In this document: positions 1 through 64,000 of the stretch, in pieces
How positions within the stretch are numbered: position 1 is the first letter of the stretch
How the letters are laid out: each line of letters starts with the position of its first letter
DNA from: Thiothrix litoralis
GTDB taxonomy: Bacteria > Pseudomonadota > Gammaproteobacteria > Thiotrichales > Thiotrichaceae
Assembly: GCF_017901135.1 (NCBI RefSeq)
Contig: NZ_CP072801.1
Span: forward strand, 3,407,501 to 3,471,500
Reading direction: 5' to 3'
Length of the DNA: 64,000 bases
Notes under the pieces: model-generated
What the model saw: only the letters and a program-made list of their open reading frames with translations
The model's database searches: none
What the model was told of the DNA's origin: nothing
Program-made: the position numbers and the translations under genes

Positions 1-543
1 CTTTCTGCCAACAAGCCACTGAAAACCCCTGAAGATGCCAAGGGGCTGAAATTCCGCATCCAGACCTCTGATGTGCTGGCAGCGCAGTTTGAGGCCGTCG
101 GTGGCGTGCCGGTCAAAAAGCCGTTTTCCGAAGTCTTCACCCTGATGCAAACCAAGGCGATTGACGGTTCTGAAAACCCTTGGTCCAACATCTACTCCAA
201 GAAATTCCACGAAGTGCAGAGCGACATTACCGAGTCTGACCACGGCGTACTCGACTACATGGTCATTACCTCCTCCGAATTCTGGGATGGCTTGGATGAA
301 GATGTGCGTACTGCACTGAAAAAGGATATGGATGAAGCAGTCACTTACGGCAACGAAATGTCCGTCAAAAAAGCTGACGAAGACAAGCAAGCGATCATTG
401 ATAGCAAGCGTTCCACCGTTTACACCCTGACCGCCGAAGAGCGCCAGAAGTGGGTCGATGCGATGAAGCCGGTGTGGGACAAGTTCAAGGACACCATCGG
501 TGCGGATTTGATCGACAAAGCGTTGAAGGCTAACGAGGGGTAG
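1..543 (+). CDS. dctP: TRAP transporter periplasmic solute-binding subunit DctP, 5' end missing
   Basis: The open frame runs in from the left edge of the window, so only the last 180 codons are present. The piece matches the C-terminal lobe of DctP-type binding proteins: KTPEDAKGLKFRIQ, then GGVPV, then the QTKAIDGSENP stretch that precedes the ligand-contacting region. DctP captures a carboxylate in the periplasm and hands it to the DctQM membrane unit. It is followed after 80 bases by dctQ and dctM, the standard order. The start, signal peptide and ligand-fixing Arg lie outside the window, so the substrate cannot be named. The nearby lactate genes are suggestive only. Confidence 0.93.
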   Translation, partial: LSANKPLKTPEDAKGLKFRIQTSDVLAAQFEAVGGVPVKKPFSEVFTLMQTKAIDGSENPWSNIYSKKFHEVQSDITESDHGVLDYMVITSSEFWDGLDEDVRTALKKDMDEAVTYGNEMSVKKADEDKQAIIDSKRSTVYTLTAEERQKWVDAMKPVWDKFKDTIGADLIDKALKANEG

Positions 544-553
544 CCGGGAAAAG

Positions 554-577
554 CCTCTCCCCTGATCGGGGGAGAGG
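554..577 (+). terminator. Intercistronic hairpin between dctP and dctQ
   Basis: A perfect 9-base inverted repeat (CCTCTCCCC / GGGGAGAGG) with a 6-base loop starts 10 bases after the dctP stop and is followed by GTTTCTCTTT. It probably acts as a partial terminator or an mRNA stabiliser, giving more binding protein than membrane subunits, as is common in binding-protein operons. Confidence 0.6.
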
Positions 578-623
578 TTTCTCTTTACGTGAGGGGTATT
601 TAGGGAGAGGAGGGAGAACGTCA

Positions 624-1160
624 ATGCTCAAGATCATTCACCGTCTCGAAGAAAACATCATTGCACTGCTGCTGGTTGGCATGACGTTGCTGGTGTTCGT
701 CGAGACTATTTTGCGTTTCGGTTTCGGCATGGGGCTGATGTGGTCAGAGGAACTGACCTTGCATCTATCCGCGTGGATGGTGCTGTTTGGCGCATCCTAT
801 GGCCTACGGGTCGGGGCGCATATCGGCGTCGACTTTCTGGTTAAAAAGTTTTCGGAAGAGACCCAGCGCATTATCGGCCTGATCATGGTCGCGGCGGCGT
901 TGGTGTATTGCATCCTGTTCATGTATGGCGCGTGGGAATATCTGGGCAAGATTTATAAGGTAGGCATTGAGCTGAACGATATGTCTATCAAGAAGTGGCA
1001 GGCTCACAGCATCCTGCTGGTCGGTTTCCTGCTGATCGGAATTCGCCTGATCGAAATCGGTATACGGATGTGGCGCTATGAACAGACCATGATCAGTATG
1101 CACGATGAAGCCAAAGAAGTATTGGAACTGCAAAAAGAAGCCGTGGGAGGTTTGAAATGA
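624..1160 (+). CDS. dctQ: TRAP transporter small membrane subunit DctQ
   Basis: 178 residues, the normal size for the four-helix small subunit of tripartite ATP-independent periplasmic transporters. Hydrophobic helices lie at about residues 12-33, 48-66, 89-110 and 131-150. The charged RLEENI segment at the N-terminus and the WSEELT motif after helix 1 are typical of the family. A purine-rich AGGAGGGAG ribosome binding site precedes the ATG. It overlaps dctM by 4 bases (ATGA), indicating translational coupling in one operon. Confidence 0.92.
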   Translation: MLKIIHRLEENIIALLLVGMTLLVFVETILRFGFGMGLMWSEELTLHLSAWMVLFGASYGLRVGAHIGVDFLVKKFSEETQRIIGLIMVAAALVYCILFMYGAWEYLGKIYKVGIELNDMSIKKWQAHSILLVGFLLIGIRLIEIGIRMWRYEQTMISMHDEAKEVLELQKEAVGGLK

Positions 1161-2566
1161 CCATTGCCTTCCTATTTATCCTGCTGTTTGCGCTGATCTT
1201 CTTCGGAATGCCAATTGCCATTTCCTTGGGTTTGGCGAGTATCACCACCATCCTGCTGTTTTCGCACGACTCGCTGGGGTCGATTGCGCTGAAGTTTTTT
1301 GAATCACAGTCGGGTCACTATACTTTGCTGGCGATTCCATTTTTCATCCTGTCATCCGCATTCCTTTCCACGGGTGGGGTCGCACGGCGTTTGATTGATT
1401 TTGCGATTGCCGCTATCGGGCATGTGCGCGGCGGGCTGGCGATGGCCTCGGTACTGGCGTGTATGTTGTTTGCGGCGGTTTCCGGTTCTTCCCCTGCCAC
1501 GGTCGCGGCCATTGGTGCAATCGTCATTACCGGCATGGTGCGGGCAGGTTATCCGATGGCGTTTGGCGCGGGTGTTATCACCACGGCCGGAACGCTGGGT
1601 ATTCTGATTCCGCCGTCCATCGTTATGCTGGTGTATTCCGCTGCAACGGAAGTATCAGCGGCGAAAATGTTTGAGGCAGGCTTTATCCCCGGCATCATGA
1701 TGGGCTTGTTACTGATGGTGGCTATCTACATCGTGGCGCGGGTGAAAAAACTGCCTGCGCAACCCTTCCCCGGTTTCCGCACCCTCCTAGTAACCGGCGG
1801 GCGGGCATTGGGTGGGATGATGCTGATCTTCATCGTACTGGGCGCTATTTACGGCGGGGTTGCCAGCCCGACGGAAGCGGCAGCAGTGGCGGCGGTGTAC
1901 GCTTTCCTGATTGCTGTTTACGGCTACCGTGACATTGGCCCGCTGAAAGGCAAGCCGTGGGTAAGCGAAGGCGAGAGCACTAGCGCTGCAATCATGCGTA
2001 ACCTGCTGTATTTCCCGCGTGCAATGGTGATGTCAGTCGGCGATCAGGAAGTGCGCAAGGTCATTATGGATGCGGCGAAAGTGAGCATCATGTTGCTGTT
2101 CATTATCGGTAACGCGATGTTGTTTGCGCACGTACTGACTACCGAACGGATTCCGCACCACATTGCTGAAACGATTGTGGGCTGGGGATTACCGGCTTGG
2201 GGTTTCCTGATCATCGTCAACCTGTTGCTATTGGCGGCGGGGAATTTCATGGAGCCTTCTGCGATTCTGCTGATCATGGCGCCTATCCTGTTCCCGATTG
2301 CGGTCAAGTTGGGCATCGACCCGATTCACCTGGGCATCATTATGACGGTGAATATGGAAATAGGCATGTTGACGCCGCCGGTGGGCTTGAACTTGTTCGT
2401 CACGGCGGGGATTACCGGCAAAAGTATGGGCTGGGTCATTAAGGCATCGCTGCCTTGGACGCTGTTGCTGCTAGGCTTCTTGCTGCTGATCACATACGTT
2501 CCGCAGATTTCGCTGTGGTTGCCGGAATACCTGAACGAATTGCGTGGGTTCGCACCGGGTTCCTGA
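1157..2566 (+). CDS. dctM: TRAP transporter large permease subunit DctM
   Basis: 469 residues with about 12 hydrophobic segments. It shows DctM signatures such as GMPIAISLG near the N-terminus, SGSSPATVAAIG, the TAGTLGILIPPSI motif and the C-terminal EIGMLTPPVGLN motif. It is the Na+- or H+-coupled translocation subunit. At 469 residues it is somewhat longer than the usual 425-430. The extra length is a polar loop around residues 255-300 (GYRDIGPL to VGDQEV) between membrane segments. The start overlaps the dctQ stop. Confidence 0.94.
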   Translation: MTIAFLFILLFALIFFGMPIAISLGLASITTILLFSHDSLGSIALKFFESQSGHYTLLAIPFFILSSAFLSTGGVARRLIDFAIAAIGHVRGGLAMASVLACMLFAAVSGSSPATVAAIGAIVITGMVRAGYPMAFGAGVITTAGTLGILIPPSIVMLVYSAATEVSAAKMFEAGFIPGIMMGLLLMVAIYIVARVKKLPAQPFPGFRTLLVTGGRALGGMMLIFIVLGAIYGGVASPTEAAAVAAVYAFLIAVYGYRDIGPLKGKPWVSEGESTSAAIMRNLLYFPRAMVMSVGDQEVRKVIMDAAKVSIMLLFIIGNAMLFAHVLTTERIPHHIAETIVGWGLPAWGFLIIVNLLLLAAGNFMEPSAILLIMAPILFPIAVKLGIDPIHLGIIMTVNMEIGMLTPPVGLNLFVTAGITGKSMGWVIKASLPWTLLLLGFLLLITYVPQISLWLPEYLNELRGFAPGS

Positions 2567-2595
2567 TGTTGTAAGACTTTCTTTTTGTGTGGTTT

Positions 2596-2625
2596 GCGCC
2601 TGTATCTTCATGGTCAGGCGCTGTT
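2596..2625 (+). terminator. Terminator-like hairpin after dctM
   Basis: Inverted repeat GCGCCTG (2596-2602) / CAGGCGC (2615-2621) followed by TGTTTT. It lies between dctM and the universal stress gene, and its 7-base arms recur almost unchanged in the stronger terminator after the stress gene. It probably reduces, rather than abolishes, read-through. Confidence 0.5.
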
Positions 2626-2640
2626 TTATCCGAGGCTAGA

Positions 2641-3135
2641 ATGAACGAACTTAAACCTTTCAAGACCATCCTGTATGCCACCAATCTGGGCGACAGGATG
2701 CGCCCGGTGTTCCGCCATGCCCTCAATATGGCACGCATCCATCACGCCAAAATCATCATGCTGCACGCCGTCGCACCGATTGGCTCGACCGGGCAAGCGA
2801 TTTTGTCGATGTATTTGCCTGACAAGCAAGTGCACGACATCGAGCAGGAAAGCCTGAACCAGCTCATCGACACCATGCGCGAACGCCTGAAAAACTATTG
2901 CGCGGAAGAAGATGATTTCTGCAAGGACAAGGATTCGCTCATCGACAAAATTGTGGTCAGCCCCGGCAACCCTGCACACGTCATCAACCATTATGCGGAA
3001 GCGCACGCAGCGGATTTGATCGTGATTGGCAGCCATACCCGCCACGCCAATGATCACACCATGCTGGGTTCAACGGCGCGGACGGTGACGCAACATAGCA
3101 AGGTTCCGGTGTTGATTATTCCGAACGGGGAATAG
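2641..3135 (+). CDS. Universal stress protein (UspA family), TRAP-associated
   Basis: 164 residues from the ATG at 2641. A longer reading from an upstream GTG adds residues unlike the family, while NELKPFKTILYATNLG is the normal beginning. The C-terminal IVIGSHTR ... MLGSTARTV ... VPVLIIP segment matches the nucleotide-binding loop of the family (Gx2Gx9GS/T type). Usp genes next to TRAP operons are known, for example TeaD with the ectoine transporter TeaABC of Halomonas, where the protein binds ATP and modulates uptake. A similar role here is inference. Terminator-like hairpins flank the gene on both sides. Confidence 0.88.
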   Translation: MNELKPFKTILYATNLGDRMRPVFRHALNMARIHHAKIIMLHAVAPIGSTGQAILSMYLPDKQVHDIEQESLNQLIDTMRERLKNYCAEEDDFCKDKDSLIDKIVVSPGNPAHVINHYAEAHAADLIVIGSHTRHANDHTMLGSTARTVTQHSKVPVLIIPNGE

Positions 3136-3165
3136 TTTGTCTCTCTAGTTGTATTGTGGTACTTG

Positions 3166-3200
3166 CGCCTGTCAGACTCCTCGTCGGCAGGCGTTTTTTT
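3166..3200 (+). terminator. Rho-independent terminator after usp
   Basis: Stem CGCCTG (3166-3171) / CAGGCG (3188-3193) followed immediately by seven T. This is the end of the TRAP/usp transcription unit. Confidence 0.8.
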
Positions 3201-3455
3201 GTACAAAATAGCGTTATTTACCCTTATTTTGTGTCTAAGACTGGAAAAAATAACCCTTACTTTATCAGTTGTCGTGGCAAACGCTAGGGTCGATGGTGAT
3301 ACGGTTGTGTGTATTCATTCGCTATCCCTCATGTGCTTTTCAAAAAGCATACCATAATACTCAGTGGCTCATACGCACAGAACTAAGCCGCCCGTTGTTA
3401 CGGCAAATGCAGGCATGACTTGAATTCACGTAGCATGAAACTCCGCTATCCAATC
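3201..3455. other. Intergenic region with no recognisable gene
   Basis: About 250 bases between the usp terminator and the convergent toxin gene. It is relatively AT-rich at the left. The only open frame, of about 67 codons, has no family resemblance and no ribosome binding site. I see no RNA gene or repeat. Confidence 0.5.
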
Positions 3456-3974
3456 CTAAACACCATCGCCAAACCCATTTGCCCGCAAGTCGGCTATACG
3501 CACGATCATCGAACGGTTCGGGTCAAACGGGGTGTCTTCAAAACCCCAATGCTGGTAAAAGGTGCGGATGCTGTCATCTAATGGGTGGGTGATCATACAG
3601 GCACACCCGATTTGTTCGCTGATTTGCACCGCTGTCTTGAAGGCAAAGAATAGCAGTGATTTTGCCAGCCCTTGTCCTTGATAGTTCAGATCAACTGCCA
3701 GTTGCCCCAGTAGTACGGCGGGCACAGCTTCCGGGCGGTTACGCTGTTGGGCTTTGGGTAGGAATTCACGGCGGATTTCCGCAGCCGTTAGGGCAACAAA
3801 ACCGGCAATTTTACCTGTCTCGGTATCGCAAATGACATTGGTGCGCGAGATGCCGAATTGCTGGTTTTTCCACGCATGGCGTTGGAACCACGTATTCAGC
3901 GAAGGCTTGCCACAGTCAAAATCATTACGCTCATCGTCTTCCGCCAAGGGGCGGGGTTTGCTTATTTTTCCCAT
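3456..3974 (-). CDS. GNAT-family acetyltransferase toxin (TacT/AtaT type)
   Basis: 172 residues from the ATG at 3974, which overlaps the antitoxin by 13 bases. A longer reading would run deep into the antitoxin gene. It has a GNAT fold: the FDCGKPSLNTWF start typical of TacT-like toxins, the acetyl-CoA loop YQGQGLAKSLL, and FYQHWGFE with the conserved Tyr. Family members acetylate the amino group of charged aminoacyl-tRNAs and stop translation. Pairing with an RHH antitoxin directly upstream supports a type II toxin-antitoxin module. Which tRNA is targeted cannot be read from the sequence. Confidence 0.88.
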   Translation of the reverse strand: MGKISKPRPLAEDDERNDFDCGKPSLNTWFQRHAWKNQQFGISRTNVICDTETGKIAGFVALTAAEIRREFLPKAQQRNRPEAVPAVLLGQLAVDLNYQGQGLAKSLLFFAFKTAVQISEQIGCACMITHPLDDSIRTFYQHWGFEDTPFDPNRSMIVRIADLRANGFGDGV

Positions 3975-4225
3975 ACTGGCGTACTGGCGGCTAGGTGTTT
4001 CAGCGCAGAGATTTCTTTGGCGGGTGCATCGAGCCACGCTTCAAACTGCTCCCAAAGGGCGATGGGAATTTCGACGATACGTCGCTCCATGACTTCCAGT
4101 TCGGCAGATTCCACGGCTTTGCGGCGAATGAATTCGCTCAGGGTAGTGTGTGCCTGTTTGGCAGCAGTTTCCAGCAGGCTGCGTTCATTGTCGTTGACGC
4201 GGACGCTGAGTATGGAAGTGGACAT
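3962..4225 (-). CDS. RHH antitoxin of the TacA/DUF1778 family
   Basis: 87 residues from the ATG at 4225, preceded by GAGG at good spacing. The N-terminus, ILSVRVNDNERSLLETAA followed by LSEFIRRKAVE, is a ribbon-helix-helix DNA-binding domain of DUF1778. The C-terminal tail is the part expected to wrap the GNAT toxin. The antitoxin-first order with overlapping genes is the usual autoregulated layout. Confidence 0.88.
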   Translation of the reverse strand: MSTSILSVRVNDNERSLLETAAKQAHTTLSEFIRRKAVESAELEVMERRIVEIPIALWEQFEAWLDAPAKEISALKHLAASTPVWEK

Positions 4226-4240
4226 GGTGTGATCCTCGAT

Positions 4241-4264
4241 ATGCTTATTGTCATACAATAGCAT
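4241..4264 (-). promoter_or_regulatory. Probable autoregulatory operator of the GNAT toxin-antitoxin pair
   Basis: Perfect palindrome TATTGT-CAT-ACAATA (4246-4260), framed by ATGC and GCAT arms, sits 16 bases upstream of the antitoxin start, where RHH antitoxins normally bind. Seen directly; function inferred. Confidence 0.6.
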
Positions 4265-4321
4265 ACTTGGGATCGTTTTGTTGAGATCACCTAAACCATA
4301 GCTGTACTGAATTGACTTCCT

Positions 4322-4341
4322 CCCCTCCCTAAAAGAAGGGG
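4322..4341 (-). repeat. Subterminal hairpin at the tnpB 3' end of the element
   Basis: Imperfect palindrome CCCCTCCCT...AGGGG. In IS605-type elements this end is bound by TnpA and also forms the 3' part of the guide (omega) RNA transcribed through the end of tnpB. Confidence 0.6.
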
Positions 4342-4350
4342 ATTCCTAAT

Positions 4351-5502
4351 TCATCGAGAACAGGACAACGACACCGAAATGCCATCACCGCTAACATTCT
4401 CTCCAAAGGCTAACACCGCCAGTCCGGCGGCTAAAATGTTACGTGCTGCATTCACGTCACGGTCATGGGTTGCGCCACATTCGGGGCATTCCCAAGACCG
4501 CACGTCCAGCGGCATGTTTGCTTTCACGAAACCGCAGCCGTTACAGCGCTTGCTGGAAGGGAAGAACCTATCGATTTCGACATACGTCCTGCCTGCCCAG
4601 TTGGCTTTGTACGCCAGTTGGCGGGTAAATTCCCCCCAGCTTGCATCCGCAATGTGCTTGGCCAGTGTCGGGTTCTTAATCATGTTCTTCACGGCGAGGT
4701 TTTCAACGCAGATCACTTGGTTCTCGTTTATTAATCTGCGGGACAGTTTGTGCAAGTTGTCCGAACGACAATCGGAAATCTTCGCGTGAACACGGGCAAC
4801 TTTGCGTTTGGCTTTCAGCCGGTTCTTGCTGCCGCGTTTCTTCTTGGCAAGACGGCGTTGATACTTCGCCAGTTTAACCGCGTGTTGGGCGGTGTGGCGG
4901 GGATTGCCGGACTTAAAACCGTCAGAGGTGACGAACAAATCCTTGATGCCCACGTCGATGCCTGCCTTTTTGTCGGTGACGGGCAACAGCGTGGGTTCAA
5001 ATTCACACAAGCAAGACACGAAATAGCGTCCGGCCTGATCTTTGGAAACAGTAACGGTGGTGGGGTCAGCAGGAAGTGGTCGACTCCACTTGATGTTCAG
5101 CGGCGTAGCGCACTTCGCCAGTTTCAGTTCACCGTTGCGGAATGTAAAAGCACGGTAAGTAAATTCTGCCGACTGGCGATACTTTTTGGATTTGAAGACA
5201 GGGTATTTTGCCCTGCCCTCAAAAAAGTTCTTGAACGCGGTTTGTTGGTTCCGCAAGCATTGTTGCAGCGGAACACTGGAAACGTCGTTCAGAAAAAGCC
5301 GTTCGGGCAGTTTTTTGATGGCGGTCAATCGCGCATTAGCATCCAGGTAACTGACCTTTTCCTGAGTCTGATCGTAAGCATCCGTGCGGTAACGCAAGAT
5401 GCTGTTGTACACGTAACGCACACAACCAAACGTCTGCGCCAGCAACTTTTCTTGTTGCGGGTCTGGGTAAAACCGGAATTTGTAGGCGCGTTTCGTTGGC
5501 AT
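4351..5502 (-). CDS. tnpB: RNA-guided endonuclease TnpB, apparently intact
   Basis: 383 residues, full length for TnpB. RuvC-like catalytic residues are all visible: D183 in GIDVGIKD, E267 in VENLAV, and D349 in DRDVNAARN. A zinc finger is formed by C320/C323 and C339/C342. Full-length family members cut DNA guided by an RNA from the element's end and help the element persist at its site. This copy retains the AFKNFF segment (around residue 90) that the damaged relative at 54992-56095 has lost. There is no tnpA nearby, so it is an IS1341-like stand-alone arrangement. Confidence 0.93.
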   Translation of the reverse strand: MPTKRAYKFRFYPDPQQEKLLAQTFGCVRYVYNSILRYRTDAYDQTQEKVSYLDANARLTAIKKLPERLFLNDVSSVPLQQCLRNQQTAFKNFFEGRAKYPVFKSKKYRQSAEFTYRAFTFRNGELKLAKCATPLNIKWSRPLPADPTTVTVSKDQAGRYFVSCLCEFEPTLLPVTDKKAGIDVGIKDLFVTSDGFKSGNPRHTAQHAVKLAKYQRRLAKKKRGSKNRLKAKRKVARVHAKISDCRSDNLHKLSRRLINENQVICVENLAVKNMIKNPTLAKHIADASWGEFTRQLAYKANWAGRTYVEIDRFFPSSKRCNGCGFVKANMPLDVRSWECPECGATHDRDVNAARNILAAGLAVLAFGENVSGDGISVSLSCSR

Positions 5503-5645
5503 GACTCACAGTGTAGTCCATGCCGTGTTCGTTGTGCCTGTTTAACCAAAATAGCGTAAACGAAAAGAGGAGCGAGAACAGGGTCGGCTCCGCCGACGCG
5601 CTATCCCTCCCCGCCCTGAAGGACGGGGTATCTCGCGCAAGATGG

Positions 5646-6003
5646 ATGAAAATGCCTGACGTTGTGTTCAATCGGATATTTTGTCCTCCGTGCATCCCGC
5701 CATTCTTTGCATCCGTGCCTCAAACTTGAGTCATTAGATTTTTCGATAACAAGAAAATATAAGCAGATAAATAAAATTTAATTAAATTAATTTTTATTTG
5801 CACTACTATTTTTCTGTTAGTCTCAATGAAAGTACACCACCAAACAATCAAGGAAACTTATCATGGATATAGGTATTGCGGCATTAATGGATATGATCTA
5901 TCGGGACTTGACACTGCAATCTTCATAGCCAATGACAAAGAAAAAATAGTAAAATAAAAACTAGCACTGCCAAGAAAATCTGATTAGTCAGAATTCAAAT
6001 CAT
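5646..6003. other. AT-rich intergenic region
   Basis: About 350 bases between the tnpB element and dld. Positions 5735-5825 are strongly AT-rich (TTAATTAAATTAATTT and similar), unlike the neighbouring coding DNA. It holds one small open frame with a good ribosome binding site (listed separately) and a weak 5-base stem at 5979-5992 that could end dld transcription. Nothing else is recognisable. Confidence 0.5.
5863..5928 (+). CDS. Possible 21-residue small protein or leader peptide
   Basis: ATG at 5863 preceded by AAGGA at 8-9 bases. It encodes MDIGIAALMDMIYRDLTLQS plus one Ser, then TAG. It lies just downstream of an AT-rich, promoter-like stretch. No family is recognised, and such a short frame could be chance. 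The spacing of the ribosome binding site is the only positive evidence. Confidence 0.25.
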   Translation: MDIGIAALMDMIYRDLTLQSS

Positions 6004-7707
6004 TCAATTACAACAACTGCAACTCCTCTTATACTTCTCCATCTTCCCAATCCCCGGATTAAACGTATTGGTCGGGTCAAGCTGCTTATAAAACTCGCGT
6101 AAGCCGTTTTCCGCCTCGTACAAATGCCCGACATTGTGTTCCGCCGGATACTTCGCCCCACGTGAATCCAGCAGTTCCAGCATCGCCTTCTTCACCGCTT
6201 TCGCATCCGCGCCTTTTTTCAGGATGTAATCCTGATGGAAAACGTGGCACATGAAATGCCCGTAATACAGCGAATATTCAATCTGGCTACGAATGCTTTC
6301 TGGCAATTGTTCCACCCAGTCGCTGTCGTTGCGGCGTAAGGCAATATCCAGCGCCAACATCTCCCCGACCTTGTGGCTGTTGACGGTCTGGTAACGGATC
6401 GCCGCGCCCGCGACCGCAAAACGTTGCAAATAAGCTTTGCTAGCCTCGTCCGGCGTGCATTCAAAATACCCGCCGTCATTGGCCTTATCCGCAAAGAATT
6501 CCGGCAGGAACGCCTGCGCCTCGGCAATGCCGCCATCGCTCATTTTCAGGATCAGGTGATGTTCGTAACGGTCACGGAACGTCAGCAAACGCGCGGGCAA
6601 ATGCTGCGGAAACAAATGACTTGCGCCCTGCATTACCCGGTCACTGAGGTATTTCGGCAGTAACGGCAACTTATTCAAGGTCGCATCCGTGCGCCCCTTG
6701 AGGGCGAATAGTTTCGGCATCCAGTCAGTGCCCAGCTTTTCGATGGTGAGGAAGGTATCCTTGCCGTATTTTTCCGCGATATTGAAACTGTCGCGGTGCA
6801 TGTATTCGCCGACTTCCGGCACATTCTCAAAGCGGCTCAGGATGTGACGGCGCAAACGGGTCAGCACTTGCGGGTCATTCGTACCGATGTAAAAGCTCTG
6901 ATCCTGCTGCGCTACCGGGAACGTATCCAACCGCACCGCAAACACCGCCAGTTTCCCGGCACTGCCGCTGGCTTCGTACAAGCGACGCGGGTCAGCATTG
7001 AAGCGCGAAGGAATCGCGGAATCCACGTCGCGCAAGCGTTCGATATACTCGCGGTCGGAAGCCATTTTGCCGCCATCATCCACGCCTTCTTTCACAAAGT
7101 CGCCGGATGCCAGCCGGGTCAGCATGGTTTCCGGCGAATCGCCCAGCTCAATGCCCAGATGGTTGACCAGTTCCAGCTTGCCATCCGCCGTTACCCGCGC
7201 AAACAGTGCCAGCTCGGTATAAGCGGGGCCGCGTTTGACCAGTGCCCCGCCAGAATTATTCGCCACCCCGCCGACAATCGACGCCCCCAAACTGGAGGAG
7301 CCGATCACCGAATGTGGCGCTCGTTTGAGCGGCTTGAGCAGTTTTTCCAACTTGTGCAAGGTTGCACCGGGGAAACTCAGCACCTGCTCACCGCCATTCA
7401 ACAACACAATATCCGCCATCGCCAACGTATTGATCACCACCACTTCCCGGTCGTAATCCGCCCCGCTGGGGGTGGAACCTTCCGTCAGCCCGGTTTTGGC
7501 CGCCTGCATAATGATAATGGTGTTCGCCGCCACACAGGCTTCCAGTACGCGCCACAATTTCAGCAGCGAATCGGGGAACACCACTGCCAGCGCCGCACCA
7601 CTGCCGGAACGGAAGCCGGTGCGGTAATACTCGGTGCGGCGTTGCCCGGTGGTAACTTTATCCGCACCCACGATGCCTTGCAGGGTGGTAATCAAAGGAT
7701 GGTTCAT
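6004..7707 (-). CDS. dld: Quinone-dependent D-lactate dehydrogenase
   Basis: 567 residues, close to E. coli Dld (571). The N-terminal FAD-binding domain of the VAO/PCMH type shows KTGLTEGSTPSG and GSSSLGASIVGGVANNSGG. The C-terminal half matches the membrane-associated D-lactate dehydrogenase domain with conserved HHLILKMSDGG and AEHNVGHLYEA segments. It oxidises D-lactate to pyruvate and passes electrons to quinone at the inner membrane face. It lies 10 bases downstream of the lactate permease gene, so they form one operon. The very C-terminus (RSCSCCN) is unusually Cys-rich. Confidence 0.96.
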   Translation of the reverse strand: MNHPLITTLQGIVGADKVTTGQRRTEYYRTGFRSGSGAALAVVFPDSLLKLWRVLEACVAANTIIIMQAAKTGLTEGSTPSGADYDREVVVINTLAMADIVLLNGGEQVLSFPGATLHKLEKLLKPLKRAPHSVIGSSSLGASIVGGVANNSGGALVKRGPAYTELALFARVTADGKLELVNHLGIELGDSPETMLTRLASGDFVKEGVDDGGKMASDREYIERLRDVDSAIPSRFNADPRRLYEASGSAGKLAVFAVRLDTFPVAQQDQSFYIGTNDPQVLTRLRRHILSRFENVPEVGEYMHRDSFNIAEKYGKDTFLTIEKLGTDWMPKLFALKGRTDATLNKLPLLPKYLSDRVMQGASHLFPQHLPARLLTFRDRYEHHLILKMSDGGIAEAQAFLPEFFADKANDGGYFECTPDEASKAYLQRFAVAGAAIRYQTVNSHKVGEMLALDIALRRNDSDWVEQLPESIRSQIEYSLYYGHFMCHVFHQDYILKKGADAKAVKKAMLELLDSRGAKYPAEHNVGHLYEAENGLREFYKQLDPTNTFNPGIGKMEKYKRSCSCCN

Positions 7708-7717
7708 GGCTTTTGCC

Positions 7718-9412
7718 TCACATTAATGGATCAGTTACGCCCAGCACATGGATAGCAACCAGCGTAATAATACCCGCCATCACGAGGTAGTACAGGGTCG
7801 GAATAATCGTCAGGCGAATGGTTTGCCCTTCACGCCCCAACAAGCCGACGGTTGCCGACGCTGCCACCACGTTATGGATCGCAATCATATTACCCGCCGC
7901 CGCACCGACCGCTTGCACCGCTACCAGCATCCCGCCCGACACGCCGATCAACCCAGCCGTATCAAACTGGAATTGCGCCATCATCAGGTTGGAAACGGTA
8001 TTCGAGCCAGCAATGAAAGCGCCCAATGCACCCACCGCTGGGGCAAAGAACGGGTAAATGTCACCCACACCACTCGCTACCAACTGCGCCATAGCACGCG
8101 GCATGGACGGCAAATCCGCCAGATTCACCCCGGAGTTGATCAGAATCCGCACCATCGGAATGGTGAACACCAGCACAAAACCCGCGCCCAACAAGGTGCG
8201 TGAAGACTCGCCCACCGCTGCTTTCAACTCAGAAAACTTCATGCGATGCAGGAAGAACGTCGCCAAAACCACCAGCACCATGATGCCGCCCGGCAAGTAC
8301 AGGAACTCGATTTTGCCGGAAATGCCTTTTTCACCCAGAATATCCACCCACGGCAATACCAGCGTGCTGTTCAGGAAACCTTTCACCTCAGTGCTCACCC
8401 GTGACAGCACCAGCAAACTCGCCAGCAAGACATACGGCAACCACGCCATGCCAATCGACACGGGCGCTTTGGCAGTCAAGCTATCCAGTTTAATTTCGAT
8501 GCTACCCAGCCATTCTGCTGACCATTCGCTCGCTGGGGCAAAGTCCCACGCTTTTTTGGGGATTAAGAAACCAGCCCGCGCCGCAGGCACAACCAATGAC
8601 AAACCCACCAATGCACCAATAATGGACGGGAATTCCGGCCCCAAGAAGACGCCAGCCAGTGCGTAAGGAATCACGAATGCCAAGCCTGCGAAAATCGCAA
8701 ACGGCGCAACCGACAAACCTTCCACCCAGGATTTATTACGCCCGAAGAAACGGGTCAGCATGACGCACATGAACAGCGGCATCAACACACCAATGATGGC
8801 GTGGGTAATCGCCACTTCCGAGGTAATCAAACCGTAGAAAACATCCCAACTTGAACCTTGGCTGAGGAGTTTTTCACTGATACCGGCCTTGTCCAGACCG
8901 CCAGTTACACCGACGATAATGGGCGTGCCGACCGCACCGAAGGATACCGGGGTGGATTGCACCATCATGCCCACCATGACTGCTGCCATAGCCGGGAAGC
9001 CTAACGCCACCAACAAAGGTGCGACGACTGCCGCCGGTGTACCAAAGCCAGAAGCCCCTTCAATAAAGCAACCAAACAACCATGCCACGATAATGACCTG
9101 AATGCGCCGATCCGGGCTGACATTGGAAAAACCCGCGCGAATCGCGGTGATTGCCCCGGAATGCTTCAAGGTATTCAGCAGCAAAATCGCCCCGAATATA
9201 ATCCACAAAATCGCCCCGGTCAGGATCAAACCTTGCAAGGTAGAAGCCAACACCCGGTTAACCGTCATGTCCCACGCGGTCAGCGCAATCGCTGCCGTCA
9301 CCACAAACACCAAGGGCATCGCCCGTCGGGCGGGCCAGTTGAATCCCACCAGCAGCACGGCTGCCAGCACCAGCGGCAAAAATGCCAGTAACGAAAGCAC
9401 AGTTTGGCTCAT
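7718..9412 (-). CDS. lctP: L-lactate permease (LctP/LldP family)
   Basis: 564 residues from the ATG at 9412, with GGAGG upstream. The 18-base longer reading from TTG would place the start inside the ribosome binding site. It is a multi-pass protein of about 12-14 helices with family motifs: [28 protein letters not shown] and [12 protein letters not shown]. It imports lactate (L- or D-, also glycolate in homologues) with protons. It is the first gene of the permease-dld operon, divergent from the lldR-lutABC operon, and has two regulator-type operators just upstream. Confidence 0.95.
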
Positions 9413-9437
9413 TGAAAACGCCTCCTCCAAGGTAAAT

Positions 9438-9454
9438 AACTGGTCTTACCAATT
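9438..9454 (-). promoter_or_regulatory. LldR-type operator 1 (upstream of lctP)
   Basis: AACTGGTCTTACCAATT matches the FadR/LldR/PdhR-type palindrome AATTGGT-N3-ACCAATT with one mismatch. It sits 26 bases upstream of the lctP ATG. Confidence 0.75.
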
Positions 9455-9469
9455 TGACCGATAGCCAAC

Positions 9470-9486
9470 AACTGGTAAGACCGTGA
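9470..9486 (-). promoter_or_regulatory. LldR-type operator 2
   Basis: AACTGGTAAGACCGTGA. The left half matches the consensus well; the right half is weaker. Its centre is 32 bases from operator 1, about three helical turns. Confidence 0.6.
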
Positions 9487-9569
9487 AATTCTGTAACTTT
9501 TACCAAGTCCTTGTCAATCTTTAAATTTATCTGCTTGCAATAAAGCCTGTTGCCTTTTATGATAGCCGA

Positions 9570-9586
9570 AATTGGTAAGACCAAAA
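9570..9586 (+). promoter_or_regulatory. LldR-type operator 3 (upstream of lldR)
   Basis: AATTGGTAAGACCAAAA has a near-perfect half-site pair with 3-base spacing, 20 bases upstream of the lldR start codon. Together with operators 1 and 2 it spans the divergent promoter region, suggesting joint repression or looping. Confidence 0.75.
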
Positions 9587-9605
9587 AACAGGAAGGAAGC
9601 AAACC

Positions 9606-10355
9606 GTGCGGATTGCCGAACAAGTGACCCAACAACTCGAACAGATGATCACCAGCGGGCATTTCAAGTTGGGCGAACGCCTGCCTGCCGAACGCGCCTT
9701 GGCGGAACAGTTTGGGGTATCGCGCCCCTCCTTGCGCGAGGCGATTCAAACCTTGATCAGCCGTGGCTTGCTGCTCTCCAAACCCGGCGGCGGCACGTTT
9801 GTGCAAAGCGAAACGCCTCACGCAGCCGTTCCATGCAGCAGCCCGCTGGTTGAGCTGTTCCGTGAAAACCCGGAATACCGTTTCGATGTGCTGGAAATCC
9901 GCCATGCGCTGGAAGGCAACGCCGCGTGGTATGCCGCCTTACGCGCCACTGACGAAGACAAGCAGAATATCCGCGCCCGCTTCGATGACATGATCCGGCT
10001 GCATGGCAGCGAAGACCCGATGGACGAAGCCCGCGCCGATGCCGATTTCCACCTCGCCATTGTCGAGGCTTCGCACAATCTGGTGCTGCTGCAAGTCATG
10101 AAAAACCTGTTTGAACTGCTGCAAAACAGCATTTCGCACAACCTCGACAAGCTTTACACCATTCCACGGGTGTTTGACCCCTTGAGCCACCAACACCGGG
10201 CGCTCATGGAAGCGGTCATGGCCAGTAACCCCGAAGCAGCCCGTCAAGCCGCGCAAGAACACTTGGCCTTTGTGGAAGATTCCCTCAAATCCATCGACGC
10301 CGACGAAGCCCGCAAAGTGCGTTCGTTGCGTCACCTGACCCTGATTGGAAGGTAA
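9606..10355 (+). CDS. lldR: GntR/FadR-family transcriptional regulator of lactate genes
   Basis: 249 residues starting at GTG 9606 with AGGAAGG upstream. The N-terminal winged helix (residues 1-70) includes LPAERALAEQFGVSRPSLRE and the GGGTFV wing. The C-terminal FCD domain (about 85-225) carries the conserved metal-ligand pattern ADADFHLAI and HRALMEAV. Homologues (LldR, PdhR) release their operators on binding lactate or pyruvate. Divergence from lctP-dld and linkage to lutABC make lactate the likely effector. Confidence 0.9.
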   Translation: MRIAEQVTQQLEQMITSGHFKLGERLPAERALAEQFGVSRPSLREAIQTLISRGLLLSKPGGGTFVQSETPHAAVPCSSPLVELFRENPEYRFDVLEIRHALEGNAAWYAALRATDEDKQNIRARFDDMIRLHGSEDPMDEARADADFHLAIVEASHNLVLLQVMKNLFELLQNSISHNLDKLYTIPRVFDPLSHQHRALMEAVMASNPEAARQAAQEHLAFVEDSLKSIDADEARKVRSLRHLTLIGR

Positions 10356-10360
10356 GTTTT

Positions 10361-11110
10361 ATGGCAAACCGCCCCGATACCATCTACTTTTTCGGCACCT
10401 GCCTGATTGACCTGATGTACCCGCAAGCGGGCGTCTCGGCGATTCAGTTAATCCAGCGGGCAGGTGTGAACGTGATTTTCCCACCCGCGCAAACCTGTTG
10501 CGGACAACCCGCGTGGAATTCCGGCTACCGCGACGAAGCGCGTGCCGTGGCACGGGCGCAAATCGCTTTGTTCCCCAAACCCATTCCCATCGTCATCCCC
10601 TCCGGCTCGTGCGCGGGCATGATGAAAGCCCATTACCCCGAACTCTTCAAAGGCGAAGTTGACGAAGCGCAAGCGCTGGATGTGGCGGGGCGCGTGTTTG
10701 AACTCACCGAATTTCTGGTCGATGTGCTACAAATCGAACTGCAAGATTTGGGCGCACCGATCAAGGTGGCGGTACACACTTCCTGTTCCGCCCGCCGTGA
10801 AATGGGCGTTGCCGACAAGATCGAATCGCTGCTGGGGCAATTGAGCAACGTCGAACGGGTAGAACACGCCCGCAAGCCGGAATGCTGTGGTTTCGGCGGC
10901 ACGTTTGCGGTGAAAGAGCCGGAAATTTCCGCCGCGATGGTGCTGGATAAAACCACTCATATCCGCAATGCCGGGGTCGATCGGCTGGTCAGTCAGGATG
11001 GCGGTTGCCTGATGAATATCAGCGGGGCAATGGAAAAGCAGGGTAATGCCATTCCAAGCCAGCACATTGCCGAGTTTTTGTGGGAAAGAACCGGAGGGAA
11101 TGCCTCATGA
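10361..11110 (+). CDS. lutA: Lactate utilisation iron-sulfur protein LutA
   Basis: 249 residues with two cysteine-rich CCG domains: QTCCGQPAWNSGY near residue 45 and ECCGFGGTF near residue 170. With LutB and LutC it forms the L-lactate oxidation complex that yields pyruvate, known from Bacillus LutABC and Shewanella LldEFG. It starts 5 bases after lldR and overlaps lutB by 4 bases, so it is co-transcribed with the regulator. Confidence 0.95.
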   Translation: MANRPDTIYFFGTCLIDLMYPQAGVSAIQLIQRAGVNVIFPPAQTCCGQPAWNSGYRDEARAVARAQIALFPKPIPIVIPSGSCAGMMKAHYPELFKGEVDEAQALDVAGRVFELTEFLVDVLQIELQDLGAPIKVAVHTSCSARREMGVADKIESLLGQLSNVERVEHARKPECCGFGGTFAVKEPEISAAMVLDKTTHIRNAGVDRLVSQDGGCLMNISGAMEKQGNAIPSQHIAEFLWERTGGNAS

Positions 11111-12522
11111 CCAGCGAATTCCGCATCACTGTGCGCGAGAACCTCGCCAAAGCCGAAGTCCGCGCCAACTTCTACCGTGCGATGGATGGCCTGATGACGC
11201 GCCGCCTCGATCAATTCCCCGACAAGGTGGAACTGGAACGCTTGCGTACCCAAAGCATGGCAATCCGCGCCAATGCCTTAAGTAAACTGCCGGAATTGCT
11301 GGAACAGCTCGAAACCAACCTGACCCGCAACGGCATTCAGGTGCACTGGGCAGAAACCACCGATCAGGCCAACCAGATCGTGCTGGGCATTATGCAGCAG
11401 CACAACGCCCAGTCGATCATCAAGGGCAAGTCGATGGTGTCGGAAGAAATGGGCTTGAACCATTTCCTCGAAGCCTTGGGCATTGAAGCGCTGGAATCGG
11501 ATTTGGGTGAATTCATTATCCAGCTTGACCACGAAGCGCCGTCGCACATTATCATGCCCGCGATCCACAAAAACCGCGTGCAAATTGCCAAGCTGTTCCA
11601 CGAAAAATTCCCCGACATCCCCTACACCGAAGACGTGGATGAGTTGACGCAACTGGCGCGGCGCATCTTGCGCGACAAGTTTTACGCCGCACCTGTGGGG
11701 CTTTCCGGGGTGAACTTTATGGTGGCGGAAACCGGCACGCTGTGTCTGGTGGAAAACGAAGGCAATGGGCGCATGTCGACCACCGCTCCCCCGGTACACA
11801 TTGCGGTCACGGGCATCGAAAAGGTGGTGGAAAGCCTGAGCGATGTACCGCCACTGTTGAGCATTTTGACCCGTTCCGCCACCGGGCAGCCGATTACCAC
11901 TTACGTGAATATGATCAGCAGCCCGCGCAAGCCGGGTGAAAAAGATGGCCCCGAAGAGGTGCATCTGGTGCTGCTGGATAACGGGCGTTCCAATATTTAC
12001 AGCGACCCGGAATTGCTGGCAACGCTGCGCTGCATCCGTTGCGGGGCGTGCATTAACCATTGCCCGGTGTACGTGCGCATTGGCGGACACAGCTATGGCA
12101 CGGTGTATCCGGGGCCCATCGGCTCGATTTTGGAGCCGCAAAAAGCCGGGTTGGATGTGCATGGCGAACTGACTCAAGCCTCGACCTTGTGCGGGGCATG
12201 TAGCGAAGTTTGTCCGGTACGCATCCCGATTCCCAGCATTCTCAACCGCTTGCGTTACGACGGGGTACGCAAGGATGCCGCAAATACCCATACTGTGGGT
12301 TCGGGCAAACGCCGCACGCTGAGTGAAGCGGCGACGTGGAAAACCTGGGCGTGGGCAGCGACGCACCCGGCGCTTTACCACACCGGCTCGAAACTGGCGA
12401 CGCGCTTCAAGGGCATGTTGCCGACCAATCTGGGGGCGTGGACATCGGTACGTACTGCGCCGAAACTCGCCGAATCCACCTTGCACGAACGCCTCAAAGC
12501 CTTGGGAGTTGATCATGAGTAA
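11107..12522 (+). CDS. lutB: Lactate utilisation iron-sulfur protein LutB
   Basis: 471 residues from the ATG at 11107, which overlaps the lutA stop. An LUD domain (about 60-290, with AETGTLCLVENEGNGRM) is followed by a two-cluster ferredoxin-like region: CIRCGACINHCPVY and CGACSEVCPVRIPI. It passes electrons within the L-lactate dehydrogenase complex. lutC begins 8 bases before its stop. Confidence 0.95.
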   Translation: MTSEFRITVRENLAKAEVRANFYRAMDGLMTRRLDQFPDKVELERLRTQSMAIRANALSKLPELLEQLETNLTRNGIQVHWAETTDQANQIVLGIMQQHNAQSIIKGKSMVSEEMGLNHFLEALGIEALESDLGEFIIQLDHEAPSHIIMPAIHKNRVQIAKLFHEKFPDIPYTEDVDELTQLARRILRDKFYAAPVGLSGVNFMVAETGTLCLVENEGNGRMSTTAPPVHIAVTGIEKVVESLSDVPPLLSILTRSATGQPITTYVNMISSPRKPGEKDGPEEVHLVLLDNGRSNIYSDPELLATLRCIRCGACINHCPVYVRIGGHSYGTVYPGPIGSILEPQKAGLDVHGELTQASTLCGACSEVCPVRIPIPSILNRLRYDGVRKDAANTHTVGSGKRRTLSEAATWKTWAWAATHPALYHTGSKLATRFKGMLPTNLGAWTSVRTAPKLAESTLHERLKALGVDHE

Positions 12523-13171
12523 TACCACTGCTTCTCGCACCAACATCCTTGCGCGTTTGCGCGAACCGCAACGCCCAGAATGCGGCTTTGACGAGCGTGA
12601 TTACCTGAGCCGCTTCGATTGGGATCGTACCGAACGGGTACGGCGTTTCACCGAACGCATGGTGGCGGTACGTGCCGAAGTGCATCAGGCAACGGCTGAT
12701 TCGTGGCTGAATGTGGTTAAGCAAGTCTGTGCCGCCAAGGGCTTGAAAAATCTGTTGGTTTCGCCAGAAACAGAACGGGGTAAACAGATCCATGCACAGG
12801 CAGAACATTTTCCGGCACTCAAAACTTACGATCGGCCGATTGAAGGCTGGAAAGAGGAACTGTTCTACGGGGTGGATGCAGCTTTCACCAGCACCTTTGG
12901 CGGGATTGCCGAAACGGGTACGTTGATTCTGATGCCAGATGCGGAAGAACCGCGTTTGATGTCGCTGGTTCCACCCGTGCATATTGCGGTGCTGGAAGTG
13001 GATAAGCTCTACACCACGTTTGCCGAGGCGGTGCAGGAACAAGGCTGGGTAAAAACGGGAATGCCCAGCAATGCGCTGCTGGTTTCGGGCCCCTCGAAGT
13101 CGGCGGATATTGAGCAGACGCTGGCGTATGGGGTGCATGGGCCGAAGGAGCTGGTGGTGATTTTGGTTTAA
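12515..13171 (+). CDS. lutC: Lactate utilisation protein LutC (LUD domain)
   Basis: 218 residues from the ATG at 12515. A single LUD domain with the FGGIAETGTLILMPDAEEPR segment and the conserved VPPVHIAVL. It is the third subunit of the LutABC complex and the last gene of the lldR-lutABC operon. Its stop overlaps the stop of hsdR, encoded on the other strand, by 3 bases. Confidence 0.93.
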   Translation: MSNTTASRTNILARLREPQRPECGFDERDYLSRFDWDRTERVRRFTERMVAVRAEVHQATADSWLNVVKQVCAAKGLKNLLVSPETERGKQIHAQAEHFPALKTYDRPIEGWKEELFYGVDAAFTSTFGGIAETGTLILMPDAEEPRLMSLVPPVHIAVLEVDKLYTTFAEAVQEQGWVKTGMPSNALLVSGPSKSADIEQTLAYGVHGPKELVVILV

Positions 13172-16100
13172 GCCTGAAAATACGGTGAGGGCAAGGTCGG
13201 GTACGTCCGGTAAACATGCTGGAATACCCGCTCCCTCAAGACGGGAATTTCATCCACACTGTAATCATTCACCGGCAAGCCGGTATTTTCATCATACAGA
13301 AAATCGTAAATCTGCTGACGTACTGCATCACGGGTCGCCTCCTTATCGCGCCAATTGGCAATGCGTAGGCGTTCAGCTTTCAGGGTTTCCAGCAATTCAG
13401 CCGCCACTTGCTTGATACGTTCGCGCTCTTTGGATTTCAGGTCAGGTTTTTCCAGCAAATCAAACAAGGCTAGGGTTTCCTCATCCATGTGTTCGCGTTG
13501 CGCCCGTTTTTCCTCTTCACTCAGGGCATTGACCAGCTTCACCAAGGCTTCAAAGGTTTGCTCGATGGTGGCACGATCTTTTTCCTGATTGTATGTTTTC
13601 ACCAGTTGTTCGTAGTGATCCTGAAAATTGGTGCGTAACGGGTTCTGCATCAACAGCCGCTGCAATTGTTGCTCGATAGCACTTTTCAGGGATTGCACCG
13701 TGGTACGGGGCTGTTTGCTGGCGGCAAACTCACGCCGCAACAAGTCAAAATCAATCTGGCTGATGTCATAGATACTGGCGGTTTCCGGGGTATCAGGTCT
13801 GGGCTGATCACGCACACCGGACGTATCAATGGCCTGATCAACAAGGTGGTGCAATTCGCGTAGGATGGCTGAAATATCTGCTCGTTGCGTATCGGCTTGC
13901 AAGCTTTTGTAGATGATATTGACAGCATCGCGTGCTTCCCGATAGGCATTGACCCCCGGAATAGTGATGCACGCCTTGAAGGTATTGAGCACGGCTCGTG
14001 CCATGATTTCAAACTGCTTGCGGGTGTGGTCATTTTCATTGACCGCTTCTTTGGCATCACGGATCGCTTTGTTTTTGGCAAAGCCTTGCGCTTCATCAAT
14101 GCTTGCCAGCGCAAACCCGCGCTGTTGCAGGAAATCACGCGCCATACCAATGGCCTCCGCCAGCGTTTTCAGCAGCTCTTCTTTAGGGCGAGCTGGGTCT
14201 GTTTCATCCCCATCACCGTCTACTTTGCGCCCAGCAAACGTGGCTAAGGCTTTGCGCAAGTTTTTCAGAATGCCGCAGTAATCGACAATCAGACCGTTGG
14301 TTTTACCTTCCGCTACCCGATTGGCGCGGGCAATGGCCTGCATCAAGGTATGAGCTTTCAGCGGCTTATCCAGATACAAGGTGGCAAGGCTCGGCACATC
14401 AAAACCTGTCAACCACATGGCGCATACAATCGCCACGCGGAAGGGATGTTCGGCGCGTTTGAAGGCCGATTCCATATCCAGTTGTTTGCCGTCGGCTTGG
14501 GTGAAACCTTCCTTGATCAGGCGACGGTGTGGGGTAATGTCCAAATTCCACGCGGCGAATTTGGCGACTTCACCCTGTTCCTCACTGACCACCACGGCGA
14601 TTTGGGTTTCCTGCATCCACGCGAGTTGGCGCGTGCGCCATACCAAGTCTTGCTCATCGCTGGCATAACTCACTTGCTTGGCTAATTTACGGGTGTGTTG
14701 CTCCCACGCATCTTGAATCAGTCTGTGCATCCGCACGCAGGTGATTTTGTCGATACACACCAGCATGGCTTTGCCGGTTTCCCAGCCTTGGCTGTAATGC
14801 TGCACAAAATCGTCGGCAATTTGCCCAAGGCGCGAACTGCTGGTGATCAGGTGGTAATCGCGTTTCAGTTCACGTTCCAGGCGTTGCTGCACATCAATGT
14901 CGTCGATTTCCAGTTCCGCCAACTTTGCCGCTATTTTCTCGTTTAAGCCTTTGGGGTCAGCGACGCAATGCTGTGTGCCGGACTCATCCTTGAATACCAG
15001 TTTTTCGCCGCGTGCATCGTAATACAGCGGCACGGTGGATTTATCCTCCACCGCTCGCTGGAAATCATAGGTGGAAACGTATTCACCAAACACTTCCTGG
15101 GTAATTTCGTCATCGGCAAACAACGGTGTCCCGGTGAAGCCGATGAAACTGGCATTCGGCAAGGCATTGCGCATATTGAGCGATAAAAGACCGTATTGGG
15201 TGCGGTGTGCTTCATCGGTGATGACGATAATGTCGTCACGTTGGGTGTAGGGCGCATCCGGTTCTATTTTCTGATTAAACTTCTGCACCAGTGAAAATAC
15301 ATAGGCTTTTTGTTCGCGCAGCAATTGCTGTAAATGCTCGCCACTGCTGGCACGGCAGGGGTCTTTGTCGTGATCCACCACGCCGCAACCCGCAAAGGTT
15401 TTGTAAAGCTGGGTGTCGAGGTCGTCACGGTCAGTCAGCACCAGAAAGGTGTAATTGCCCCCCAAACGACGGTGTACCTTACGCGCAAAAAACACGATGG
15501 AATACGACTTGCCTGAACCCTGTGTATGCCAAAACACCCCCAATTTACCGGCGCGTTTCTGGTGTTCGCTTACTCTGGCGATGGCGCGGTTCACGCCCAG
15601 AAACTGGTGATTACGGGCAATGATTTTGATCAGCTTGCCAGTGCTGTCATCAAACAGAATGAAGTTCTCGAACAAGTCCAGCAGCGCGGTTTTGCTGCAT
15701 GTGCCTTTGAGCAAGGTTTCCATCTCGACCACACCCGCATCACCTTCGGACAAGCGTTTCCAGTCATTGAAATGTTCAAACTGGCTGGACAATGAACCGA
15801 TTTTCGCCTCCACGCCATTGCCGAGAATGATAAAGGCGTTGTGGTGGAACAGGTGGGGAATCGTGTCTTTGTAGTCGGCGAGGTTTTCTTCGTAAGCGGC
15901 TTTGATGTCGCGGTGCAGGTTCTTCAGCTCCATAAACACCAGCGGGATGCCATTGACGAAACCGACCACATCGGCGCGGCGGCGGTAAATATCGCCTTTT
16001 ACCCAGAACTCCCGCACCACCAGAAAGTGATTGTTTTCAGGGTTTTCAAAGTCGAACAGGCGTAGGCGTTTTTTGAGGCGTTCGCCTTTGGCATTGCGGT

Positions 16101-16413
16101 AGGTGACTTCCACGCCGTTTTTATGCAGGGTGTCTTTTTCGCGGTTAGTGGCGAGGGTGATGGCGCTGCTGCTGGTGGCGGTGAGGGTGCGGATTGCATC
16201 TTGATAGGCTTCCATCGGTAGGCCGGGGTTGAAGGCCATCAGCTTTTCACCCAGATAACGGGTCAGTACCATCTCGGTTTCGGATTCGCGCCCCAGCGTG
16301 CCTTCCTTGCCCAGCACTTCGTGCATGGCGTAGACGGATTCATCCCACAGCAAATCCTTGTGCAGATAATCTGCGGTGGTGGTTTGTACCAGCGAATCTT
16401 CAGTGTGTGCCAT
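13168..16413 (-). CDS. hsdR: Type I restriction enzyme, restriction/translocation subunit HsdR
   Basis: 1081 residues, the normal HsdR size. The N-terminal PD-(D/E)xK nuclease shows D148 and E162-L-K164. The SF2 motor has GSGKS (299-303), a DEAHR box and FIGFTGTPLF. The C-terminal region after about residue 850 is helical and binds the methylase core. It cuts unmodified DNA after ATP-driven translocation. It is the last gene of the hsdM - antitoxin - toxin - hsdS - fic - hsdR series, 66 bases after fic. Confidence 0.96.
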   Translation of the reverse strand: MAHTEDSLVQTTTADYLHKDLLWDESVYAMHEVLGKEGTLGRESETEMVLTRYLGEKLMAFNPGLPMEAYQDAIRTLTATSSSAITLATNREKDTLHKNGVEVTYRNAKGERLKKRLRLFDFENPENNHFLVVREFWVKGDIYRRRADVVGFVNGIPLVFMELKNLHRDIKAAYEENLADYKDTIPHLFHHNAFIILGNGVEAKIGSLSSQFEHFNDWKRLSEGDAGVVEMETLLKGTCSKTALLDLFENFILFDDSTGKLIKIIARNHQFLGVNRAIARVSEHQKRAGKLGVFWHTQGSGKSYSIVFFARKVHRRLGGNYTFLVLTDRDDLDTQLYKTFAGCGVVDHDKDPCRASSGEHLQQLLREQKAYVFSLVQKFNQKIEPDAPYTQRDDIIVITDEAHRTQYGLLSLNMRNALPNASFIGFTGTPLFADDEITQEVFGEYVSTYDFQRAVEDKSTVPLYYDARGEKLVFKDESGTQHCVADPKGLNEKIAAKLAELEIDDIDVQQRLERELKRDYHLITSSSRLGQIADDFVQHYSQGWETGKAMLVCIDKITCVRMHRLIQDAWEQHTRKLAKQVSYASDEQDLVWRTRQLAWMQETQIAVVVSEEQGEVAKFAAWNLDITPHRRLIKEGFTQADGKQLDMESAFKRAEHPFRVAIVCAMWLTGFDVPSLATLYLDKPLKAHTLMQAIARANRVAEGKTNGLIVDYCGILKNLRKALATFAGRKVDGDGDETDPARPKEELLKTLAEAIGMARDFLQQRGFALASIDEAQGFAKNKAIRDAKEAVNENDHTRKQFEIMARAVLNTFKACITIPGVNAYREARDAVNIIYKSLQADTQRADISAILRELHHLVDQAIDTSGVRDQPRPDTPETASIYDISQIDFDLLRREFAASKQPRTTVQSLKSAIEQQLQRLLMQNPLRTNFQDHYEQLVKTYNQEKDRATIEQTFEALVKLVNALSEEEKRAQREHMDEETLALFDLLEKPDLKSKERERIKQVAAELLETLKAERLRIANWRDKEATRDAVRQQIYDFLYDENTGLPVNDYSVDEIPVLRERVFQHVYRTYPTLPSPYFQA

Positions 16414-16479
16414 GCCCCGCGCCCCTATTGTTGAGCAATGATTTCGCTCAATAATAAGTCGTTATCATGAATTTATCGA

Positions 16480-17487
16480 CTATTTGTTTTTTGTATATTG
16501 AGTGCTATCGCCCACTTCTATTTCCCAATACCCCCCCTTACTTCCTCCCACCCGCTGTAAACCCCCCGCTTTACGTAGTTTCGCCACGGCACGTTCGATG
16601 GCGCTGACTGATTTGCCCAAGGTTTCTGCGACCTCTGCCAAGGTAATGGTCGGTTGTTGTTGGAGCAACAAGAGGATTTGCTCGGCGAGTTTGACCTGCG
16701 TTTTAACCCGCGTTTTACCCAGCGTTTTGTCTTCCATGCTGCTTAATGCATCCCGAATCATGGTCAGGATGAAGGCAATGAAAGGGGCGCAATCGGTTTG
16801 TTGGGTGCTGTCTTGCAGGGCTTGGTAATAGGCGGCTTGATGTTGATGCACCAGACTTTCGACGGGTAAGTTGGCGAACAGCGGATGCCATTTCGATAAG
16901 ATTAGGGTTTGCCATAAACGCCCCATGCGCCCGTTGCCATCCGCGAAGGGGTGGATGAATTCAAACTCGAAGTGGAACACCGAACTGGCTACCAAGGGAT
17001 GCGTTTGGGTGGTTTGCAACCATTGGAATAAGTCTGCCATTAAGCGTGGTACTTGGTTGGCGGGAGGAGCCATGTGTAAGACCTGCTTGCCTGCGAATAC
17101 GCCGACGCCACCGTTGCGGTACATGCCTGCGCTGTCGATCAGCCCTAGCATCAGGGTTTTGTGGGCGGCTAACAGGTCGGCTTCTTGTTTGGCGTTCCAG
17201 TGCGGCATTTGCTCGTAGGCTTCCAGCGCGTTTTTTGCTTCTTGGATGTCGCGGGGTGGGGCAATGACCAGTTTGCCATCGAGCAGGGCGGTAATCTGTG
17301 CTTCGGTGAGGGTGTTGCCTTCAATCGCGAGGGAGCCTGCGATGGTGCGGATGCGGTTAATACGGCGTAGGCGGAGGTCGCGTTCCTGTTCGTACCATTG
17401 CTTGAGTTGCCCCAAGCGTTCGCTGATGTCGGCAACGAGAGTTAGCACGTCATTGGTGATGGTAAACGGCGGCTGGTACTGGCTCAT
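16480..17487 (-). CDS. Fic-domain protein with C-terminal winged helix, inside the hsd operon
   Basis: 335 residues. The canonical Fic core HPFADGNGRMGR lies near residue 180. The N-terminal helix contains the class II inhibitory motif (S/T)xxxE(G/N) as SLAIEGN at about residue 52, so the protein is probably self-inhibited. The C-terminal 70 residues form a winged helix (TLAEVAETLGKSVSAIERAV). Family members transfer AMP to Ser/Thr/Tyr of targets. The start overlaps hsdS by 4 bases, so it is translationally coupled to the specificity subunit. Fic proteins are found in some type I operons, but their role there is unknown. Confidence 0.9.
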   Translation of the reverse strand: MSQYQPPFTITNDVLTLVADISERLGQLKQWYEQERDLRLRRINRIRTIAGSLAIEGNTLTEAQITALLDGKLVIAPPRDIQEAKNALEAYEQMPHWNAKQEADLLAAHKTLMLGLIDSAGMYRNGGVGVFAGKQVLHMAPPANQVPRLMADLFQWLQTTQTHPLVASSVFHFEFEFIHPFADGNGRMGRLWQTLILSKWHPLFANLPVESLVHQHQAAYYQALQDSTQQTDCAPFIAFILTMIRDALSSMEDKTLGKTRVKTQVKLAEQILLLLQQQPTITLAEVAETLGKSVSAIERAVAKLRKAGGLQRVGGSKGGYWEIEVGDSTQYTKNK

Positions 17488-18704
17488 ACCACAATCTCCC
17501 CACTCATCAACTTCGGCAACAACAAATCCCGCGCCTTGACTAGAGCCTGATTCTGTAATGATAACGCTTTTAGTTGTTTGGTAATTGGTTCGATTTGCTC
17601 ATTGAAATCTCTGAGTAAAGTATCTGTGGGCAATAATAAATCAGTGGTGAGCAAATATTTCCAATCTGCCCTTGGCATTTTCGAGCCTTCTTTTACCGTT
17701 TTTGATGCTAACGCAATAAAGTAATCACTTGATAAGTGCATCAGGCAATAAAAATATAAGTCTTGACTCAAGGGACGAATAACAACCGCATCTGATGATG
17801 TAACCCCACTGCATAAGGTAAAGCCAATTTTGTGAAAATAGGGTCTTATTTTTCCGAAGATAATATCATTTTCTTTGAATAGAAATTTATTGCTGGTTAC
17901 TTTGCTGGCTGTTTCCCAAGTGTCGAGCGTGATTGAACGACGAGGCATGTGTTCAAAACCTATATAAGGCATACTGCTATCAATAGCTTCAGGATTTACT
18001 GAATCTTTAATATCAATGCAAACATCTGTAAGTAAAACTCTATACCACCCCTCCGGCACACCATCCACCACTTTGACATGCTCATGACCGGGGAAACGCA
18101 GATGCACAAACCATTCTTTGTAAAGCAAGCGGGCGGATTCTTCCAAAAGCTGGATGCGGCGGCGGTTGTTTTCGATGAGGTCGTCGTAGTTAGAAAAAAT
18201 ACGAGCTATGTTTTTCTGAGTAGATACATCGGGAATTTTTAAAGAAATTCGAGCAATAACCTCATGATTTAACGAAGCCATTGTCGCTTTGTTTGAACAT
18301 TGAATAAGAATCCACTGTTTGTGATTATCCAAGTTTAAAGCATAAGAGAGGAATTTTGCATTAATGCGATCTGTCTCCACTCTTAGTCTTATGCAATCAG
18401 AGCCTTGAATCCAACCTACTTGATCTTGTTTAACTAATAAGTGACGATCTACAGATCCTTTTCTTCCAAATACAATATCATTTTCTTCAAGGGTATGTTG
18501 ACTTAAACGTGATGCAACATCGTCAGGAACATATTCTAACTTTTGCGCCCTTAAGTTACCGTATCCAATATTTCTAACATTAATTACAGGAATGCCATGC
18601 TCGGTATAGTCAGCAGCTTTTAATTGTGTACCAAATGGACCTGTCTGAATGTCAATTTCATTATTTTTAATAAAGTTCCCAAGTATGATTTTCTCCCAAC
18701 TCAT
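17484..18704 (-). CDS. hsdS: Type I restriction-modification specificity subunit HsdS
   Basis: 406 residues from the ATG at 18704, which is preceded by AAGGAAGG. A reading from 18740 would overlap the toxin gene and place the Shine-Dalgarno inside the frame. There are two target recognition domains (about 1-150 and 215-370), each ending in a helical spacer. The central one, containing NRRRIQLLEESARLLYKEWF, is a typical conserved region. It recognises the two halves of a bipartite DNA site; the site itself cannot be deduced. The DNA encoding the recognition domains is visibly more AT-rich than its neighbours, as expected for shuffled specificity genes. Confidence 0.94.
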   Translation of the reverse strand: MSWEKIILGNFIKNNEIDIQTGPFGTQLKAADYTEHGIPVINVRNIGYGNLRAQKLEYVPDDVASRLSQHTLEENDIVFGRKGSVDRHLLVKQDQVGWIQGSDCIRLRVETDRINAKFLSYALNLDNHKQWILIQCSNKATMASLNHEVIARISLKIPDVSTQKNIARIFSNYDDLIENNRRRIQLLEESARLLYKEWFVHLRFPGHEHVKVVDGVPEGWYRVLLTDVCIDIKDSVNPEAIDSSMPYIGFEHMPRRSITLDTWETASKVTSNKFLFKENDIIFGKIRPYFHKIGFTLCSGVTSSDAVVIRPLSQDLYFYCLMHLSSDYFIALASKTVKEGSKMPRADWKYLLTTDLLLPTDTLLRDFNEQIEPITKQLKALSLQNQALVKARDLLLPKLMSGEIVV

Positions 18705-18717
18705 AGCTGCACCTTCC

Positions 18718-19113
18718 TTATCCCCGAATCCAGTCTTCAATTCGTAGGTGGGGAATCCGGTCGTAATGGCGGATATTGCCTGTGACCAGTATTCCGCCTT
18801 GTGCCAGCGTAATCGAGGAAATCATCAGGTCGGCATCCGCCACGGTATTGCCTGTTTGTTTCAACAAGGCTTTATTGCGCCCAAACAGTTCAGCCGCCGC
18901 CAGATTAAAGTCCAGTATCGGCAAAGTCGCCAAAAACTCGGTAACGAGGATGTGGTTGTGCTGTGGTTTACTGGAATTGGCAGCACCATAAGCCAATTCA
19001 CACGCCGTAATCCAAGTCGTAGCCACCAGATCAAGCGTTTGGCTACGTGCTTCTAGCACCCGTTGATTGCCACGTAATAGTTCGATACAAACATCCGTGT
19101 CCAATATTTTCAT
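18718..19113 (-). CDS. vapC: PIN-domain toxin (VapC family)
   Basis: 131 residues. PIN acidic residues are visible in ILDTDVCIELL (N-terminal), CELAYG, and TVADADLMISS with a later TGNIRHYDRI. VapC toxins are Mg-dependent ribonucleases, usually cutting tRNA or rRNA. It overlaps its antitoxin by 4 bases and lies 13 bases upstream of hsdS, placing a toxin-antitoxin pair between the methylase and specificity genes. Confidence 0.92.
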   Translation of the reverse strand: MKILDTDVCIELLRGNQRVLEARSQTLDLVATTWITACELAYGAANSSKPQHNHILVTEFLATLPILDFNLAAAELFGRNKALLKQTGNTVADADLMISSITLAQGGILVTGNIRHYDRIPHLRIEDWIRG

Positions 19114-19397
19114 AAGCTAAACTCCCTGCCTTCCGTTCTGGACTGGTAGATGTCTGCCACGACCGCATCCGTTTGCACGACCGATCCCTGCCAACGCCCC
19201 GCCAATTTTTGCCAAGCGGCTAATTGTGCTTCACGTTGTTGCAGGGCGGCTGTCGCAGGGTCGCGTGCATTGCTCGTGGTCACTTGCTCCAGTAACCACA
19301 AAATCTGACGGTTGATGCTGCGTTTATCGCGGCTAGCTTGCACCTTGATACGTTCAAATAACGGCTCGTCGATGTCTTTTAAGGTAATGGATGTCAT
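19110..19397 (-). CDS. vapB: RHH (FitA/VapB-type) antitoxin
   Basis: 95 residues. The N-terminal ribbon-helix-helix, SITLKDIDEPLFERIKVQAS followed by RSINRQILWLLE, is the Arc/FitA type. The C-terminal tail (about 55-95) is the toxin-binding part. It is first of the toxin-antitoxin pair, 58 bases after hsdM, and has its own candidate operator upstream. Confidence 0.88.
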   Translation of the reverse strand: MTSITLKDIDEPLFERIKVQASRDKRSINRQILWLLEQVTTSNARDPATAALQQREAQLAAWQKLAGRWQGSVVQTDAVVADIYQSRTEGREFSL

Positions 19398-19419
19398 AGA
19401 AAATCACCATAACAGGCTT

Positions 19420-19435
19420 ATAATGAAACCATTAT
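19420..19435 (-). promoter_or_regulatory. Candidate operator of the embedded VapBC pair
   Basis: Perfect inverted repeat ATAATG-AAAC-CATTAT, 22 bases upstream of the antitoxin start and between hsdM and the pair. It fits RHH antitoxin autoregulation and suggests a separate promoter inside the hsd operon. Confidence 0.55.
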
Positions 19436-19455
19436 GGTTTTCTACGATGAGTCTG

Positions 19456-21666
19456 TCAAATTAAGCCTTTGAAGTTTTGGGCGATTTGCGCGGCGAGGGT
19501 AACAGCTTCTTGGTTTAGCCCGTCGAGTTCGATGTGGATGTCGCGCAAGGTTTCTTCAAAGTCGAAATCTTCGTCGACTTCTTCCGCTGCAACGCCTACA
19601 TAGCGCCCCGGTGTCAAACTCCAATCCGCTGCGGCAAGCGCGGCAACGTCCACCAGCTTAACCAACCCCTCCACATCCCGATACTTCCCTTCCGGGAATC
19701 GCGACAGCAACCAGTGCGCCTGTTTATGGAAATAGCGCACCTGCTTAAGCTGCTCCACTGCCTGCTTACGCCAAACATCCAGCTCCTTCGTGCCACGCTG
19801 TAATAAAGTACGGGCGGTATTCAGCGGCTTGATCTGTTCACGTACCTGCTTTTCCTGTAACTGCAACGCCACCTGCTTGGCAATATCCTTTTCTGCTTTG
19901 ACCTGTTCCGCCAACGTATCGGCTTCTTGGTTGAGCAAACTGACCTTGTGCTTGAGATGATCAATCGTGTCGCGGGTCAAGGTATCGCATTGCTTGGCAA
20001 GGTGATCAACGCTTTTCACCCCATCACGGCAACGCTCAGCCAAGGGTGAAAAATCGTTTTCCCGTTGTTTGACGGCGGCTAAATTGCTGGTTATTACCAA
20101 CGATGCAAACGGCAACACGTCATCTTTCAGGCTGTTGGCATCCGCATGGAGTAACTGGCATAAGGTTTGTAACTCATCCAGTTGTGTTTGCACGGCAGTA
20201 CCCGTTGCGGTAGCCGCCTCTTTCAAGGTGCGTAACTGGCGTTGCAATTTCACCAAAAACCAGCACACGCCCCGGCGTTGCGGTGTCGGGAGCAAGGCAT
20301 CGTGCAGCAACAACAGCACATCATTCAGGTAATCTGCTACCAATTGCACAAAGCGGCATTCCAACCCCCGATACAACCACACCACCGCCGTCAGGTTCTG
20401 CTGCTGTTCGGGGCTGAAGTCGTAAATCTTGCGGGTGACTTTGCGGTAAACATGCCGCGCATCCAGCATCAACACCTTATCGCGCAAGTGCGCTGGTTTC
20501 GCCTTGTTGAAAAACCACAATTGGCAAGGCACGCTGCGGGTGTAGAAAAAGTTGCCGCGAATGTCGATCATCACATCCACATGCCCGGTTTTCACCAGAC
20601 TCTCGCGCACTTTCGCCTCATCGCGCCCCGCACTGGAAGCCTGTGACGACATCACAAACCCGGCACGCCCCTTGTTATTCAAGTAGCTGTAGAAATACTG
20701 AATCCACAAATAATTAGCGTTGGAAACCTTTTTGTTCTTGTTCGTCCCCGGCAACCCAAACGGCAAACGCCGGTCGTTCTTGATCTTTTCCGCATCCACC
20801 TCATCCACGTTGAACGGCGGATTGGCCATCACGAAATCCACCGCACCGAACAGCCCCTCGTGCTCATCCTTGTAGTAGGTGATAGCATCTTCACCACCCA
20901 AGATATTGCCTTCCAACCCATGCACAGTCAGGTTCATTTTGGCCAGACGCGTGGTGACACGGTTCTTTTCATGCCCGTAAAAGGTCAATTGTTTAGGATT
21001 CTGGCGATGCCGCTCCATGAAATGCGCACTCTGCACAAACATGCCACCCGAGCCGCACGCCGGGTCAAAAATTTTGCCGTGATCGGGTTCGAGCACATTC
21101 ACAATCAATTGCACCAACGACACGGGCGTGAAAAATTCACCGCCATCATGTGCGCCCTGATCAGCAAATTGCGTGAGGAAGTATTCGTAAATGCGCCCGA
21201 AAATATCCCCATCCGCTTGCTTCAATTCGTTAGGGTTGAGGGTGCGCAGCAAGATTCCCAACACGTCATTGGGGATGCTGCGGTATTCCTGCTTGGGTAA
21301 TTGGTCTTTGAGGGTGAGGTAATCCGCTTCGATGGATTCCATCGCCAGAATAATGGCTTCGGCACGGTCATCTGCATCCGTCAGCTTCACCAGTTCATCA
21401 AACTGCGCGGCGGGCTTGAGGAAAATGGCGCTTTTCTGCGAGAAATCTTCCTTGGTCAATGCCCGCTTGACCCCGCCTCGACTGGGCAAAGTAGCAATAA
21501 TGCCATCCTGCATACTCAAATAACGGCTGTAAGCGTGGCGCAAAAAAATCAGCCCCATTACCGGCAGGAAATATTCGTTACTCGCCAGTTCCGAATTACC
21601 ACGCAAGGTGTCGGCAGCTTTCCATAAGCGTTTTTCAATGGCTTCGATGTGTTCAAGTTGTGCCAA
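19456..21666 (-). CDS. hsdM: Type I DNA methyltransferase subunit HsdM with long C-terminal extension
   Basis: 736 residues. The N-terminal four-helix domain is followed by the N6-adenine methylase core: motif I FDPACGSGGMF (200-210) and catalytic NPPF (282-285). Beyond about residue 430 there is an extra ~300-residue segment rich in Leu, Gln, Lys and Glu that looks coiled-coil. Common HsdM proteins are around 500 residues, so this is a long form. It methylates the sites read by HsdS. It is the first gene of the restriction operon. Confidence 0.94.
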   Translation of the reverse strand: MAQLEHIEAIEKRLWKAADTLRGNSELASNEYFLPVMGLIFLRHAYSRYLSMQDGIIATLPSRGGVKRALTKEDFSQKSAIFLKPAAQFDELVKLTDADDRAEAIILAMESIEADYLTLKDQLPKQEYRSIPNDVLGILLRTLNPNELKQADGDIFGRIYEYFLTQFADQGAHDGGEFFTPVSLVQLIVNVLEPDHGKIFDPACGSGGMFVQSAHFMERHRQNPKQLTFYGHEKNRVTTRLAKMNLTVHGLEGNILGGEDAITYYKDEHEGLFGAVDFVMANPPFNVDEVDAEKIKNDRRLPFGLPGTNKNKKVSNANYLWIQYFYSYLNNKGRAGFVMSSQASSAGRDEAKVRESLVKTGHVDVMIDIRGNFFYTRSVPCQLWFFNKAKPAHLRDKVLMLDARHVYRKVTRKIYDFSPEQQQNLTAVVWLYRGLECRFVQLVADYLNDVLLLLHDALLPTPQRRGVCWFLVKLQRQLRTLKEAATATGTAVQTQLDELQTLCQLLHADANSLKDDVLPFASLVITSNLAAVKQRENDFSPLAERCRDGVKSVDHLAKQCDTLTRDTIDHLKHKVSLLNQEADTLAEQVKAEKDIAKQVALQLQEKQVREQIKPLNTARTLLQRGTKELDVWRKQAVEQLKQVRYFHKQAHWLLSRFPEGKYRDVEGLVKLVDVAALAAADWSLTPGRYVGVAAEEVDEDFDFEETLRDIHIELDGLNQEAVTLAAQIAQNFKGLI

Positions 21667-21720
21667 GTCCTGTTCCTTCGGGTATTAAACTGACTGAAGA
21701 TTATAAGCCATCCTGAAAGT

Positions 21721-22188
21721 TTAATTCCGTAAAGTCGCCACCAACCGGTTCGGCGTTGCCAGATACCCAAACACATCCAGCACCGACGTACACACCACAT
21801 CCGCCGCCATCACGGCCTGCACGGCGGCGCCTTCCGCTTGAATCAGCGCAATTCCCAGCGCTGCCGCTTGCAGCATCAGTTTGTCGTTATTGCCATTGCC
21901 CACCGCCAGCACGTGTTCCTTGCCGAGTTGCTCGACATACTGGCGTTTGCTGACGTCCTGTTGCCCGTTGGGGATGACGTGAACCGTGCAAGCAACACCT
22001 TCCAGCGCCTGCGCCACCGTGCCATAGGTATCGGCGGTGATCACGTGGAAGGTGAATTGCGGCGCAAAGTGGTTGATCTGTTGCGCCACGCCGGGGATCA
22101 GTGCGCCATCCTCCGCCAGTGTGCCGTTGTAATCAAACACCACGTGGCGGATGTCCAGCTCAGCTTGGCCGGGAATAGTCACTTGCAT
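21721..22188 (-). CDS. Small HAD-superfamily protein (COG4087-like, soluble P-type ATPase-like)
   Basis: 155 residues. HAD motif I is DYNGT, where the second acidic residue of the usual DxD is Asn. Motif II is VITAD and the motif IV region is AVGNGNNDKLML. The size is that of a capless HAD domain resembling the phosphorylation domain of P-type ATPases, as in COG4087. The nucleophile Asp is present, so phosphoryl-enzyme formation is possible, but the substrate is unknown. It is followed 9 bases upstream (in transcription order) by a small DUF6489-like gene. Confidence 0.75.
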   Translation of the reverse strand: MQVTIPGQAELDIRHVVFDYNGTLAEDGALIPGVAQQINHFAPQFTFHVITADTYGTVAQALEGVACTVHVIPNGQQDVSKRQYVEQLGKEHVLAVGNGNNDKLMLQAAALGIALIQAEGAAVQAVMAADVVCTSVLDVFGYLATPNRLVATLRN

Positions 22189-22197
22189 GTAAAAACC

Positions 22198-22434
22198 TTA
22201 GCTTTTCGTGCCGCTGCTAAACTTGCCAAACATATCTGCCCACTGTTTGAACATATCAGCATTACCCATGACGCCCGGCTTGAAAAACGCCATCGGGTCA
22301 TAACCTTCGACGCCTTCCTGCATTTTTTTCAGCATTTGAGCCATGACTTCGCGGTTGAACTCCTGAACATCCGGTAGCCCCATGATGCGGCGTAGGTCTT
22401 CTGGTGTCATCTCGACATTAACGGTGATATTCAT
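22198..22434 (-). CDS. Small DUF6489-like protein
   Basis: 78 residues from the ATG at 22434, with AGGGAG upstream. It starts MNITVNVEMTPEDLRR followed by GLPDVQEF, the pattern of DUF6489 proteins, whose function is unknown. It ends in a Phe/Met-rich amphipathic segment (FFKPGVMGNADMFKQWADM). It is probably co-transcribed with the HAD gene 9 bases downstream. Family assignment is from memory of the motif. Confidence 0.65.
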   Translation of the reverse strand: MNITVNVEMTPEDLRRIMGLPDVQEFNREVMAQMLKKMQEGVEGYDPMAFFKPGVMGNADMFKQWADMFGKFSSGTKS

Positions 22435-22539
22435 GGTAATTACTCCCTTGGTTGTAATACATCTATTTTGCCACACTTCCATTCGTCGGGTTTATATAAC
22501 CTATACTCCAATAAACCCTTGTGAAGGAAATGGGCTGTC

Positions 22540-24351
22540 ATGACTGAAACAGTAAACGCCGATCCCCCCATCCCGACATCCCGCTGGCAAGCACTGGGCA
22601 AACGCTTGCGTGGCTGGGTCAGCAAATCCCTCGACCTCATGCACTTTCTCACCGAGCGCATTATGGGGTTCCTGCGGCTGTTTGCCACCTTGGGATTGTT
22701 GCTGATTGTGCTATTCGTTGTCTATCAGGCAGTGGAAAGTTCGCGTTTGGTACTGGTCAAGCCCTTCACAGTGCCGCAAAGCATGAGCAATAGCCATGCG
22801 GATGCCGGGCGTATCATTGCCAATGCCCTGAAACAGGAGTTATTGCTGGCAGAAAACGATATTTACAACACCGTCAAACGCACCAGCCGCAATCGTAAGG
22901 TGAATATCGGCGCGGTGACGGGCAATAGCGAAGACTATTTGCTGGGTTCTGACATCAAGCTGCCTGAAACCGGCATCTCCATTAACGACGTGGTGGAATT
23001 CATCGCCAGCATTTTCGGGCGGCGCAATATTACCGGCTCGGTCTATCAGGATCAGGGCAAGCTGTTCCTGCAAGTGGAGCTGGATGGGCGTATTTTTCCC
23101 TTCGAGCGCGATCTGGCGGGGCATGACACCAACGCCCTGAACATGGATTTGATCAGCGACATGCTGCGTGAAGCCCGTATCCAGTTGTTGAGTGTCGCTT
23201 CGGAAAGCCACAATCTGTATTACTATTGCAGCGGGGAAGCGGATGCGGTGGAACACAGCGATGGTCAATTAAGCGAGTGGTTTGATTACTGTTCGCGCCT
23301 GCAAAGCAGCCAGATGACTCCGAATGAACTCGATGGCTTATTGAATGACCTGCATTCTGCGCGGGTGCGGCAAATGGCGAATGGCAACGACACCTTGCGG
23401 CACATTCTGGGGCAGACGACCGGCAATGCGCTGGATAAGACCCGTCTGCTGTGCCCGGACTACCCCGTTACCAAGGTTTGTAAAGCCAATGCCACACCGG
23501 AAGCCGGGCAAATCGCCCTGCGCCTTCCCGAACCCCTGCGAGCGCCAGCGGCAATGACATCGCTGTTTCCGGCTTTACCGGATGCGAGCGCTTTCAAGAC
23601 GGACTCGTTGACCATGCGCAGCATGATCCGGGTAGCCCCGGTATCGAGTGCACCGCTGGTGGAATTGCCATCGGTCAGGACGTTGCTGGCGGAATGCGCC
23701 AACAGTCCGCCCGCCAAGCCACAGGATATGCTGGCATCCAACAGCACCGAAGGCGATGCAACCCTGCTGTTCAACAACAACCGTCCCTTACAAGCGTTGG
23801 AAAAATATGCGTTGGCTATCCAACAGAATTGCGGCAATGTATTTGCTTGGGCGAATCTGGGGGTGTTGCTGGTATCTGCTGATCCGCCGTTACGTAGCGC
23901 TGAAGAGGCGCAGCTTGCGCTGGAAAATGCGGTCAGCATCAATGAACGCATTGACTGGGTACAAAACAATCTGTGCATTGCCCGTGCCTTAGCAGCACCG
24001 CTGGATACGATGGAAAGCCTCATCAACAATGATGCCTGTAACGCCGCCCGCGCCTTGAGCCCAGCAAACAAGGTCATTCTCGACAAGCAGTTTTATTTGG
24101 CCGTAGCGGAGCGCTATTTAAGCGAAGGGCAATATGACCGCGCTGCGACTACCTATCAGGCAGCGCTCAGCGCGGACAGAAAGCGGGATTGCAATACCAG
24201 CAAGGCCATCGAAAAACTGGCCTTGCTGGAAACTTACGGCGTAAAGGGTGCGAAAGCGTCAGCGTGTGCAATTTTGCAAGACGCTTTGCCACTACCCGGC
24301 GGAAAAGTCAGCACATGCGAGGCTAAGCTCGCCGCATTTCCGTGCCCGTGA
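22540..24351 (+). CDS. Membrane-anchored TPR-repeat protein of unknown function
   Basis: 603 residues. There is one transmembrane helix near residues 46-64 (FATLGLLLIVLFVVYQAV), with a short cytoplasmic N-terminus and a large outer region. Residues 75-260 show no family I recognise. Residues 400-600 contain tetratricopeptide-like helices (ATLLFNNNRPLQALEKYALA; YDRAATTYQAALSADRK). It is divergent from the DUF6489/HAD pair and convergent with ybiT. It may scaffold an envelope complex; no substrate can be proposed. Confidence 0.7.
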   Translation: MTETVNADPPIPTSRWQALGKRLRGWVSKSLDLMHFLTERIMGFLRLFATLGLLLIVLFVVYQAVESSRLVLVKPFTVPQSMSNSHADAGRIIANALKQELLLAENDIYNTVKRTSRNRKVNIGAVTGNSEDYLLGSDIKLPETGISINDVVEFIASIFGRRNITGSVYQDQGKLFLQVELDGRIFPFERDLAGHDTNALNMDLISDMLREARIQLLSVASESHNLYYYCSGEADAVEHSDGQLSEWFDYCSRLQSSQMTPNELDGLLNDLHSARVRQMANGNDTLRHILGQTTGNALDKTRLLCPDYPVTKVCKANATPEAGQIALRLPEPLRAPAAMTSLFPALPDASAFKTDSLTMRSMIRVAPVSSAPLVELPSVRTLLAECANSPPAKPQDMLASNSTEGDATLLFNNNRPLQALEKYALAIQQNCGNVFAWANLGVLLVSADPPLRSAEEAQLALENAVSINERIDWVQNNLCIARALAAPLDTMESLINNDACNAARALSPANKVILDKQFYLAVAERYLSEGQYDRAATTYQAALSADRKRDCNTSKAIEKLALLETYGVKGAKASACAILQDALPLPGGKVSTCEAKLAAFPCP

Positions 24352-24364
24352 AGAGGATTTTCTT

Positions 24365-25987
24365 CTATTCCAGCCCTTGGCTGCTCAGATACTCGTCGTA
24401 AGTACCACGGTAATCGACAATCGTGCCGTCGCCTTTGACGTCGAAAATACGCGTCGCCAGTGAGCCAACGAATACCCGGTCATGCGACACGAACATCAAC
24501 GTGCCATCGTAGCGATCCAAACCGCCATTGAGGGATTCGATGGATTCCATGTCCAAGTGGTTGGTAGGTTCATCCATCAACATGACATTGGTGCGTGACA
24601 ACATCATTTTGCCGAAAATCATTCGGCCTTTTTCACCACCCGATAACACGCGCACCGGCTTTTTCACGGTATCGCCACCGAACAGTAAGCGGCCGAGTGT
24701 GCCACGGTTTTGGGTTTCGGCGTCTTCGCCTTCGTAGCCACTTTTACGCACGTAATCGGCCATCCAGTCAGTGAGGCTGATGTCACTTTTGAAGTCGTCT
24801 TCGTGGTCTTGCTCGTAGGTGGAAATGCGTACTTTTTCCGCCCATTTGATGCTGCCTGTTTGTGGCTGCAACTGGCCTTCAAGCAGTTTGAGCAGGGTGG
24901 TTTTACCCACGCCGTTTTCGCCGATGATGCCGACTTTTTCACCCGCTTCGATGGCGAAGCTGAAGTTTTTGATCAGCGGCTTATCCATACCCTCGTAGCC
25001 GAAGGTGAGGTTTTCGACTTCCACCGCGAAACGGTGCAGGCGTTCTTTTTCGTCATACTCGAAGCGAATCCACGGGTATTGACGGCTGGACGGCTTGATG
25101 TCTTCCGGCTTGAGTTTCTCGATCAGCTTACGACGGCTGGTCGCCTGCTTGGCTTTGGACTTGTTGGCAGAGAAGCGCCGCACGAAATCTTGCAATTCCA
25201 GAATGCGGTCTTTGGCCTTGGCGTTGGCATTGGCTTGGCGCTCACGGGCTTGGGTAGAAGCCTCCATGAAATCATCGTAGTTGCCGGAGTAAATCTGGAT
25301 TTTACCGAAGTCCAGGTCGGCGGTATGCGTACACACTTGGTTCAAAAAGTGCCGGTCATGCGAGATGATGATCATGGTGGAATCGCGGTTATTGAGCGTT
25401 TCTTCCAACCAGCGGATGGTGTTGATGTCGAGGTTGTTGGTCGGTTCGTCCAGCAACAAAATATCAGGGTTGGCGAACAGGGCTTGGCACAGCAAGACGC
25501 GCAATTTCCAACCGGGGGCTACTTGGCTCATCGGGCCATTGTGCTGTTCGATGGGAATACCGACCGCCATCAGCAGTTCACCAGCACGGGATTCGGCGGT
25601 GTAGCCATCCATTTCCGCGAACTGACCTTCGAGATCCGCCGCTTTCATGTAATCGTCTTCGGTCGCGTCGGGGTTGGCGTAAATCGCGTCTTTGGCAGAC
25701 ATGACCTTCCACATTTCCTCGTGCCCCATCAGTACCACGTCGAGCACGCGCACGTCTTCAAAACCGAACTGGTCTTGGCGCAAATAGGCGATGCGTTCGT
25801 GCGGGTCTTTGGAAACGTTGCCTGCGGTTGCTTCTTGCAAGCCGCACAAAATTTTCATGAAGGTGGATTTGCCCGACCCGTTCGCACCGATCAGGCCGTA
25901 GCGGTTGCCGTCGCCAAATTTGACGGAAACATTATCGAATAGTGGTTTAGCACCAAACTGGATGGTGACATTGGCAGCAACTAGCAC
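24365..25987 (-). CDS. ybiT: ABC-F family ATPase YbiT
   Basis: 540 residues, colinear with E. coli YbiT. Two nucleotide-binding domains are joined by the ABC-F linker (about 240-300). The first Walker A is GANGSGKST near residue 35; the second is GENGVGKTT. Walker B is [11 protein letters not shown], then MDEPTNHLD. The second signature is LSGGEKGRM, whereas the first is divergent (MSQVAPGWK), as in YbiT. ABC-F proteins act on the ribosome E site rather than in transport. It is an isolated gene. Confidence 0.93.
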
Positions 25988-26123
25988 TGGGAATCCTCTT
26001 GAAATCTGATGGGGCGTAATGGGGTGTTACTGTAGCACTTTTGGCGCGTTACCGCAGCGCCATTCCCACGTATAATCACCCGCTTTAAGCGCGTTTGTAA
26101 ATTTTCTGACCTTGGGCAATGTT

Positions 26124-26753
26124 ATGCAATATCTCACCATTCCGGTTACGGCCTTTCAACAAAATTGCAGCCTTATCTGGTGCGAAACCACGCGGGAATG
26201 CGCGTTTGTCGACCCCGGTGGTGACACCGACCAGTTGATGGCAGCGGTAAATAAGCAGGGTTTGAAACCTGTTGGCGTCTTCCTGACCCATGCGCATCTG
26301 GATCATGTGGGCGGCACGATGGCACTGGCTAAGCATTACCAGATTCCCGTTTCAGGCCCACACGAGGCGGATAAGTATTGGCTGGATGCGCTGCCCGTGC
26401 AGGCCAAACAGTTTGGTTTGCCACATTGTGAGGCTTTCGTGCCGGATACGTGGTTGCAGGAGGGGGATACCTTACGGTTTGGGCAACAACAACTGGAGAT
26501 TATCCATACCCCCGGACACACGCCCGGTCATGTGGTGTTGTTCCATCGGGAAGCGGGGGTGGCGTTTGTGGGGGATGTGTTGTTCAACGGTTCTATCGGG
26601 CGCAGTGACTTTCCGGGCGGGAACCATCAGCAGCTTATTCAGTCTATAAAGCTTAAGTTGTGGCCACTGGGTGATGATGTTATCGTCATTCCGGGTCATG
26701 GGCCAACCACGACCATCGGCGAAGAGCGCCGCCACAACTCCTTTATCCCGTAA
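26124..26753 (+). CDS. ycbL: YcbL-type metallo-beta-lactamase-fold hydrolase
   Basis: 209 residues from the ATG at 26124. Metal-ligand motif THAHLDHVGG is near residue 58, followed by GHTPGH, GDVLFNGSIGRSD and the terminal PGHGP. The sequence is colinear with E. coli YcbL (type II glyoxalase-like), including QNCSLIWCE near the start. It is predicted to hydrolyse a glutathione or other thioester; the physiological substrate is uncertain. A CAP-domain lipoprotein gene follows after 15 bases. Confidence 0.9.
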   Translation: MQYLTIPVTAFQQNCSLIWCETTRECAFVDPGGDTDQLMAAVNKQGLKPVGVFLTHAHLDHVGGTMALAKHYQIPVSGPHEADKYWLDALPVQAKQFGLPHCEAFVPDTWLQEGDTLRFGQQQLEIIHTPGHTPGHVVLFHREAGVAFVGDVLFNGSIGRSDFPGGNHQQLIQSIKLKLWPLGDDVIVIPGHGPTTTIGEERRHNSFIP

Positions 26754-26768
26754 CGCGAGGACGATAAA

Positions 26769-27371
26769 GTGCGTAATATTGCAATGCTGAGCCTGACGCT
26801 GTTGCTAACAGCGTGCGGCGGTTCTTCTAGTTCATCTACCTCCCCCCCGGTAGCGACAACTGCGACAGCATCCACCACTCCCCTTTCACCTGCCTCAGAA
26901 CCTGAGTCCATGACGGGAATGTTGGAAACTCATAATCAAGTACGGGCTGATGTTGCTGTTTTGCCACTTACATGGTCTAGCACCATGAGCAGCTATGCGC
27001 AGGAATGGGCAACTCATCTGGCCAACGAAAATGGTTGTCAAATGCAGCACCGTTCCGCTGCGGGCATGAATACCTTGGGCGTTGGCGAGAACCTTTTCTG
27101 GGCGAGTCCGCTAACATCGACCAATAGCCCTCCGACCCTACAGGCCATTACCCCTACCTACGTTGCCAATGACTGGAGTAGTGAAAAGATTGATTATAAT
27201 TACGATACCAATACCTGTACTGATGGCAAAATTTGTGGGCATTACACTCAGATAGTGTGGAAAAATACCACGGAAGTTGGTTGCGCCATGGCTATTTGCC
27301 CCGATAATGGTCAGATTTGGGTATGTAATTACAATCCACCGGGCAATTATACCGGGCAGAAACCTTATTAG
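26769..27371 (+). CDS. CAP (SCP/PR-1) domain lipoprotein
   Basis: 200 residues starting at GTG 26769, with GAGGA upstream. A lipoprotein signal ends in LLLTAC, followed by a Ser/Thr/Pro-rich linker to about residue 50. The CAP domain shows HNQVRADV, SYAQEWATHLAN, GVGENLFW, CGHYTQIVWK and the C-terminal VCNYNPPGNY, all hallmark segments. CAP proteins are secreted and bind lipids or peptidoglycan-related ligands in some systems. Role here unknown. Confidence 0.88.
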   Translation: MRNIAMLSLTLLLTACGGSSSSSTSPPVATTATASTTPLSPASEPESMTGMLETHNQVRADVAVLPLTWSSTMSSYAQEWATHLANENGCQMQHRSAAGMNTLGVGENLFWASPLTSTNSPPTLQAITPTYVANDWSSEKIDYNYDTNTCTDGKICGHYTQIVWKNTTEVGCAMAICPDNGQIWVCNYNPPGNYTGQKPY

Positions 27372-27424
27372 AGCCACCGCGCATTTCCCGTTACAATAGG
27401 TGTTTTTCAAGCATCAAGGGATGA

Positions 27425-28348
<924 letters not shown>

Positions 28349-28361
28349 CAGCGCCGCTAAC

Positions 28362-28508
28362 TTACCAGCTTTTTTCACCCGGCTCTGGCTTGTGACCGGA
28401 CAATTTGTAGAATTTCCAAGCCAGATAGCCCAAAAAGCCTAGGATGAAAACGATGGTGAAAACAGACATGAAAACAATGCCTTGAGAGCTGGAAAAAAAG
28501 TGTGACAT
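28362..28508 (-). CDS. 48-residue single-pass membrane protein, DUF3149-like
   Basis: ATG at 28508 preceded by AAGGA at 8 bases. A single hydrophobic helix spans about residues 11-35 (GIVFMSVFTIVFILGFLGYL), followed by a basic/polar tail ending KPEPGEKSW. The helix pattern resembles DUF3149 small membrane proteins, but the match is judged by eye. It runs convergent to hemF. Function unknown. Confidence 0.6.
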   Translation of the reverse strand: MSHFFSSSQGIVFMSVFTIVFILGFLGYLAWKFYKLSGHKPEPGEKSW

Positions 28509-28638
28509 GGTGTTGATTCCTTACGGTGAAACATGTACTCATCGTAAGGGTGAGCGCTGGAAGTTGCTTTGCGCAAAATCAAATGAGATCGGGGGAAGCG
28601 CTACTTCCTTGCTACAGATCAAGTTTTTGTGCTTTTTG

Positions 28639-29868
28639 TTAGGGTAGGTTGAGCGCCCGCACGGTATTGATCAGGCCATAGCCGTAATCACTGTCACGCC
28701 CCGGATTGCCCAGATCAGTGGCAGTGGTGTTTAACACTTCAGGGTTGAAGTTTGGGTTGAGGGATTTCAACAAGGCGATGACCCCAGTGACGTGCGCCGT
28801 TGCTAGAGATGTGCCAGTGGATACCTGAAATGCACCCCGTGGTGCGGTGGTTAAAACGCCTACGCCGGGTGCAGACAAGGCAATATAATTACCACGGTTG
28901 GCGCGGCTGAAGATGCTTTCGCGTTTGTCCACGGCGGTCACGGCAATGACGCCCGGTATGGCTGCTGGATAGGCGGGTGCTGCGCCGGGCCCGCTATTTC
29001 CGGCGGAAGCCACAACGATAATGCCTTTTCGAAGCGCTGCTTGCACCAATTTGTCGACCACGGGGTCGGAGCCGCCCGCAAAACTCAAGTTGAGGATTTG
29101 CACCCCTTGATCCATCGCCAGTTGCAAGGCGCGTGCGACCAACCCGGAATTACTGCTACGTTCATCAGGATTGCTGGCATTGGTGCTGAACGCGCTGATG
29201 GCAATCAATTTGGCATCGGGTGCAATGCCAATACGCGGATTTTTGCTGGCAATAATGCCTGCGACTTCTGTGCCATGCAATTGGTTGCTGTCGTTACCAG
29301 CGGGGATCATATTCAGGCGCTGTACGTTAGGCCCAAACGCTGTGTGCGTAATATCAATGGGAGTGTCAATCATGCCGATGACAACACCGTTTCCGCCAGT
29401 GCGTTGCCGTACTGTTTGCACGCCGGTCAGGCCAAGGGGATAAGCTTGCGCATCTGTCCTGTTAAAGGCTGATGTTGTGTAGAAGTTGCTGGTGCTGGCA
29501 TCTACGTCTTTTTCACTGCTTTTGATGGATTTAACCAGATCATACGGGTCTTGCCCATTGGTGGCAGCGGTAATCAGGGTGGTGCTGATGGAATCCAGAT
29601 TATCGCTACGCTTGGCGCGTAATTTATATTTTTTCAGCACGGCATCTGCCTTCTCGGCGGGTTGCTGGCTGTCATAGGTAAGCAGCATTTCATCCTTGGC
29701 GTAATCGACCCGGCGAAAGACGGGGGTGGTCACGCAAATGCTGCTGCTGAGCTGGCAAGCGGGGGAATTGTTGGTTTTGCCAATAACTTTGTATTCTGTG
29801 GGGCTGCAAGCGGCAAGGAACAGGATGGGGGCAAGGAGGGTGAGCGGAAGAAGGCGCAGTACTGGCAT
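28639..29868 (-). CDS. Subtilisin-family (S8) serine protease lipoprotein
   Basis: 409 residues. Lipobox LAAC gives Cys21 as the lipid anchor. Residues about 55-125 form an I9-like propeptide (alpha/beta pattern before the catalytic domain). The catalytic triad is visible as D168 (GMIDTPID), H199 (HGTEVAG) and S354 (GTSLATAH), with oxyanion N291 (ASAGNSG). It is predicted to be anchored at a membrane face outside the cytoplasm. It is the last of three tightly spaced genes, after the ECF sigma factor and its anti-sigma partner, suggesting it acts in or is controlled by that signalling pathway. Confidence 0.92.
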   Translation of the reverse strand: MPVLRLLPLTLLAPILFLAACSPTEYKVIGKTNNSPACQLSSSICVTTPVFRRVDYAKDEMLLTYDSQQPAEKADAVLKKYKLRAKRSDNLDSISTTLITAATNGQDPYDLVKSIKSSEKDVDASTSNFYTTSAFNRTDAQAYPLGLTGVQTVRQRTGGNGVVIGMIDTPIDITHTAFGPNVQRLNMIPAGNDSNQLHGTEVAGIIASKNPRIGIAPDAKLIAISAFSTNASNPDERSSNSGLVARALQLAMDQGVQILNLSFAGGSDPVVDKLVQAALRKGIIVVASAGNSGPGAAPAYPAAIPGVIAVTAVDKRESIFSRANRGNYIALSAPGVGVLTTAPRGAFQVSTGTSLATAHVTGVIALLKSLNPNFNPEVLNTTATDLGNPGRDSDYGYGLINTVRALNLP

Positions 29869-29876
29869 AATGGTTT

Positions 29877-30626
29877 TCAGTATTCCCGTCCGATAAAGGC
29901 AATCACGGTTTTATCCTGCTCCATTTGTTGCAGGACAGTGCTGGATTGTTGCTGGTCATGGGGCTGGATACCCTTGACCTCAATTTTAAACAGGTTATTG
30001 TCGTCCGGGCCATCGAGGATGCGGGCATCCCACTGACGTAAAAAATCCCGTACCTGACGTACCTGAGCTTCCTCGTTGAAATCTACCAATAATACCAAGC
30101 CCTTGGCAACAGAAGTCGCAGCCTGATCATCGGCGACAGTGGCAACGTTGTAAACATTGCTTGTCGGGGAAATCATCGAGTTGGCAAACCAGCCCAAAAA
30201 GCCTGCCTGAACCAGCAATAACAAGGCGAAAGCGGTATTTCCCGGCGTCAGCCACTCAAACGTTGGCAACCAGTCCGTTAACCATGTCTTGATACCTCGT
30301 GCAGCCGCTTTAGGTTCTGGCGGCGGGCGGGGTATTGTTCCGGGCGTTGCACTGGCTTTGGCCTGCTCCTCGCGCCCGATGCGCTTCAGCAGCTTGTCCA
30401 GCCGAGAGTGCGTGGTATCCATCGCAGACAACTGCAACAACCCGGTATTGGCACGGATCATATCCACCATATTCAATTCACGGTGATACTCTTCCTTCAG
30501 TTTAGGATGTTGTGCCAGCATGTGTTCTACCAGCTTGCGTTCCGGGTCGCTCAATTTTCCGGTGATATACCAAGGTAAAAGCAGGCGTGCTTCTTCAACT
30601 GGGTCACCGTGTGGGTATTGGCTCAT
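29877..30626 (-). CDS. Single-pass anti-sigma factor with a propeptide-like outer domain
   Basis: 249 residues. Cytoplasmic residues 1-130 have a helical anti-sigma type N-terminus (ARLLLPWYITGKLSDPER) without a zinc HxxxCxxC site. There is a transmembrane helix at about 131-148. The outer domain (176-246) has the order strand, helix, strand-strand, helix, strand (LVLLVDF; QVRQVRDFLRQWD; NLFKIEV; TVIAFIG), reminiscent of the I9 inhibitor/propeptide of subtilases. It lies between the ECF sigma gene (23 bases) and the subtilase gene (8 bases). Confidence 0.75.
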   Translation of the reverse strand: MSQYPHGDPVEEARLLLPWYITGKLSDPERKLVEHMLAQHPKLKEEYHRELNMVDMIRANTGLLQLSAMDTTHSRLDKLLKRIGREEQAKASATPGTIPRPPPEPKAAARGIKTWLTDWLPTFEWLTPGNTAFALLLLVQAGFLGWFANSMISPTSNVYNVATVADDQAATSVAKGLVLLVDFNEEAQVRQVRDFLRQWDARILDGPDDNNLFKIEVKGIQPHDQQQSSTVLQQMEQDKTVIAFIGREY

Positions 30627-30649
30627 ACAACAATATTCTCAAATGCCTT

Positions 30650-31258
30650 TTAAAGGTCAAAACCAACAATGCCTGCCTTTTCCAGCAACTGTGCCAGGCG
30701 CTTACGGGCATAAAACATGCGCGTCTTGACGGTGTTGTCGGAAATATCCAGAATGTTGGCCACTTCCTTCACCGACTTGTCTTCAAAATAGGTCAGCCTG
30801 ATAACCTCACGATGTTCTTCCGTTAACTGATCCATCAGGCGTAGCAACTGCTGCTTCATATCATCCAATGCCAACTCCTCGTGAGGGCTGGCGGCAGGGT
30901 CAATCATGGAATCCAGTATAGACTCATCATCCAAGGTGATTTCCGAGGTTTTACGTAACCACGACACAACCTTGTTGCGGGCAATCGAATAAATCCAGGT
31001 CGATACCTTAGACCTGCCTGCAAAATTTTCCGCTGACCGCCAAACATCAAACATGGCCTCATCCACCAGATCTGCGGCCTGAGCAACATCATCACGCAAT
31101 ACTCTTGCGCAATACTTAACCAGCTTGGGCTGGTATCTCAGGTATAACTGACTGAATGCCTGTTGATCCCTTTGGCTAATGAGCGCCATGAGAGCTTCAT
31201 CGCTAAGTTTGCTGGCTGTTTCTGCCGGTTGTTTGTTGCCTGATGAGGGGCCTTTCAT
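30650..31258 (-). CDS. ECF-family RNA polymerase sigma factor
   Basis: 202 residues. Sigma region 2 is at about 40-105 (AFSQLYLRYQPKLVKYC; DEAMFDVWRSAENF; STWIYSIARNKVVSWLRK). Region 4 is at about 140-195 (QLTEEHREVIRLTYFEDKS then VANILDISDNTVKTRM). The first gene of a sigma/anti-sigma/subtilase operon. The sequence upstream has GAACC and, 17 bases on, GACATA, a possible autoregulated ECF promoter, though weak. Confidence 0.94.
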   Translation of the reverse strand: MKGPSSGNKQPAETASKLSDEALMALISQRDQQAFSQLYLRYQPKLVKYCARVLRDDVAQAADLVDEAMFDVWRSAENFAGRSKVSTWIYSIARNKVVSWLRKTSEITLDDESILDSMIDPAASPHEELALDDMKQQLLRLMDQLTEEHREVIRLTYFEDKSVKEVANILDISDNTVKTRMFYARKRLAQLLEKAGIVGFDL

Positions 31259-31540
31259 CTCTTATGTCGCTCTCACTGTCAGTTTGGTTCTAATTAATTG
31301 AGGCCAATCCCCAAAAAAATAATAAATGATCTTTTCTTCAACTTTCGTTGAACCGCTTACCTGATGGCAGCGACTCACTGTTAACACTACACACTCAATT
31401 AGTAATATTTCAAAAGTTATAATACTCCCTCGCAAGTCTGGCGGGTCTTCGGATCCGCCTTTTTTTTATTTACAACCCACTCATTAGCATATCATAATCA
31501 GCTTATATACAATTTTTCTTTTCAACTATTGGAAGCTGGT
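31259..31540. promoter_or_regulatory. Intergenic region with fbp promoter and short terminated leader
   Basis: 280 bases between divergent sigma and fbp genes. A consensus -10 TATAAT lies at 31418-31423 on the plus strand (the -35 is weak). A strong terminator follows only about 20 bases later, at 31440-31468, before fbp. The remainder is AT-rich and without recognisable genes. Confidence 0.55.
31440..31468 (+). terminator. Strong terminator hairpin upstream of fbp (attenuator candidate)
   Basis: Stem GGCGGGTC / GATCCGCC closed by a TTCG tetraloop and followed by eight T. No gene upstream on this strand needs it. It lies 73 bases before the fbp start and downstream of a TATAAT box, so it either attenuates fbp transcription or ends a very short RNA. 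Confidence 0.7.
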
Positions 31541-32554
31541 ATGTACCAAATTGGCACCACACTCACACAATTCATCCTCGAAGAACAACGTAAACACACC
31601 GGCGCAACGGGCGAGTTCAGTTGCGTACTGAACGACATTGCACTGGCCTGCAAGAAAATTGCGGCCTTGACCAGCAAGGGCGACCTCATCGGCGTGCTGG
31701 GTTCCGCCGGTTCCGAGAACGTGCAGGGCGAGGAACAGAAGAAAATGGACATCATCACCAATGACGTGATGATTGAAGCACTTTCCCGTGGACACGCAGC
31801 GGCACTGGCCTCCGAAGAAATGGATGAAGTGTATAACTTGCCCGGTAATGTTCCTCGCGGTCACTATTTAGTAACGTTCGACCCGCTGGATGGCTCTTCC
31901 AACATGGACGTGAATGTATCGGTTGGTACGATTTTCTCCATTATCAAAGCGCCTGAAGGCGTGGAAAACCCGACCGCTGCCGATTTCATGCAGCCGGGAA
32001 CCAAGCAGGTCGCAGCAGGCTATTGCCTGTATGGCCCTTCCGCCATGATGGTACTGACCACCGGTAAGGGCGTGAACATGTTCACCTTGGACAAGGATTG
32101 CGGCGAATTCTTGCTAACCCGCGAAGACGTGAAAATCCCGGCCGACACCAAGGAATTTGCCATCAACGTTTCCAACCAGCGTTACTGGGAACCGCCCATG
32201 CAGCGTTACATCAGCGAATGCCTGCAAGGCGTTGAAGGCCCGCGTGGCAAAGACTTCAATATGCGCTGGGTTGCCTCCATGGTCGCTGAGATTCACCGCA
32301 TCCTGACCCGTGGCGGCATTTTCATCTACCCGATGGACTCCAAAATGAAAGCATCAGGTAAAACCGGCAAGCTGCGCCTATTGTACGAAGCTAACCCAAT
32401 GGGTTTCATCGTTGAACAGGCTGGCGGCCTAGCGACCACGGCTTACACCCGCATTATGGAACTTCAGCCAACTGACCTACACCAACGTGTACCCGTGGTA
32501 ATGGGTTCACGTAATGAAGTGGAATTGGTCACGAGCTACCATAACCAAGCATAA
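31541..32554 (+). CDS. fbp: Fructose-1,6-bisphosphatase, class I
   Basis: 337 residues from the ATG at 31541 (GGAAG upstream), the normal class I length. Metal and substrate motifs are present: EEMDEV, the signature [25 protein letters not shown] and EQAGGLATT. It performs the gluconeogenic/Calvin-cycle step from fructose-1,6-bisphosphate to fructose-6-phosphate, which suits an organism growing on lactate or autotrophically. Confidence 0.97.
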
Positions 32555-32568
32555 TTCCCCCTCACCCC

Positions 32569-32600
32569 AACCCCTCTCCCTCAAGGGGAGAGGGGTTTTC
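32569..32600. terminator. Bidirectional terminator-like hairpin between fbp and the methyltransferase
   Basis: AACCCCTCTCCC / GGGAGAGGGGTT with loop TCAAG and flanking T/A runs. It separates two convergent genes. The CCTCTCCC core resembles the dctP-dctQ hairpin at 554-577, so it may be a small dispersed palindrome. Confidence 0.65.
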
Positions 32601-32604
32601 TGGT

Positions 32605-33198
32605 CTACTTGTGCTTCTCCGCATACGACACGGTATACGACTGGCCTTGCTTGAGCTTGTCGAAATTACCGAACACTTCTTTCAGATTACGCTTCATGTA
32701 TTCGCGCAAACCATTGATCGTCACCAAATACACGCGCCCGCCCGGTTTGAGGTGGTGCTTCATATCGTGCAACAAAATGCTCATCATTTCCTTACCAACC
32801 TTCGCCGGAATGTTGGAAGCGATCACATCAAAACGGGCATCCTTGTCGATATGCTGAAAACCGTTGCTCAGCATCGCGCGAGCATTGGCCAGTTTGTTCA
32901 CGCCTGCATTGCGGTTAGCGTATTCCACTGCCATGAAATCCTTGTCGACCATCAGGGTCTGGCCTTGTGGAGCCAGTTTTGCCATCACCAGACCGACGGG
33001 ACCATAGCCGCAACCAAGGTCGAAACAATCGTCGGTCGGGTTGATTTCCAGATATTTCAGCAACAAGTCCGTGCCGTCATCAATTTCACGTGGTGAAAAA
33101 ATCCCCCACGTTGATAGAAAGGTAAAACGATTACCGCACAACTCAGCATCAAAGCGGATATCATCCCGCAAGCTTTTAGAATAAGGAATATCAGCCAT
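32605..33198 (-). CDS. RsmC-like class I SAM methyltransferase
   Basis: 197 residues. SAM-binding motif I is DLGCGYGPVGL near residue 60. The catalytic motif position reads SNIPAK instead of the NPPF/Y of RsmC/RsmD. The MTS-domain layout matches the C-terminal half of RsmC (16S rRNA m2G methyltransferase) without its N-terminal domain. Because the catalytic motif differs, rRNA methylation is only a guess. It is followed immediately by sirB2 in the upstream direction. Confidence 0.8.
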   Translation of the reverse strand: MADIPYSKSLRDDIRFDAELCGNRFTFLSTWGIFSPREIDDGTDLLLKYLEINPTDDCFDLGCGYGPVGLVMAKLAPQGQTLMVDKDFMAVEYANRNAGVNKLANARAMLSNGFQHIDKDARFDVIASNIPAKVGKEMMSILLHDMKHHLKPGGRVYLVTINGLREYMKRNLKEVFGNFDKLKQGQSYTVSYAEKHK

Positions 33199-33576
33199 TT
33201 AAAGTACCGCCGGTGCTATGCCTTTGGCATATAAAAAGGTGTAGATAAAGGTCGCAAGGCCAGCCAACCACAAGATCGTTGCTGTCGCTTTGCTTAAACC
33301 TGGTTTTAGCGCAATCACACCGAGTACAACGTACACGATCAGACCCACCGCTTTAATGATGACAAAACTATCAACGCCATGAGCCGTACTGATCAGCGCC
33401 AGCCACAACCCCGTCCCCAGCAGAAGCAGCATGGATAACGAAGCACTAGCGAGCGCTGCTTTGCCGGTCACTGCCGGGTTGTTGGTCAACATCCAAAATC
33501 CCCGAATCAAGTAAACGACGACCGAAAGTAAGGCAACGATGGCGTGTACTTTGACTATCAGCATGTTGGTATCCAT
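33199..33576 (-). CDS. SirB2-family membrane protein
   Basis: 125 residues with four hydrophobic helices at about 8-26, 42-62, 72-90 and 98-117. KVHAIVALLSVVVYLIRGFW at the start is characteristic of SirB2. The family was named from Salmonella invasion regulation, but its biochemical role is unsettled. The stop abuts the methyltransferase start; purK lies 11 bases upstream. Confidence 0.85.
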   Translation of the reverse strand: MDTNMLIVKVHAIVALLSVVVYLIRGFWMLTNNPAVTGKAALASASLSMLLLLGTGLWLALISTAHGVDSFVIIKAVGLIVYVVLGVIALKPGLSKATATILWLAGLATFIYTFLYAKGIAPAVL

Positions 33577-33587
33577 GTGGTACGTCC

Positions 33588-34715
33588 TTATTGCAATTGT
33601 TGGAAAATCCGATCCGCTGCCACTAAAGCCTCATCAAGCTCACTGGCTAGGGTGCAATAATGCCCCATCTTACGACCGGGGCGGGCTTCGTGTTTACCGT
33701 ACAAGTGTAGCTTGGTCTTGGGGCTTTGTAGCAAAGCCAACCAGTCGGGGTGCGTATCGTGCCATAAATCACCCAGCATATTGACCATCACCACCGGGGA
33801 CAACAGACGCGTATCCCCAAAAGGCAACTCGCAGACCATGCGCACTTGCTGTTCAAATTGTGAGGTGACGCAAGCATCAAGGGTGTAATGCCCGCTGTTA
33901 TGGGTACGCGGTGCCATTTCATTCACCAGCAATTCGCCTTGGCGGGTAACAAAGAATTCCACCGCCATCACCCCAACAAAATCGAGCTTGTCGGCGAGAC
34001 GGGTGGCAGCCGCTTGTGCGGCTTGTGCCAATGCGGCATCGACCCGTGCGGGCACAATGCTCTGGTGCAAAATGCCATTACGGTGTTCGTTTTCTGCGAC
34101 CGGGAAGCAACGCACCTCGCCGCCCACACTGCGGGCAAGGATCACGGAAATTTCGCACGCCAGTTCCACCCGCTGCTCCAACACGCAAGCAACACCGCCC
34201 AATTGCGCAAAAGCGGCTTCGGCTTCCGCAACCGAATGCACCGTCATCTGGCCTTTGCCGTCGTACCCCATGCGTGCCGTTTTGAGAATGGCGGGGAATT
34301 GGATGCTAGATGGTGCTGCCAGAATATCCGCCACCGTATGGATCGCTGCAAATGGCACGGGCAACAAGCCACAGGCTCGCACGAATTCCTTCTCCACCCT
34401 GCGGTCTTGCGCCATTTGCACCGCATGAGCGGAAGGGCGTACCGGGCAGAATTGCGCCAGGAACTCCAGCGTTTGCGCTGGAATATTCTCAAATTCAGTG
34501 GTGATCACATCGCAACGTTGCCCGAAGGCCGCCAGTGCCGTTTCATCGTCGTAAGCGGCAATAAGGTGATCATCAGCAAGCTGGGCAGCCGGGCTTTGGA
34601 AATCGGGTTCCAGAATAATGACGCGGTAGCCGAGGGTACGAGCCGCAACAGTAAACATGCGCCCAAGTTGCCCGCCGCCGAGCATTCCGATGGTTGAGCC
34701 GGGAAGTAGTGTCAT
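33588..34715 (-). CDS. purK: N5-carboxyaminoimidazole ribonucleotide synthase
   Basis: 375 residues. ATP-grasp enzyme beginning GMLGGGQLGRM, with KTARMGYDGKGQ and the metal site NEMAPRTHNSGH. It carboxylates AIR to N5-CAIR with ATP and bicarbonate in purine synthesis. It lies 13 bases after purE in the same operon. Confidence 0.97.
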   Translation of the reverse strand: MTLLPGSTIGMLGGGQLGRMFTVAARTLGYRVIILEPDFQSPAAQLADDHLIAAYDDETALAAFGQRCDVITTEFENIPAQTLEFLAQFCPVRPSAHAVQMAQDRRVEKEFVRACGLLPVPFAAIHTVADILAAPSSIQFPAILKTARMGYDGKGQMTVHSVAEAEAAFAQLGGVACVLEQRVELACEISVILARSVGGEVRCFPVAENEHRNGILHQSIVPARVDAALAQAAQAAATRLADKLDFVGVMAVEFFVTRQGELLVNEMAPRTHNSGHYTLDACVTSQFEQQVRMVCELPFGDTRLLSPVVMVNMLGDLWHDTHPDWLALLQSPKTKLHLYGKHEARPGRKMGHYCTLASELDEALVAADRIFQQLQ

Positions 34716-34728
34716 AAAATAATGGTCA

Positions 34729-35235
34729 TCAGGTTTCGGGTGGAAGTTTCATGTTCATGGCTTGACGCCGCTGTTCATCGCGGAACTGCGTGAGTTTCGC
34801 CGCCAATTCCGGGTTTTCGTTCGCTAACATGGCGACAGCAAACAAAGCAGCATTCGCCGCACCGGCTTCGCCAATCGCAAACGTCGCAACCGGGACACCT
34901 TTGGGCATCTGCACGATGGAGTACAGTGAATCAATCCCGTTTAAGGCACGACTCGTCACCGGTACGCCGAGTACTGGGAGGGTGGTTTTCGCTGCCAACA
35001 TGCCGGGTAAGTGCGCAGCGCCGCCTGCACCCGCAATAATGCATTTCAGGCCACGTTCGCGGGCGGTTTCCGCGTATTCAAACAGCAAATCGGGTGTTCT
35101 ATGGGCGGAAACGACGCGGTATTCGTGGGCAATACCAAACTTTTCCAGTTGTTCAACCGCTTTGGACATGACAGGCCAATCGCTGTTGCTTCCCATGACA
35201 ACCCCTACTACGACCACCGAACTGGGTTGAGTCAT
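34729..35235 (-). CDS. purE: N5-carboxyaminoimidazole ribonucleotide mutase
   Basis: 168 residues from the ATG at 35235, with AGGGGAGC upstream; a longer reading adds eight unsupported residues. Family motifs are [18 protein letters not shown] and [12 protein letters not shown]. It converts N5-CAIR to CAIR, the substrate for PurC, whose gene starts 76 bases away on the opposite strand. Confidence 0.97.
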
Positions 35236-35311
35236 GATGCTCCCCTTATTTTCCTGCAAAATCTGATATTATAACGTGATGTACCCTTTACGCACTAACT
35301 AACAGCAAGCA

Positions 35312-36211
35312 ATGAACACAAGCAGCCATCTGAACAGCGTTTTTGAGACGCACATTACTTCCCTTCCCCTGATTGCGCGGGGCAAAGTCCGTGATATTTA
35401 CGCGGTGGATGAACAGCACATGCTGATTGTCACCACGGATCGCCTATCAGCCTTCGATGTCATCATGCCGACGCCGATCCCGCAGAAGGGGGTAATCCTC
35501 ACGCAGGTAGCCAACTTCTGGTTCGGTTTACTGCAAGACGTGATCCCCAATCACCTAAGCACCCTGACGCTGGATGATTTGACGCTGACGGCGGCTGAAA
35601 AAGCCGAGCTGCAAGGCCGCAGCATTATTGTGAAACGCCTCAAACCCTTGCCGGTGGAAGCGATTGTGCGCGGCTACCTGATCGGCTCCGGCTGGAAGGA
35701 TTACCAGCAAACCGGCGCAGTGTGCGGCATTGAATTACCTGCCGGTTTGCAAATGGCCGACCGTTTGCCTGAGGCGATTTTCACCCCTTCCAGCAAAGCC
35801 GACGTGGGTGATCACGACATCAACATCAGCTTTGCCGAGATGCAGGCGCGGATTGGCGCAGACCTCGCCGAACAAGTGCGCAGCGTCAGTTTGGAACTGT
35901 ACCACCAAGCGTCAGCATACGCGCTCAAACGCGGCATTATTATTGCCGACACCAAGTTTGAGTTCGGGCTGGATGCGGATGGCAAGCTGGTGCTGATTGA
36001 CGAAATCCTCACCCCGGATTCTTCGCGCTTCTGGCCTGCTGATCAGTACAAACCCGGCATTAGTCCGCCATCGTTTGACAAACAATTCGTGCGGGATTAT
36101 TTAGAAACACTGGATTGGGGGAAGGTTGCGCCAGGGCCTGAGTTGCCCGCTGAAATTATTGACAAAACTGCCGCCAAATACCGTGAAGTTGCCGATTTAA
36201 TTACAAAATAA
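35312..36211 (+). CDS. purC: SAICAR synthetase
   Basis: 299 residues, the longer PurC type. It has LIARGKVRDIYAVD, DRLSAFDVIMP, VRGYLIGSGWKDY and DTKFEFG ... LIDEILTPDSSRFW. It joins aspartate to CAIR. Divergent from purEK, so three consecutive purine steps meet at one promoter region. An epimerase gene follows after 24 bases. Confidence 0.97.
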   Translation: MNTSSHLNSVFETHITSLPLIARGKVRDIYAVDEQHMLIVTTDRLSAFDVIMPTPIPQKGVILTQVANFWFGLLQDVIPNHLSTLTLDDLTLTAAEKAELQGRSIIVKRLKPLPVEAIVRGYLIGSGWKDYQQTGAVCGIELPAGLQMADRLPEAIFTPSSKADVGDHDINISFAEMQARIGADLAEQVRSVSLELYHQASAYALKRGIIIADTKFEFGLDADGKLVLIDEILTPDSSRFWPADQYKPGISPPSFDKQFVRDYLETLDWGKVAPGPELPAEIIDKTAAKYREVADLITK

Positions 36212-36235
36212 CGATTACAATAAAAGGAATAAGCC

Positions 36236-37252
36236 ATGCGCGTATTGATCACTGGGGTTGCCGGTTTCATCGGAATGCACCTCGCCCTGCAACTGTTGCA
36301 GCGTGGGGATGAAGTCGTCGGTATCGACAATTTCAACGACTATTACGATGTCCGCTTGAAAGAAAGCCGCTTACAGCGCGTGGTGGATGCTGATACCGCC
36401 GGTAAATTCACATTCATCCGCCTCGATCTGGCTGACCGTGCGGGCATGGCGAAACTGTTTGCCGAAGAAGGGCTGGATGCGGTGGTAAACCTTGCCGCGC
36501 AAGCCGGGGTACGTTATTCCATTGAAAACCCGCTGGCTTACATCGACAGTAATCTGGTGGGGTTTGGGCACATTCTGGAAGGTTGCCGCCATAACGGGGT
36601 CAAGCATCTGGTGTATGCGTCATCCAGCTCGGTGTACGGGGCGAACGAATCCATGCCGTTTTCGGTGCATGATAACGTAGACCACCCGCTGTCCTTGTAC
36701 GCCGCTTCCAAGAAAGCCAACGAGCTGATGGCGCATACCTATTCACATTTGTATAACTTGCCGACCACGGGTTTGCGCTTTTTCACGGTGTATGGCCCGT
36801 GGAGCCGCCCGGATATGGCGATGTTCAAATTCACCCAAGCGATTTTGGCAGGGCAGCCGATTGATGTGTTTAACTACGGCAAACACCGCCGTGATTTCAC
36901 CTACATTGACGACATTGTGGAAGGGGTAATCCGCACGCTTGACCACACCGCCCGCCCGAACCCTGAGTGGAGCGGGATGACACCCGACCCCGGCACGAGT
37001 AAAGCGCCGTGGCGCGTCTATAATATCGGCAATCAGAATCCGGTTGAGTTGATGGATTACATCCGCGCCATTGAAGAAGCACTGGGGAAAAAAGCCGAGC
37101 TTAACCTGTTGCCACTACAACCCGGTGATGTGCCAGACACTTACGCTGATGTGGATGCACTGGTACAAGATGTGGATTATCGCCCCAGTATGTCGGTCGA
37201 TGAGGGGACACGCCGCTTCGTTCAGTGGTATCGTGAATACTATCAAGTTTAA
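36236..37252 (+). CDS. NAD-dependent sugar-nucleotide epimerase, UDP-glucuronate 4-epimerase type
   Basis: 338 residues. Rossmann [18 protein letters not shown] with the catalytic Ser/Thr position, and YAASKKANE (YxxxK). The segment [18 protein letters not shown] and the [17 protein letters not shown] motif are typical of UDP-glucuronate 4-epimerases that feed capsule or LPS synthesis with UDP-galacturonate. It sits downstream of purC and away from the polysaccharide genes at the end of the window. Confidence 0.88.
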
Positions 37253-37272
37253 CGCTGTTAACGAGGTTTCAA

Positions 37273-38268
37273 ATGCAAGGTACGCAACATTCACGCCTGT
37301 TTGAGCGCTTGCTGGGTCGCGCCCCGGATTATGTCAGTTTCGGGTTGGTGATTGTGTTCGGCTTTTTGCTGGCACGCCTGACGTGGATGTTGTTCCCGGC
37401 GGAACCCCGCCCCTTGCTTAACGATTCCGCGTCAAGCAGCGTTGGCAGTGCCGCCTCGCCAGCCAACAGCTTGGGGGACAAGCTAGCAAGCTACCATTTA
37501 TTTGGGCAATATCAGGCCGATGGCAGCAAACCTGCCCCTACCAATATTCAGCAGACGCAACTCGCCCTGAAACTGCAAGGGGTGTACGCTCCTTCCCGGA
37601 ACAAAGGCTTTGCGGTGATCGAAGATGCAGGCCAGCAAAAAACCTATGCGATCGGTGACAAGATCGGTGCTTCTGGGGCGACGCTGGAACAGGTGCTGGC
37701 AGACCATGTGTTGTTGCGGCGCAATGGCTTGCTGGAAAAGCTGATGTTGCCTAAACCGGAAAGCAGCGGTGGCGGCATGGCTTTTGCTGCGGGGCTGGAT
37801 AGTGCGCCAGCCGATATGCCCATGACTGAGTATTCTGCGCCACCCGAGATGATGCCGCCGCCCGATATGTTTACCCCCAGTGAAGGTGCAGTGCCACCAC
37901 CACAGCCAGAGATGGAGCAGCCAGCACCGGAACAGCCCGCGATACCGGCGGCTTCGGCTAATGATTTGGGCGATTTCCGTCAGTCCGTACTCAATAACAA
38001 TATGCGCCTGATGGAAGTGGCTAGCCCACAACCTTATGAGCGTGATGGCAAGTTTCTGGGGTTTCAGTTAAGCCCTGGCAGCAATGTCGCCATGTTCAAC
38101 CAGTTGGGCCTACAGGCCGGTGATATTGTGACTGCTGTGAATGGTACACAACTGGAAAACCCTGCGATTGCGATGCGCATGTTGCAGGAAGCGGGAACTG
38201 CTTCGCAAATCAACCTGAATATCACCCGCAACGGTCAGGAAGTGTCGCTGCCGATCAGTTTCCAGTAA
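37273..38268 (+). CDS. gspC: Type II secretion system inner-membrane protein GspC, orphan gene
   Basis: 331 residues. A single N-terminal transmembrane helix (about 21-40) is followed by the homology region, LKLQGVYA and KGFAVIEDAGQQKTYAIGDK, which contacts the secretin. A Pro/Met-rich linker (about 170-235) leads to a C-terminal PDZ domain (about 255-330) with GLQAGDIVTAVNG. No other gsp gene is in the window. Alternatively it could serve a related envelope complex. Confidence 0.85.
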   Translation: MQGTQHSRLFERLLGRAPDYVSFGLVIVFGFLLARLTWMLFPAEPRPLLNDSASSSVGSAASPANSLGDKLASYHLFGQYQADGSKPAPTNIQQTQLALKLQGVYAPSRNKGFAVIEDAGQQKTYAIGDKIGASGATLEQVLADHVLLRRNGLLEKLMLPKPESSGGGMAFAAGLDSAPADMPMTEYSAPPEMMPPPDMFTPSEGAVPPPQPEMEQPAPEQPAIPAASANDLGDFRQSVLNNNMRLMEVASPQPYERDGKFLGFQLSPGSNVAMFNQLGLQAGDIVTAVNGTQLENPAIAMRMLQEAGTASQINLNITRNGQEVSLPISFQ

Positions 38269-38270
38269 GC

Positions 38271-38972
38271 CTATTGGCAAGCCGCGAGTTTATAGCCGAC
38301 CCCGTGCACGGTTTCAATCACATTTTCACAGCCTGCGTCGGCAAATTTCTGGCGAATATGGCGGATATGACTGTCGATGGTGCGGTCGCTGACATACACA
38401 TTGCTGTCATAGGCATTGCCCATAATGCTGTCGCGGCTGAATACGCGGGTGGGTTGGCGGGCGAACAGTTGCAACATGGCAAATTCGGTGGCGGTCAGGC
38501 TTAAGGCGATGCTATCCCAACAGGCAGTGTGCTGTTCGGGCTGGATGCTGAGCTTGCCGTGGCACAAGGTTCCTTGCGGTAATTCAGCCGCAGGCTTGCT
38601 GTGCTGTTGCTGGGTGCGTTTGAGGATGACGTTGATGCGTGCCACCAGTTCACGCGGGCTGAAGGGTTTGGTGACGTAATCATCGCCGCCGATTTCTAGC
38701 CCCAAGATACGGTCAATTTCATCATCACGCGAAGACAGGAACAAAATCGGCACTTCGGAAAACTTGCGAATTTCGCGGCAGACTTCCAGCCCGTCGAGCT
38801 CCGGCATATTAATGTCGAGCACCATCAGGTCGGTGGGGTGCTGGCGGAACGTGTCGAGTGCCTGTCGCCCGTCTTCGGTTTGCGTGACCTGCATTCCCGC
38901 TTTTTCCAGCGCAAAGCCGATCACATCGCGGATATGAGGGTCGTCGTCTGCAATGAGGATATGTTTGTTCAT
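38271..38972 (-). CDS. OmpR-family response regulator without adjacent kinase
   Basis: 233 residues. Receiver domain with acidic pocket DDDP near residue 9 and phosphorylatable Asp in VLDINMPELDG. KPFSPREL carries the conserved Lys. The C-terminal OmpR/PhoB winged helix has LTATEFAMLQLFARQP and the terminal ETVHGVGYKL. No histidine kinase gene is adjacent: the stop is 2 bases from that of convergent gspC, and the upstream side is 400 bases of non-coding DNA containing a large hairpin. Confidence 0.93.
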   Translation of the reverse strand: MNKHILIADDDPHIRDVIGFALEKAGMQVTQTEDGRQALDTFRQHPTDLMVLDINMPELDGLEVCREIRKFSEVPILFLSSRDDEIDRILGLEIGGDDYVTKPFSPRELVARINVILKRTQQQHSKPAAELPQGTLCHGKLSIQPEQHTACWDSIALSLTATEFAMLQLFARQPTRVFSRDSIMGNAYDSNVYVSDRTIDSHIRHIRQKFADAGCENVIETVHGVGYKLAACQ

Positions 38973-39379
38973 GGTGCTGATACTAACAGAAAATAATAAA
39001 CCCCAACTGACGGGTGTCGTACCGCCGGTCGGGGTTCAGGAGTCTCTGGGCTAATACTTTCAAGCCCATCGGGAAACTGACCGTAAGTGAAGATTATTGT
39101 TGTCATCGTGTCAGTACCCGATTCGGTGAGTAGTGTCAGGAACGTATGCTACTGCCAGTGTGTGCAGGTTTTATTCCGATATTGTGGAGATACCTCGGAA
39201 AAAGTTTGCAGATTGTGTGCAGGAGTGCCTTGCAAGGCATCTCTGCCCCCAGCCTGTCATAGAAAAATCATGGCTTTCTGCAATTTACGCTTGAATTTGC
39301 TCTTACTCCATGCTCCAAGATGCTTTACAATCGCCTCCTTATCCGCAGTTCCTGCGTTTCTTCTTTGAGATTTGGACAA
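38973..39379. other. Intergenic region with large hairpin
   Basis: About 400 bases between the response regulator and the EF-G gene, divergent. The part nearest the regulator folds into a long stem (listed separately). The rest shows no convincing open frame or RNA family, only unsupported promoter-like pieces before the EF-G gene. Confidence 0.5.
38999..39036. repeat. Long imperfect hairpin upstream of the response regulator
   Basis: AACCCC (38999-39004) pairs with GGGGTT (39031-39036). Inside it ACTGACGG pairs with CCGCCGGT by Watson-Crick and G-T pairs, leaving an 8-base loop. It is 26 bases upstream of the regulator start on that gene's strand, so it could lie in its leader. Confidence 0.5.
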
Positions 39380-41476
39380 ATGACTGATTTAACACTTTAC
39401 CGAAATATTGGCATTTTTGCCCACGTTGACGCGGGCAAGACTACTACCACAGAACGTATCCTGAAGCTGACCGGCAAAATCCACAAGATCGGTGAAGTAC
39501 ATGACGGTGCGGCGACCACCGACTTCATGGTGCAGGAAGCAGAACGCGGGATCACTATCCAGTCTGCGGCAACGACCTGTTTCTGGAAAGACCATCGTTT
39601 TAACGTTATTGATACTCCAGGGCACGTTGACTTCACCATTGAAGTGTACCGTTCACTGAAAGTACTGGATGGCGGTATTGGCGTATTCTGTGGTTCCGGC
39701 GGTGTTGAGCCTCAGTCTGAAACCAACTGGCGTTATGCCAACGATTCCGGCGTTGCTCGTGTCATCTTCGTTAACAAACTTGACCGTCTGGGTGCTGATT
39801 TCTACCGCGTTGTGAAGCAGGTAGAAGACGTACTGGGCGCACGCCCACTGGTCATGGTATTGCCCATCGGTGTTGAAGACGGGTTCTGTGGCATCGTTGA
39901 CCTGCTGACTCGTAAAGCTTGGGTCTGGGACAATTCCGGCGACCCGATGAGCTACGAAATTCAGGATCCACCAGCGGACATGGCTGACAAGATCGAAGAA
40001 TGGCGTGAAAAGCTGATCGAAACAGCGGTTGAGCAAGACGACGACATGATGGAAATGTACCTCGGTGGTGAGGAACCTTCCCTTGAAGACATCAAGCGTT
40101 GCATCCGTAAAGGTACCATCGCGCTGGACTTCTTCCCGACGTTTGCTGGCTCCGCCTTCAAGAACAAAGGCGTACAAAACGTACTCGACGGCGTGGTTGA
40201 TTACCTGCCTAGCCCGGTTGAAGTTAAACCACAGCCTGAAGTTGACCTCGAAGGCAACCCGACTGGCGAATTCGCGATTGTTGATGCTAACCGCCCACTG
40301 CGTGCGCTGGCGTTCAAGATCATGGATGACAAATACGGTGCACTGACCTTTACCCGTATCTATTCCGGTACCATGAAAACCGGCGACACCATCCTCAATA
40401 CCTTCACCGGCAAAACCGAACGGGTAGGCCGCATGGTGGAAATGCACGCGGATGAAGCCAACGCTATCGACTTCGCCCAAGCAGGTGACATTATCGCGCT
40501 GGTTGGTCTGAAGAACGTACAAACCGGTCATACCCTGTCTGATGTGAAGAATCCGGCTACTCTCGAACCGATGGTATTCCCTGATCCGGTTATCTCTTTG
40601 GCTATCTCACCAAAGAACAAAGCCGGTGCAGAAAAAATGGGTGTTGCTCTCAACAAGATGGCGAAAGAAGACCCGTCTTTCCGCATCGAAACTGACCAAG
40701 AAACTGGCGAAACCATCCTCAAAGGCATGGGCGAGTTGCATCTGGACATCAAGGTCGACATCCTGCTGCGTACTCATGGTGTGGAAGTGAACATTGGTAA
40801 ACCACAAGTTGCTTACCGTGAATCCATCACCAGCCGCGTTGAAGACAGCTATACCCACAAGAAGCAGTCGGGTGGTTCTGGTCAATACGGTAAAATCGAC
40901 TACACCATCGAACCAAACGAAGTCGGCGCAGGTTATGCGTTTGAATCTGTGGTTGTGGGTGGTTCCGTACCACGTGAATTCTGGCCTGCGATCGACAAAG
41001 GCTTCCGCGATAGCATGGTAAAAGGCCCATTGGCTGGCTACCCTGTGGTTGACGTGAAAGTCACCTTGCGCGAAGGGGGTTTCCATGCGGTTGACTCCTC
41101 TGCCATCGCGTTTGAAATTGCGGCGAAAGGCGGCTACCGTCAAACCATGCCAAAAGCTGGCCCGCAAATCCTTGAGCCGATCATGAAAGTTGACGTATTC
41201 GCACCAGATTCCCACGTAGGTGATGTTATCGGTGACTTGAACCGTCGCCGTGCGATGATCAAAAATCAGGATACTGCTCCCATCGGTGCACGTATCAAAG
41301 CTGACGTGCCGTTGAGCGAAATGTTTGGTTACATTGGCGACTTGCGTACCATGACTTCCGGTCGTGGCCAGTTCTCGATGGAATTCTCACATTACGCCGC
41401 TTGCCCTAAATCTGTTTCTGAACAGGTTATCAAGGAAGCGCAAGAGCGTAAGAAAGCACTGGAAGCTGAGAAGTAA
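39380..41476 (+). CDS. fusA2: Elongation factor G (second-copy, FusA2-like)
   Basis: 698 residues from the ATG at 39380; an upstream in-frame start would add 20 residues unlike EF-G. GTPase motifs are AHVDAGKTT (G1), RGITI (G2), DTPGH (G3) and NKLD (G4). Domains II-V are complete. Text such as [15 protein letters not shown] and [17 protein letters not shown] resembles the EF-G paralogue of Vibrio and relatives more than classical FusA. The gene is outside a str ribosomal operon, which supports a paralogue. It promotes translocation or ribosome recycling. A strong terminator follows. Confidence 0.9.
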
Positions 41477-41497
41477 GACTCTCCGCCTTCGGCATGA

Positions 41498-41532
41498 AAA
41501 ACCCCCGCCGGGTGACTGGCGGGGGTTTTTTT
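41498..41532. terminator. Strong bidirectional terminator after the EF-G gene
   Basis: CCCCCGCC (41502-41509) / GGCGGGGG (41518-41525), extended by AAAA/TTTT arms and seven T. It also serves the convergent lipoprotein gene. Confidence 0.9.
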
Positions 41533-41552
41533 ATGGGGTGCGAATATTGGGG

Positions 41553-43862
41553 TTAAAACGCCATCAAATAGCTCTTGCCACCCTGTTCCAGCACGGCATA
41601 ACGCTCGGTACCGTTGGCATTGAAGAACACAAACACCGGCTTGACCACCTCACTGCTGCCATCAATGCTCATGCCTTGCAGTGACACGCTGGTTTCGCGG
41701 TTCAGCAAGGGCGTAGTGTAGGTTTTCAGGCGGTAAGCAGTGGCCTTTTCAATCGCGACAAACTTGGCGGCTTTCTGGGAATGGTCGGCGTGTACCAGAT
41801 AGGTTTCCACCTTGCCATCATCATCTGACAGGGTACGTTGGTAGCGCATGTCGGCTGCTTGCTGGTTGGCGGTTTGGAACAGGGTTCCGCCCGCGCTGAG
41901 CAGGTACATGCCATCATCCGTTGCCCAGACATTACTGGCTGTTCCGCCCAAATCGTACTGGCCTTGGTAAGGCGAGTCATACAGCCACACGGGTTGCGTG
42001 GTGCTGGTGTCGTAGCGGTTCAGGTTGTTGCTGGGAGAGCCGGTGGTATCCAGCGTGTAAACCGCTTGCAAAGCGGGGATGACTTGCAGGTGCGTACCGC
42101 CAAACAAACGTTTGCTGGTGGTAGTGCTCAGGTCTTCCTGTACCACGCCGGTGGTGAGGTCAACCACATACAAATAGCTCCATTGCATACTGGCTGGCGG
42201 GGTCAGGTAAGCCTTGCTGTCACTGCCCAGCGCAATATCAAAGACCTTGAAGCCGATATTGCCGTAGAAGTTCAGGATTTCAGCCGTTTCCAGATCCACT
42301 TGGGTGATGGCTCCATCATGCCCGACCACAGCAGTTTTGCCGTCGGGGCTGATGGCAAGGCTGGTCGGCGGCAGTTGCAAGGTTACACTTTGCTGTCTGC
42401 CGCTGGTGGGGTTGGTGATATTGAGGGTATTACCGGGTAGGCTGCTGACCGTTATCAGTTGATCCAGCGTATCGCTGTAAGCGGCATCCACCGCATTGCT
42501 ACTCAAGGGATTAGCGGTATTCATCACCGTGAGGTCGCGGGTCGCGAGGTTGGTGTTACCGAAAGCATCGGTCGCTTTCAGGCTGAAGGTGTACGTGCCT
42601 TGCTGGGCGGGTGTGAAACTGGCCGTCACGCTGTCAGCCGCCGTCAAAGTAGCGTTACTGCCTTGCGGGGCAGCTTCCAGCGTCCACTGGTAAGTGAGGA
42701 AATCGCCTTCCAGGTCAGTGGTTTGGCTCGCATCCAGTGTCAGTGTCGCGCCTAGCGTGGTGGAAACAGGCAACGCAGCGATGACGGCTTGCGGGGCAAC
42801 ATTGGGCGTGATGGAAAAGTTTTTCAGCACCGATTCATTGCGCACGGAAGGTGATTCGTACACGCCATCACCGTCGGTATCCAGATTGACCTGCAAGTTA
42901 CGTTGCGGTGGAGTGGAGGTGTCATAACCTTGCGCAATCACTTGCACTTTGCTGCTGGCGGCACCGTTCAGGAGGATTTCGCCTTCAAGTGGCACGCCAT
43001 CGGCGGCAAACAGGAAGGGCTTGACGGTGGTGGCATTGACGCAACCTTGCACGCCTTCGCAGAACTTGCCGCTGATGTTGGTATAACCACTGTTTTCCAC
43101 CAGCATGGTGATATTTTCGGCCAATTGTTGTTTGCCGGTGCTCAGGTTGCGCTGGTACTGGTTGACCAGCAAGGTGCTTTGTCCGGTGGCAAGGTTGAGG
43201 TCGGTGCGCAAGGTGCCGGTCGTGGTATAGGGCACATCATCCACACGGATACCCAAGCCTTTCATACTGACGGTGTAGGAAGTCGCTTGCAGCGTCGGCA
43301 CGTTGAACGCATGGATTACCAGCATGGCGGTGCCATTGGTGACGACATTTTCGCTCTTGCACTGGCTGTAAATGACTTGCAGCGTGCCGGTGAACGTGGT
43401 GTCGCTGACTTCCCCGGTGACGGCAGCGGTACCGCCGCCGGGGCAGGTGTCATTGATGTTGACCGAGCGTGCCTGATAATGTTGTGCGGCAATTTGTTGG
43501 GCAGCGAGGGCAGATAAAATTCGTTGCGGTTGCAACAGGCTAGCTTGCACCGCGCTGGCAAGGCTGGTCTTGCTGGGCGTGGCATTATTCGCTGGACGTG
43601 GTGCGGTGATATTGTCGTTGATGTTTTCCGTACCCAGCACCAGATTGACAAAATCCATGCTGTTGGTGGTGTTGAGCAAAGCCAGAATGCGGCTGCCGGT
43701 GTAGACGCTGCTGGCATCTGCCAGGGTGGTGTTGACGCCATTGTTGGTAAGGCTGGTGGTGGTCGTGCCCCCCGTTGTGGTGCTGGAGGTGGTTGTGCCG
43801 CCACCGCACGCGCTCAAAAGTGTGCCTGCCACGAGTACAGGCAAAAGTTGATTGGTTTTCAT
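41553..43862 (-). CDS. Large lipoprotein with PKD domain and propeller-like C-terminus
   Basis: 769 residues from the ATG at 43862 (AGGGGGC upstream). Lipobox LLSAC puts the lipid on Cys19, followed by Gly and a Thr/Ser-rich linker. Residues about 355-450 form a PKD/Ig-like domain (LDASQTTDLEGDFLTYQW). The C-terminal ~320 residues carry repeat-like propeller segments (SPDGKTAVVGHDGAITQVDL; GNIGFKVFDIAL). The C-terminal part is clearly homologous to the next protein upstream. The role is unknown; surface adhesion or ligand sensing would fit. Confidence 0.8.
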   Translation of the reverse strand: MKTNQLLPVLVAGTLLSACGGGTTTSSTTTGGTTTTSLTNNGVNTTLADASSVYTGSRILALLNTTNSMDFVNLVLGTENINDNITAPRPANNATPSKTSLASAVQASLLQPQRILSALAAQQIAAQHYQARSVNINDTCPGGGTAAVTGEVSDTTFTGTLQVIYSQCKSENVVTNGTAMLVIHAFNVPTLQATSYTVSMKGLGIRVDDVPYTTTGTLRTDLNLATGQSTLLVNQYQRNLSTGKQQLAENITMLVENSGYTNISGKFCEGVQGCVNATTVKPFLFAADGVPLEGEILLNGAASSKVQVIAQGYDTSTPPQRNLQVNLDTDGDGVYESPSVRNESVLKNFSITPNVAPQAVIAALPVSTTLGATLTLDASQTTDLEGDFLTYQWTLEAAPQGSNATLTAADSVTASFTPAQQGTYTFSLKATDAFGNTNLATRDLTVMNTANPLSSNAVDAAYSDTLDQLITVSSLPGNTLNITNPTSGRQQSVTLQLPPTSLAISPDGKTAVVGHDGAITQVDLETAEILNFYGNIGFKVFDIALGSDSKAYLTPPASMQWSYLYVVDLTTGVVQEDLSTTTSKRLFGGTHLQVIPALQAVYTLDTTGSPSNNLNRYDTSTTQPVWLYDSPYQGQYDLGGTASNVWATDDGMYLLSAGGTLFQTANQQAADMRYQRTLSDDDGKVETYLVHADHSQKAAKFVAIEKATAYRLKTYTTPLLNRETSVSLQGMSIDGSSEVVKPVFVFFNANGTERYAVLEQGGKSYLMAF

Positions 43863-43903
43863 GAGATAGCCCCCTATTTTCAATGTATACTATTGATTAA
43901 TAA

Positions 43904-45115
43904 TTAGAAATTTATTAAATAAGTGCCAGTACCCTGTTTCAGTACTGCGTAACGTTTTGTGCCATCGCTGTTGAAAAACACGAACTGTGGAATCACCGGG
44001 TCGTCACTGGTGCTGGTCGGTTTCAGGTCGCTGACGGGCTTTTCATCCACCAGATTGAGCGTTGGCATGGCGTAGGTTTTTAGGCTGTACTCCGAGCCAG
44101 TGCCGGTAATGCCCTTGTCCAGAATCACCACGAACTTTGCAGCTTCCTGCGAATTGTCAGCGTGAAGCAGCCGGGTGTTGGGGTCATTGTCGTCGTCCGA
44201 CAGGCTGCGTTGGTACAGCATGTCCTGATCTTGCGTGGTAGCTGTGCTGAACAGGGTTTCGCCTGCGGTCAGGATGTAGCCGCCATCTTCTGTTAGCCAT
44301 AAGCCCTTGCCGCTGCTGCCGCCAATATCATACTCGCCGTTGTAGGGGGAGTCGTATAATCCAGCGGGTGGGGAAGCCGTGTCGGCCTTAATCAAATCGA
44401 CAGGTAGTGTACTTTTGTCATAGATATACAGCACATTCTGGTTGGGGGCGAGTTGCAGGTAAGAGCCGCCCATTTGCACCACGGACAGGCTCGATTTTAC
44501 TTCGCCTGTCCCCAGATTAATGGCTTTGAGGACGCCCCACAATGCATTGCTGGCAGGGGTAGCATACGCCATGCCATTGCCGCTCAGGGCAATGTCAAAC
44601 ACGCTAAAACCAATGTTGTCGTAGAAGTCCAGTACGCTGGCAGTTTGCAGGTTGATGTGGGTAACGCCACTGCTATGCCCGACCACCGCCGTTTTGCCAT
44701 CCGGGCTGATCGCCAAGCTGGTGGGGGCAAGGTTCAGCGGCACTGCCTGTTGCTCGCCGGTTGTCGGGTTGATGATATTCAGCGCGTTGTCGGGTGAAGA
44801 GCTGACCGTGATCAAACGTTCCAGCGCATCGCTGTATTCAGCATCGACTGCATTGCGGGTCAGTGACAAAGTGTTGCTGTTGGCCGTGCTGTCGGTGGTT
44901 GTACCGTTGGTGCTCTCCGATGCGCCACTGCCTGTGGTGGTACTGGTGCTGTCCGTAGTGGTGGAGCCGCTACCAGTGGTTGTGGTGCTGGTGGAAGTAC
45001 TCGTGGATGCATTGGTTCCAGTCGTTACCCCGGAAAGCGAAGCGCCTGTTCCACCCCCGCAAGCGACCAGTACGCTGGACATTAGAAAAATTGGCAGAAT
45101 TTTACCCGTATTCAT
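43904..45115 (-). CDS. Smaller paralogous propeller-like lipoprotein
   Basis: 403 residues. Lipobox VLVAC gives Cys19, then a Thr/Ser/Gly low-complexity linker (about 25-80). The remainder aligns along its length with the C-terminal half of the neighbouring large lipoprotein: both have NAVDAxYSDxLxxLITVSS, SPDGKTAVVGH, NIGFxVFDIAL and SLSDDD followed by a HADxSQ(E/K)AAKFV segment. It lacks the PKD domain. The two genes are 41 bases apart, probably one operon after a tandem duplication. Confidence 0.8.
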   Translation of the reverse strand: MNTGKILPIFLMSSVLVACGGGTGASLSGVTTGTNASTSTSTSTTTTGSGSTTTDSTSTTTGSGASESTNGTTTDSTANSNTLSLTRNAVDAEYSDALERLITVSSSPDNALNIINPTTGEQQAVPLNLAPTSLAISPDGKTAVVGHSSGVTHINLQTASVLDFYDNIGFSVFDIALSGNGMAYATPASNALWGVLKAINLGTGEVKSSLSVVQMGGSYLQLAPNQNVLYIYDKSTLPVDLIKADTASPPAGLYDSPYNGEYDIGGSSGKGLWLTEDGGYILTAGETLFSTATTQDQDMLYQRSLSDDDNDPNTRLLHADNSQEAAKFVVILDKGITGTGSEYSLKTYAMPTLNLVDEKPVSDLKPTSTSDDPVIPQFVFFNSDGTKRYAVLKQGTGTYLINF

Positions 45116-45284
45116 GGAGAACCCCTGTTGTTATTAGTCATTGGGAAAATTTTTATCAATTTATATTATATACCAATTAGTAGAATAAATTAAAATGATA
45201 AATTGGCCTTCCATGATCAGGGCATACCACAGGCTGCAACGACACTGCTATACTTTGCCAACGATTAAAACCGAGGAGATCCCC

Positions 45285-45983
45285 ATGCCCACTATTCTGA
45301 TCACAGGTGCCAATCGCGGCATCGGTCTGGAATTGACCCGCCAGTACGCCGCCGACGGCTGGAACGTGCTGGCCTGTTGCCGTTCCCCGGAAAATGCCCA
45401 TGACCTGAACAAGCTGGTGGCGCAATCCGGTGGCAAGGTCAGCATTCACCTACTGGATGTCGCCAGCGATGCCCAACGTGCTTCCTTGGCAGCCCAACTC
45501 AAAGACCAGCCCATCGACATTCTGTTCAACAGCGCCGGAGTTTCCGGCAACTGGGGTACGCAAGGTTTCGGGCACTGCCAGACGCAGGAATGGCTGGATG
45601 TGCTGCACATTAACGTGATTACCCCAATGCTGATGATGCAGGATTTCGCCGATAACGTGGCGCTGAGTGAACACAAGATCATCGCCAATATGAGCAGCAA
45701 GATGGGCAGCGTGGCGGACAATACCTCCGGCGGCAGCTATTTGTACCGCTCCAGCAAAGCCGCGCTCAATATGGTCAACAAAAGTGCGGCGCACGATCTG
45801 GCGCGAAAGGGCATTACTGTGGTTGCCTTGCACCCCGGCTGGGTACGCACCGACATGGGCGGGCCGAACGGCGAATTGTCTACGGAAGAATCGGTGACGT
45901 CGTTGAAGCGCAATCTGGCGAACGTCACGCTTGCTGATTCAGGCAACTTACTCGACATCGACGGCAGCATTATCCCGTGGTAA
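45285..45983 (+). CDS. Short-chain dehydrogenase/reductase
   Basis: 232 residues from the ATG at 45285 with GAGGAG upstream; the open frame upstream has no family similarity. Cofactor motif TGANRGIG, NSAG, and the active site with YRSSKAALN (YxxxK) preceded by the catalytic Ser region (ANMSSKMGS). It resembles carbonyl-reductase/CsgA-like SDRs that use NAD(P)H. Substrate unknown. The rlmI start lies within its last codons. Confidence 0.9.
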   Translation: MPTILITGANRGIGLELTRQYAADGWNVLACCRSPENAHDLNKLVAQSGGKVSIHLLDVASDAQRASLAAQLKDQPIDILFNSAGVSGNWGTQGFGHCQTQEWLDVLHINVITPMLMMQDFADNVALSEHKIIANMSSKMGSVADNTSGGSYLYRSSKAALNMVNKSAAHDLARKGITVVALHPGWVRTDMGGPNGELSTEESVTSLKRNLANVTLADSGNLLDIDGSIIPW

Positions 45984-47164
45984 GCGGGCAAGTCGTCCTC
46001 AAGCAGGGGCGCGATAAAAATGTCCGCTCCCATCACCCGTGGGTGTTTTCCGGGGCTGTCCAGCACGTCAAAGGCAATCCGCAGTCGGGCGAAACGGTCG
46101 AGCTGCGTGCTGCCAACGGCGACTTGCTGGGGATGGGGGCATGGTCACCCGTTTCGCAAATTCAGGTACGCTTGTGGACGTTTGCAGCAGCGCTGATCGA
46201 CCGCGACTTTTTCATCAGCCGCATTCAGCAAGCCTTGGCATACCGCCAGCAACTCGGCATTCCGCAGCAGAATTCCGGCTACCGGCTGATCAATGCGGAA
46301 TCTGACGGCCTGCCCGGTGTGGTGGTGGATGTGTTCGGTGAATGGCTGGTGATGCAATGCCTCACCACAGGTGCAGAATACTGGAAACACACTCTGGTGG
46401 ATGCGCTAGCCGCCACTATTCCTTGTCGGGGTATTTACGAGCGTTCCGATGTGGAAGTGCGCAAAAAAGAGGGGCTGGAAACCACCAGCGGGTTACTCAA
46501 GGGTGAAATGCCACCGGCCTCCCTCGATATTATGGAAGAAGGTCGCCATTACCGCGTCGATGTCATTAACGGTCACAAGACTGGCTTTTACCTCGACCAG
46601 CGCGACAATCGCAGTGCTTTGCAACAATACGCGCAAGGCAAGACGGTATTGAACTGCTTTTCCTATACCGGCGGTTTCTCGATTGCAGCCTTGCACGGTG
46701 GGGCGTTACAGGCCACCAATATTGACGCTTCCCAGCCCGCGCTTGATCTGGCGGCGCAAGCCGCTGCCCTGAACGGTTTTCAGCCGGAACAAATGGATAA
46801 TATTTGTGGTGATGTGTTCAAACTGCTGCGCGAATACCGTAATGAAGGTCGTCAGTTTGACATCGTGGTGCTCGACCCGCCCAAATTTGCTGAAAACCGC
46901 AAGCAACTGGATAAGGCTGCGCGGGGTTACAAAGACATTAACCTGCTGGGTTTCAAGCTGCTCAAACCGGGTGGTTTGCTGTTCACCTTTTCCTGTTCGG
47001 GTCTGATGGAAAGCGGGCTGTTCCAGAAAATTGTCGCGGATGCGGCGGTGGATGCCGAGTGTGATGCGCGTATCTTGCACAAGCTGGATCAGGCCACTGA
47101 CCACCCGACACGGCTAGCGTTTCCCGAAGGCTATTACCTTAAAGGTCTGGTATGTCAGAAGTAG
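45977..47164 (+). CDS. rlmI: 23S rRNA m5C1962 methyltransferase
   Basis: 395 residues (E. coli RlmI 396). The N-terminal PUA domain (about 1-80) begins VVLKQGRDKNVRSHHPWVF. The methyltransferase core has LNCFSYTGGFSIAA (SAM site), LDPPKFA and FSCSG. The start is GTG 45977, overlapping the SDR gene by 7 bases; there is no ATG that would keep the PUA domain intact. It overlaps the next gene by 13 bases. Confidence 0.93.
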   Translation: MVSGQVVLKQGRDKNVRSHHPWVFSGAVQHVKGNPQSGETVELRAANGDLLGMGAWSPVSQIQVRLWTFAAALIDRDFFISRIQQALAYRQQLGIPQQNSGYRLINAESDGLPGVVVDVFGEWLVMQCLTTGAEYWKHTLVDALAATIPCRGIYERSDVEVRKKEGLETTSGLLKGEMPPASLDIMEEGRHYRVDVINGHKTGFYLDQRDNRSALQQYAQGKTVLNCFSYTGGFSIAALHGGALQATNIDASQPALDLAAQAAALNGFQPEQMDNICGDVFKLLREYRNEGRQFDIVVLDPPKFAENRKQLDKAARGYKDINLLGFKLLKPGGLLFTFSCSGLMESGLFQKIVADAAVDAECDARILHKLDQATDHPTRLAFPEGYYLKGLVCQK

Positions 47165-47691
47165 ACACCAAACAAGCCCGTTTGCTGGTCATTTTTGACC
47201 ATTTGTTACCGTTAGTGGATAGCGTGTCCGACAAGGTGCGCTTTGCTGCTTTGCTGGGGTTGGGGCTGGATGTGTGGATTTTTGTCTGGCTGTTTTTCCT
47301 CAAAGGCTTTTCGCTGAGCAGTGCGCTGATGGTGGCGGGTGTGGTGTTATTGCCACTCCTGATCCTGCTACGTTTTTGGTGGGCGCTGGAGGAGATCAAG
47401 GATTTGCCGAACATCGCCGAGCGTATGATGACAGATGCCCAAGGTGAAATTCAGGAAACGGTGCAAGGTATTCGTGCCGGTCAGGTGCAAAAGCTGGGGT
47501 TTCTGCGTTCCGCGAAAAGTTTGTGGAGCATTGGTTCGATGGCGAGTGAAGCACGTGAGTTGGTTGGCTCGTATATCAGCATTGGCACCTTGGTGAACCC
47601 GCTGTCGCTGGTATTGGGCGTGGTATCACTATTATTTGTTTTATTGTTAGTGTTTGTTGGTCTGGTGCTGTTGATTCTGGCATTTTGGTGA
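47152..47691 (+). CDS. Membrane protein of unknown function
   Basis: 179 residues. Hydrophobic segments at about 33-50 and 56-74, then a polar helical region (80-140), then a strongly hydrophobic C-terminus (148-178). It starts inside the last 13 bases of rlmI, so it is co-translated with it. I do not recognise a family. Confidence 0.7.
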   Translation: MSEVDTKQARLLVIFDHLLPLVDSVSDKVRFAALLGLGLDVWIFVWLFFLKGFSLSSALMVAGVVLLPLLILLRFWWALEEIKDLPNIAERMMTDAQGEIQETVQGIRAGQVQKLGFLRSAKSLWSIGSMASEARELVGSYISIGTLVNPLSLVLGVVSLLFVLLLVFVGLVLLILAFW

Positions 47692-47799
47692 TGAATGGTG
47701 TTGTTTTTTGATCTGTTGGTTATTGACCACAAAAAAACTAATCACGAAATTCTTTTTATATATTTTTACAAATAAAAACAAACTGCTAACATCATTAGT

Positions 47800-48726
47800 A
47801 TGAAAAATGATAACTACCTCGCCTTGGATGGCCATTCGATGCATGTTTTCCTGACCGTACTGGAACAGGGATCCATCGCCAATGCCGCAGATAAACTGGG
47901 TATTACCAAAACAGTGATTGGTAATTGCCTTACCAAGCTGCGTTCTATCTTTCATGACCCCTTGTTTGTGCGTACCGGTGGGCAGGAAATTGTCGCTACC
48001 GCCCTTGCCGAAAGCCTCGGCGAGCGGATGCGGCTGGTGTTGTCGGACATGCAGCAATTAACCGCCGAGCAAGTGTTCAAACCCAAGCAAGCGGCGGTGC
48101 ATTTCACCGTGGGAACCAATGATTTCCAGCGTGACCTGATTTTACCGGAGTTGTATCGGCTGGTTGCGGGTGAAACCAAGGAATTTTCCTTGCGTACCAT
48201 TATTTCAGAATACCCATCACTGGATTTGCTGCGGACTGGCAAGGCGGATTTGCTGCTTTCCCCGGTAGCGCCCGAAGGTGGAGATATTCTCTACAAGCGT
48301 TTATTCATTGATCAGTCCCGCTGTTTCTTCGATAGCAGCGCCCGCGAAGCGCCGCGTACCTTGGCTGATTTCCGTAATGCCCGCTACGTTGGTCTCAACC
48401 TGATTGACGGGCAGCGCGTTGTACCGTTGGCAGCGCCGATTTCGCGGGAACTGGAGCAGCAAGTGGCAATTCGTGTCCCCAACTTTTCGGATATGGCGAG
48501 TTTCATGCGCGGCAGTGACTTGCTGGCGATTGCGCCGGGTATGTTACGCATGGGGGCATTGTCGGGGTTTTCATCCATTACCCCGCCGTTCAATATGCCG
48601 TCGGTCTTCATGTTCATGCTGTGGCACAAGCGTCATCAAGGCGATGCGGCGCACCAGTGGATGCGCAACCAACTGGAATCAGCCGTTGGCGGCGTCATGG
48701 CGCGGGGCAAGCTGGCAAAAGTCTGA
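47800..48726 (+). CDS. LysR-family transcriptional regulator
   Basis: 308 residues. The N-terminal winged helix-turn-helix (about 10-70) reads FLTVLEQGSIANAADKLG with FVRTGGQEIVAT, close to NodD/NahR-like LysR proteins. The substrate-binding domain follows (about 95-295). There is no divergently transcribed target gene next to it, since the IS607 element lies downstream and a membrane protein gene upstream. Effector unknown. An imperfect terminator follows at 48742-48769. Confidence 0.9.
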   Translation: MKNDNYLALDGHSMHVFLTVLEQGSIANAADKLGITKTVIGNCLTKLRSIFHDPLFVRTGGQEIVATALAESLGERMRLVLSDMQQLTAEQVFKPKQAAVHFTVGTNDFQRDLILPELYRLVAGETKEFSLRTIISEYPSLDLLRTGKADLLLSPVAPEGGDILYKRLFIDQSRCFFDSSAREAPRTLADFRNARYVGLNLIDGQRVVPLAAPISRELEQQVAIRVPNFSDMASFMRGSDLLAIAPGMLRMGALSGFSSITPPFNMPSVFMFMLWHKRHQGDAAHQWMRNQLESAVGGVMARGKLAKV

Positions 48727-48741
48727 CGGTGTTTTGTGTTC

Positions 48742-48769
48742 AAAAAGGCATCCGCCGGGGTGTCTTTTT
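48742..48769 (+). terminator. Terminator after the LysR gene
   Basis: AAAAAGGCATCC pairs with GGGTGTCTTTTT (two wobble or mismatched positions), loop GCCG, ending in five T. Confidence 0.7.
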
Positions 48770-48830
48770 GTGTTTGGGGTAAGTTACAGTTCACTTGAAA
48801 CTTATACATAATTATACTAATATACACAAC

Positions 48831-49454
48831 ATGGACAAGTTACTATCCATCGGTGAAGCGGCAGAATGGTTAGGTGTCAGCCCAATGACGCTGCGCCGCT
48901 GGGAAGCGTCCGGCAAATTGATGCCAGAAAGGACGGCGGGCAACCAACGCCGTTACCGCCTTTCCCAAGTTGACCCGACAGCAGCCCTCCTGCCCTCATC
49001 AGAGCGCAAGACGCTTGCCTACGCCCGTGTATCCAGCCACGACCAAAAGGACGACCTGGAACGTCAAAAGCAAGTGCTGGAACTGTATTGCGCTCAACAG
49101 GGCTGGACGTTTGAGTTGGTGTCTGACTTGGGTTCAGGCATGAACTACGACAAAAAAGGCTTGAAACGCCTGCTAAATGAGATTATTGCAGGTCATGTTG
49201 GGCGTTTGGTGATTACCCACAAAGACCGCCTGCTGCGGTTTGGTGCAGAACTGGTGTTTTCCATCTGCGAAGCCAAGCAAGTTGAGGTGATCATCATCAA
49301 TAAGGGAGAAGACACCACGTTTGAAGAAGACTTGGCAAGCGACGTGCTGGAAATCATCACGGTATTTTCTGCCCGTTTATACGGCTCGCGTTCCCGCAAA
49401 AACAAAAAACTGCTGGACGGTGTAAAGCAAGCCGTGGAAGATTCCCGCACATGA
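48831..49454 (+). CDS. tnpA: IS607-type serine recombinase TnpA
   Basis: 207 residues from the ATG at 48831; a TTG-initiated reading 36 bases upstream lacks support. The N-terminal MerR-like DNA-binding domain has LSIGEAAEWLGVSPMTLRRW. The recombinase domain has catalytic Ser68 in YARVSSHDQKDDLERQ, and GRLVITHKDRLLRFG with the conserved Arg residues. It catalyses excision and integration by a covalent phosphoserine. It overlaps tnpB by 4 bases. Confidence 0.95.
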   Translation: MDKLLSIGEAAEWLGVSPMTLRRWEASGKLMPERTAGNQRRYRLSQVDPTAALLPSSERKTLAYARVSSHDQKDDLERQKQVLELYCAQQGWTFELVSDLGSGMNYDKKGLKRLLNEIIAGHVGRLVITHKDRLLRFGAELVFSICEAKQVEVIIINKGEDTTFEEDLASDVLEIITVFSARLYGSRSRKNKKLLDGVKQAVEDSRT

Positions 49455-50674
49455 TCATCAGCCACAAAATTCGCCTTGACCCTAACAACAAACAAGCCAC
49501 TTACTTTGCTAAAGCCGCAGGCACTGCACGGTTTACCTACAACTGGGCGTTAGCGGAATGGCAAACCCAATACGCTGCATGGAAAGACGATAACGACCTC
49601 CCCAAACCCTCGCAGTTTTCACTCCGCAAACAACTCAATGCCATCAAACGCGAGCAATTCCCGTGGATGCTGGAAGTCACCAAAAACGCCCCACAAATGG
49701 CGATCATCCAACTGGGCGTAGCCTTCAAGAACTTCTTTGCAGGTCACGCCAAGTACCCGCAATTCAAAAAGAAAGGCAAAAGCCATGACAGCTTCACCCT
49801 GACCAACGACCAATTTTCCGTTGACACTTCCCGCATCCGCATCCCCCACCTTGGGTCAGTGCGGATGCGGGAAACGTTACGCTTTTCCGGCAAAATCCTC
49901 TCTGCCACGGTTTCCCGCACCGCTGACCAGTGGTTCGCCAGCATCACGGTGGATACCGATTCCAGTCACGTGCCACCCGCCGAAAACCAAGGCGTAGTGG
50001 GCGTGGATTTGGGCGTATCCGCACTGGCAACACTGTCAACGGGGGAAGTGGTGACGGGTGCGAAGCCGTATAAAGCCTTGCTTTCCCGACTGCAACGGCT
50101 CTCGCGCAGCCTATCCCGCAAGGTCAACGGCAGTACCAACCGCGCTAAAGCCAAGCGCAAACTGGCAAAACTCCATGCGCGTATTGCCAATATCCGCAAG
50201 AACGCTTTGCACCAACTCACGACGGATTTGACCCGCCGTTTCCACACCCTTGGCATCGAAGAGCTGAACGTGTTTGGCATGGTGAAAAATCGCCATCTAT
50301 CTCGGGCAATCAGTGATATGGGCTTTTTTGAGTTTCGCCGCCAGTTGGAATACAAAGCCGATAGGCGCGGTGGTGTCGTGGTAGTTGCAGGCAGGTTCTT
50401 TGCCAGCAGCAAGACCTGTTCTGCCTGCGGTGAAAAGGTGGAAAAGCTGCCCCTGTCAGTCCGGCAGTGGGATTGTCCGACCTGTGGCGTAAGCCACGAT
50501 CGGGATGTGAACGCGGCTATTAACTTAGCCAACTACGCCGTGAGTTACACGGTGTCTGCCTGTGGAGGGGATGGCTCTGGTCTTGGGCGTAAGCCAAAGG
50601 CGAAACCAGCCCCAGTGAAGCAGGAATTTGACTGCAAATTTGACGATGTTCAGGTTTGTATAAGTTCAAAGTAA
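49451..50674 (+). CDS. tnpB: RNA-guided endonuclease TnpB of the IS607 element
   Basis: 407 residues, apparently complete. RuvC residues: D186 in GVDLGVS, the Glu of GIEELNV near 270, and the last Asp in DRDVNAAINLA. The zinc finger is CSACGEKVEKL ... CPTCG. The AFKNFFAGHAKYP segment is present. Homologues use a guide RNA from the 3' end of the element. It is only distantly similar to the two other TnpB proteins in the window. Confidence 0.94.
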   Translation: MIISHKIRLDPNNKQATYFAKAAGTARFTYNWALAEWQTQYAAWKDDNDLPKPSQFSLRKQLNAIKREQFPWMLEVTKNAPQMAIIQLGVAFKNFFAGHAKYPQFKKKGKSHDSFTLTNDQFSVDTSRIRIPHLGSVRMRETLRFSGKILSATVSRTADQWFASITVDTDSSHVPPAENQGVVGVDLGVSALATLSTGEVVTGAKPYKALLSRLQRLSRSLSRKVNGSTNRAKAKRKLAKLHARIANIRKNALHQLTTDLTRRFHTLGIEELNVFGMVKNRHLSRAISDMGFFEFRRQLEYKADRRGGVVVVAGRFFASSKTCSACGEKVEKLPLSVRQWDCPTCGVSHDRDVNAAINLANYAVSYTVSACGGDGSGLGRKPKAKPAPVKQEFDCKFDDVQVCISSK

Positions 50675-50706
50675 CGGCTGGCACTTTCCACTACAATGAT
50701 TGTTTT

Positions 50707-50736
50707 TGAATCCAAATCTTGCCGCGCAACGTACTT
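50707..50736 (+). promoter_or_regulatory. ECF-type promoter of the sigma/anti-sigma operon
   Basis: TGAATCC, then a 16-base spacer, then CGTACTT, 23 bases before the sigma start codon. It matches the layout of the three sites upstream of bufA, bufB and the DUF302 gene (TGCATCC-N16-CGTATAA/T), which implies that the sigma factor drives its own operon. Confidence 0.65.
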
Positions 50737-50758
50737 AAGGTAAAACCAAAGGAATATC

Positions 50759-51307
50759 ATGGAGCCGCATTCACTGAATGAACTGCTGATCCGCAGCGGA
50801 CGGGAAGATGCAGCAGCATTCCGGCAACTGTACGCGGCCACGTCCCCGCGCCTGTTTGCGGTGTGCAAACGTTTGTTGCGTGATGAAGCCTTGGCAGAAG
50901 ACGTGTTGCAGGAAGGTTTCATTAAGATCTGGAACCATGCCGCGACCTTTTCTGCCAACAAGGCCAGCGCCATGACCTGGATGACCACCATTGTGCGCAA
51001 TCAGGCGCTGGATAAGCTTCGTCAAGCCAACAGCCGCCCGGAATCCAGTGGCGAGGTGGCATACGAAACCTTGGAATTTGCTTCGCTGGAGCCTGGCCCC
51101 GATGCCTTGCACCAATGGGGTGAGGATGCCCAGCGCCTATGGCACTGTCTGGAAACACTCAAGCCTGAACAGCGTGAATGCCTCCTGCAAGCCTTCTACC
51201 ACGGGCAAACCCATGATGAACTGGCCCGCAACTTGGTCAAACCATTAGGAACGGTGAAAGCGTGGATACGTCGTGGACTCGAACAACTCAAGGGATGCTT
51301 ACAATGA
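50759..51307 (+). CDS. ECF RNA polymerase sigma factor (SigK-like)
   Basis: 182 residues, AAAGGA upstream. Sigma region 2: AFRQLYAATSPRLFAVCKR, AEDVLQEGFIKIW, MTWMTTIVRNQALDKLR. Region 4: LKPEQRECLLQAFYHGQTH ... GTVKAWIRRGLEQL. Paired through a 4-base overlap with an RskA-type anti-sigma gene. Shared promoter sequences place bufA, bufB and DUF302 under its likely control. The IS607 element lies directly upstream but leaves its promoter intact. Confidence 0.94.
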   Translation: MEPHSLNELLIRSGREDAAAFRQLYAATSPRLFAVCKRLLRDEALAEDVLQEGFIKIWNHAATFSANKASAMTWMTTIVRNQALDKLRQANSRPESSGEVAYETLEFASLEPGPDALHQWGEDAQRLWHCLETLKPEQRECLLQAFYHGQTHDELARNLVKPLGTVKAWIRRGLEQLKGCLQ

Positions 51308-52020
51308 ATCGTTACCAAAACCCGGATATTTTTGAGCACCTTGCCATGTCTTACGCATTGGGAACGTTGCAGGGTAAAGCACGCTTGCGTTTCGAGAAGT
51401 TGCAGCAACAACACCTGTACCTGCGGGCTGTTACCAACGCTTACCAGCAACAATTTTCCCCGTTGCTAGTGCTGCTGCCCGCTGAAAAACCCTCGGCAAA
51501 GGTCTGGGATAATATCAGCAAGGAACTCAAGTTAGATCAGCAGGCCAAGGTTTCCCGATCTTCTTGGCTGGCAAACCTTAAGAATTACCTGCCGTGGTCA
51601 GTGGCTGCGTTTGCTTCCATTGCTGCGTCTGTCATGACGGTGTTGTTGCTGAACATCAATAGCCAACCGGCGGCTTACATGGCAATGCTGAAATCCCCGG
51701 TACAGCAAGACAAAATGATGGTGGCGATGGTCAGCCATGACACGATGGAGATTTCTTTCGATATGCCCGCCGGGGCGCTGCCTGCTGACAAGGGCATGGT
51801 TCCCACGGTCTGGTGCATTCCCAAGGATAAAAATCTGCCGCTCATACGCATGGGGACACTGGCGCAAGGTGGTGACCACCGGATGCCTATCGACCGCAAA
51901 ATGTGGAAGGACATGGCGAATGTTAGTGAGTTTGCGATCAGTATGGAACGCATGGATGAGCCTGCCAGCCTTGTTCCGAAGGGTAAGGTGATGTTCAGTG
52001 GTGAACTGGCTGCTTTGTAG
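51304..52020 (+). CDS. RskA-type anti-sigma factor
   Basis: 238 residues from the ATG at 51304, which overlaps the sigma stop. Cytoplasmic N-terminus (NPDIFEHLAMSYALGTLQGKAR), one transmembrane helix at about 98-118 (WSVAAFASIAASVMTVLLL), then the RskA C-terminal domain (about 130-238) ending in a VPKGKVMFSGEL-type strand. It holds the sigma factor at the membrane until a signal releases it. Copper or oxidative stress is the likely signal from the target genes, by inference. Confidence 0.9.
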   Translation: MNRYQNPDIFEHLAMSYALGTLQGKARLRFEKLQQQHLYLRAVTNAYQQQFSPLLVLLPAEKPSAKVWDNISKELKLDQQAKVSRSSWLANLKNYLPWSVAAFASIAASVMTVLLLNINSQPAAYMAMLKSPVQQDKMMVAMVSHDTMEISFDMPAGALPADKGMVPTVWCIPKDKNLPLIRMGTLAQGGDHRMPIDRKMWKDMANVSEFAISMERMDEPASLVPKGKVMFSGELAAL

Positions 52021-52110
52021 GTGGCTGATCAGGCCCGTTAGACCAGTACCTGACGGGTGTCGGCTATAAAACGTTCCAAGCGCTGGCATTCCATTTGCTG
52101 CTTCCATCTC

Positions 52111-52884
52111 CTATATCCCCGACCTGAAAGACAGTATCCAGCCCCGTTGCACAGCATTCATCAGCAAGGTCACTAGCTGTTCCTGAAAACGCTCGGCCAA
52201 TTCGGGCAGTGTTGCCCGCTGCTGTACTGCCGCAAGAAAATCCCACGCCTGTTTATCCAGCACAACTTGTTGTAAACGCCGCCCTGTCCGCCATATCAAG
52301 ACAGTGCTTGCTTGCTGAATCTGAAGGCGTTCCAGTGGCAATTTATCGGGGTGGTCTTCGGGTTGGTGTGCGAGCCAAATGGGATGGATGGCGTAAGGCG
52401 ATTGCAACAGGTGGGCGGAATCTGGGGTGTGCAGCGTCAGGCGTTCCTGTTGCCCGGCATCCAGCAGCGCCAGTTGGGCAAAATCCGAGGGGGGCTGGTT
52501 AACCGCATTCCATGCCTGATGCCGCGCCCATTCCAGCCGTGCTATCTCGGCTATCCACGGCATGGTGCTTAATGCTGGGTGGTGGTGCAGGAAATCGGCA
52601 AACTCGTCAGCGTATTCGGCGAGAAACGGACGGGTTGGGGGTGATTGGTCAATATACCTGTCGCTGGCAGCTTCAAAAAAGTCATCGCCGAGCAATTGCT
52701 GGCACACCGGATACAGTGAACGGAGGTATTGCAGCAAAATGCCGTGGACACTGTTGCGGTAAATACCCACCCGTTGCACTGCATCGAGTGCGCCGTGGGC
52801 TTTTACCAGTGCTGCTGCGGCATCCCGTTGGTCACGGTCAAAGATGGCGTTGATGAAACGGTATTGAAGTTCAGGCAAGGGCAT
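52111..52884 (-). CDS. bufC: DUF2063 protein BufC, partner of the MNIO enzyme
   Basis: 257 residues. The N-terminal DUF2063 domain (about 8-95) has VGIYRNSVHGILLQYLRSLYPVC-type text, seen here as YRNSVHGILLQYLRSLYP and FFEAASDRYI. The C-terminal half is a winged-helix-like region. In MNIO pathways this type of protein delivers the precursor to the DUF692 enzyme. It overlaps bufB by 14 bases, indicating tight coupling, and is the last gene of the cluster. Confidence 0.88.
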   Translation of the reverse strand: MPLPELQYRFINAIFDRDQRDAAAALVKAHGALDAVQRVGIYRNSVHGILLQYLRSLYPVCQQLLGDDFFEAASDRYIDQSPPTRPFLAEYADEFADFLHHHPALSTMPWIAEIARLEWARHQAWNAVNQPPSDFAQLALLDAGQQERLTLHTPDSAHLLQSPYAIHPIWLAHQPEDHPDKLPLERLQIQQASTVLIWRTGRRLQQVVLDKQAWDFLAAVQQRATLPELAERFQEQLVTLLMNAVQRGWILSFRSGI

Positions 52885-53710
52885 GGGCTTGTACCTCTGC
52901 TGCTTTACGGGCTTCGGTCAGTAGAGTGCCGAGTTCCGGCACGTTGTTGTCCCATTCAATCAGGGTGGGGATTGCACCCAGCCGCTGGATGGCTTGCGCA
53001 TACAATTCCCATACCGCATCGCTGACCGGGTAGCCGTGGGTATCCAGCAAGTGTGTACCCCGATCTTCATAGCCCGCGAGGTGGATTTCTTGCACCCGTT
53101 CTACAGGAATCGCGTTCAAGTAATCCAGCGGGGCAAAATCATGGTTGCAGGCACTCACGTAAATGTTGTTCACGTCGAGCAGGATATGGCAATCGGCTTC
53201 TTCCGCCACGGCGCACAGGAAATCCCATTCACTCATGGTTGACTGCTGGTATTGCAGGTAACTGGAAACGTTTTCGATGACCAGCCTGCGCCCCAGCATG
53301 TCTTGCGCCTGACGGATACGACTGGCGGCATGGCGGATGGTTTCCTCGGTGTAAGGCAAGGGGATCAGGTCGTGCGTTACCAGCCCGTGTACCGATGTCC
53401 AACACAGGTGGTCGGAAACCCATGCCGGGTTCACGCGCTCAACCAAGGCTTTGACGCGCTTAAAGTATTCGCTATTCAGCGGGTCAGTTGAGCCTAGCGA
53501 CATGCCAACACCGTGAAAGGTCAGCGGGTAATGTTCGGCGATTTCAAACAGGTAATCCTGCTGCACACTGCCGGGTAACAGGTAATTGTCGGTGAGAATT
53601 TCCAGCCAAGGAATGGCGGGCTTGGTATCCGTAATCTGGTCAATGTGCTGGGGGCGCAAGCCCACCCCGCAGCCGCTGACGGGGTGGTTGATCGTTGTGT
53701 TTAGGTTCAT
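52871..53710 (-). CDS. bufB: DUF692 multinuclear non-haem iron oxidase (MNIO) BufB
   Basis: 279 residues, TIM-barrel DUF692 enzyme. Metal-ligand segments are visible: FHGVGMSLG, VSDHLCW, VIENVSSYL, LLDVNNIYVS, EIHLAGY and LIEWDNN. MNIO enzymes use two or three iron ions to remodel cysteines in a precursor peptide; in bufferins they make 5-thiooxazoles that bind copper. The presence of a DUF2282 precursor gene 650 bases upstream on the same strand supports this. It has its own ECF-type promoter. Confidence 0.93.
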   Translation of the reverse strand: MNLNTTINHPVSGCGVGLRPQHIDQITDTKPAIPWLEILTDNYLLPGSVQQDYLFEIAEHYPLTFHGVGMSLGSTDPLNSEYFKRVKALVERVNPAWVSDHLCWTSVHGLVTHDLIPLPYTEETIRHAASRIRQAQDMLGRRLVIENVSSYLQYQQSTMSEWDFLCAVAEEADCHILLDVNNIYVSACNHDFAPLDYLNAIPVERVQEIHLAGYEDRGTHLLDTHGYPVSDAVWELYAQAIQRLGAIPTLIEWDNNVPELGTLLTEARKAAEVQAHALA

Positions 53711-53746
53711 GGGCTAAGATTTTCCCTACGCTGAAACAGATAGTGC

Positions 53747-53776
53747 TTATACGGAGCTTGTCCGGGTTTGGATGCA
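53747..53776 (-). promoter_or_regulatory. ECF-type promoter of bufB-bufC
   Basis: On the minus strand TGCATCC, 16-base spacer, CGTATAA, 37 bases from the bufB start. Nearly identical in sequence (not only in motif) to the bufA promoter: both contain TAGTGCTTATACGG and GTTTGGATGCA on the plus strand. Confidence 0.75.
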
Positions 53777-53798
53777 TACCGGTCAGAAGCGGGCAACT

Positions 53799-54272
53799 CT
53801 AGCCGTACCGCTGCCGCAAATATTGGCTCAGAGGGTAATCCAGCGACAACTTACCCGGCCCGAATACAAACACGATCCAGATCATTGCACCCCACACGAC
53901 ATGCTGCCAGAAGCCACCTGCGCCATCTATCGTCCACAGGTAAGGATAGGAGACGACCGCCACGATGTTGAATACGAAGAGTGCCAACGCTGCCGGGCGT
54001 GATAGTAAACCCACGATTAGCAGTACCGGCAAGACCAGTTCCGCCGCTGTCCCCAGATAGGCAGCCAGTTCAGGTGACAACAGCGGGACGTGGTATTCAT
54101 CCTGAAACAGGTAAAGCGTACTCGACCAACTCTGGATCTTGGTCAGGCCGGAGGCAAAAAATGCCCATGCCACATACAGGCGAAAACCCAACAGGGTCAA
54201 GGGTTTCAGAAAACTGTCCAAAGGCCAGCATTCACCCATTAGGAAACTAGGCAGTGTTATTGGGTTTTTCAT
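53799..54272 (-). CDS. DoxX-family membrane protein
   Basis: 157 residues with four transmembrane helices at about 26-44, 68-88, 93-112 and 124-140. DoxX-like text: LGFRLYVAWAFFASGLTKI, GTAAELVLPVLLIVGL. AAGGA precedes the ATG. DoxX proteins are often found in bufferin-type operons and may handle quinone or thiol redox chemistry in the membrane; the exact role is unknown. It lies between bufA and bufB, separated from bufA by a stable hairpin. Confidence 0.9.
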   Translation of the reverse strand: MKNPITLPSFLMGECWPLDSFLKPLTLLGFRLYVAWAFFASGLTKIQSWSSTLYLFQDEYHVPLLSPELAAYLGTAAELVLPVLLIVGLLSRPAALALFVFNIVAVVSYPYLWTIDGAGGFWQHVVWGAMIWIVFVFGPGKLSLDYPLSQYLRQRYG

Positions 54273-54320
54273 CAGAAATTCCTTATGTTGGCGATTGCCG
54301 TTAAGGGGGCTGACAGGCCG

Positions 54321-54336
54321 CCTCCCCGAAGGGAGG
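54321..54336 (-). terminator. Intercistronic hairpin between bufA and doxX
   Basis: CCTCCC-CGAA-GGGAGG, perfect 6-base stem, 30 bases after the bufA stop. Lack of a T-run on the bufA strand suggests a partial terminator or stabiliser, raising precursor over downstream proteins. Confidence 0.5.
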
Positions 54337-54365
54337 GGCTGCGTTATGGAGGGGGGAAAGGTTAC

Positions 54366-54671
54366 TTACATGGCTTTTTTGTCTTCTGACAACACAATGC
54401 CGCCTGCAATTTTTTCACACGTTCCTTTAGGCAGTGCGATGAACTCTTTCGGATCGCTATCAGCTTTGGCCTGACCCGCGCACGCATGTCCATTTGCGCC
54501 GCAATCATTCATGCCAGCCTTAACCAGGCCACCGCAATGTTCCATTTCGACTTTGGCATCCGCCGCTTTGGCTCCGTCAGCCGCCATGTCAGCAGCGAAC
54601 AGTGTGCCGGACGTTGCAGCCATGCCTAAAGCCATCAGTGCCGCAGCCATTACTGGTTTGTTGATATTCAT
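54366..54671 (-). CDS. bufA: Bufferin precursor (DUF2282), copper-binding RiPP
   Basis: 101 residues, AAGGAG upstream. Signal peptide (1-26, ending TLFA) for periplasmic export. Four core cysteines, C46, C57, C64 and C85, in the DUF2282 pattern HCGGLVKAGMNDC, HACAGQAK and PKGTCEKI. In characterised bufferins the MNIO enzyme converts Cys residues to thiooxazoles, producing a periplasmic copper buffer. First gene of the operon, 70 bases downstream of an ECF-type promoter. Assignment to the family is secure; modification of this copy is inferred. Confidence 0.93.
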   Translation of the reverse strand: MNINKPVMAAALMALGMAATSGTLFAADMAADGAKAADAKVEMEHCGGLVKAGMNDCGANGHACAGQAKADSDPKEFIALPKGTCEKIAGGIVLSEDKKAM

Positions 54672-54740
54672 GGGATAACTCCTTCAATACGTTTAAAACA
54701 GATTTTTTAGATTGCCTGTCCGTTTTGTGACAGGTAGTGC

Positions 54741-54770
54741 TTATACGGGGCTTGTGTTGGTTTGGATGCA
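54741..54770 (-). promoter_or_regulatory. ECF-type promoter of bufA
   Basis: On the minus strand TGCATCC (54770-54764), 16-base spacer, CGTATAA (54747-54741). It begins 17 bases after the stop of the DUF302 fragment. Confidence 0.75.
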
Positions 54771-54786
54771 AACCAATAACGATTTC

Positions 54787-54957
54787 TTACGGTTTTTTGT
54801 CAATCACCTCATTGGCAAGGCCAGTCAGTGTTTTCGCCAATTTTTCAACCACTGGGCAATCCGTCACCTCATGCCGTTCGGCGATGAAAGTGGGGTCGTT
54901 GTAACCCAGCCAGACTTGTGAGTCGGCGTCTTCCCAAACCAGTGCTTTGAGGGGCAA
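54787..54957 (-). pseudogene. DUF302 gene, 3' fragment (split by the IS element)
   Basis: 56 codons in frame up to a TAA: LPLKALVWEDADSQVWLGYN, then DPTFIAERHEV and a helical tail. This is the C-terminal half of a DUF302 protein. The N-terminal half lies at 56611-56766 on the far side of the element. DUF302 proteins are small, often found with copper or bufferin genes, and of uncertain biochemical function. Confidence 0.88.
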
Positions 54958-54967
54958 TTGACATCCT

Positions 54968-54987
54968 CCCCTCCCTGAAGGAAGGGG
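54968..54987 (-). repeat. Subterminal hairpin at the tnpB end of the IS605-type element
   Basis: CCCCT-C-CCT-GA-AGG-A-AGGGG, an imperfect palindrome with one C-A mismatch, nearly the same as at 4322-4341. Confidence 0.7.
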
Positions 54988-54991
54988 ATTC

Positions 54992-56095
54992 CTACTGCAT
55001 TCCGCTAGATAGCTGACTGACTTCGGTGGGTTCCTGCTTCACAGAGCGGCTTAAGGCCGCATCTCCACAGGCTAACAAGCGGTATCCCCGCTCTTTGATA
55101 TTGATCGCGCCGACATGATCGGCATGATTTTCATAGTGGCATTGCACGCACACAAACCGTGCTTGCGTCTGACGATTATCCGCCGCTACATGATGACATT
55201 CTGGGCACTCTTGACTGGTATAATGCGGCGGTACAGCGAACAACATGCCGCCCTTCCATGCCATTTTGTAGTCGAGTTGCCGTCGAAATTCACCCTAGCC
55301 TTGGTCGAGAATGGCTTTGTTTAAGCCGGATTTCTGGGAAACCTTCTTGCCGGGGTTTTCTACTGTACCAGCCGCTGACTTCGACATATTCCGTACCTGC
55401 AAATCTTCGATGAACACGAACGCGTGGTTTTGGCTGAGCGTGGTCGTCGCCTTGTGCAGGAAATCGCGGCGGGCGTTGGCGATTTGCGTGTGAATTTTTT
55501 GAACGTTGGCTTTGGCTTTTTTCCAGTTGCTGCTGAACTTTTGTTTGTGCGCCATGCGCCGTTGGTATTTGGCGAGTTTCGCTTGTTTGTTCTTGAAGCT
55601 GTTGCGTGGTTCGATGTACTGGCCGTCGGAGAGCGTCGCAAAATGCGCTATCCCAAGGTCAATACCGATAGCAGTGGTTGCGGGTGTGGCTGGCAATTCC
55701 ACTTCGCGCTGGGTTTGGATGCTGACAAACCATTTGCCGCCTTTGCTGGAAACCGTGACATTGCGTAGTTCTCCCAACACATCGCGGCTATTGCGGTAGC
55801 GTATCCAGCCGAGTTTTGGCAGAAAAATTCGGCTATTGTCTGGGTCGAGCTTGATTTGTTTGGGGTCGGGGTAACGGAAACTGTCACCGCTGCCTTTACG
55901 CTTGAAGCGGGGGAAATCAAGGTGTTTTGCCATTGCCACGTAACCGATGAATTTTTCACCCGCTTCATGATTGGCTTGCTGCAACGCTAATGCCTTGTTG
56001 TACACGAAGCGGCATGACCCAGCAAAACGGCGTAGTTGACGCTGTGTTTCACTATTGGGCATGAGTTCGTATTTGAAGGCTTGTAGTCGTTGCAT
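54992..56095 (-). pseudogene. tnpB: Degenerate tnpB with in-frame amber codon and internal deletion
   Basis: From the ATG at 56095 the frame runs 266 codons to a TAG at 55295-55297. It then continues in the same frame (GEFRRQLDYKMAWKGG) to 54992. The part before TAG holds RuvC D146 (GIDLGIA) and E230 (FIEDLQV); the part after holds the zinc finger (CPECHHV, CVQCHYE) and the last catalytic Asp region (NHADHVGAINIKERG). TAG replaces what is usually TGG (Trp). Around residue 60, AKHL joins directly to DFPRFKRKG, lacking about 40 residues with the AFKNFF segment present in the other two TnpB proteins here. Confidence 0.88.
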
Positions 56096-56116
56096 CCTCA
56101 TATTATAGTTTGGTCT

Positions 56117-56533
56117 ATGAGTAATGACAACGACATTAGGCATGGAAGACATTGTGTTTTTAGAATACATGTTCACTTGGTATTTGTGACAAAATACCGC
56201 AGAGATGTATTTACCAAAGCCATACTGGATGACTTGCGTGGTATTTTTTCCAGCGTGTGTACCGACTTTGAAGCGGAATTGCTGGAATTCGATGGCGAGG
56301 ATGACCATGTTCACCTACTGGTAAACTATCCGCCAAAAGTGGCAGTCTCGGCTTTGGTCAATAGTTTAAAGGGGGTTTCTAGCCGAGTGATACGCAAGAA
56401 AAATTACCCTAACCTCCATAAGAAACTCTGGCGCGGTGCTTTATGGTCGCCCAGTTATTTTGCGGGTAGCTGTGGCGGTGCCCCTATTTCTCTCATTCGC
56501 CAATACATTGAGCAGCAGCAGACACCACACTAA
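56117..56533 (+). CDS. tnpA: Y1 transposase TnpA (IS200/IS605 family)
   Basis: 138 residues from the ATG at 56117, full length for the family. HUH motif HVHLLV near residue 65 and catalytic Tyr in LIRQYIEQQ near the C-terminus. The gene starts 21 bases from the divergent tnpB start. It cuts and joins single-stranded DNA at the end hairpins. It appears functional, and the tnpB-only element at 4312-5645 has matching ends. Confidence 0.94.
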   Translation: MSNDNDIRHGRHCVFRIHVHLVFVTKYRRDVFTKAILDDLRGIFSSVCTDFEAELLEFDGEDDHVHLLVNYPPKVAVSALVNSLKGVSSRVIRKKNYPNLHKKLWRGALWSPSYFAGSCGGAPISLIRQYIEQQQTPH

Positions 56534-56574
56534 ACACTCCGAACATAGGGCGGCTTCGCCACCCGCGCTATCCT

Positions 56575-56594
56575 CCCCGACCTGAAGGACGGGG
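56575..56594 (-). repeat. Subterminal hairpin at the tnpA end of the IS605-type element
   Basis: CCCCG-A-CCT-GA-AGG-A-CGGGG. The same hairpin with one change (C for A) is at 5609-5628 in the tnpB-only element. Confidence 0.7.
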
Positions 56595-56610
56595 TTTGCC
56601 GCGCAACCTG

Positions 56611-56766
56611 ATCAATGGCAACCGTTTGCGCACATTCCATGAAGGGTGTGCCGCCTTGCGGATTGCCAAAAGTCAGCAGTTCGGTGGGGCGGAGGGTTTT
56701 GCCGATTTTGGCAGCCCCCGCAGCATGGTCAATGCGGGCGAAGACGTTCAAACCACGCTCTTTCAC
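56611..56766 (-). pseudogene. DUF302 gene, 5' fragment (split by the IS element)
   Basis: 52 codons from a possible GTG at 56766 (AGGAG 3-4 bases upstream): KERGLNVFARIDHAAGAA, then RPTELLTFGNPQGGTP and ECAQTVAID at the insertion point. Joined to 54787-54957 this gives a 108-residue DUF302 protein. Most family members have a further 15-20 residues before the KERG helix. Here an ECF-type promoter occupies that position (56797-56826), so the start is uncertain and the gene may have been N-terminally short before insertion. Confidence 0.85.
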
Positions 56767-56796
56767 CAGCTCCTGCCAATCAGTCGCCAGTATGGG

Positions 56797-56826
56797 ATAT
56801 ACGCTGCTTGCACTCGTTTGGATGCA
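56797..56826 (-). promoter_or_regulatory. ECF-type promoter of the DUF302 gene
   Basis: On the minus strand TGCATCC, 16-base spacer, CGTATAT, with AAAC after the -35 as in the bufA and bufB promoters. The expected start of transcription is near 56790, about 25 bases before the candidate GTG. Confidence 0.7.
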
Positions 56827-56918
56827 AGCGCCCCTTGGATTAGCCATTCCGCTTCGGTTGTGGAGACGATTTGCCTTACAATAGGGTGTTTTTCAAAGAT
56901 TGATAAAGGATTGACGAC

Positions 56919-57467
56919 ATGACACAGGCTGTTGCACGCATTGGCATTTTGACGATTTCCGACCGCGCCAGCCGGGGCGAATACGAAGACAAGGGTGGCC
57001 CCGCCATCAGCGAATGGTTCAACCGGGTGCTGACCAGCCCGTGGGAAGCGGTTGCCCGTGTGATTCCCGATGAACAGCCCGGTATTGAGGCTGCGTTGCG
57101 TGAACTGAGTGATGTGCAAGGTTGCAGCCTGATTGTCACGACAGGCGGCACAGGCCCCGCCTTGCGTGATGTGACGCCGGAAGCAACCGAAGCGGTATGC
57201 AGCAAGCTGATGCCTGGGTTTGGCGAGTTGATGCGCACGGCTTCGCTGAAGTTTGTGCCGACGGCTATCCTGTCGCGCCAGACCGCTGGCATCCGGGGAC
57301 GCAGTTTGATTGTTAATTTACCGGGCAAGCCTTCCGCAATTGATGACTGCTTGCAAGCGGTATTCCCAGCAATTCCGTATTGCCTTGATTTGATTGAAGC
57401 GGCGTATCTGGAAGCTGACCCGTCGCAATGCAAGGCGTTCCGCCCGGCTCATGCGAAACCGCGTTAA
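56919..57467 (+). CDS. mog: Molybdopterin adenylyltransferase Mog
   Basis: 182 residues (E. coli Mog 195), colinear with it. GILTISDRASRGEYEDKGGP, the MoCF TTGGTGPALRDVTPEAT loop, SRQTAGIRG and NLPGKP. It adenylates molybdopterin before molybdenum insertion. ATAGGG and TTGATAAAGGA precede the ATG. Next to a NifX/NifB-like gene 68 bases downstream, which may form a loose metal-cofactor group. Confidence 0.95.
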   Translation: MTQAVARIGILTISDRASRGEYEDKGGPAISEWFNRVLTSPWEAVARVIPDEQPGIEAALRELSDVQGCSLIVTTGGTGPALRDVTPEATEAVCSKLMPGFGELMRTASLKFVPTAILSRQTAGIRGRSLIVNLPGKPSAIDDCLQAVFPAIPYCLDLIEAAYLEADPSQCKAFRPAHAKPR

Positions 57468-57535
57468 GCTGGTCTGTGCGGGTAACATCCGTGTACCATT
57501 GTACAAATCCCCTGCATTATTAAGAGAGTCCTAGC

Positions 57536-57886
57536 ATGAAAATCGGCGTTACCAGTCAGAATTTGCGTACCATTACCGGGCACGCCAGCAAAGCGCGGAG
57601 TTTTTTGGTGTATGAATCGGTTGGCGGGGAACCCCTCCAAGCGGTCGAGCCGATTGAGTTGTCGATGGATATGTCGATCCACGCCTGGGACAAACGCGGT
57701 GATCACCCGCTGTTGGTGCTGGATTATTTGATCACCGGACCTTGCGGAAAAAGTTTCATCAATCAGATGAAGCAATACGGCGTGCGGGTAAAAACCACTG
57801 ATGAAACAGACCCCTTGGTGGCAGTACAGCAGTTATTGGCGACGGTGACGCCTTGGGCGAGCAAGCCTGCACCGACGGGTTTATAA
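57536..57886 (+). CDS. NifX/NifB-like (dinitrogenase Fe-Mo cofactor domain) protein
   Basis: 116 residues. One RNase H-like domain of the NifX/NafY/MTH1175 family: MKIGVTSQNLRTITGHASKA at the start, DYLITGPCGKSF and a C-terminal helix ending VQQLLATV. Such stand-alone proteins occur in organisms without nitrogenase and have an unknown, possibly metal-cluster, role. Preceded by GAGAG; follows mog. Confidence 0.8.
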   Translation: MKIGVTSQNLRTITGHASKARSFLVYESVGGEPLQAVEPIELSMDMSIHAWDKRGDHPLLVLDYLITGPCGKSFINQMKQYGVRVKTTDETDPLVAVQQLLATVTPWASKPAPTGL

Positions 57887-57905
57887 ACGTTCGTCAAATT
57901 GTCTA

Positions 57906-57933
57906 TTGACATTGACGCTATTACCGCTACACT
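57906..57933 (+). promoter_or_regulatory. Sigma-70-type promoter of the rtcB transcription unit
   Basis: TTGACA (57906-57911), 16-base spacer, TACACT (57928-57933). Transcription would start near 57940, leaving a leader of about 184 bases before rtcB. Confidence 0.6.
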
Positions 57934-57969
57934 TTCCAACCATTATCAACCTTAACTACGGAGACACCC

Positions 57970-58008
57970 ATGCTGAACGGATATACACAAAGGAATTTAA
58001 TCATTTAG
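57970..58008 (+). CDS. Possible 12-residue leader peptide upstream of rtcB
   Basis: ATG at 57970 with ACGGAG 5-10 bases upstream. It encodes MLNGYTQRNLII and stops at TAG, immediately before a hairpin (58010-58034). Position and ribosome binding site suit a regulatory leader peptide. Short, so it may be chance. Confidence 0.4.
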   Translation: MLNGYTQRNLII

Positions 58009-58009
58009 T

Positions 58010-58034
58010 GTCTCCCGCACTTGTGCCGGGGGAC
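58010..58034 (+). promoter_or_regulatory. Leader hairpin in the rtcB 5' region
   Basis: GTCTCCCGCAC pairs with GTGCCGGGGGAC with a one-base bulge and one T-G pair; loop of 2 or more bases. It begins 2 bases after the leader-peptide stop. Confidence 0.5.
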
Positions 58035-58085
58035 TGATGTCAGTCATCCGGTATGGGAATGCGGTGCTTTGTGTACAGCATGTCG

Positions 58086-58123
58086 AAAACCCCGGATGGC
58101 GTAAAAACCAACGGGGTTTTTTT
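58086..58123 (+). terminator. Terminator/attenuator abutting the rtcB start codon
   Basis: AAAACCCCG (58086-58094) pairs perfectly with CGGGGTTTT (58112-58120) and is followed by TTT and then the ATG of rtcB at 58124. The only Shine-Dalgarno-like sequence (GGGG) is in the 3' arm, so the structure would both stop transcription and hide the ribosome binding site. Confidence 0.7.
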
Positions 58124-59326
58124 ATGCCTATCAGTTTTATGCTCAACAAGGGCAAAGTTCCGGTCAAGATTTTCACCGACGATGTGGACAGCGGCTCGCT
58201 GACACAATTGGGGAATTTGTCGCAACTGCCCTTCATCCACAGCCACATTGCGGCGATGCCAGACGTGCATCACGGCATTGGTGCGACCGTGGGTTCAGTG
58301 ATTCCCACACGCGGCGCGATTATTCCGGCGGCGGTGGGGGTCGATATTGGTTGTGGGATGAATGCGGTGCGTTTGTCACTCAAAGCCCACGACTTGCCCG
58401 ATAACTTGTACAACATCCGCAGCGCGATTGAACAGCGCGTACCCACGGGTTTTGATGAACACGTGCGCCCCACCCTCAACGGTTCTACCCTCAATAACAT
58501 GGGGAAGCATCTGGATGTGATTACCGACAAGCACCCCGGTCTGGTGAAAATGTTGAAAAACTTTCACCGCCAATGGGGTAAGCAACTCGGCACACTCGGC
58601 GGCGGCAACCATTTCATTGAGCTGTGCCTCGACGAAAGCGACGACGTGTGGGTCATGCTGCATTCTGGCAGTCGCGGGGTAGGTAACGCCATCGGGCGCT
58701 ATTTCATCGAAAAGGCCAAAAAGGATGTGGGTCGCGAATTGGGTCAACTCCCTGACAAGGATTTAGCCTACTTCACCGAAGGCACGCAGCATTTCGACGA
58801 TTACGTGGAAGCGGTCGGCTGGGCGCAGGATTACGCCACGGTCAACCGCCGCGAAATGATGCGCTTGGTGCTGGATGCCTTGCAACGTAGCAAAGCTTTG
58901 CCCGCATTCACTACCACCCGCGAAGCGATCAACTGCCACCACAACTACGTGCAAAAGGAAGAGCACTTCGGTGCGGAAGTCTACCTGACTCGCAAGGGTG
59001 CCATCAGTGCACAACTGGGGCAGCTCGGCATTATTCCCGGCAGCATGGGCGCGAAATCCTACATCGTGCGCGGCTTGGGTAATGCGCAATCGTTCTGCTC
59101 GTGCTCGCACGGTGCGGGGCGACGCATGAGCCGCACCGAGGCTAAACGGCGTTTCAACACCCTCGATCTGGAAGCGCAGACCAAGGGTATCGAATGCCGC
59201 AAGGACAAAGGCGTGGTCGATGAAATTCCCGGCGCGTACAAAGACATCGACGTGGTGATGCAGAACCAAAGCGATCTGGTCGAGGTCGTACATACACTGC
59301 GTCAAGTCATTTGCGTGAAAGGTTAA
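58124..59326 (+). CDS. rtcB: RNA ligase RtcB
   Basis: 400 residues from the ATG at 58124 (E. coli RtcB 408). A frame extends 29 codons upstream to an ATG at 58037, but that stretch crosses the terminator and is unlike RtcB. Mn/GMP site motifs: MPDVHHGIGATVGSV, GVDIGCGMNAVR, GTLGGGNHFIE, HSGSRGVGNAIG, INCHHNYVQKE and FCSCSHGAGR with the guanylylated His. It seals 2',3'-cyclic phosphate or 3'-phosphate RNA to 5'-OH ends in RNA repair. No rtcR or rtcA is present here. Confidence 0.97.
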   Translation: MPISFMLNKGKVPVKIFTDDVDSGSLTQLGNLSQLPFIHSHIAAMPDVHHGIGATVGSVIPTRGAIIPAAVGVDIGCGMNAVRLSLKAHDLPDNLYNIRSAIEQRVPTGFDEHVRPTLNGSTLNNMGKHLDVITDKHPGLVKMLKNFHRQWGKQLGTLGGGNHFIELCLDESDDVWVMLHSGSRGVGNAIGRYFIEKAKKDVGRELGQLPDKDLAYFTEGTQHFDDYVEAVGWAQDYATVNRREMMRLVLDALQRSKALPAFTTTREAINCHHNYVQKEEHFGAEVYLTRKGAISAQLGQLGIIPGSMGAKSYIVRGLGNAQSFCSCSHGAGRRMSRTEAKRRFNTLDLEAQTKGIECRKDKGVVDEIPGAYKDIDVVMQNQSDLVEVVHTLRQVICVKG

Positions 59327-59338
59327 AGGCGGTGCATC

Positions 59339-60292
59339 ATGGAAAAAACCCAAGTTGACATGATTCGCGAATGCTTAAGCGGCAGCCGCACGGTGTTCCA
59401 CTACGCGCCGGAAAGCTACGCCCTGCAATTGCTTAAGGACTACATCGGCAACGGCATGGGGATTGGCGCATTGCGTCGCTCCCCTTACGCCAAACTGTTG
59501 ACCAAACCCATTGTCGCGGAAGCTTTGGCATTGGCAGGCAACGGCGTGCTGGAACCCTGGCATCTGGAAGCCGTTGCTGCGGAATACCGTACCCACAAGC
59601 CACTGAATTTCATCCTGACGCTGGACGAATGGGGTACTGATGACAAGGACGACCGTCACTGGAAACAGATTTGCCGCCCCGGTTACGACTTGGTGCTGCA
59701 ACTCAATTTTGCCAATGACCACCAGCAACCTTTCAAAACGCTGATCCATACGGATGGAGGTGTTGCCCCGTTTTCTTACCACGGTCATCCAGTACGTAAG
59801 GATGGCCGTTTGGAAACACTGGCATGGGCGCGGATCGACCTTGATTTTGCCAGCAATCAGGCGTTGATCGAGGAAATCCAGTCCGATTGGGTAAAGAATG
59901 CGGCAAATAGTGATCAGGATTGGCAGTACGGTGCTGACAAGATGCAGCAATACCGTGAAGTGTTACGCCCTTACTCCAAGGTATGGGATGAGGCGATTTT
60001 GACCGCAGCACTGTGTTTTATCCGGCGTGAACTGGGGATTCGTGAAGTGTTTTACCACAGCTACGACACTGGCAATCGCCTCAAGGGCATTGAGCGCTAT
60101 TACGAATACGGCAAGCCGCCGCGTTATTTGTACACCGATTTACCGAAAAAATTTTGCTTCGTCAAAACCAGCGAAGCGCCGGACTTCCTCAAACCTGTCC
60201 GCTATCTGCATTACCTGCAACGGCACGGTAAGGCGCAATGGTTCAAACTGCCAACACAGGAGAAACCTCATGGCAAAAAAGCAGCGGCGTAG
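59339..60292 (+). CDS. Uncharacterised protein linked to rtcB
   Basis: 317 residues, starting 12 bases after rtcB and therefore co-transcribed. I recognise no family. Notable segments: FHYAPESYALQLLKDYIG and PYAKLLTKPIV near the N-terminus; DLDFASNQALIEEIQSDWVK near residue 180, where EIQSDW recalls a motif seen in some phage polyvalent and toxin-like proteins; and YHSYDTGNRLKGIERYYEYG near 245. No signal peptide or membrane segment, so cytoplasmic. Its 3' end overlaps the next small gene. Confidence 0.75.
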   Translation: MEKTQVDMIRECLSGSRTVFHYAPESYALQLLKDYIGNGMGIGALRRSPYAKLLTKPIVAEALALAGNGVLEPWHLEAVAAEYRTHKPLNFILTLDEWGTDDKDDRHWKQICRPGYDLVLQLNFANDHQQPFKTLIHTDGGVAPFSYHGHPVRKDGRLETLAWARIDLDFASNQALIEEIQSDWVKNAANSDQDWQYGADKMQQYREVLRPYSKVWDEAILTAALCFIRRELGIREVFYHSYDTGNRLKGIERYYEYGKPPRYLYTDLPKKFCFVKTSEAPDFLKPVRYLHYLQRHGKAQWFKLPTQEKPHGKKAAA

Positions 60293-60446
60293 CCGCAATC
60301 CCGTCGCGCACCACTTGTTTATCCATCGGGGGGGTGTCCACGAAAAAAGCCATTCTGCCAAGCGGCAGGAAGACAAACGTCAATTACGCAAGCTGGTGAA
60401 TAAAGCAGGGGTCGGATTTTCCGGCCCCGATGCGTTGGCGGCTTAG
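60270..60446 (+). CDS. 58-residue basic protein of unknown function
   Basis: ATG at 60270 with AGGAGA at 5-10 bases; the first 23 bases overlap the end of the preceding gene in another frame. Strongly basic and polar: MAKKQRRSRNPVAHH, SAKRQEDKRQLRKLVNKAG. It could bind RNA or ribosomes; the RNPVA start is seen in some small uncharacterised proteins. Third gene of the rtcB unit. Confidence 0.7.
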   Translation: MAKKQRRSRNPVAHHLFIHRGGVHEKSHSAKRQEDKRQLRKLVNKAGVGFSGPDALAA

Positions 60447-60552
60447 CGAATCAAATCCGGCTATCGTAAAGTGTTAGCGTTTGGTCGAAAAAAAATAGCG
60501 AATACGGGTGGGCTGCGTTATACAGGCGTGAAAAATCAAGAAAAATCCTTCC

Positions 60553-61866
60553 ATGATAAAGTTTTCTGGCCTGTTGGTGTTCCTGCTGCTTGTTAATCTG
60601 CTCCTGTGTTCTGCCGGGAATGCGGCTGCACCTCCCTTGGCGGGTTTTACGCTAGACCCTGATACCGATTTCAACGTGTGGCGGCTGGGTGGCAGTGCTG
60701 CGGAAATGCAGCAGCAATGCCCTCACCCTGATGGCGAAGACAATATTACCCTGTTACACGCCCAACACTTTTACAGCCGCACTTCCCCCGCGAACCGCAC
60801 CGAAACCCATGCTTTGGGGTCGGCGGGACAAAACCACCCTTATGCCGCTTTGTGGCGCTTGTCCGACAAGCGTTTGGTTGGCTGGGTACCGACTGCCGAA
60901 CAGGAGGCCGACCTTCAGCAACGCCAATTGTTGTGGGATAGGCAAGCCGACAATGTGTACTGGTTTACCGATGGCAATCGTCTGATGCGTGCCAGCATTG
61001 ACTTCAGCACCTATAAAACCCGTGTGCAGGAATGGGCGCATTTCCCGGACTTTGCGTGGATTACCTTTGGGATGGGTGAGGGGAATTTTTCCGACGATGG
61101 CAAACGTCTGGTGCTGGCAGGCGCGGCACAGGACGGTTCCGGGATGTATATCCAGCCCTATGAAGTAGCAGATAAACGCGCTTTGCCGTGGCGCAAGGTT
61201 GCCGCTAGCGTGGGGGATGATAGCTTTGATTGGGCAAGTGTTGACCCTACCGGCGAATACGTGCTGTTTGCACAACACGCGCCGCAAGAAACCATGCTGG
61301 TGGTTCCGTTTGCTGAAACCGCGACAGCCAGCCCACGGGTATTGCTGGATGATGTGAAACACAGCGACATTGCCCTCGACCGTGAAGGCATCCCTTGGCT
61401 GGTCTACGGCAACTGGCGTGGTTTGTTCAAGGTGAAACTGGCCGATGCCCACAGCCAGCGCATTTGGCCTGATACCAAGGAAGAAGCGGAACCGGATGCC
61501 CGTGCCAGTGCTTCCGGGCATGTGGCGCGTATCGCGGGCAAGCCGGGTTGGGTGTTGATGTCACGCCATCAGGATGGCCGCTTGTATCAGGTTTCTCTCG
61601 ATGGCAAAACGCCTGCCCGTTATGTCGGCAATTCCCGGCAAGGGCGCGGCCCTCGCCACGCCGATAGCAAGCAAACTGCCCGCCGCTGGGGTGTTACCCG
61701 CGACGGTGAAGTGACCACCTACAAGCGCGAAGCCCGTGCTGCTAGCTCCCCTTCCGGGCGTTATGTGTTTTTCGTGTCGGATTACCATGCCCATGCCAGC
61801 TACGACCCGGAACCCGAACCGGGCACGGCCTACCTTAACCTGATTGACCTAGAACAAGAGCCATAA
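60553..61866 (+). CDS. Exported propeller-like protein of the exopolysaccharide locus
   Basis: 437 residues. Signal peptide with hydrophobic core 5-19 and cleavage near NAAA (about 26). The mature part has repeated WD/TolB-like strands (NFSDDGKRLVLAGAA; SVDPTGEYVLFAQ; ARAASSPSGRYVFFVSDY), suggesting a beta-propeller. No known enzyme signature. The gene lies 3 bases before the Wzy-like gene, so it probably belongs to the same polysaccharide operon. Confidence 0.7.
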   Translation: MIKFSGLLVFLLLVNLLLCSAGNAAAPPLAGFTLDPDTDFNVWRLGGSAAEMQQQCPHPDGEDNITLLHAQHFYSRTSPANRTETHALGSAGQNHPYAALWRLSDKRLVGWVPTAEQEADLQQRQLLWDRQADNVYWFTDGNRLMRASIDFSTYKTRVQEWAHFPDFAWITFGMGEGNFSDDGKRLVLAGAAQDGSGMYIQPYEVADKRALPWRKVAASVGDDSFDWASVDPTGEYVLFAQHAPQETMLVVPFAETATASPRVLLDDVKHSDIALDREGIPWLVYGNWRGLFKVKLADAHSQRIWPDTKEEAEPDARASASGHVARIAGKPGWVLMSRHQDGRLYQVSLDGKTPARYVGNSRQGRGPRHADSKQTARRWGVTRDGEVTTYKREARAASSPSGRYVFFVSDYHAHASYDPEPEPGTAYLNLIDLEQEP

Positions 61867-61869
61867 GCG

Positions 61870-63123
61870 ATGCGTACTGTTATTTTGGGGGTGTTTGCCC
61901 TGCATTTCATTTTTTTGGCCTACCTGAACAATGTGTATGTGGCGGGCTTGCCGGTTAGGTCGTTCCTGATTCTATTGGCGGGTGGGCTGGTGGTGATGCG
62001 TGATTATACGACGCTGTTTCGGATAGGGTTGGCCAGCAAGGTCTATCTGTTGCTGGCGATGCTGGGCTTGGTGGTGTCACTCGCGAATAACGTTACCCCC
62101 GGTAATATTGCCAATGGCGAGCTGAAGCTGTTGCAGTCGTATTTGATGATTTTGGTGAGCTTTTTTGTGGTGGAGCAATTCGGTTTCCGCACGCTGGGGT
62201 ATCTGGTGGTAGGGATTGCGTTGCCTTCGGCGCTGGTGGGGATTATGCAGGCGTTGGATGTGCAGTTTGCGTGGCAAGTGCAAGGTGCTTTGGCGGGTAT
62301 TCAGAACAAGGAGCTCAGCGATGAAATCCAGTCGCAGATTACCGAAGCCTTGCTGCGTCCGCCCGGTTTGAGTTTGTATGCGATTCCACAAACTTATATG
62401 CTGCTGGGGGCGTTAATGCTTAACCTGTATCTGGTGCTTCAGAACCGTTATAACCCGCGTTTCCAGATGGTGGCTGTGGTGGTGGGGTTGATTCTGGCGG
62501 GGGGGATTTTTGCGTCGGAAACCCGTTCGGCAATGGGGGCGGCTTTGCTGATGCCTGCGTTGATTTACCTGTTTCTATTTCCGGCGCGGGTGATTCCGGC
62601 GACGGGTTTGTTGGTGTTGTTGGGTGGGCTTGCCTTTGTGTTGCTGGCGGACAAGGCGGGGATCGATTCCCGGATGATCAGTCTGGATGATGCTTCGGCA
62701 GCCGGGCGTAGTACCTTGTATAAATACGGCACTGAACTGTTCTTGCGCCAGCCGTTTGGCTATGGTTTTAATTTCGATACGGTTGAGTACGCGGTGCAAT
62801 ATTTCGTGAATGATCAGAACCTGTTCAATTATGATCCCAGTGAGAAAGCGCACTTTATCGTGCCGGTACACAATTCCATTCTCAATCTGGTGCATACCTT
62901 CGGGTTTGCCGGGGTGTTTTTGCTGGTCTACTACGTGTATCGGTTGATCGCGGGCAGTTGGTATCGGGCGGTGTTTATACTGGGCGCTTTTGTGAACTCC
63001 CTTTTTCATAATGCGGGGATTCTGAGTAACGACCTGTTCATGGATATGGTGATTGCGGTGATGTTGTATGAGCTGTACCGGCAAAACACCGCTGCTTCTG
63101 GGACAGCAGTGTCTGCGAGGTAA
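61870..63123 (+). CDS. O-antigen ligase/polymerase-like membrane protein (Wzy/WaaL type)
   Basis: 417 residues with about 10-12 hydrophobic helices and a large loop around residues 270-330 that ends in VPVHNSILNLVHTFGFAG, the typical Wzy_C-type region (HNxxL) of O-antigen polymerases and ligases. SETRSAMGAALL in the middle is also family-like. Predicted to join or polymerise lipid-linked sugar units at the periplasmic face. Downstream neighbour is a Wzc-like kinase on the opposite strand. Confidence 0.85.
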   Translation: MRTVILGVFALHFIFLAYLNNVYVAGLPVRSFLILLAGGLVVMRDYTTLFRIGLASKVYLLLAMLGLVVSLANNVTPGNIANGELKLLQSYLMILVSFFVVEQFGFRTLGYLVVGIALPSALVGIMQALDVQFAWQVQGALAGIQNKELSDEIQSQITEALLRPPGLSLYAIPQTYMLLGALMLNLYLVLQNRYNPRFQMVAVVVGLILAGGIFASETRSAMGAALLMPALIYLFLFPARVIPATGLLVLLGGLAFVLLADKAGIDSRMISLDDASAAGRSTLYKYGTELFLRQPFGYGFNFDTVEYAVQYFVNDQNLFNYDPSEKAHFIVPVHNSILNLVHTFGFAGVFLLVYYVYRLIAGSWYRAVFILGAFVNSLFHNAGILSNDLFMDMVIAVMLYELYRQNTAASGTAVSAR

Positions 63124-63137
63124 AAGGCAGCTCTGGG

Positions 63138-64000
63138 TTAGGCGTGAACGATCATGCTGCGCCCGTCAGAGTAGTTGCTGGTGCTGTTAGCTTTGTTGGG
63201 AACCATGTTTTGTACCAGTCCCAATATTTTACCATGGCTCTTTTCCAGACAGTCAATGGCGGTGCGCACGTCCTGTTTACTGGAGCGGTTGTTGGCCACA
63301 ATCAGCAGGGTTCCATCTGAGCGGTTGGCGAGCAGCAGGGAGTCGGCCATACCGAGGATCGGTGGGGCATCCACAATCACGTAGTCAAACACTTCCCGCG
63401 ATTTATCCAGCAAGGTTTGCATGTGCGCTCCTGACAGCGCTTCTACCGGATCGGGTACGGCAGGGCCTGCACAAATGACAAACAGTAGGCGTGAACCTTT
63501 GACCCGTGTCAGCGGGCTTTCGCGGGCAGTGCCGGTCAGGTAATGGGTCAGGCCGTAGCTGTTATCGAGTTCTAGGTGCTTATGGATGGTAGGTTTACGC
63601 AAATCCGCATCAATCAGTAAGACCTTGTTGCCGGTGTTGGCGAGCATCAGCGCCAGATTGACGGCGGTGGTGCTTTTGCCTTCACCCGGCAGGGGGCTGG
63701 TGATGTGCAGGATTTGCGGGAAGCGTCCGTTGTTGGCGAGTACCAGCGAGGTTTTCAGGTAGCGCAGTGCATCTACCCAAATCTGGTCGGGCTGTTGCTT
63801 GAGCAATTCGGCTTGACTGCGGTTCAAGAGTGCTTTGCTGTAAGGCAGGGAGTGCAGCACTTGGTATTTGCCGCCGATTTCCTGCAAGTCTTCGGTCAGG
63901 CGTATTTTGGGTTGTAAAGTTTCGCGTAGCATGACGGCCAATGCGCTGAGGAACAGGCCGGACAGCAAACCAAGTAACAGGTATTTGGCGTAGCTGGGGC
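63138..64000 (-). CDS. Wzc-like polysaccharide co-polymerase/tyrosine autokinase, 5' end beyond the window
   Basis: The frame enters from the right edge; 286 codons are visible. The first residues (PSYAKYLLLGLLSGLFLSAL) form the second transmembrane helix after the Wzz domain. The cytoplasmic BY-kinase domain follows with Walker A LPGEGKSTTAVNLA, Walker A' LLIDADLRKP and Walker B VIVDAPPILG. The usual C-terminal Tyr cluster is reduced to a single Tyr in TSNYSDG. It controls exopolysaccharide chain length and export. Confidence 0.92.
   Translation of the reverse strand, partial: PSYAKYLLLGLLSGLFLSALAVMLRETLQPKIRLTEDLQEIGGKYQVLHSLPYSKALLNRSQAELLKQQPDQIWVDALRYLKTSLVLANNGRFPQILHITSPLPGEGKSTTAVNLALMLANTGNKVLLIDADLRKPTIHKHLELDNSYGLTHYLTGTARESPLTRVKGSRLLFVICAGPAVPDPVEALSGAHMQTLLDKSREVFDYVIVDAPPILGMADSLLLANRSDGTLLIVANNRSSKQDVRTAIDCLEKSHGKILGLVQNMVPNKANSTSNYSDGRSMIVHA

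What the first reader, a model, noticed from the sequence alone, without database searches (positions are those of the whole stretch)
28639..31258. ECF sigma / anti-sigma / subtilase operon where the anti-sigma carries a subtilase-propeptide-like domain
The three genes are tightly spaced (23 and 8 bases). The anti-sigma outer domain (residues 176-246) has the order of strands and helices of an I9 inhibitor domain, and the protease has its own I9-like region (55-125). This suggests the anti-sigma binds or is cut by the subtilase outside the membrane, linking protease activity to sigma release.
Basis: partly seen in the sequence, partly recalled or inferred. Interest (0 to 1): 0.6.

Follow-up and report, generated by a model that had tools for sequence, protein, structure and literature searches.

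The report
Anti-sigma factor wearing a protease prodomain
A bacterial gene switch carries, on its outer side, what looks like the small folding-and-blocking domain normally found on subtilisin-like proteases, and sits beside such a protease in many related bacteria, which suggests that the switch senses its own protease; the binding itself has not been tested.

Summary
An ECF sigma factor, an anti-sigma factor and a lipoprotein subtilase (S8) lie in that order, 23 and 8 bases apart. [quoted passage not shown] Foldseek's first hit is the subtilisin BPN' prosegment, VIA's the PC1/3 prodomain. Pfam Fervidolysin_NPro-like is the only family matched by more than one of 44 diverse relatives (12, best 4.7e-6), but the window's own domain is not matched. 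Of 77 loci with this domain, 66 have S8 beside it, 7 a caspase-like peptidase nearby, 4 neither; 6 anti-sigmas of other types have none. Best reading: a self-regulated circuit whose anti-sigma senses its subtilase through a prodomain-like domain; binding is inferred, cleavage unsupported. Against a simple inhibitor or site-1 story: the window's domain ends about five residues short of a propeptide's active-site tail, one S8 clade (13 of 64) lost the oxyanion asparagine, and S8-less genomes also carry the domain. New here: a divergent, conserved small-RNA candidate behind the same promoter-like element, kept beside the ECF gene in 28 of 34 loci. New variant of a known kind.

The parts
30650..31258 (-). 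ECF sigma factor (202 aa)
   Evidence: Sigma70_r2 1.5e-16 and Sigma70_r4_2 5.4e-15; NCBIfam best PRK12515 183 bits, under its 236-bit cut-off
29877..30626 (-). membrane anti-sigma factor (249 aa)
   Evidence: NCBIfam anti-sigma NF052375 4.2e-07, below its cut-off; zf-HC2 in 15 of 34 relatives at E up to 1, best 4.6e-07, only 0.15 in the window member
30369..30605 (-). cytoplasmic anti-sigma domain, about residues 8-86, without the Cys residues seen in some relatives
   Evidence: alignment A1; 73% mean identity among 16 same-genus members
30171..30239 (-). hydrophobic segment, residues 130-152, taken as the membrane span
   Evidence: sequence; no predictor was run
29880..30101 (-). outer domain, residues 176-249: prodomain fold
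   Evidence: AF2 pLDDT 89.8; Foldseek first hit 1spb_P; VIA first two rows PC1/3 prodomain Z 8.2 and 7.8; Pfam PF22148 in 12 of 44 diverse members, not the window's
28639..29868 (-). S8 subtilase lipoprotein (409 aa)
   Evidence: Peptidase_S8 3.7e-41; AF2 pLDDT 90.7
29806..29817 (-). lipobox LAAC, Cys21, Ser at +2
   Evidence: sequence; a lipobox-like motif is present in all 16 same-genus S8s
29473..29697 (-). S8 prodomain, about residues 58-132
   Evidence: model strands and helices; superposes on pro-subtilisin E 3whi_A
28642..29457 (-). S8 catalytic domain, about residues 138-409; Asp168, His198, Asn291, Ser354
   Evidence: the exact start is inferred
31265..31290 (-). promoter-like element GAACC-N15-GCGACA, ending 6 nt before the ECF start codon
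   Evidence: aligned in the genus; exact match at this operon in 14 of 16 same-genus genomes; in the window alone the pattern is no rarer than chance
31350..31375 (+). divergent copy of the same promoter-like element, GAACC-N15-GCGACT
   Evidence: GAACC-N15-[GA]CGAC at this place in 12 of 16 same-genus loci
31378..31467 (+). small-RNA candidate of about 90 nt: unpaired CUCCCUCGCAA followed by a terminator hairpin and U run; ends are inferred
   Evidence: core in 28 of 34 loci upstream of and divergent to the ECF gene; hairpin -16.9 kcal/mol, z -2.87; compensatory changes in the stem; one copy in the genome; no Rfam family at its gathering score

Best explanation
The operon is a self-regulated ECF sigma/anti-sigma circuit that controls and monitors its own subtilase. 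The anti-sigma holds the sigma factor at the inner membrane. Its periplasmic domain has the fold of, and probably descends from, a subtilase prodomain, and most likely docks on the catalytic domain of the neighbouring subtilase where that enzyme's own prodomain sits, so that the presence of mature (prodomain-free) protease changes the state of the anti-sigma and so the output of the sigma factor. In Thiothrix the subtilase is tethered through the lipid on its prodomain, so that self-cleavage at about residue 137 would leave the lipid with the prodomain and free the catalytic domain to meet the anti-sigma. The sigma factor most likely acts on its own operon and, in this genus, on a divergent small RNA behind the same element. 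Shown: gene order, predicted folds, conservation, the conserved elements. Inferred: docking, self-cleavage, the sign of the response, autoregulation, transcription of the RNA.
For: Outer-domain model is confident (pLDDT 89.8) and 9 of Foldseek's first 13 rows are subtilase propeptides, propeptide-bearing subtilases or the propeptide-like inhibitor POIA1. Pfam PF22148 prodomain in 12 of 44 diverse members, best 4.7e-6; each other listed family in 1 member. Profile comparison of all outer domains with all partner-S8 prodomains aligns 66 columns in register, score 22.3 against at most 9.5 in 20 column shuffles. S8 beside 66 of 77 such loci, although 21 of 30 genomes counted hold only 1-4 S8 matches; in G023, G049, G379 and G543 the module's S8 is the only match. 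The outer domain is conserved (56%) where linker (26%) and juxtamembrane stretch (36%) are not, and the S8 prodomain is as conserved as its catalytic domain, 76.4 and 75.5%. GAACC-N15-GCGACA before the operon in 14 of 16 genomes; elsewhere 18 hits in the 16 genomes against 55 for the backward control; the same element divergently before the RNA. Precedent for a propeptide-like protein encoded beside subtilases and inhibiting one: SUB1-ProM, PMC6993865 (abstract and passages).
Against: No complex was modelled or measured. The fold is a common one: VIA ranks Lrp/AsnC-family chains at Z 7.2, within 1 of the second prodomain row, and no Foldseek hit reaches E 0.001. The window's own domain does not match PF22148, nor does any place of its genome at E 0.1; HMM searches of the PDB gave only insignificant prodomain hits (0.093 and 0.12 with A2; 0.98, fourth rank, with A6). 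Six of nine subgroup-by-subgroup profile comparisons do not beat the best of 20 shuffles, the window's own group (14.6 against 16.3) included. Seven loci have a C14 peptidase and four neither; G608, G258 and G125 have no S8 match. Paracoccus and Sinorhizobium have S8 beside an ECF whose second gene has another outer region.
Confidence: 0.5

Rival explanations
1. Site-1 protease model: the subtilase, once activated, uses the prodomain-like domain as a docking site, cuts the anti-sigma outside the membrane and so starts intramembrane proteolysis and sigma release.
For: The window S8 keeps Asp, His, Ser and the oxyanion Asn; 51 of 64 S8s keep the Asn. Membrane anti-sigmas are commonly cut by a site-1 then a site-2 protease (PMC10202637, passages). 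The stretch beside the membrane is poorly conserved (36%).
Against: 13 of 64 partner S8s, one clade with nine family labels, lost the oxyanion Asn (Ala, Arg, Asp, Glu, Pro or Lys instead) and still keep the operon. No cleavage site can be read from the sequence. A C14 peptidase stands in for S8 in 7 loci.
Confidence: 0.22
2. [quoted passage not shown] the peptidase is an effector made under sigma control.
For: The domain occurs with C14 peptidases or with no peptidase, in genomes without an S8 match; S8 also sits beside ECFs whose second gene has another outer region; middling Z scores are shared with unrelated folds.
Against: The only recurrent Pfam match is a subtilase prodomain and 66 of 77 loci hold a subtilase; a chance meeting of that very fold with that very enzyme is unlikely.
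Confidence: 0.2
3. The domain is a plain tethered inhibitor that protects the cell from its own exported subtilase, with regulation secondary.
For: Stand-alone propeptide-like inhibitors POIA1 and SUB1-ProM; POIA1 among the first Foldseek rows.
Against: In the window member the chain ends at about residue 72 of the 77-residue BPN' prosegment and residue 64 of the Tk propeptide, so it lacks the last residues that enter the active site; relatives vary in tail length. An inhibitor would not need an anti-sigma domain.
Confidence: 0.08

Closest known systems
ECF sigma factors with membrane anti-sigma factors controlled by regulated intramembrane proteolysis
   Same: ECF gene followed by a single-span anti-sigma with an outer domain, peptidase nearby
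   Different: The outer domain is prodomain-like and the peptidase is a subtilase encoded next to it; proteolysis not shown
ECF54 group (review PMC8999054, passages)
   Same: Carboxypeptidase, subtilase and CHAT proteins reported in the neighbourhood of the ECF gene
   Different: ECF54 is described as lacking an anti-sigma factor and its model member is from Geodermatophilus; here an anti-sigma with a prodomain-like domain is present. Membership by ECF-group model could not be tested
Stand-alone subtilase-propeptide-like inhibitors (POIA1, SUB1-ProM, TgMIC5)
   Same: Propeptide fold used outside the enzyme; SUB1-ProM lies beside subtilase genes (PMC6993865, abstract and passages)
   Different: Those are not part of an anti-sigma; here the domain is the outer end of a transmembrane protein and, in the window, lacks the active-site tail
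Fervidolysin N-terminal prodomain (PF22148) and Inhibitor_I9
   Same: Fold, and profile match in 12 of 44 relatives for PF22148
   Different: Not attached to a protease; window member below detection; Inhibitor_I9 not among the families listed
Csp subtilases of Clostridium germination
   Same: A subtilase that keeps its prodomain bound, and a catalytically inactive relative proposed to signal (PMC3567191, abstract and passages)
   Different: No sigma circuit; only an analogy for the S8 clade that lost the oxyanion Asn
Sigma-E-dependent small RNAs of enterobacteria such as MicA and RybB (from recall)
   Same: A short RNA with an intrinsic terminator behind an envelope-type ECF promoter
   Different: No sequence relation tested beyond Rfam, where no family reached its gathering score; expression and targets unknown

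Membership tests
ECF sigma factor | Sigma-70 regions 2 and 4 | tested here: met
   Sigma70_r2 38-105 and r4_2 136-188, both above cut-off
ECF54 group | No anti-sigma factor in the neighbourhood | tested here: not met
   An anti-sigma lies between the ECF and S8 genes; definition taken from PMC8999054
ECF54 group | Match to the group's profile | not testable with these tools
   No ECF-group models on hand; Casas-Pastor 2021 not held
Membrane anti-sigma factor | Anti-sigma (ZAS-like) domain | tested here: inconclusive
   Window: zf-HC2 0.15, NF052375 4.2e-07 but under cut-off; relatives: zf-HC2 in 15 of 34 at E up to 1
Membrane anti-sigma factor | Single transmembrane helix | not tested
   Hydrophobic 130-152 seen by eye; no predictor run
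S8 subtilase | Asp/His/Ser triad and oxyanion Asn | tested here: met
   D168, H198, N291, S354; Peptidase_S8 3.7e-41
S8 subtilase | N-terminal prodomain in the pro-enzyme position | tested here: met
   3whi_A pro-subtilisin E Z 42.0, rmsd 2.5, 331 residues, 58-407
[quoted passage not shown]
   the fold is common, Z 8.2 at best
Subtilase prodomain (PF22148 / I9-like), for the anti-sigma outer domain | Profile match | tested here: inconclusive
   12 of 44 diverse relatives, best 4.7e-6; 6 of 48 in A2, best 1.4e-4; window member none
Subtilase prodomain (PF22148 / I9-like), for the anti-sigma outer domain | C-terminal tail that reaches the active site | tested here: not met
   Last residue aligns to residue 72 of the BPN' prosegment and 64 of the Tk propeptide
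Regulated intramembrane proteolysis by a site-1 subtilase | Cleavage of the anti-sigma by the subtilase | not testable with these tools
   Needs an experiment

The most novel reading that the evidence does not exclude
A subtilase prodomain was captured by a transmembrane anti-sigma factor and turned into a receptor for the cell's own exported protease: transcription is set by how much prodomain-free subtilase occupies the receptor, not by cutting. In one clade the subtilase itself lost the oxyanion Asn and became a (near-)inactive signalling ligand, in others a caspase-like peptidase took its place, and in the Thiothrix family the circuit gained an RNA arm, a small RNA whose CUCCCUCGC stretch could block ribosome-binding sites.
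Probability: 0.33. Interest if true: 0.8.

Novelty: new variant of a known kind. Interest (0 to 1): 0.63.

Why it matters
To my knowledge the signals of most ECF sigma factors are unknown. If an anti-sigma reads its own protease through a borrowed prodomain, the ligand of a widespread family becomes directly testable by binding assays, and protease homeostasis would join the inputs of ECF switches; 22 of 369 sampled genomes of the class and 44 of 398 of the phylum had a match to the anti-sigma profiles, not all of them of this type. In the one annotated locus of this type that I read (Methylocapsa pRX1) the anti-sigma is labelled 'hypothetical protein'.

Tried and rejected
Inhibitor_I9 by sequence: not among the families listed for A1, A2 or A6 (the first two lists show 25 of 26 and 25 of 44 families); PF22148 was listed for A2 and A6 instead. 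PF22148 searched in the window's genome: no match at E 0.1. HMM searches of the PDB with the outer-domain profiles gave no significant prodomain hit. Subgroup profile comparisons of outer domains and S8 prodomains: six of nine no better than the best of 20 shuffles. Wider regulon by the promoter-like pattern: 18 hits away from the element in 16 genomes against 55 for the backward control; two of the 18 (G014, G002) are the divergent element of the RNA or lie beside it, and two sequences shared elsewhere (G000/G012 and G003/G011) were not followed up. Sites complementary to the RNA core, one mismatch allowed: the RNA locus itself in 16 of 16 genomes and three other places, not followed up. Rfam at E up to 1: only SorY, 21.8 bits against a gathering score of 111, taken as chance. 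A strict link between tail length of the outer domain and loss of the oxyanion Asn was considered and dropped: other members with intact Asn also have tails, and the loss is one clade, so there are no independent events to count. Co-evolution of contacts was not tried: too few sequences. The search for related loci with the window anti-sigma reached only two Thiothrix genomes, so relatives came from the genome search. Literature: ten searches listed no paper that by its title or the start of its abstract deals with a propeptide-like anti-sigma domain, in an open-licence PMC library; subscription papers, and Casas-Pastor 2021, could not be read. No search was made for papers on the small RNA.
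Full report
WHAT IS THERE. On the minus strand lie an ECF sigma factor (30650-31258, 202 aa), an anti-sigma factor (29877-30626, 249 aa) and an S8 subtilase (28639-29868, 409 aa), with gaps of 23 and 8 bases. The genome (4.28 Mb, one contig) belongs with Thiothrix: the two named hits of the anti-sigma are T. fructosivorans (70% in the best segment) and T. caldifontis (56%). The anti-sigma has one match there and the genome has two S8 matches.

PROTEINS. The ECF has regions 2 and 4. The anti-sigma shows only weak zf-HC2 in the window (0.15) but 15 of 34 relatives match zf-HC2 at E up to 1, best 4.6e-07. Mean pairwise identities among 16 same-genus members are 73, 26, 62, 36 and 56% for cytoplasmic domain, linker, hydrophobic span, juxtamembrane stretch and outer domain. 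The S8 has triad and oxyanion Asn, a lipobox LAAC and a prodomain; its model (pLDDT 90.7) superposes from residue 58 to 407 on unprocessed pro-subtilisin E (Z 42.0). A lipobox-like motif is present in all 16 same-genus S8s; of 13 other S8s of the family listed, 4 fit the simple pattern and only L050 convincingly by eye. Among 15 same-genus S8s the prodomain is as conserved as the catalytic domain (76.4 and 75.5%).

THE OUTER DOMAIN. [quoted passage not shown] Foldseek against the PDB put the BPN' prosegment first (E 0.028, probability 1.00, TM 0.57), and 9 of the first 13 rows are propeptides, propeptide-bearing subtilases or POIA1; none reaches E 0.001. VIA-align put the PC1/3 prodomain first (Z 8.2, rmsd 2.6, 71 residues; Z 7.8 for a second entry), but an Lrp/AsnC-family regulator follows at 7.2, so fold alone does not decide. 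By sequence, PF22148 (Fervidolysin_NPro-like) was matched by 6 of 48 members of A2 (best 1.4e-4, next family 4 members, E limit 10) and by 12 of 44 members of the more diverse A6 (best 4.7e-6, each other listed family 1 member, E limit 1). The window member is not among them. Profile-profile comparison of 50 outer domains with 44 partner-S8 prodomains gives probability 29%, P 5.9e-4, 66 columns in register, score 22.3 against at most 9.5 in 20 column shuffles; but six of the nine subgroup-by-subgroup comparisons do not beat their best shuffle. Taken together I hold homology to a subtilase prodomain as likely, not proven. The last residue of the window domain aligns to residue 72 of the BPN' prosegment (77 residues by its title) and to residue 64 of the Tk propeptide, including one crystallised with SA-subtilisin after deletion of its five C-terminal residues (3a3o, title): so the domain could dock without filling the active site.

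GENE ORDER IN RELATIVES. Relatives search: 32 of 57 genomes had a match; all 33 places outside the window's genome were fetched, L033-L065. The outer domain is taken as present by alignment. S8 lies beside the anti-sigma in 31 of 33 (L053 is cut by the contig end with an S8 fragment); the two without, L058 and L061, are anti-sigmas without an ECF gene in genomes that also hold a complete set (L059, L060). Class search: 22 of 369 genomes; 18 further loci from 17 genomes: 16 carry the domain by alignment, 13 of them with S8, one with a C14 peptidase (L104), two with neither (L106, L110); L105 is cut off and L107 has another outer region. Phylum search: 44 of 398 genomes; I fetched 32 loci from 30 of the 44 genomes: 27 carry the domain (23 by an HMM trained on the earlier loci, E at most 1e-3, and L152, L160, L165, L168 by eye); 21 have S8 and 6 a C14 peptidase; the 5 anti-sigmas of other types have neither. 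By the HMM alone: 23 positive loci, 19 S8 and 4 C14; 9 negative, 2 S8, 2 C14, 5 neither. With the window: 77 loci, 66 S8, 7 C14, 4 neither; 6 loci of other type, none with either. The C14 gene is directly next to the anti-sigma in five loci and about 1.5 kb away in L162 and L163. Dropped before these counts: L105, and the 14 phylum-search genomes not fetched (two of them, G000 and G356, already counted). By my count, in 61 of the 66 S8 loci the order is ECF, anti-sigma, S8 on one strand; the others are L063 (contig begins at the anti-sigma), L145 and L147 (S8 on the ECF side), L160 (no ECF found) and L161 (anti-sigma turned round). Loci are related to each other, so these are not independent events. 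Thirty of these genomes hold 0-22 S8 matches, 21 of them 1-4; with 3 per 4.4 Mb a 12-kb stretch would hold one by chance in about 1% of cases (my arithmetic). In G023, G049, G379 and G543 the only S8 match is the module's; G608, G258 and G125 have none. On named records, Methylocapsa polymorpha pRX1 carries S8, ECF and the domain-bearing anti-sigma; Paracoccus denitrificans plasmid 1 and Sinorhizobium meliloti pSymA have S8 opposite an ECF whose second gene has a different outer region.

PARTNER S8 CLADES. In a tree of 64 S8 catalytic domains (oxyanion columns left out, one short row dropped) 13 without the oxyanion Asn form one side of a branch, support 100, with nine family labels; they keep Asp, His and Ser, and all 13 have GSS or GNS instead of GTS. 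Seven of their 13 anti-sigma domains hold the string AEP near the end, which I recall as typical of propeptides; so do L106, L110 and L160. Whether these S8s are active is unknown.

CONTROL OF THE OPERON AND A SMALL-RNA CANDIDATE. Upstream of the ECF gene GAACC-N15-GCGACA is conserved and occurs at this operon in 14 of 16 same-genus genomes (exact pattern); 18 other hits in these genomes compare with 55 for the backward control. It resembles an ECF-type promoter (recalled), would give a nearly leaderless message, and suggests autoregulation. A second copy points the other way (31350-31375, plus strand); at this place 12 of 16 same-genus loci have GAACC-N15-[GA]CGAC. About 75 bases after its start comes CTCCCTCGCAA and then a terminator hairpin with a T run (31440-31467), so that an RNA of about 90 nt is predicted, ending before the next gene. 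The core, sought with three overlapping 10-base patterns, lies upstream of and divergent to the ECF gene in 28 of 34 loci (window and L033-L065; missing in L054, L058, L061, L063, L064, L065). In nine of these loci of other genera the fructose-1,6-bisphosphatase-like gene is not in the stretch while the core is (L046, same genus, also lacks it), so the RNA goes with the ECF gene. The hairpin folds at -16.9 kcal/mol (z -2.87); on an alignment of 26 (picked by the core, so its invariance is partly by choice) the stem shows 12 cells changed on both sides against 4.4 in shuffles, 0 of 500 reaching it, with 77% of cells paired, because subgroups are shifted by a column; a slide by one column does as well on covariation. 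The core occurs once in the genome; no Rfam family reaches its gathering score. Expression, and control by this sigma factor, are inferred; outside the genus the promoter-like element was found only before L051 and L053.

MECHANISM. Most likely the anti-sigma senses the subtilase through a captured prodomain. Known from calls: anatomy, predicted fold, conservation, partner statistics. From the literature: a propeptide-like protein can inhibit a subtilase in trans, and propeptide binding uses capping acids and a C-terminal tail (PMC6993865, abstract and passages); a bacterial subtilase can keep its prodomain bound and an inactive relative may signal (PMC3567191, abstract and passages). Inferred: docking, sign of the effect, release of the catalytic domain from its lipidated prodomain. 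Cleavage of the anti-sigma is possible in the window's clade but not needed, and less likely in the oxyanion-less clade.

VERDICT. Observation confirmed; interpretation partly supported; a widespread variant of ECF/anti-sigma signalling that I found in none of ten literature searches of an open-licence library.

Noticed in passing
window 31350-31467 (+), and the same place in 27 other loci: Small-RNA candidate divergent from the ECF gene: promoter-like element as before the operon (in most same-genus loci), core CUCCCUCGCAA, terminator hairpin.
   Followed up: partly
L094, L095, L096, L099, L103, L108, L109, L151, L152, L154-L157: Partner S8s that lost the oxyanion-hole Asn and changed GTS to GSS or GNS but keep Asp/His/Ser: 13 of 64, one clade.
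   Followed up: partly
L104, L162-L166, L168: The same type of anti-sigma lies next to or about 1.5 kb from a caspase-domain peptidase (PF00656) instead of S8.
   Followed up: partly
L205 (Paracoccus denitrificans PD1222 plasmid 1), L206 (Sinorhizobium meliloti pSymA): S8 divergent from an ECF whose second gene, probably an anti-sigma, carries a different outer region.
   Followed up: no
L058 5740-6516, L061 3083-3829: Lone anti-sigmas of this family without ECF or peptidase, in genomes that also hold a full operon.
   Followed up: no
window 26769-27371 (+): 200-aa putative lipoprotein that looks like a CAP/SCP (PR-1-like) domain; name from recall, not searched.
   Followed up: no
window 29473-29697, S8 residues 58-132: In the genus the prodomain is as conserved as the catalytic domain (76.4 and 75.5%), which hints at a lasting role beyond folding.
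   Followed up: no
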